A stretch of 19,184 nucleotides of DNA from Deltaproteobacteria bacterium (GTDB lineage Bacteria > Myxococcota > UBA796 > SXON01): contig CANKNP010000051.1 in the NCBI GenBank assembly GCA_947483545.1, positions 1 through 19,184 of the forward strand. Direction: 5' to 3'. The position numbers and the translations under genes are program-made. Under the pieces are notes generated by a model. It had not been told where the DNA came from and ran no database searches. It saw nothing but the letters and a program-made list of their open reading frames with translations. This document shows positions 1 to 19,184 of the stretch, piece after piece (within the stretch, counting starts at the first letter, position 1; each line of letters starts with the position of its first letter).

Positions 1-497
1 CCCCCACCTTGTGGGGGGCCACCCCAGCCGCCACCGCCACCGCCGCCCCCTGGGCCGCGATCATTGCCGCCTTGCGGGGGACCACCCCAGCCGCCGCCGC
101 CACCACCGGCGCCGCCCTGGGGTGGACCACCCCAGCCACCGCCGCCGCCACCTGGAGCACCCTCAGGCCGAGGGCCCCGATAGAACGGCGCCGGGGCACC
201 CGGATCTCGAGGACGCCTGGGCGGGCCGCCGGGGCCACCCCCGCCTTCTCGCGGCCGAGCGATGTTCACTTTGAGCGGCCGACCCTCCATCATGAAGCCA
301 TCCAGCGCCTGCACGGACGCTTCAGCCTGGGCCTCATCCGCCAGCTCGACAAACCCAAAGCCGCGCGGCCGACCTGTTTCACGATCGGTGATGAGGTTGA
401 CAGAGAGGACTTCGCGGCCCCCTTGAGAGAAGACAGACCGGACGTCGTCTTCGGTGATTCGGTAGGGGAGATTTCCCACGTATACGTTACGAGACAT
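1..497 (-). CDS. Glycine-rich RRM-type RNA-binding protein (partial, 3' end off the window)
   Basis: The ATG is at 497-495 and the frame stays open to the left edge, so the C-terminus is missing. Residues 1 to about 80 form one RNA recognition motif, with RNP2 as VYVGNL near the N-terminus and RNP1 as RGFGFVEL near residue 47. After the RRM comes a Pro/Arg/Gly linker and then a low-complexity tail with three visible copies of GWGGPPQGG separated by glycine runs. This layout (one RRM plus a Gly-rich tail) matches bacterial Rbp proteins of cyanobacteria and myxobacteria, which bind single-stranded RNA and are often cold-regulated. The tail is probably disordered and may support RNA-dependent self-association (inference). 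A candidate extended -10 lies about 80 bp upstream, so the gene may have its own promoter, separate from the barrel-like gene before it. The family call is firm; the target RNAs are unknown. Confidence 0.9.
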   Translation of the reverse strand, partial: MSRNVYVGNLPYRITEDDVRSVFSQGGREVLSVNLITDRETGRPRGFGFVELADEAQAEASVQALDGFMMEGRPLKVNIARPREGGGGPGGPPRRPRDPGAPAPFYRGPRPEGAPGGGGGGWGGPPQGGAGGGGGGWGGPPQGGNDRGPGGGGGGGGWGGPPQGG

Positions 498-575
498 TCG
501 ACCTGTGACTATCGGTGGACGGTGAAGTTCGCGAGCGAACCGGAGAGCACGGCCCGGATGGCGCGTGCTGGGGAA

Positions 576-584
576 AGCATATCA
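576..584 (-). promoter_or_regulatory. Candidate extended -10 promoter for the RRM gene
   Basis: On the minus strand this reads TGATATGCT, which fits the extended -10 form TGnTATnnT. No convincing -35 lies 17 bp upstream, as is usual for extended -10 promoters. It would start a transcript with a 5' leader of roughly 70 nt before the RRM start codon at 497. The call rests on one short match in GC-rich DNA, so it is tentative. Confidence 0.3.
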
Positions 585-604
585 GAGAACCGGGCAGCGG
601 AGCG

Positions 605-1204
605 CTACCACTGAAAGAAGCCTTCGGCAGCCCACTGGCTCCGCACCAGGACCCAGGACTCCTCCTGGACGTCCCGCGTGGCGCCGAACGCGACGGCTTT
701 GCCAGAGATGCGCAGCCCGACGCGCTTGAAGCGGACAAGCGCATCGCCCCCCGCCATACCGGCAGCGCAGGGCGCGACGATGTAGTTGCTGTTCTGGAAG
801 CCATCCCGCGTGGGATCGGTGTTCGCGACCCAGATCGCACCGCCTCCCGCGCGCAAGAACACGTCAAAAGCCCAGTTGCGCGGTTGCCCGTGGGGGATGC
901 GAAGTCCCGGCATGACGTACAGGCCGTGACGAAGCTCGTAGTACGCCGGATAATCCGAGAGCAGCGCCACGTCGGGGGCGATGCGCAACGGAGAGAGGAA
1001 CGCGCCGACGTCCATGGAGATGACGCGGGTGAGCCGAGAGTCAAACCCGGCGCTGAGGCCGAACGGCGACGGCGAATCCACGAAGCTGACCCCGACGTGC
1101 AGGCGGTTCTGCGGCTCGAGCATCGAGGACGCCTGCGCTGGGCTCACCGCGAGGAGCGACAACAGTGCGAGCGAGATCAATCCGACTCCAGGGCGTTGGG
1201 GCAC
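605..1204 (-). CDS. Secreted, probable outer-membrane beta-barrel-like protein, 199 aa
   Basis: The frame runs from a GTG at 1204 to a TAG at 605-607. The first 25 residues form a Sec-type signal peptide: an Arg at position 4, a Leu/Ala-rich core (LISLALLSLLAV) and a likely AxA cleavage at AQA-SS. The mature part has alternating polar and hydrophobic segments with many Gly and aromatic residues, and it ends in Phe-Phe-Gln-Trp. A C-terminal aromatic residue after amphipathic strands is typical of outer-membrane barrels recognised by BamA. I do not recognise a named family. A TTG codon eight residues downstream has a better Shine-Dalgarno (GGAG, 5 nt spacer) but would remove the only N-terminal Arg, so I kept the GTG. 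It lies 75 bp after the ArsA-like gene in the same direction and may be the tail of that transcript. Confidence 0.65.
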   Translation of the reverse strand: MPQRPGVGLISLALLSLLAVSPAQASSMLEPQNRLHVGVSFVDSPSPFGLSAGFDSRLTRVISMDVGAFLSPLRIAPDVALLSDYPAYYELRHGLYVMPGLRIPHGQPRNWAFDVFLRAGGGAIWVANTDPTRDGFQNSNYIVAPCAAGMAGGDALVRFKRVGLRISGKAVAFGATRDVQEESWVLVRSQWAAEGFFQW

Positions 1205-1279
1205 TATAGCAGCATGCCCACGGTGTCCAGGGAGCCAGTTTTGAAGGCGCCACGCGCGGCGGGAGAATCGGCGACGCGT

Positions 1280-2416
1280 TTAGCCCACAAGCCATCGGTG
1301 CAACCCCAAGAGCCCCTCCAGATCGTGGACCTCCTGAGCCTGGCGATCCACTTCGACCAGCGGCACACCGCCAGCTTCGGCGACAAGCCGGCGGACCCAC
1401 TGGGTCTCGAGCCCCGCCAGATCGCGAAGTCGGCGATGCGCGGCTCCGAGTCGGGCGAGCAGCTGCGGCGCGACAAGCGGGTCCAGCTCCCGCGCTCGCC
1501 GGCCAAGGAGCGCGTCCACATCTGGACTGATCAGCTTCGCCCGGTGGAGTTGGTTGACGACCACGGCTCCGACCCGCAGCTTACGGGTTCGCAGCTCATG
1601 CAGGAAAAAGGTCGCGACGTCTACGGAGGGCTCGTTCGGAGCGCTCACCACGACAAATGTCGTGCGGGCATCCCCGAAGATGCGGCTGACCGCCTCATGG
1701 CGCTCGCGCATGCCGTCGTAGAGGTCCCGAAAGAGCGTGAAGAACAGGGAGAGCTCGCTCAAGAACTCCCGTCCGAAGATGTGCCCGAGGAGCCGGTAGA
1801 CCACCGCAGACGTGCCGAGCATCAGCCTTTTCCCGATGGCGCGCTCCTCCTCCGCGGGCGTGAGGAACCACTTCATGACCTGGCGGTCCAGGAACCGGGA
1901 CAGCCGGCCGGGTGCCTCCAGGAAGTCCAGGGCATTCTTCACGGGCGGCGTGTCGAGCACGATGAGGTCGTAGCGGCCGGAGCCGTAGACATCGTAGAGC
2001 CGCTCGGTCGCCATGTACTCCTGGCTCCCGGAGAAGCTCCCCGCGATGGAGCGGTAGATCCGGTTCTGGAAGATCGCGTCGCGGGTCGCTGTGTCCTTCG
2101 AGACCTTCGCGATCACGTCATCGAGCGTACTCTTTGGGTCGAGCATCATCGCCCACAGCTCTCCACCTGCGGGCGCCCGCGATCCGAGCAGAGCCTCCAG
2201 CGGGATGCGCACCTCGGTGTTCCCGATTTCAGAGAGCCCGAGCGCGTTCGCCAGTCTGCGGGCGGGATCGATGGTCAGGACCAGGACGCGCCGCCCGGAC
2301 AACGCCGCCCACAAGGCCAGCGACGCCGCCGTCGTCGTCTTGCCAACCCCACCGGAGCCGACGCAGACAATCAGCCGCTGGGTGCGTGCGAGCTCGGCGA
2401 CGGCAGATGGGCTCAC
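1280..2416 (-). CDS. ArsA/Get3-family ATPase lacking the signature lysine, 378 aa
   Basis: This is a SIMIBI-class P-loop ATPase of the ArsA/Get3 (PF02374) family. The Walker A is GSGGVGKTT at residues 20-28. Ser21 replaces the 'signature' lysine of the deviant Walker A (KGGxGKT), which normally completes the partner's active site across the dimer. Switch-like motifs are visible: TIDPARRLANALGL (switch I region) and LDTPPVKNALDFLEAP (switch II region). Start is GTG at 2416. It overlaps the stop of the preceding ATPase by 4 nt (GTGA), implying translational coupling and probably a heteromeric partnership. Actinobacteria encode a similar neighbouring pair (Rv3679/Rv3680 in Mycobacterium tuberculosis), as I recall it. 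No arsB, arsC, arsD or arsR is nearby and I see no paired-cysteine metalloid site, so arsenite export is unlikely. A role in handling membrane proteins or another client is inferred only from Get3 relatedness. Confidence 0.87.
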   Translation of the reverse strand: MSPSAVAELARTQRLIVCVGSGGVGKTTTAASLALWAALSGRRVLVLTIDPARRLANALGLSEIGNTEVRIPLEALLGSRAPAGGELWAMMLDPKSTLDDVIAKVSKDTATRDAIFQNRIYRSIAGSFSGSQEYMATERLYDVYGSGRYDLIVLDTPPVKNALDFLEAPGRLSRFLDRQVMKWFLTPAEEERAIGKRLMLGTSAVVYRLLGHIFGREFLSELSLFFTLFRDLYDGMRERHEAVSRIFGDARTTFVVVSAPNEPSVDVATFFLHELRTRKLRVGAVVVNQLHRAKLISPDVDALLGRRARELDPLVAPQLLARLGAAHRRLRDLAGLETQWVRRLVAEAGGVPLVEVDRQAQEVHDLEGLLGLHRWLVG

Positions 2417-3396
2417 CCGCCCACCAAGTCAACCCGGACCTTGCTCTGCCGGGCGAGCGCCGCGGTGAGCTGCGTCACGACCTTGGCAGCCCCTTCGCCC
2501 CGGGCCAGCACCGGGAGAACGACGACCGGCCCGACCTCCCGAAGGCGGAGCAGCGCCTCCGTCGTCGCGAGCTCAAGCCGCTCCTCCCATAGGCCCGCCT
2601 CGACCAGCTCTGCCGCGTCTACGCCCACATCTCCCTGCTCGCCGAGCGCGTGAAGCAGCCCGCGCTCGGCCACCGAGAAGCTCGCCGGCGTTGCGCGGTT
2701 GAGCAGGATCAGCGGTTGGGCCAGCGCGGGGATCTCCGCCCGGATGCGCTCGCGGGTCTCCACGGTCTCGTTCACGACCATCTCCTCAGGCAAGCCGACC
2801 AGCACCAGGTTCGTGTCCGGCCTCGCCAGAAGGGCGTCGATCTCCTCGGCGCAGCGCCGGATGGGTCCGGCGTCGAACAGGCGACGGGAAGTTCCGACCA
2901 CCGAGAGCATGCCCGCGGCGTTCCCTGACGCGGGCATGTCCACCACGACCAGATCGTAGGACTCAGCGAGCCGGACCACCCGGTGCAGCAACATCAGGTC
3001 CCGCGCGCCCGGCGTGGCCTCCAAAAAGATGCTGATCATGCGATTTTTCATGATCATGCGGACGATCCGGCCGGCCCCGACCAGATCCGCGAGCCAGTCG
3101 TCGAGCGCAGGCATCCACTCGACGTTGCAGATGGAGAGCTTGGGGCCGACCTCGACGGGCTGGTACGCCGGGATGCGTTGAAAAATCGCCGTCAGGGAAG
3201 GCCGCTGGCTGTCCAGCTCGCACAACACGGTTCGGCGGCCCTGGGAGGCCGCGAGCTTGGCCACCGCGGCGGCGAGCGTGGTTTTGCCGGTGCCGCCCTT
3301 TCCCGTCAGGAAGAGCACCCGCGAACGAAAGAGCACGCTGGAATCGGCGACGCCGATCCCGGCGCCCTCCTTCGAATCGCGCTCAGCCGCTCCCAT
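2413..3396 (-). CDS. ArsA/Get3-family ATPase with canonical deviant Walker A, 327 aa
   Basis: ParA/ArsA-like ATPase. Near the N-terminus is GKGGTGKTT, carrying the signature lysine that its downstream neighbour lacks. A Walker B/switch II-like stretch reads DLVVVDMPASGNAAG, and a switch-I-like stretch follows as LCELDSQRP. I start at the ATG at 3396-3394. A TTG directly before it (3399) would add one residue and cannot be excluded. The start lies 3 bp after the TAG of the ketoacyl synthase, and the TGA overlaps the GTG of the next ATPase, so all three genes look translationally linked. The two ATPases are similar in the N-terminal nucleotide-binding part but differ in their C-terminal halves. 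Together they suggest one hydrolytically competent subunit plus one lysine-deficient partner. The client is unknown. The family assignment is solid; the cellular role is not. Confidence 0.87.
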   Translation of the reverse strand: MGAAERDSKEGAGIGVADSSVLFRSRVLFLTGKGGTGKTTLAAAVAKLAASQGRRTVLCELDSQRPSLTAIFQRIPAYQPVEVGPKLSICNVEWMPALDDWLADLVGAGRIVRMIMKNRMISIFLEATPGARDLMLLHRVVRLAESYDLVVVDMPASGNAAGMLSVVGTSRRLFDAGPIRRCAEEIDALLARPDTNLVLVGLPEEMVVNETVETRERIRAEIPALAQPLILLNRATPASFSVAERGLLHALGEQGDVGVDAAELVEAGLWEERLELATTEALLRLREVGPVVVLPVLARGEGAAKVVTQLTAALARQSKVRVDLVGG

Positions 3397-3399
3397 CAA

Positions 3400-4392
3400 C
3401 TACCAGCGCACCAGCGAAGCGCCCCAGGTCAAGCCCGCGCCGAAGCCTGCGAGCAGCACCAATTGGCCCTTCTTGACGCGGCCATCCTGCACCGCCTCAT
3501 GCAGCGCGATGGGAATGCTCGCCGCCGTCGTATTGCCATACTTCTGGATGTTGTTGACCACCTTCTCGGCGGGGAAGCCGAGCTGTCGGGCGACCATCTC
3601 GTTGATGCGCAGGTTCGCCTGGTGCGGCACGAGCACGTCCACATCCGAGAGCGTGTACCCGTTTCGCTTCAAGATGCTGTGGATCACCTCCGGGAGCCGC
3701 TCGACTGCGTGCTTGAACACGCTCCGACCGTCCATCTTCGGCCAATGGCGGCCCTGCTCCATCATCTCGACCGTCAGGCGCGGGTTGAGCCGGCTCGCGG
3801 GGCACTCGACCATCAGGATCTCGGCGAAGCGGCCGTCCGCATGCAGCTCCGTGTCCAGCACGCGCGACTCGCCCTCGGTCGGACCGATCACCGCAGCACC
3901 TGCCCCATCCCCGAACAGCACCGCGACGTCCCGGCCCCGGGTCGTGATGTCGAGCCCGGTGGAGTGAACCTCGCTGCCGACGAGCAAAACCCGCTTTGCA
4001 AGCCCGGAGCGGAGGTAGGCGTCCGCGGTCTTGAGCCCGTAGAGGAACCCGGTACACTGGTTGCGGATGTCCATCGCTGCGACACCCGGGATGCCCAGCC
4101 TCGCCTGGAGAAGGCAGGCGCTCCCTGGAAAGTTCAGATCCGGCGACAGGGTGGCGAACAAGATCAGGTCGATGTCGGCGGGCGTGAGTTCAGCCTCGGC
4201 GAGGGCGTCGCGGCAGGCGTGCTCGGCAAGCTCGCTCGCGCCAACATCCCCTTCGATCCAATGCCGTTCCTTGATGCCCGTGCGCTGCGTGATCCACTCG
4301 TCGGTGGTCTCCATGAGCACGGACAGCTCGGCGTTGGTGACGATGCGCGGCGGGACGAAGTGTCCCATGCCTAGGATGGTGCTGCCGGTCAT
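3400..4392 (-). CDS. fabH: Beta-ketoacyl-ACP synthase III (FabH family), 330 aa
   Basis: FabH-type enzymes condense an acyl-CoA primer with malonyl-ACP to start fatty-acid synthesis. The complete thiolase-fold catalytic triad is visible: Cys113 in RNQCTGFLYGL, His257 in VPHQANLRINEM, and Asn287 in YGNTTAASIP. The N-terminal TTDEWITQRTGIKERH and the GDGAGAAV stretch are also typical. Length (330 aa) matches the family. I chose the ATG at 4392, which has GGAG 7-8 nt upstream and starts with the usual MTGSTILGMGHFVPP. The open frame reaches further up, into gyrB sequence, but that part has no FabH similarity. The gene starts 22 bp after gyrB and ends 3 bp before an ArsA-like ATPase, so it probably shares their transcript. 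A FabH paralogue serving a special lipid or polyketide primer cannot be ruled out from sequence alone. Confidence 0.9.
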   Translation of the reverse strand: MTGSTILGMGHFVPPRIVTNAELSVLMETTDEWITQRTGIKERHWIEGDVGASELAEHACRDALAEAELTPADIDLILFATLSPDLNFPGSACLLQARLGIPGVAAMDIRNQCTGFLYGLKTADAYLRSGLAKRVLLVGSEVHSTGLDITTRGRDVAVLFGDGAGAAVIGPTEGESRVLDTELHADGRFAEILMVECPASRLNPRLTVEMMEQGRHWPKMDGRSVFKHAVERLPEVIHSILKRNGYTLSDVDVLVPHQANLRINEMVARQLGFPAEKVVNNIQKYGNTTAASIPIALHEAVQDGRVKKGQLVLLAGFGAGLTWGASLVRW

Positions 4393-4414
4393 GGATGCTC
4401 TCCGAGGATCGGGT

Positions 4415-6895
<2,481 letters not shown>

Positions 6896-6964
6896 CTAAA
6901 AACTCCGCTCGGACAGACCGGTTGCCGTAACCCGCCGACCCCGTTCTGTAAGCACCAGACGGCG

Positions 6965-8044
6965 TCAGACCAGCCGGCCGGCCTCAACGCGGACCACGCG
7001 AACGTCCGCCGCGGGCGGCACGACCCGGAGGTCCGTCGTGCTGACGAAGACCTGCGCGCCAAGCTCGTTCAGACGACGGACGAACGCAGCGGTGCGCCCG
7101 GCGTCCAGCTCACTGCCAAGGTCATCGACGAGGAAGATCGGGACCTCCCCTGCCTCGCCCGCAGCCAGGATCTCCGCCAGCTTCCAGGCAAGCACGACCG
7201 AGCGGGCCTGTCCGCCGGAAGCGCAGGTGCGGGCGGGCCGCCCCGCGACGTGAAAGACGAGGTCGTCCCGCTGACTTCCGCCCAGCACCCGCCGTCGCTC
7301 CCGCTCGACCGAGCGCTGCGCCGCCACCGCCAACCCGTACCGCCGGTGGAGCTCCGCGTCGTCGCCCTCGCCGAGCTGGGAGTGCAGGGTCACATCGGCC
7401 TCCTCGCCCCCGCCGATCTCCCGGTACATGCGCTGAAAGCCGGCGCGAATGCGCTCAGTCGTCGCTCGCCGCATCCGCGTGACCCGGACGGCCAGGGGCA
7501 CAAGCTGAGCGTCCAGCACGTCGAGCTCAGCATCCGTCGCCCGACCGCTCCGGTACAAGGCCGCTTTCTGGTCCAGCACCCGGCGGTGATCTCGGGCAAT
7601 CGACAAATACCCTGGGTCCAAGGTCAAAATCGTCCGATCGAGAAGCGCCCGCCTCGCGACGGGCTCCTCACGGACCACGGCGACGTCAGCAGGGGAAAAC
7701 CAGCTCGCCCGCAACGAAGTCAGCCACGCCACCGCATCCAGGCTGCGCTCCTCTCGGACGAGCTTGCGGCCCCCGTCCCCCGTCGTGAAGCTGAACGAGC
7801 GGGTCTGCTCCTCGGACCGCACCACCGCTCGCAGATCGAGCCCAGCGCGGCTCCCGACCGGCACGGCCTCGGCCAGACGGGGCGTGCGAAAGCTGCGGAG
7901 GCTCCCAAGCACGCTGAGCGCCTCCAACGCGTTGCTTTTGCCCTGCCCATTCGTGCCGTGGAACACCACCATGGGCGCGTCCACGTCGATCACCTCGCTC
8001 GCGAGATTCCGAAAAGAGCGAGGTTGGAACCTTAGGACGCGCAT
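6965..8044 (-). CDS. recF: RecF recombination mediator, 359 aa
   Basis: RecF is an SMC/ABC-like ATPase that helps RecO and RecR load RecA on gapped DNA. Residues 1-12 (MRVLRFQPRSFR) match the family N-terminus. The Walker A is GTNGQGKS at 30-37, followed by NALEAL. Near the C-terminus are the ABC signature region ASGGQARSVVLAWKLAE and the Walker B IFLVDDLGSELD. I start at the ATG at 8044, 16 bp after the dnaN stop. The frame extends 26 codons further up into dnaN sequence, but those residues are unlike RecF. The resulting length is the usual one. The signature reads SGGQ where many RecF proteins have SxGQ, which is within family variation. It sits between dnaN and gyrB and is very likely cotranscribed with them. 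Confidence 0.96.
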   Translation of the reverse strand: MRVLRFQPRSFRNLASEVIDVDAPMVVFHGTNGQGKSNALEALSVLGSLRSFRTPRLAEAVPVGSRAGLDLRAVVRSEEQTRSFSFTTGDGGRKLVREERSLDAVAWLTSLRASWFSPADVAVVREEPVARRALLDRTILTLDPGYLSIARDHRRVLDQKAALYRSGRATDAELDVLDAQLVPLAVRVTRMRRATTERIRAGFQRMYREIGGGEEADVTLHSQLGEGDDAELHRRYGLAVAAQRSVERERRRVLGGSQRDDLVFHVAGRPARTCASGGQARSVVLAWKLAEILAAGEAGEVPIFLVDDLGSELDAGRTAAFVRRLNELGAQVFVSTTDLRVVPPAADVRVVRVEAGRLV

Positions 8045-8060
8045 CGCCGCAAGGGCACCT

Positions 8061-9179
8061 TCAGTCCAGCCGTACGGGCATGACCACCGAGAGCGCGTCC
8101 GGCGACGCGGGGTCGTGAACAAGGCAGGGCGAAAGCGTATCCCCGAGGTCCAGCACCACCAGGTTGCCGCTCAAAGACGCGATCACCTCCTGCAAGAACC
8201 GGGCGTTGAACCCCATGGTGATCGGCTCCCCTTGCAGGTCTACGCTCACCTCCTCCTTGGATTCGCCCGCATCGGTCTTGCGCGAGGTCATGGTCAGCAG
8301 GCCATCCGTGAAGGCGAACCGCACCGACCGGGTGCTGTCCAGCGCGAAAATCAGCACGCGCTTGAGCGCGTCGGAGAACTCCTCGCGGTTCAACACCGCT
8401 TTGCGCTTGAACGTGCTCGGGAGGACCTGCCGGTAGTCTGGAAAGTCCGCCTCAAGCAGGCGCATGTGAATCGTGCAGTCGCCGAGGCGGACGACCGCCG
8501 CACGCTCTCCGAACGCGATCTCGACGTCGGTCTTCACACCGTCCAAGAGCCGCCGCACCTCGGCGAGGCCCTTCCGGGGCACCAACGCCTTGCGAGCGAT
8601 CGACAACTCCCCCGCGAACGGGGCCTGGCTCCACGAGAGTCGGTTGCCGTCGGTCGCGACCACACGGAGGCGCTGCCCACCATCCGCGCCGGCCACCTGC
8701 TCAAAGTGGGCGCCGTTGAGTCCGTACCGGTTGTCGTCGCCGGCGACGGAGAACACCGTCTGGTCAAGGATCCGCGCGAGGGCGTCCGGCGGGATCATCA
8801 ATGAGCGGCTCTGGTCCAGCGGCGGGGTGACGGGAAAGTCGCCAGCGGGCTGACCGACCAGGCGAAAGTTGGACTTTCCAGCGGTCACTTCCAGCCGCTG
8901 TTGATCCCCGAGCACACAGGTGACCGTGTCGCCGCTCAAGGACTTCACGGTGTTCAAGAGGTAGCTGGCGTCCACCGCAATCGCGCCTGGAACGCGCACA
9001 GTTGCTGGAACGTGGCCGAACACGGTGAGCGCCTTGTCCGTGCCCGTGTACCGGAGCACCTGACCCTCGGCCTGCAACAGCACCGAGCTCAAGATCGAGC
9101 CCTGGCTCTTCCGGTCGACGAAGCCGGACACGCGGGTCAGCGCGTGGAGGAGGACGTCGCGGCTGATGAAGAAGTCCAT
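8061..9179 (-). CDS. dnaN: DNA polymerase III beta sliding clamp, 372 aa
   Basis: DnaN forms the ring-shaped processivity clamp for the replicative polymerase and a docking platform for other DNA enzymes. Clamp features include the N-terminal MDFFISRDVLLHALTRVSG, the central DDNRYGLNG and VVATDGNRLSW segments, and the C-terminal end ALSVVMPVRLD. That end matches the conserved MPxRL tail that lines the partner-binding pocket. Length fits three clamp domains. The start ATG at 9179 has GGAG with a 7 nt spacer. It is separated from dnaA by 275 bp that contain DnaA-box-like sites, and it precedes recF by 16 bp. Confidence 0.98.
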   Translation of the reverse strand: MDFFISRDVLLHALTRVSGFVDRKSQGSILSSVLLQAEGQVLRYTGTDKALTVFGHVPATVRVPGAIAVDASYLLNTVKSLSGDTVTCVLGDQQRLEVTAGKSNFRLVGQPAGDFPVTPPLDQSRSLMIPPDALARILDQTVFSVAGDDNRYGLNGAHFEQVAGADGGQRLRVVATDGNRLSWSQAPFAGELSIARKALVPRKGLAEVRRLLDGVKTDVEIAFGERAAVVRLGDCTIHMRLLEADFPDYRQVLPSTFKRKAVLNREEFSDALKRVLIFALDSTRSVRFAFTDGLLTMTSRKTDAGESKEEVSVDLQGEPITMGFNARFLQEVIASLSGNLVVLDLGDTLSPCLVHDPASPDALSVVMPVRLD

Positions 9180-9199
9180 CGGGAGGCTCCAGAGTAGAG

Positions 9200-9219
9200 A
9201 GATAGATAATTAGATAGAT
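9200..9219. repeat. AT-rich AGATAGAT direct repeat (possible unwinding element)
   Basis: Two copies of AGATAGAT are separated by four AT bases, in an otherwise GC-rich region. The tract lies only about 20 bp upstream of the dnaN start codon. It may be the DNA-unwinding element of the candidate origin, or simply an unstructured leader that aids dnaN translation. TAG trinucleotides recur, which recalls DnaA-trio elements, but the spacing is four rather than three bases. Confidence 0.35.
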
Positions 9220-9337
9220 GTTGCTGATGCTGAGGGGGTGTCGAGAAGGGGACAACCCTGGAAGTTCAGGTATAAGGAATGCTATTTCGAGAAGCCGTTG
9301 GGGAGAACCGGGGCACGAAATCCGCAGAACGGGCGTC

Positions 9338-9346
9338 TTGTCCACA
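9338..9346 (+). promoter_or_regulatory. Strong DnaA-box match TTGTCCACA
   Basis: The nonamer is one base from TTATCCACA and identical to the preferred high-GC form. It lies 108 bp from the end of dnaA in the dnaA-dnaN gap, with three weaker TTGTCC sites around it. It would bind DnaA for initiation or regulation. The match is clear, although this genome's DnaA has an altered DNA-binding signature and its true consensus is untested. Confidence 0.55.
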
Positions 9347-9454
9347 TGGCCGCGCGGGGGTGGCGGGCGCCTATGGGTAACCGGCTGATCGGCCCACAAG
9401 TTGTCCCGGGGGTCCCCCCAAGCGCTCCCCAGCTTGTCCCCAGGGCGCCTTTGG

Positions 9455-10783
9455 TCACGCGACAGGCCCTTTGCAGAGCCGCTCAAGCTGCTCGATCTCG
9501 GCGCGGATGTTCGGATCGCGATCCGCGCTCTCCTCGACCCGATTGCAGGCGTACTGAACCGTCGAGTTGTCACGGCCGAAGGCGCGCCCGATCTCGGGGA
9601 AGGACAGGCCGGTGATCTTCCGGGTCAGGTACATCGCCATTTGTCGAGGCCAGGCGATGTTCGCCGGGCGGCGGTTGCCGAGGATGTCGCTCACGCGGAT
9701 GTGGTAGTGGTCCGCCACCCGCGTGACGATCCGCTCGGGGGTGGGCGGGGGGGCTGCGGGCCGGATCACGTCCTGCATCCGCTGGTTGATGAATTCCTGG
9801 GTGATTGGCGTCCGATAAAATGCGTGCAACGCGGAGAGTCGCTTCAGGACGCCCTCCAGCTCTCGCACGTTGGACCGGACCCGCTCGGCGATGGTGTACT
9901 GCACGTCGCTTGGGATCACAAGGCGCATCGCCTCGGCCTTCTTCGCGAGGATCGCCATCATCGTCTCGACGTCCGGCGGCTGCACGTCGGCCAGCAACCC
10001 CTGCTCAAAGCGGGTGCGCAGGCGGGGTGCGAGCTTGCCCAGGTTTCGAGGGGGCTCATCGGCGGTGATCACCACCTGCTTGCCGTTCCCCTTCATGGCC
10101 TCGAAGATGTGAAAGAGCTCCTCCTCCGTGCGTTCGCGCCCTTGCACGAACTGGATGTCGTCCAGGATGAGCACATCCACGTCCGTTCGGAACCTCTCCT
10201 TGAACTCGAGCGTGGCTTTGTTCTGGATCGCCCGGACCATTTGCTCGAAGAACTGCTGCCCGGTGTAGTAGCAGACGTTCAGGTGCGGGTGTGCCTGCTC
10301 GACCCGGTTCCCGATGGCGTGAGAGAGGTGGGTTTTTCCAAGGCCGGTACATCCGTAGACGAAGAGCGGGTTGTAGACGACCCCGGGGGTCTCGGAGACG
10401 GCGATGGCCGCGGCGTGGGCGAACTCATTGCAGCGGCCCACCACGAAGTTCTCGAAGATCATCGACCGATCGACGGTGGGGATCGGGCGTCGCGCCACGC
10501 TCGGAGATGCGCTCGCCGTGCGGGGCGAGCCTTCGCCGAGGAACTCCACGGTCACGGTGCGCCCGAACACCTCGCTGCATGCACCGACGATCTCGGCGTG
10601 CAGGTTCTCGCTGATCCAGTCATGGTGCCATCGGGAGCTGGTGCGGAACACCACGTGGCGGGCGTTCTGGAGGTCCGGAAACACGGCCTCGGCCACGAGG
10701 CCCGGGCGCACCCACGCCTCCATCTCCCCATCGCCGATCTTGGCTTCGAGGGTGGTGCAGAAGCGGGTCCAGAAGGCATTCAT
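9455..10783 (-). CDS. dnaA: Chromosomal replication initiator DnaA, 442 aa
   Basis: DnaA binds DnaA boxes at oriC, oligomerises with ATP and opens the duplex. Domain I covers about residues 1-75, with a short linker to about 105. The AAA+ domain has Walker A GCTGLGKT at 144-151, Walker B LILDDI at 205-210, the arginine-finger region RLRTRF at 254-259, and sensor II NVRELEGVLKRL with Arg307. Domain IV runs from about 345, with the signature helix FPEIGRAFGRDNSTVQYA at 395-412. Two oddities stand out. Walker A has Cys-Thr where Gly-Val or similar is common. The signature reads FG-RDNSTV where most DnaA proteins have FGGRDHTTV: one Gly is missing, and His and Thr become Asn and Ser. Length and all other motifs are normal, so the protein is probably functional. 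The start ATG at 10783 lacks an obvious Shine-Dalgarno. Confidence 0.98.
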   Translation of the reverse strand: MNAFWTRFCTTLEAKIGDGEMEAWVRPGLVAEAVFPDLQNARHVVFRTSSRWHHDWISENLHAEIVGACSEVFGRTVTVEFLGEGSPRTASASPSVARRPIPTVDRSMIFENFVVGRCNEFAHAAAIAVSETPGVVYNPLFVYGCTGLGKTHLSHAIGNRVEQAHPHLNVCYYTGQQFFEQMVRAIQNKATLEFKERFRTDVDVLILDDIQFVQGRERTEEELFHIFEAMKGNGKQVVITADEPPRNLGKLAPRLRTRFEQGLLADVQPPDVETMMAILAKKAEAMRLVIPSDVQYTIAERVRSNVRELEGVLKRLSALHAFYRTPITQEFINQRMQDVIRPAAPPPTPERIVTRVADHYHIRVSDILGNRRPANIAWPRQMAMYLTRKITGLSFPEIGRAFGRDNSTVQYACNRVEESADRDPNIRAEIEQLERLCKGPVA

Positions 10784-10876
10784 GCGATGACATCCACGGG
10801 GGCCCGATGAAGGCTCCGCGCGACACGCTGGTCGTCGTCGCGGGAGTGGGTTCAGGGGGCGGCTGTTCCGTCGAAA

Positions 10877-10905
10877 CGTGTACCCGAAGGCGAGCAGTTG
10901 CTCAA
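10877..10905 (-). promoter_or_regulatory. dnaA: Candidate dnaA promoter with overlapping palindrome
   Basis: On the minus strand a -35-like TTGAGC (10900-10905) and a -10-like TACACG (10877-10882) are spaced by exactly 17 bp. The -35 matches 4 of 6 consensus bases and the -10 about 3 of 6. The perfect palindrome GAGCAGTTGCTC (10892-10903; arms GAGCA/TGCTC) overlaps the -35, so a dimeric regulator could occlude it. A leader of roughly 90 nt would precede the dnaA start. This is tentative. Confidence 0.28.
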
Positions 10906-10968
10906 GGGCGACCCAGGACGCAACTAGCAGCCACGCCGATGGCCAGATTTCGAATTGCGCCGCTATCC

Positions 10969-10977
10969 TATGGACAA
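10969..10977 (-). promoter_or_regulatory. DnaA-box-like site TTGTCCATA
   Basis: On the minus strand it reads TTGTCCATA, one base from TTGTCCACA. It lies upstream of the candidate dnaA promoter and could support DnaA autoregulation or origin activity in the divergent gap. It is a single isolated site, so evidence is limited. Confidence 0.35.
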
Positions 10978-11027
10978 GCAGACAATCTTCGAGCGTCCGT
11001 CACTTGCGTCTCGGGACCTGCTGCAAT

Positions 11028-11045
11028 AGGCGGCGCCGCCTTTTT
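11028..11045 (+). terminator. Terminator-like palindrome with T-run in the rpmH leader
   Basis: The 14 bp perfect palindrome AGGCGGCGCCGCCT runs directly into TTTTT on the plus strand. As RNA it can fold with a GCGC loop and a five-base GC-rich stem followed by five Us, like a short intrinsic terminator. No gene ends just upstream on this strand. It lies 85 bp before the rpmH start codon, so it would stop or attenuate transcription that starts in the dnaA-rpmH gap. Confidence 0.4.
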
Positions 11046-11129
11046 GGCCCCTCGTCGCGTCGCTCTCAAGCTGTGCACGTGACCCGGTGGTCCAGGTCTC
11101 GTCGGTCCCTGTTCAGGTCGGAGTTCTCC

Positions 11130-11288
11130 ATGTCCAAGCGCACGTTTCAGCCCCACAACATCCGTCGTAAGCGCACCCACGGGTTTCGGGAACGCATGTC
11201 CACCACGCCCGGCCGCGCCGTGCTGGCCCGTCGTCGCGCGAAGGGCCGCAAGCGCCTCGTCGTCGTCGTCGCCGACAAGCGCTCCTGA
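11130..11288 (+). CDS. rpmH: Large-subunit ribosomal protein L34, 52 aa
   Basis: L34 is a small, very basic protein of the 50S subunit. The conserved core is present: [18 protein letters not shown], then [18 protein letters not shown] and RKRL. The usual protein is 44-46 residues; here a short tail (VVVVADKRS) extends it to 52. The ATG at 11130 has GGAG with a 6 nt spacer. It starts the rightward operon and is followed by rnpA after 11 bp, the standard bacterial order. Confidence 0.97.
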
Positions 11289-11299
11289 ACCGCTGACGC

Positions 11300-11632
11300 G
11301 TGCAGCCGGCCACGGCACGCTTGCGGCGGTCCGCCGACTTCACGCGGGTGCAGTCGGAGGGTCGGCGTTTGCGTGGGACGTATTTGCAGCTGGTCGTGGC
11401 TCCGGGCGGGGCGACGACCGCCCGCTGCGGCTTTGCCGTCAGCAAGAAGGTGGGCAACGCCGTGGTGCGCAACCGCGTCAAGCGTTGGCTGCGCGAGGCT
11501 CGACGCGCCCATTCGTCGGTGTTGGGCTCGCGTGTCGTGGACCTGGTGCTGATCGCGCGACCAGGGGCGGGGGACGCTGGACTTCTGTGCCTCAGCGCGG
11601 ATGTCGCGGCGCTCTTCGCGAAGGTCACCTGA
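11300..11632 (+). CDS. rnpA: Ribonuclease P protein component, 110 aa
   Basis: RnpA is the protein cofactor of RNase P, which matures tRNA 5' ends together with its RNA subunit (not found here). The family signature is visible as FAVSKKVGNAVVRNRVKR, including the RNR motif, followed by WLREARR. The N-terminal RLRRSADFTRVQSEGRRLRG also matches the family. Start is GTG at 11300, giving a normal length. Its TGA overlaps the ATG of yidD by one base (TGATG), so the two are likely translationally coupled. Confidence 0.96.
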   Translation: MQPATARLRRSADFTRVQSEGRRLRGTYLQLVVAPGGATTARCGFAVSKKVGNAVVRNRVKRWLREARRAHSSVLGSRVVDLVLIARPGAGDAGLLCLSADVAALFAKVT

Positions 11633-11868
11633 TGTCGCGCGTGCTCCAGCGAGCGATCCTGTCGTTCATCCGTGTCTACCAGCGGGCGATCTCCTGGTGG
11701 ATGCCTCCCGTGTGCCGTTTCTATCCTTCGTGTAGCAAGTACACCGCCGAGGCCGTCAGCATCTGGGGTCCCGGCCAAGGCCTCTGGATGGGCGCAAAGC
11801 GGCTGGCCCGGTGCCATCCTTTCCACCCCGGCGGGCTCGACCCGGTGCCACGGCCGGGGGAACCGTGA
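11632..11868 (+). CDS. yidD: Membrane protein insertion efficiency factor YidD, 78 aa
   Basis: YidD is a small membrane-associated protein that assists YidC-dependent insertion. The family hallmark is seen: FIRVYQRAIS, then PPVCRFYPSCSKYTAEAV with Cys28 and Cys34, then GLWMGAKRLARCHPFHPGGLDP. An amphipathic N-terminal helix precedes it. The ATG overlaps the rnpA stop. The TGA overlaps the yidC GTG start by 4 nt (GTGA, 11865-11868), giving rnpA-yidD-yidC coupling. Confidence 0.96.
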   Translation: MSRVLQRAILSFIRVYQRAISWWMPPVCRFYPSCSKYTAEAVSIWGPGQGLWMGAKRLARCHPFHPGGLDPVPRPGEP

Positions 11869-13586
11869 GCGAGGTCGTGAAGCCCAAGGATCGCAGCGAG
11901 CAGCGTACCCTGCTTGCGATAGCGCTTTGTATGGGTGTATTTTGGGTATGGAGCGCGTTTTTCGCCCCGCCCCCGCCCGAGCCAGAGGCGGGAACCGCAG
12001 CGGAGGTCGCGGCGCTCCCGGCGGTCGCTCAAATCACGCCCAGCGCGCCTGCGTCCTTCGACGCGCCGGTGGCGACCGGGGAGCCCTGCACCGACGCGCG
12101 CGAGACCCTCCAAACCTCCGCCTTCTCGGTCTCGGTGTCCGACTGCGGCAGCGTCCGCGCGATCGACCTCCCCGGCCTCCCCGCCCCGCTGACCGTGACA
12201 CCCTGGTGGTCCTGGATCTACGCGAAGGGCTCCTCGCTGTTTGGGACGCCCGATCCGGGTCCTTGGGTGCCGTACCTGCGCACCGCAGACCATGAGGCGC
12301 TCCTGGGCCCCTCGGGCACGCTCCTGGCTGCGGGCCGTGGGGAAATCGGGCCTGCGCCTGCGACGAAGTCCACGGTCACCCGCACCGGCGAGAGCCTGAC
12401 CTGGAGCCGGACCGAGGGCCCGCTCACGACCACGCAGACGCTCGCGCCGGGCCCGAGCCCCGACCTGCTGGACGTCACGGTCACCTGGTCGGGGGACCGG
12501 CCGCTCTCCGGGCCGTTCTGGGTCTCGGTGAGCGACACGCTGGCGCCGGCGGCTGGCATCTACGACATGAACCTGCGGCTCGAAGCGACGTCCGACGCCG
12601 CGTTGGACCCGCTCCTCAACCCAGAGGAGCTGCTCGCCCCGCGGACGCTGGAGGGCCCGGCCCAGTGGATTGGCATCGGGGATCGCTACTTTCTCGCGGC
12701 GCTTGTCGCGGCGCCGGACTCCCCGGGCACGATCCGCTACGCGCCGATCGGCGTCCCTTCGGAGAAGGCGAGCACCCACCCCGTGGGCGTCTACTATGTC
12801 GCGGACACCACGCAGATCGACGCCAACAAGCCCCTGGTTGCGCGCTTCCAGCTCTTCGTCGGTCCGAAGCAGTTTGAGCGGGTCACCGAGATCGGCGGTG
12901 GGCTCGAGCATGCGGTGGACCTCGGGTTCTTTGGGTTCTTCGCCCGCATCATCCTGTTTACGCTCGACATGTTCCGGGGGATCATCCCCAGCTGGGGCCT
13001 CTCGATCATCGCGCTCACGTTCCTGGTCCGTGCGTCGCTCTACCCGCTCGCCGCCAAGGCCTTCAAGAGCGGCAAGGCCATGCAGGCGATCCAGCCCAAG
13101 GTGAAGGAACTGCAGGCCTTGTACGCCGATGACAAGGAGAAGCAGTCCCAGGAGACGATGAAGCTCTTCAAGGAGCACGGCGTGAATCCGCTCGGCGGGT
13201 GTCTGCCGATGCTCGTGCAGATCCCCGTGTTCTTCGCCCTGATCGCTGGGCTCAACGCGAGCCCGGATCTGTATGGCGCGCCGTTTCTGTACCTGCAGGA
13301 CCTCTCGATGCAGGACCCCTACGGGGTGCTCGCTGTCTTGATCATCGCGGGCATGTACATGCAGCAGCAGCTCATGCCGATGACGGGCATGGACCCCAAC
13401 CAGGTCCAGATGCTGAAGTTCATGCCCATCATCTTCGGGGTGCTGATGTTCAGCAATCCCGCTGGCCTGTCGGTCTACTACGTCATCAACACGTTCCTCT
13501 CCATCTTGCAGCAGTGGTACAACACGCGCGACAACGTGGTCACCCCCTCCGGCCCCGCGCCGGACTCCAAGGTTGCACCGGCCTGA
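11865..13586 (+). CDS. yidC: Membrane protein insertase YidC, 573 aa
   Basis: YidC inserts and folds inner-membrane proteins, alone or with SecYEG. It has the Gram-negative layout. An N-terminal anchor (about residues 15-34, LLAIALCMGVFWVWSAFF) is followed by a large periplasmic P1 domain to about residue 345. The conserved Oxa1-like core comes next: IIPSWGLSIIALTFLVRASL with its groove arginine, then the cytoplasmic loop rich in Lys/Gln, then GGCLPMLVQIPVFFAL. The final hydrophobic segments end in GLSVYYVINTFLSILQQW. The GTG at 11865 is the best start: it follows GGGGGAA and overlaps the yidD stop. An in-frame GTG at 11811 lies inside yidD and adds non-conserved residues. The C-terminal tail after the last membrane span is short. 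Confidence 0.97.
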   Translation: MSEVVKPKDRSEQRTLLAIALCMGVFWVWSAFFAPPPPEPEAGTAAEVAALPAVAQITPSAPASFDAPVATGEPCTDARETLQTSAFSVSVSDCGSVRAIDLPGLPAPLTVTPWWSWIYAKGSSLFGTPDPGPWVPYLRTADHEALLGPSGTLLAAGRGEIGPAPATKSTVTRTGESLTWSRTEGPLTTTQTLAPGPSPDLLDVTVTWSGDRPLSGPFWVSVSDTLAPAAGIYDMNLRLEATSDAALDPLLNPEELLAPRTLEGPAQWIGIGDRYFLAALVAAPDSPGTIRYAPIGVPSEKASTHPVGVYYVADTTQIDANKPLVARFQLFVGPKQFERVTEIGGGLEHAVDLGFFGFFARIILFTLDMFRGIIPSWGLSIIALTFLVRASLYPLAAKAFKSGKAMQAIQPKVKELQALYADDKEKQSQETMKLFKEHGVNPLGGCLPMLVQIPVFFALIAGLNASPDLYGAPFLYLQDLSMQDPYGVLAVLIIAGMYMQQQLMPMTGMDPNQVQMLKFMPIIFGVLMFSNPAGLSVYYVINTFLSILQQWYNTRDNVVTPSGPAPDSKVAPA

Positions 13587-13631
13587 GAGCCGTGCTGCCG
13601 CATCCTCCTCATCCGTCCTGGAGCCGTCCCC

Positions 13632-14483
13632 ATGAGCATCCCTGAGTCCCACATCGTCGCCGAAGGTCGCAGTCTGAAGGCCGCGGTCGAAGCCGCTGCC
13701 GCGCAGCTTGGCGTCCCTCCGAACCTGGTCCAGCACAAGCTGGACATGGCCCACTTTCGGTCGGCCGGGACCACCGGCGCCGAGACCGTCAAGATCTTCG
13801 CGTGGGCCAAAGACCCTGGAGACGTCGCGGCCTCGATGGATGCCGAGGCCTGGATGTCGGGGCTCCTCAAGAGCATGGGCCGCGAGGGCACCGTCCGGGC
13901 GGAGAAGCGTGAGGGGACTGTGCTCACCTACGTGGACGTGGGCGAGGCGGGTCGCCACCTGGTTGGCCGGGGCGGCAGCACGCTGCGCGCGGTCCAGTAC
14001 CTGCTGGAGACCACCATCGGACCGAAGCACCCTGGCGTGGAGTTCCGGATCGATGTGGCGCGCCCGGAAGGCGACGCCCCGCGCGAGTTCTCGGACGGCC
14101 CGCGTCGGGACGATGGTCCCCGTCGGGACGATGGTCCCCGTCGGGATGGACCCCGCGATGACCGTGGTCCCCGTCGGGATGCTCCCCGGGACGACCGCGG
14201 CCCGCGCCGGGATGATCGGGGCCCGCGCCGGGACGACCGTGGCGGGCGTGGGGACCGCGCAGGGGGCGAGCAGCGCCTGAAGGAGCTCGCCGTCAAGCTC
14301 GCGAACATGGTGGCGGACACCGGAACGTCCGAGGTTATTCGCCGCGAGTTGAACAGCTACGAGCGCCGTCTCGTACACACCGAGGTCGCGACCATCGCCG
14401 GCGTGGCCTCCCGCTCGCTCGGCGAAGGGCCTGAGAAGCGCGTCGAGATCTACCGGGTAGAAGCGGCGCGGTCCGAGGATTGA
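13632..14483 (+). CDS. jag: RNA-binding protein Jag/KhpB (Jag-N, KH, R3H domains), 283 aa
   Basis: Jag (KhpB/EloR) is an RNA-binding protein that partners KhpA and is linked to cell elongation control in Gram-positive species. Residues 1 to about 50 form the Jag N-terminal domain (VAEGRSLKAAVEAAAAQLGV). A KH domain covers about 75-145, with its GxxG loop as GRGG at 112-115. An R3H domain covers about 215-276: ELNSYERRLVHTEV with Arg245-x3-His249, then SLGEGPEKRVEIYRV. Between KH and R3H lies an unusual linker of about 58 residues made of DGPRRD/DDRGPRRD repeats. The ATG at 13632 has GGAG 8 nt upstream. The gene follows yidC by 45 bp and overlaps the next gene by 4 nt (TTGA). Confidence 0.95.
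   Translation: MSIPESHIVAEGRSLKAAVEAAAAQLGVPPNLVQHKLDMAHFRSAGTTGAETVKIFAWAKDPGDVAASMDAEAWMSGLLKSMGREGTVRAEKREGTVLTYVDVGEAGRHLVGRGGSTLRAVQYLLETTIGPKHPGVEFRIDVARPEGDAPREFSDGPRRDDGPRRDDGPRRDGPRDDRGPRRDAPRDDRGPRRDDRGPRRDDRGGRGDRAGGEQRLKELAVKLANMVADTGTSEVIRRELNSYERRLVHTEVATIAGVASRSLGEGPEKRVEIYRVEAARSED
14094..14267 (+). repeat. Charged Asp/Gly/Pro/Arg repeat linker inside jag
   Basis: This segment encodes residues 155-212 of Jag. Units of the type DGPRRD and DDRGPRRD recur about eight times, with the DNA unit cgtcgggacgatggtcccc-like and imperfectly repeated. It keeps the reading frame throughout. The linker is probably disordered, with alternating positive and negative charge that may help RNA contact. 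Such tracts expand and contract by slippage or unequal recombination. Confidence 0.8.
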
Positions 14484-15013
14484 AGATCGGGCGGCGACAC
14501 CTGCTCGCCGCCGCCGCTGCGGTAGCGGGCGCCGGTGTCGTCGGGGTGGGCGGCACGCTTGTCGCCTGGTGGGATCAGCCTGCACGCGCGCCGCTCCTTC
14601 ACCTCTCCTCAGCCGAGATCGCGCTCTTCGACGCCTTGGCAGACGCTATCTTCCCAGAGGGTGGCACCCCGCCGCTCTCCGGAGGCGACGCCAACCTCTC
14701 CCGCTACTTGGACGCTGTCCTCGCGGGGATGGCGCCGACCCAGCGAAGCTTGTTCCGCGTCGCGATGCACGGCCTCGACGCCCTCGCGCGGGTGCAGGCC
14801 GGCGGCTTCCTCGCCGAACTCCCATCGGAGGAGGTCGCGGCGGTCCTTCGCGGGTGGATGACCGCCGGGGATCCGAACCTTCGTGGGGTGGCCCAGTCGC
14901 TGCACATCTTCGTGTGTATGGCGTACCTCGCGCATCCGGAGGTTCAGGGGGTCATAGCTCCGCAGTTCAAGTGTGGGTTTGGGGGCCAGCGCGGGGGGTT
15001 CGGCTACCTATAG
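14480..15013 (+). CDS. Tat-signal gluconate 2-dehydrogenase subunit 3-like protein, 177 aa
   Basis: Subunit-3-like proteins (PF13618) are small exported partners of FAD-dependent (GMC) oxidoreductases. The N-terminus carries a twin-arginine-like signal, GRRHLLAAAAAVAGAGVVG, with Arg5-Arg6 and a long Ala/Gly/Val core. The mature part begins LSSAEIALFDALADAIFPEG, the common start of this family. It continues with helical segments to HPEVQGVI near residue 155. Start is TTG at 14480, overlapping the jag stop by 4 nt (TTGA). No GMC oxidoreductase partner lies in the window. The last residues (about 163-177, Gly-rich, ending GFGYL) look unlike the family. They read antisense into a pyrophosphatase relic, so the true C-terminus may have been altered by rearrangement. 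The family call is fairly sure; the substrate is unknown. Confidence 0.72.
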   Translation: MKIGRRHLLAAAAAVAGAGVVGVGGTLVAWWDQPARAPLLHLSSAEIALFDALADAIFPEGGTPPLSGGDANLSRYLDAVLAGMAPTQRSLFRVAMHGLDALARVQAGGFLAELPSEEVAAVLRGWMTAGDPNLRGVAQSLHIFVCMAYLAHPEVQGVIAPQFKCGFGGQRGGFGYL

Positions 15014-15096
15014 CGTCCACGATCCGGCGCGCCGGGACCAGCACCTCGGGGCCAAGCGCCGTTCGCTGCGGGTCTAGCCGCCCGAGACGAGGATCC
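15008..15096 (-). pseudogene. Relic of a pyrophosphatase-like gene (partial duplicate)
   Basis: Bases 15008-15059 align without gaps to 15421-15472 in the pyrophosphatase-like gene, with 40 of 52 identical by my count. On the minus strand this encodes ALGPEVLVPARRIV against ALGSEVLVRVRGIV in the intact gene. Several differences within the shared residues are synonymous, which suggests descent as protein-coding DNA. The same 413 bp offset also matches AGGATCC at 15090-15096, the Asp-Pro codons of the metal-binding motif, although the bases between are not similar. The first metal-binding aspartates are lost. I read this as the decayed remains of a tandem paralogue. It overlaps the extreme 3' end of the Tat-signal gene on the opposite strand. 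Confidence 0.5.
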
Positions 15097-15114
15097 TTCC
15101 TGGCTCTTCCGTAC

Positions 15115-15164
15115 CGGCCCGCTCCGGGCCGTCGTTGGCCGTCGCGTACTCGCGGCGGCCAACG
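15115..15164. other. Two adjacent stable hairpins in the convergent region
   Basis: The first hairpin has 7 bp arms CGGCCCG/CGGGCCG (15115-15121 and 15125-15131) with a 3 nt loop. The second has 14-base arms (15133-15146 and 15151-15164), CGTTGGCCGTCGCG against CGCGGCGGCCAACG, around a TACT loop. Its only mismatch is T/G, a wobble pair in RNA. Neither is followed by a T-run. They lie between convergent transcription units and form one block with the hairpins at 15199-15243. Confidence 0.6.
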
Positions 15165-15198
15165 GTCCGAGATCGTCGCCGCCTGCACGCGGGGGGTA

Positions 15199-15243
15199 GG
15201 CGCCTTCGGGCGCCGGAGGGGGGCCGGCCAGCCGGCCCCCCTC
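15199..15243. terminator. Tandem hairpins between convergent genes, probable bidirectional terminator
   Basis: The first hairpin is GGCGCC-TTCG-GGCGCC (15199-15214), a cUUCGg tetraloop on the plus strand, which is exceptionally stable in RNA. The second has perfect 13 bp arms (15216-15228 and 15231-15243), GAGGGGGGCCGGC against GCCGGCCCCCCTC, with a 2 nt loop. The second hairpin begins inside the stop codon of the minus-strand pyrophosphatase-like gene. No T-run follows on either strand, so strength must come from stem stability or Rho. The plus-strand rpmH-to-Tat-gene transcript also ends toward it. Confidence 0.6.
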
Positions 15244-15664
15244 AGAAAAGAGCCCGCCACTCCACCCCGACAAACCGCGTCTCACCGGGCTTGCCCTGCA
15301 GGAGGTTGAGCAGGCGCCGGGCGGGGGCATAGCGGGCGAAAAACGCCTCGATGTGCGCTTGTTCCCGCAGGTTGACCGGGCTGCCTGAGCAGATGAGCTT
15401 GGGGTCGTCGCACCCCGCGTCTGTAAAGCGCACGATCCCGCGCACCCGAACCAGGACCTCGGAGCCGAGCGCACGCGGGGGCCCGAGCACCAAGGCGTCC
15501 GCAGGATCCCCGTCGGTCGAGAGTTGGTCGCGCACGCAGCCGTAGTTGTACGGGCTCGGAAAGGGCGAGAGGTACTCGATCACGAGCCCCCCATCGCGCC
15601 ATTCGCGCTTGAGGTAGCTGCCCTTCGGCACCTCGATGAACACGCGCACGGCCCGAAGCGACAT
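15242..15664 (-). CDS. Short divergent family I inorganic pyrophosphatase-like protein, 140 aa
   Basis: Family I pyrophosphatases hydrolyse PPi to phosphate with Mg2+. The core is recognisable: IEVPKGSYLKREW (Glu11, Lys19, Glu21), PYNYG (Tyr41), the metal-binding DGDPADAL (Asp51, Asp53, Asp56), TDAGCDDPKL (Asp82, Asp87, Lys89) and FFARY (Tyr112). Relative to E. coli PPase, the residue at the Arg43 position appears to be Tyr31 and the one at the Lys142 position appears to be Ala113. Both contact phosphate in the E. coli enzyme. It is also shorter than the usual 170-180 residues. It may be a reduced but active form or may have a changed substrate. The ATG at 15664 has no clear Shine-Dalgarno. 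It is divergent from the metalloprotease gene, 66 bp away, and ends in strong hairpins. Confidence 0.78.
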   Translation of the reverse strand: MSLRAVRVFIEVPKGSYLKREWRDGGLVIEYLSPFPSPYNYGCVRDQLSTDGDPADALVLGPPRALGSEVLVRVRGIVRFTDAGCDDPKLICSGSPVNLREQAHIEAFFARYAPARRLLNLLQGKPGETRFVGVEWRALF

Positions 15665-15730
15665 CGCCGGCGCTTAGCCCGGTTGCGAATTCCCGGGGAA
15701 CGGCATAGCGTCCAAGGGCGTGAGGTCGCC

Positions 15731-17326
15731 ATGAAGCGTCAGGCCCGAACCCCGTCTACCGCGGCCCCGACCACGAGCGCGGCGGCATCGAGCTCCGGAG
15801 GCTCCAGCCGGCAGAGCTTGTACGGCAACAGCTTCGTGCAACAGCAGATGGGCCCCGGCAGCGAGGATGGCCACAGCGAGGCGCCTGGCGACGTTGGCGG
15901 CCACAACCACGGCGAGGAGCGCACCACCCGGGACATGCCGTCCGCACGCTCGACCGGCCCGCTCGGCGCGCCCACCCGCGCGGACGTGGAGGCCGCCGAT
16001 GCCTTCGTTGCAGGCGGGGTCAAGGGCCCCCAGGCGATCGCCCCCGCGACGGGACTTGGCGGGTTTGACGCGACCTATGACCCGGACGGCGGCGACGGCT
16101 CCTTGGACATCGCCGTCCGCGGCGGCGTGAACTTCGTGGACCCGATCCGGGACGACGGTGGCGGTCGCGCGGTGGCGGTAGACCCCGCCTACGCGAAGAT
16201 GGCGACGGCGATCAACGCGCTGCCCACCGAAGAGCGCGTCGGGATCCTGCCCGAATTCACCTGGTCTTCGGATCCCGCCGACCGTCAAGCCTGGATCGAC
16301 CGGCTGAAGACCTCGGTCCAGGACACCTGGAGCGGCAAGCACGAATTCCACGTTCACAAGCCCGGCTGGCAGTGGGTCGGCGCGGATGTGGAGGTTCACG
16401 TGAACGTCGCCGCGCGGACCGAGCGCAACGCCGACGATCACGTCAGCATCGACGCCGTGAAGACCCCGGACTGGGAGAACCTGTACAGCTACGGGCTCGC
16501 TTCCTCCGTCACGTCCAACGTCGCGACGGACCCGAACGACTCGACGATGCGCATCGCCTCGAGCGACGTGGACCCGCGCCCGAACGACATGCTCGACATC
16601 ACCAACGTGCTGTTCGCGACCGGAAGCGCGAGCCTGTCCACCGAGGAGCGCGCCAAGGTCCGCCGCTGGGCCCGGACCTACGCGGGCGATCCCAACAGCG
16701 CGGCCAGCCACGCGATCCGCGCTCAGGTCGAGGGGCACACCGACTCGGTCGGGGATTCCGAGCGGAACATGGAGCTCTCCCAGCGGCGCATGAACACGGT
16801 CATCGAGCTGCTCCGCGCGAACGGCTTCACCGACATCGAAGGGCGGCTCGACCAGGCGGCCAAGGGCGAGACCCAGATGCGCGAGGACGACCAGGAGCAT
16901 CGCTGGTCGCGGCGGGTGATGATCAAGATCGATCATCCCGACGGCGCACAGGGGCTGGCGGGCCATGAGTTCGGGCACGTGTTCGGCCTCGGCGACCAGT
17001 ACGCGACGAGCGACAAGGCGGGCCACGCGACTTCAGTCCGCGGCACGGGCGCCCAGACCGGCGAGGCCGCCGCGCATGACGGGCTCGCCCGAAACATGCT
17101 GGACGAAGAGGGGAACGCGATGGCGGGCGCTATCTACGAGAACAATGACGGCATCATGTCCGGCGGCAACCACGTCTACGCCGAGCAGTACTCGACCTTC
17201 CACGCAGCACTTCAGACATTGAGCGGCGTGAGCGAGTGGGCGCTTGGCGGTACCCAGGCAAGGCCCGACCCCGCGACGCTCGACGCCGCCGTCGCCGCGA
17301 CGCCGACGACCACACCCACGCTTTGA
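15731..17326 (+). CDS. OmpA-like domain / HExxHxxGxxD metalloprotease fusion, 531 aa
   Basis: I start at the ATG at 15731, which has GAGGT just upstream. The N-terminus (1 to about 75) has no signal peptide. It is Ser/Thr/Ala-rich, then SLYGNSFVQQQMG, then a His/Glu/Asp-rich stretch. A middle region (about 80-285) with PEFTWSSD, DTWSGKHEFHVHKPGW and ADVEVHVNV is unrecognised. An OmpA-C-like domain spans about 287-401. It includes EGHTDSVGDSERNMELSQRR with Asp338 and Arg353, the 15-residue spacing of the peptidoglycan-binding pair. Next is the zinc motif HEFGHVFGLGD (His412, Glu413, His416, Asp422) and a Met-turn-like GIMSGG (Met476), as in metzincins with Asp as third ligand. The likely role is a cell-wall-targeted or exported protease, perhaps an effector of a contractile injection system. 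That role is inference. It overlaps the next gene by 4 nt (TTGA). Confidence 0.82.
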   Translation: MKRQARTPSTAAPTTSAAASSSGGSSRQSLYGNSFVQQQMGPGSEDGHSEAPGDVGGHNHGEERTTRDMPSARSTGPLGAPTRADVEAADAFVAGGVKGPQAIAPATGLGGFDATYDPDGGDGSLDIAVRGGVNFVDPIRDDGGGRAVAVDPAYAKMATAINALPTEERVGILPEFTWSSDPADRQAWIDRLKTSVQDTWSGKHEFHVHKPGWQWVGADVEVHVNVAARTERNADDHVSIDAVKTPDWENLYSYGLASSVTSNVATDPNDSTMRIASSDVDPRPNDMLDITNVLFATGSASLSTEERAKVRRWARTYAGDPNSAASHAIRAQVEGHTDSVGDSERNMELSQRRMNTVIELLRANGFTDIEGRLDQAAKGETQMREDDQEHRWSRRVMIKIDHPDGAQGLAGHEFGHVFGLGDQYATSDKAGHATSVRGTGAQTGEAAAHDGLARNMLDEEGNAMAGAIYENNDGIMSGGNHVYAEQYSTFHAALQTLSGVSEWALGGTQARPDPATLDAAVAATPTTTPTL

Positions 17327-18021
17327 TCCTGCTGTTGGCGGCGATCTCCCTGGACAGCGCCGCCGCGGAGGGGTCCGTGCTCGTCGAGATGGTGCAGTCC
17401 GGCGAGCCGGCGACGGGTTTTCAGATCCGCGACGATGGGCGATGGTTGGAGCTGGACGGCGCCTGGTCCGTGCGCTTCACGCTCGACGCGGGCGCGATGG
17501 ACAAGGCTCGCTCGGCGGTGGCGGCGATCGAGGACGTGACGGTGCCTGGAGGCGTGGTCAGCGATGCGACCGGGACCACGACGTGGCGGCTCGGGGGAGG
17601 AGCGACCGAGCGGGTGATCGTCGTGCCCGAGGGCGTGTCGGTGCCCACACTCTCGACGCTCTACCAGACGCTTCAGGGCCTACATAGGAGCGTGGCGACG
17701 TCTACGTGGGTGGTCGGGGGGGTGCCGCATGAGGTCAACTGCAACGCGGCCGCTGTCCCCGAGCTTGCCGCGTTGATGCGGCTTTTTGGGTCAGGGCCGG
17801 CGAATTCCGAGGGGGGTGTGGATGGGGAGACGGTGCTGGAGGTGACCTGGCGCGTGGACGGGAACACGGCCGGGAGGAGCGTTGTTTTGGCGGATGGGCG
17901 GGTGGGGGCGACGGTGGGGGGGGAGCTGGTGCTGAGGCGGGTGCTGACGGGGGACACCGTGAGCGCGCTTCAAGCGGGGTTGGCGGGGGTGAACTGGGCC
18001 GTGGTTTGTGGGCCATGGTAG
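17323..18021 (+). CDS. Exported two-repeat protein of unknown function, 232 aa
   Basis: I do not recognise a family. From the TTG at 17323, which overlaps the metalloprotease stop by 4 nt (TTGA), the first residues form a short hydrophobic stretch ILLLAAISLDSAAA with a plausible cleavage before EGS. It lacks a basic N-terminus. In-frame starts further up, within the protease gene, would add an Arg-rich leader, so the start is uncertain. The protein looks like two related halves. VLVEMVQSGEPATGFQIRDD...WLELDG is echoed by VLEVTWRVDGNTAGRSVVLADG, and each half then has a short helix (AMDKARSAVAAIEDV / TVSALQAGLAGVNW). Two cysteines are present (VNCN and VVCGP). A stop at 18019-18021 overlaps the next start. 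Context suggests a secreted partner of the protease. Confidence 0.6.
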   Translation: MILLLAAISLDSAAAEGSVLVEMVQSGEPATGFQIRDDGRWLELDGAWSVRFTLDAGAMDKARSAVAAIEDVTVPGGVVSDATGTTTWRLGGGATERVIVVPEGVSVPTLSTLYQTLQGLHRSVATSTWVVGGVPHEVNCNAAAVPELAALMRLFGSGPANSEGGVDGETVLEVTWRVDGNTAGRSVVLADGRVGATVGGELVLRRVLTGDTVSALQAGLAGVNWAVVCGPW

Positions 18022-18732
18022 GGCTGGCCGCGGTTCGTGTGCTTTCCCTGTGCACAGTTCTCCTTTCCGGCTGTGCGCTGATCACCGATGGCGATCTTGC
18101 CGCGCGATTGGATCTCGATGGGGACGGCCTGCAGCGCCCTTTCGACTGCGACGACGATGACGCGGACGTGACCACCTCCACCTGGTACCTCGACGACGAC
18201 GGGGACGGCTACGGGGTCGAGGAAGCCTTCCTCCTCGCGTGCCTTCAGCCCACCGGGTACGCCCCCGAGGCCGGTGACTGCGACGACGGGGACGCGGACG
18301 GGGGTGGGCTTCACGGCGGTTTCCATCGCCGACCACGCGGCCTGCGGCGTGGGTCCGCGGGGGGAGCTGACCGGGTGGTACGGGGCCGAGGACGGCCCCT
18401 GGGTCGATATCGGGTTGATCGCGATCGAGGTAGATGCCTCCGATTACGAATGCTACGCGCTCACGTCGGAGGGCTACGTATTTCATGGGGATGCACTGAC
18501 GTACGATCCAAACGACCCGATTGTCTCGTTCACCGTGGGCCCGGAGCACGACTGTTTCCTTCGCGGGGATGGCTCGGCAACGTGCGGAGGTGCGAACGAC
18601 TACGGCGAGGGCGACGTTCCCGAGGGGGCGTTCCTCCAACTCAGCGCGGGGGACAAACACACTTGCGCGGTGACGACCGACGGGTTTCTGGCATGTTGGG
18701 GGCTTGAGCAGGCGGGGGTGCCGATCAATTGA
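18015..18732 (+). pseudogene. Lipoprotein with Asp-rich metal-binding motif and RCC1-like repeats, apparently frameshifted
   Basis: The first 95 codons from the ATG at 18015 encode a lipoprotein signal peptide with lipobox LSGC (Cys20). An Asp-rich 'putative metal-binding' repeat of myxobacterial type follows: DLDGDGLQRPFDCDDDDADV, WYLDDDGDGYG and GDCDDGDAD. In that frame the sequence then turns into Arg/Gly-rich nonsense to 18707. One base on, the frame from about 18301 gives four RCC1-like repeats (FTAVSIADHAACGV, EVDASDYECYAL, FTVGPEHDCFLR, LSAGDKHTCAVTTDGFLACW), ending at TGA 18730. The junction falls in a run of five Gs (18300-18304). Removing one G would give a single 238 aa protein. 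It may be a true mutation, a slippage site or a sequencing error. The start overlaps the previous gene by 7 nt. Confidence 0.65.
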
Positions 18733-18873
18733 GGGGGAACGCGTCGGTTAGCGGTTCGGGCCGACCTGGGCGGGGCCTCCATCTGCGCGGGGCGGAGGCG
18801 CCGCCGGCGTGTAAGATCAGCGAATGGGCCTTCCCCTTCGCCAAATCCGCGACGAAGCCACGCCCAAGACGCG

Positions 18874-18909
18874 AAACGCCCGCTCCCGCACATGGCGAAA
18901 ACGGGCGTT
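18874..18909 (-). terminator. Probable intrinsic terminator of tRNA-Val
   Basis: Downstream of the tRNA on the minus strand, 8 bp arms AACGCCCG and CGGGCGTT (18902-18909 and 18875-18882) pair around a loop of about 19 nt. The 3' arm runs into TTT. It begins 9 bp after the tRNA 3' end. The stem is GC-rich, but the T-run is short. Confidence 0.5.
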
Positions 18910-18917
18910 CGAACGTC

Positions 18918-18992
18918 TGGTGGGCGCAGCAGGATTTGAACCTGCGACTCCTACCGTGTGAAGGTAGTACTCTTCCGCTGAGTTATGCGCCC
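18918..18992 (-). tRNA. tRNA-Val (anticodon CAC)
   Basis: All cloverleaf parts fold. The acceptor stem is 7 perfect pairs (GGGCGCA/TGCGCCC), the D stem ACTC/GAGT and the anticodon stem CTACC/GGTAG. The anticodon loop TTCACAC gives anticodon CAC. The T stem is GCAGG/CCTGC with loop TTCAAAT. The discriminator is A and CCA is encoded. It reads GTG valine codons, frequent in this GC-rich genome. It is flanked by a candidate promoter (19002-19029) and a terminator (18874-18909), so it is probably a single-gene unit. Confidence 0.97.
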
Positions 18993-19001
18993 AGCGTGCC
19001 T

Positions 19002-19029
19002 CTCCTAACCAGCGTCCCCGCCCCGTCAA
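19002..19029 (-). promoter_or_regulatory. Candidate promoter of tRNA-Val
   Basis: On the minus strand TTGACG (19024-19029, 5 of 6 matches to the -35) is spaced 16 bp from TAGGAG (19002-19007, weak -10). The start point would fall a few bases before the mature tRNA 5' end at 18992. A GC-rich stretch follows the -10, as in many stable-RNA promoters. Confidence 0.45.
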
Positions 19030-19048
19030 GCCCGCGCCCGTCCGCCAG

Positions 19049-19184
19049 ATGATCCCGCCCCGGCGCTGCGACATCGTCGTTTACGGCCTCGGCCTCGCCG
19101 GTCGCCTGCTCTTCCAACGGCTCGCTGAGCGCGGCGTTGACGTTGTCGGCTACGACCAGCGCTGCGGCTGGGTCCGCCCCGGCC
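19049..19184 (+). CDS. Rossmann-fold nucleotide-binding protein (partial, N-terminus only)
   Basis: Forty-five codons from the ATG at 19049 run off the right edge. The N-terminus CDIVVYGLGLAGRLLFQRLA shows a beta-alpha-beta dinucleotide-binding loop GLGLAG, followed by ERGVDVVGYDQR. An acidic residue (Asp) at the end of the second strand is typical of FAD or NAD binding. It could be an FAD-dependent oxidoreductase; the rest is needed to decide. No clear Shine-Dalgarno precedes it, and no upstream in-frame start is evident before the tRNA promoter. Confidence 0.65.
   Translation, partial: MIPPRRCDIVVYGLGLAGRLLFQRLAERGVDVVGYDQRCGWVRPG

Follow-up and report, generated by a model that had tools for sequence, protein, structure and literature searches.

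The gene at positions 15731 to 17326 on the forward strand of the window, by which we mean the whole stretch of 19,184 nucleotides analysed here, on balance probably encodes a metzincin-type protease with a nested OmpA-like domain that would be delivered by an extracellular contractile injection system (eCIS), would act in the cell envelope and would be accompanied by its own inhibitor. In the mechanism that we propose, the eCIS cargo would be a zinc metalloprotease with the OmpA-like domain placed between its N-terminal half and its catalytic helix, and a hydrophilic leader with a GN motif, which would replace the leader and DUF4157 module of its relatives, would serve loading. Injection would bring the protein into a competing bacterium, where the protease would act in the cell envelope and the OmpA part could keep it on the peptidoglycan, while the inhibitor encoded by the coupled downstream gene, exported or lipoprotein-like in most loci, would guard the producer and its kin. 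The features involved are the following.

15731 to 17326, forward strand: effector-like gene, 531 aa, with a leader, a metzincin half, an OmpA insert and an active-site half
15731 to 15955, forward strand: leader (residues 1-75), hydrophilic, without signal peptide, taking the place of the relatives' DUF4157 module
15815 to 15853, forward strand: GN leader motif SLYGNSFVQQQMG (residues 29-41), read from the translation; a GN motif is enriched before DUF4157
15968 to 16585, forward strand: predicted N-terminal half of the metzincin-type domain (residues 80-285), contiguous with the HExxH part in the OmpA-less paralogues L025 and L026; from these and the structure model
16595 to 16930, forward strand: OmpA-like insert (residues 289-400, including D338 and R353), PF00691 match
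16964 to 16996, forward strand: zinc motif HEFGHVFGLGD (residues 412-422), with H412, E413, H416, G419 and D422, and also the nearby Y424, identical in 28 of 28 aligned homologues
17150 to 17167, forward strand: Met-turn-like GIMSGG (residues 474-479), with M476 kept in 26 of the 28 homologues
17323 to 17326, forward strand: TTGA shared by the start of the partner and the stop of the effector, read from the sequence
17323 to 18021, forward strand: partner gene, candidate immunity inhibitor, 232 aa from TTG 17323 (alternative start GTG 17236)

In the program translation of the window, the open reading frame contains all the motifs quoted in an earlier, sequence-only reading of this DNA (HEFGHVFGLGD, GIMSGG and the leader motif), and only OmpA exceeds a curated cut-off in a Pfam scan (PF00691, residues 294-388, E 2.6e-9). 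Profiles of known peptidases match below their cut-offs, namely Pfam Peptidase_M6 at residues 400-438 (E 0.00075) and the NCBIfam M6 domain (E 7.4e-6), and the same is true of all M6, M7, M10 and reprolysin matches in the family and of the match of one relative, L026, to matrixin (PF00413, profile positions 32-123, E 0.01). With the metzincins of families M6, M7 (snapalysin), M10 and M43 the family has in common the HExxHxxGxxD motif, the Met-turn and these sub-threshold matches, and it differs from them in carrying OmpA between two halves and in having no secretion signal. The snapalysin-like metzincin proposed from the sequence thus holds at the level of motif and sub-threshold profile (M6, M7, M10), with no match above cut-off, and the protein is very probably a metzincin-type protease, with activity predicted from its sequence. 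Its start is hydrophilic (GRAVY -0.94 over residues 1-50; charge +1 at residues 6-21), the best 15-residue hydrophobicity mean in the leader is 0.09 and, judged from hydropathy, there is no Sec- or Tat-like start, as had been noted before. Since no domain other than OmpA passes a curated cut-off, one could suppose an ordinary envelope protein of the OmpA family in which HExxH occurs by chance; the missing signal peptide, the invariant zinc motif, the Met-turn Met and the retention of the protease part in paralogues without OmpA make this already disfavoured view hardly credible. ARAGORN also places a tRNA-Ser of 74 bases antisense within the gene (16517-16590, reverse strand); the one tRNA that Rfam reports at gathering thresholds is at 18921-18992, so this call is probably spurious.

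When 5.8 billion proteins were searched, six of the 7,996 scored candidates matched at E<=0.001, four of them full-length protein relatives (P0002-P0005, with identities of 64, 51, 51 and 29%); further matches from alignment-based searches were only partial, and none was found on the viral contigs searched. Scanning one genome per species over 84,980 species yielded at least 17 loci, among them at least 15 full-length members in 15 relative genomes, which are mostly MAGs and not independent of each other. Nine of these 15 members belong to Bacteroidota and two to Solirubrobacter, the other four coming from one MAG each of Deinococcales, Myxococcales and Oligoflexia and from an uncultured proteobacterium (L001, from which P0002 derives). 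Cultured strains are among the carriers, Solirubrobacter soli DSM 22325 with L003 and Portibacter lacus YM8-076 with L015; two loci in which only the OmpA or the HEFGH stretch matched (L016, L017) were excluded as members. Among the matches listed, the family is rare and patchily spread over distant groups. Three class samples were also searched, with only part of each genome's first-look candidates scored (e.g., four each in the class of genome G007), so that the counts are lower bounds: members occur in at least 1 of 295 genomes of G007's class (G007 itself), full-length members in at least 1 of 119 genomes of G003's class (G003 itself), and members in at least 8 of 71 genomes of G001's class, some of the eight matching only partly.

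The position of the OmpA domain is best seen from two Solirubrobacter paralogues without it (L025 and L026, 50% identical), which in the alignment share with the family both the N-terminal region and the zinc and Met-turn region, and which have 4-5 residues in the OmpA columns as against 90-125 in the 26 other rows. Because these paralogues keep both flanks, we regard residues 80-285 as the protease's first half and OmpA as inserted into the metzincin domain immediately ahead of the active-site helix, with no direction, gain or loss, implied. The sequence-only reading was right to find OmpA and protease together; its placing of OmpA in front of the protease, and of residues 80-285 in a domain of their own, gives way to this arrangement, which it missed, as it did the coupled downstream gene. 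In a structure model of residues 80-531 from 19 rows (mean pLDDT 88.7, pTM 0.87), strands and a long helix precede the OmpA fold and the HExxH helix comes after it, which is the order of elements expected of a metzincin; an earlier prediction from 5 sequences had a mean pLDDT of 37 and was useless. OmpA-like and related peptidoglycan-binding domains fill the best 50 of 453 rows of the Foldseek PDB list and likewise the best 50 rows of the VIA list, and OmpA occupies all 4 rows at E<=0.001 of the viral fold list. Zincins are absent from those best 50 rows of either list, which proves nothing where OmpA fills them, and as the lists hold OmpA-like domains they do not confirm the zincin fold. By sequence, the PDB yielded OmpA or chance-like matches only, whether queried with the protein, its family, the partner or an OmpA-less paralogue.

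In the window protein, the OmpA part agrees with both the fold and the family profile, and D338 and R353, with the spacing reported earlier, are what we take to be the Asp/Arg peptidoglycan-binding pair of OmpA-C. Both being present, the insert fits peptidoglycan docking in this protein. While R353 is found in 26 of 26 OmpA-bearing rows, D338 is found in only two (the window protein and L001; 23 rows have Ser and one Asn), and because 24 rows are without the Asp, docking may not be general in the family; by this scarcity and by its nesting in a protease, the domain differs from the peptidoglycan-binding domain of OmpA-C and Pal. It is conceivable that the protein is an eCIS cargo protease in which OmpA is not an anchor, rather a gate or substrate-binding module by the active site, with action in the bacterial cytosol or in eukaryotes also possible. 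The insert does adjoin the catalytic helix, most rows do lack the Asp, and the partners of L006, L007, L008, L013 and L026 have no export start by eye; the retention of both Asp and Arg in the window protein and L001 and the 12 of 17 partners that look exported by eye argue against it, and we consider this explanation unlikely. The chances of envelope action with OmpA anchoring, which we prefer, seem evenly balanced.

The eCIS_core domain (DUF4157) is a marker of eCIS cargo. It forms the N-terminus (PF13699) of 7 of the 19 members and is encoded somewhere in 12 of the 15 relative genomes, and Pvc16_N (eCIS terminator) and the gp19 tube are present in all 15. An eCIS gene lies on the member's own contig, within ~21 kb, in six of these genomes, being Pvc16_N for the members of G002, G007, G010, G013 and G015 and the tube for that of G009. 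Pfam recognises gp25, baseplate V, tube, sheath and Pvc16_N genes next to the G015 member; it also shows that the G002 member is immediately preceded by an AAA ATPase and a DUF4157 gene, and that in L007 and L013 the partner is immediately followed by an AAA ATPase. The background frequency of Pvc16_N is 32 of 295 genomes in G007's class, 7 of 119 in G003's class and 59 of 71 in G001's class, that of the nearest relative, where co-occurrence therefore says little. The window protein has no DUF4157 match in Pfam, and no eCIS gene was recognised within the 19 kb window (housekeeping genes by eye, Pfam on 5 ORFs); in the available text of the 2024 study, its authors regard the absence of DUF4157 from an eCIS toxin as uninformative (PMC11297309). 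As far as the available descriptions go, eCIS-associated toxins (EATs) with DUF4157 resemble the family in the N-terminal DUF4157 of the seven members, the eCIS genes of the relatives and the hydrophilic start without signal peptide, and the window protein differs from them in its short GN leader as the only such module, its nested OmpA, its metzincin and its conserved partner gene (PMC8213781; PMC11297309). The injected effector and the eCIS link suspected from the sequence are supported by the eCIS_core of the members, the eCIS genes of the relatives and the GN leader, and the window protein is highly likely to be an eCIS cargo, for which loading and injection would follow. Beside these, two single open frames of ~2,900 aa with two or three DUF4157 each, an odd tandem, were observed (G005:C6 3542-9241 and G015:C11 604280-623362), and one member alone of the 19 matches Annexin (L014:3588-5345, E 2.2e-5), by eye in its leader, in the place of DUF4157.

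For the GN motif, which the sequence-only reading linked to DUF4157 proteins, 25 DUF4157 places were examined, 23 of the 55 found in the relative genomes and two from the sample of G003's class; all 14 Myxo/Actino-type places in relative genomes were used, and 9 of 41 in Bacteroidota/Deinococcota. A looser pattern, GNxx[VFLMIAQ] within 170 residues before DUF4157, picked after seeing examples, occurs in 11 of the 16 Myxo/Actino-type places, of which two (L023, L024) are family members themselves (shuffle mean 2.0; 0 of 2000 shuffles reach 11). No enrichment is seen in Bacteroidota/Deinococcota, where it occurs in 2 of 9 places and 890 of 2000 shuffles reach 2. The association is thus borne out for Myxo/Actino-type groups, where the motif is a leader of DUF4157 proteins, whereas in the Bacteroidota/Deinococcota places examined it does not exceed chance; in the window protein the motif stands without the domain. 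The G014 leader SSRQDRLGNSFLSEL closely resembles the window's SSRQSLYGNSFVQQQ, and a strict degenerate leader pattern searched in G001 matched only G001's own member. After the OmpA-less paralogue L025 (G003:C8), the next same-strand ORF has a LQRSAGNAAVARYV leader of its own, and GN-leader genes can therefore stand in tandem.

The window's partner gene has a hydrophobic start ending in SAAA, is recovered by a leave-one-out profile at E 7.2e-7 and shares 43% identity with the downstream gene of L001. Leave-one-out profiles pick every one of the 11 held-out downstream genes out of 1,490 ORFs (E 1e-22 to 0.0016). Across 26 loci the full profile has 17 matches at E<=1, in every case to the gene that immediately follows the effector; beyond the 11 seeds, L004, L041, L047 and L045 are clear and L026 (0.0077) and L024 (0.06) weak. 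No partner is found by profile in the nine other loci (L009-L012, L025, L042-L044, L046), and neighbours of L043 and L044 that by eye alone look like lipoprotein ORFs were left out of the count. Of 15 loci examined, six have the two genes coupled by an NTGA overlap (window, L001, L003, L004, L041, L045). By eye, a signal or lipoprotein start is present in the partners of the window, L001-L005, L014, L015, L024, L041, L045 and L047, although those of the window and L001 have no basic stretch when the overlap is taken as the start codon; the cytosolic look of the other five may indicate another site of action in those loci. Pfam offers no family for the partner (best DUF6438, E 0.0069, one member, below cut-off) and no emfourin match, at E<=10 in the 11 partners of A3 or in the others scanned. 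Partner matches occur in 5 of 71 genomes, four of the eight with an effector match (G001, G014, G020, G051) and one of the 63 without (G046); as those of G001 and G014:C182 are partly by construction, their sequences having fed the profile, the comparison without these two genomes is 2 of 6 versus 1 of 63 (P about 0.02, relatedness ignored). Orphan partners with exported-looking starts exist as two copies in G046 and one more in G014 (C668), and no HExxH ORF of at least 120 aa lies within 2.6-3.6 kb around them, where MAG gaps could hide an effector.

An effector without signal peptide, the eCIS context of its relatives and a mostly exported-looking partner together lead us to a protein that would be injected and act in the envelope, with the partner probably an inhibitor conferring immunity. 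A co-delivered helper, chaperone or activator might also be coupled to the effector and lack a known family, but the prevailing export or lipoprotein starts are ill-suited to a cytosolic loading chaperone and immunity better explains the orphan copies, so that such a role appears improbable. Contractile systems can also act on the producing cell, and the protease might serve the producer itself, in lysis, development or turnover of the envelope, and the partner might be its regulator: in the available accounts, the CIS of Streptomyces work in the development of the producing cell, and no eCIS cluster is visible around the effector gene in the window or, on the contigs seen, in 9 of 15 relatives. 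The patchy distribution across distant groups, the DUF4157 fused to seven members and the partner copies standing as orphans with no effector nearby render this very improbable.

An inhibitor acting as immunity protein would bring the pair close to the T6SS effector VgrG2b, a metallopeptidase toxic in the periplasm that, in the available text, is neutralised by the exported or lipoprotein immunity protein PA0261 (PMC6899460). Compared by description, the C-terminal domain of VgrG2b with PA0261 (Tpe-Tpi) likewise combines an injected zinc metallopeptidase active in the periplasm with a small downstream gene for an exported or lipoprotein immunity protein, injection, site of action and immunity being putative in our case, and differs in the T6SS, the thermolysin-like fold, the many orthologues named DUF4157 and, in the text available, no mention of an OmpA insert (PMC6899460). 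What is seen here of a Tpe-Tpi-like arrangement is a downstream gene that is coupled to the effector and has a putative export start, judged by eye, and the best reading of the pair is as an eCIS counterpart of VgrG2b-PA0261. According to the available part of the 2021 survey, most antibacterial EATs are without an adjacent immunity gene, which is called an intriguing mystery there (PMC8213781). Protealysin and emfourin, a metalloprotease and its inhibitor in one operon, described in the available text as a proposed competition pair, are similar in setting a metalloprotease beside an inhibitor gene, here a putative one, and differ in the protease family (M4) and in the partner, which has no emfourin match in Pfam (PMC9505478). 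OmpA is unmentioned in the main texts of the two EAT papers, whose supplements might list a member (PMC8213781; PMC11297309). Literature searches found no paper for DUF4157 together with OmpA; the listings for contractile injection or eCIS with OmpA and metalloprotease or toxin, and for metzincin with OmpA, held nothing apparent on this subject, and those for eCIS with metalloprotease, immunity protein and effector held nothing apparent on it apart from the general eCIS survey (PMC8213781).

In the window itself, an origin-type cluster recognised by eye lies on the reverse strand at 1280-10783 (two ArsA-like ATPases, FabH, GyrB, RecF, DnaN and DnaA). The effector-partner pair is therefore near a probable oriC, with no mobile or eCIS island visible around it. 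Two ORFs that overlap and use different frames follow on the forward strand at 18006-18732, one at 18006-18707 with an Asp-rich repeat-like start and one at 18274-18732, by eye pieces of one surface protein, possibly split by a frameshift or an assembly error. Somewhat short of an even chance, and thus as a tentative proposal, we suggest a distinct class of eCIS cargo in at least four bacterial groups, in which an OmpA-split metzincin would dock on the victim's peptidoglycan beside its active site, a minimal GN leader would serve loading, and an undescribed family of exported metalloprotease inhibitors would confer immunity and persist also as orphans. With a conserved, coupled and mostly exported-looking partner at hand, one can test directly whether bacterial envelopes are targets of some eCIS and how the producers survive. 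The nested OmpA suggests a way for an injected protease to stay at the cell wall, the short GN leader may be a minimal loading tag, and the partner may represent a new inhibitor family.
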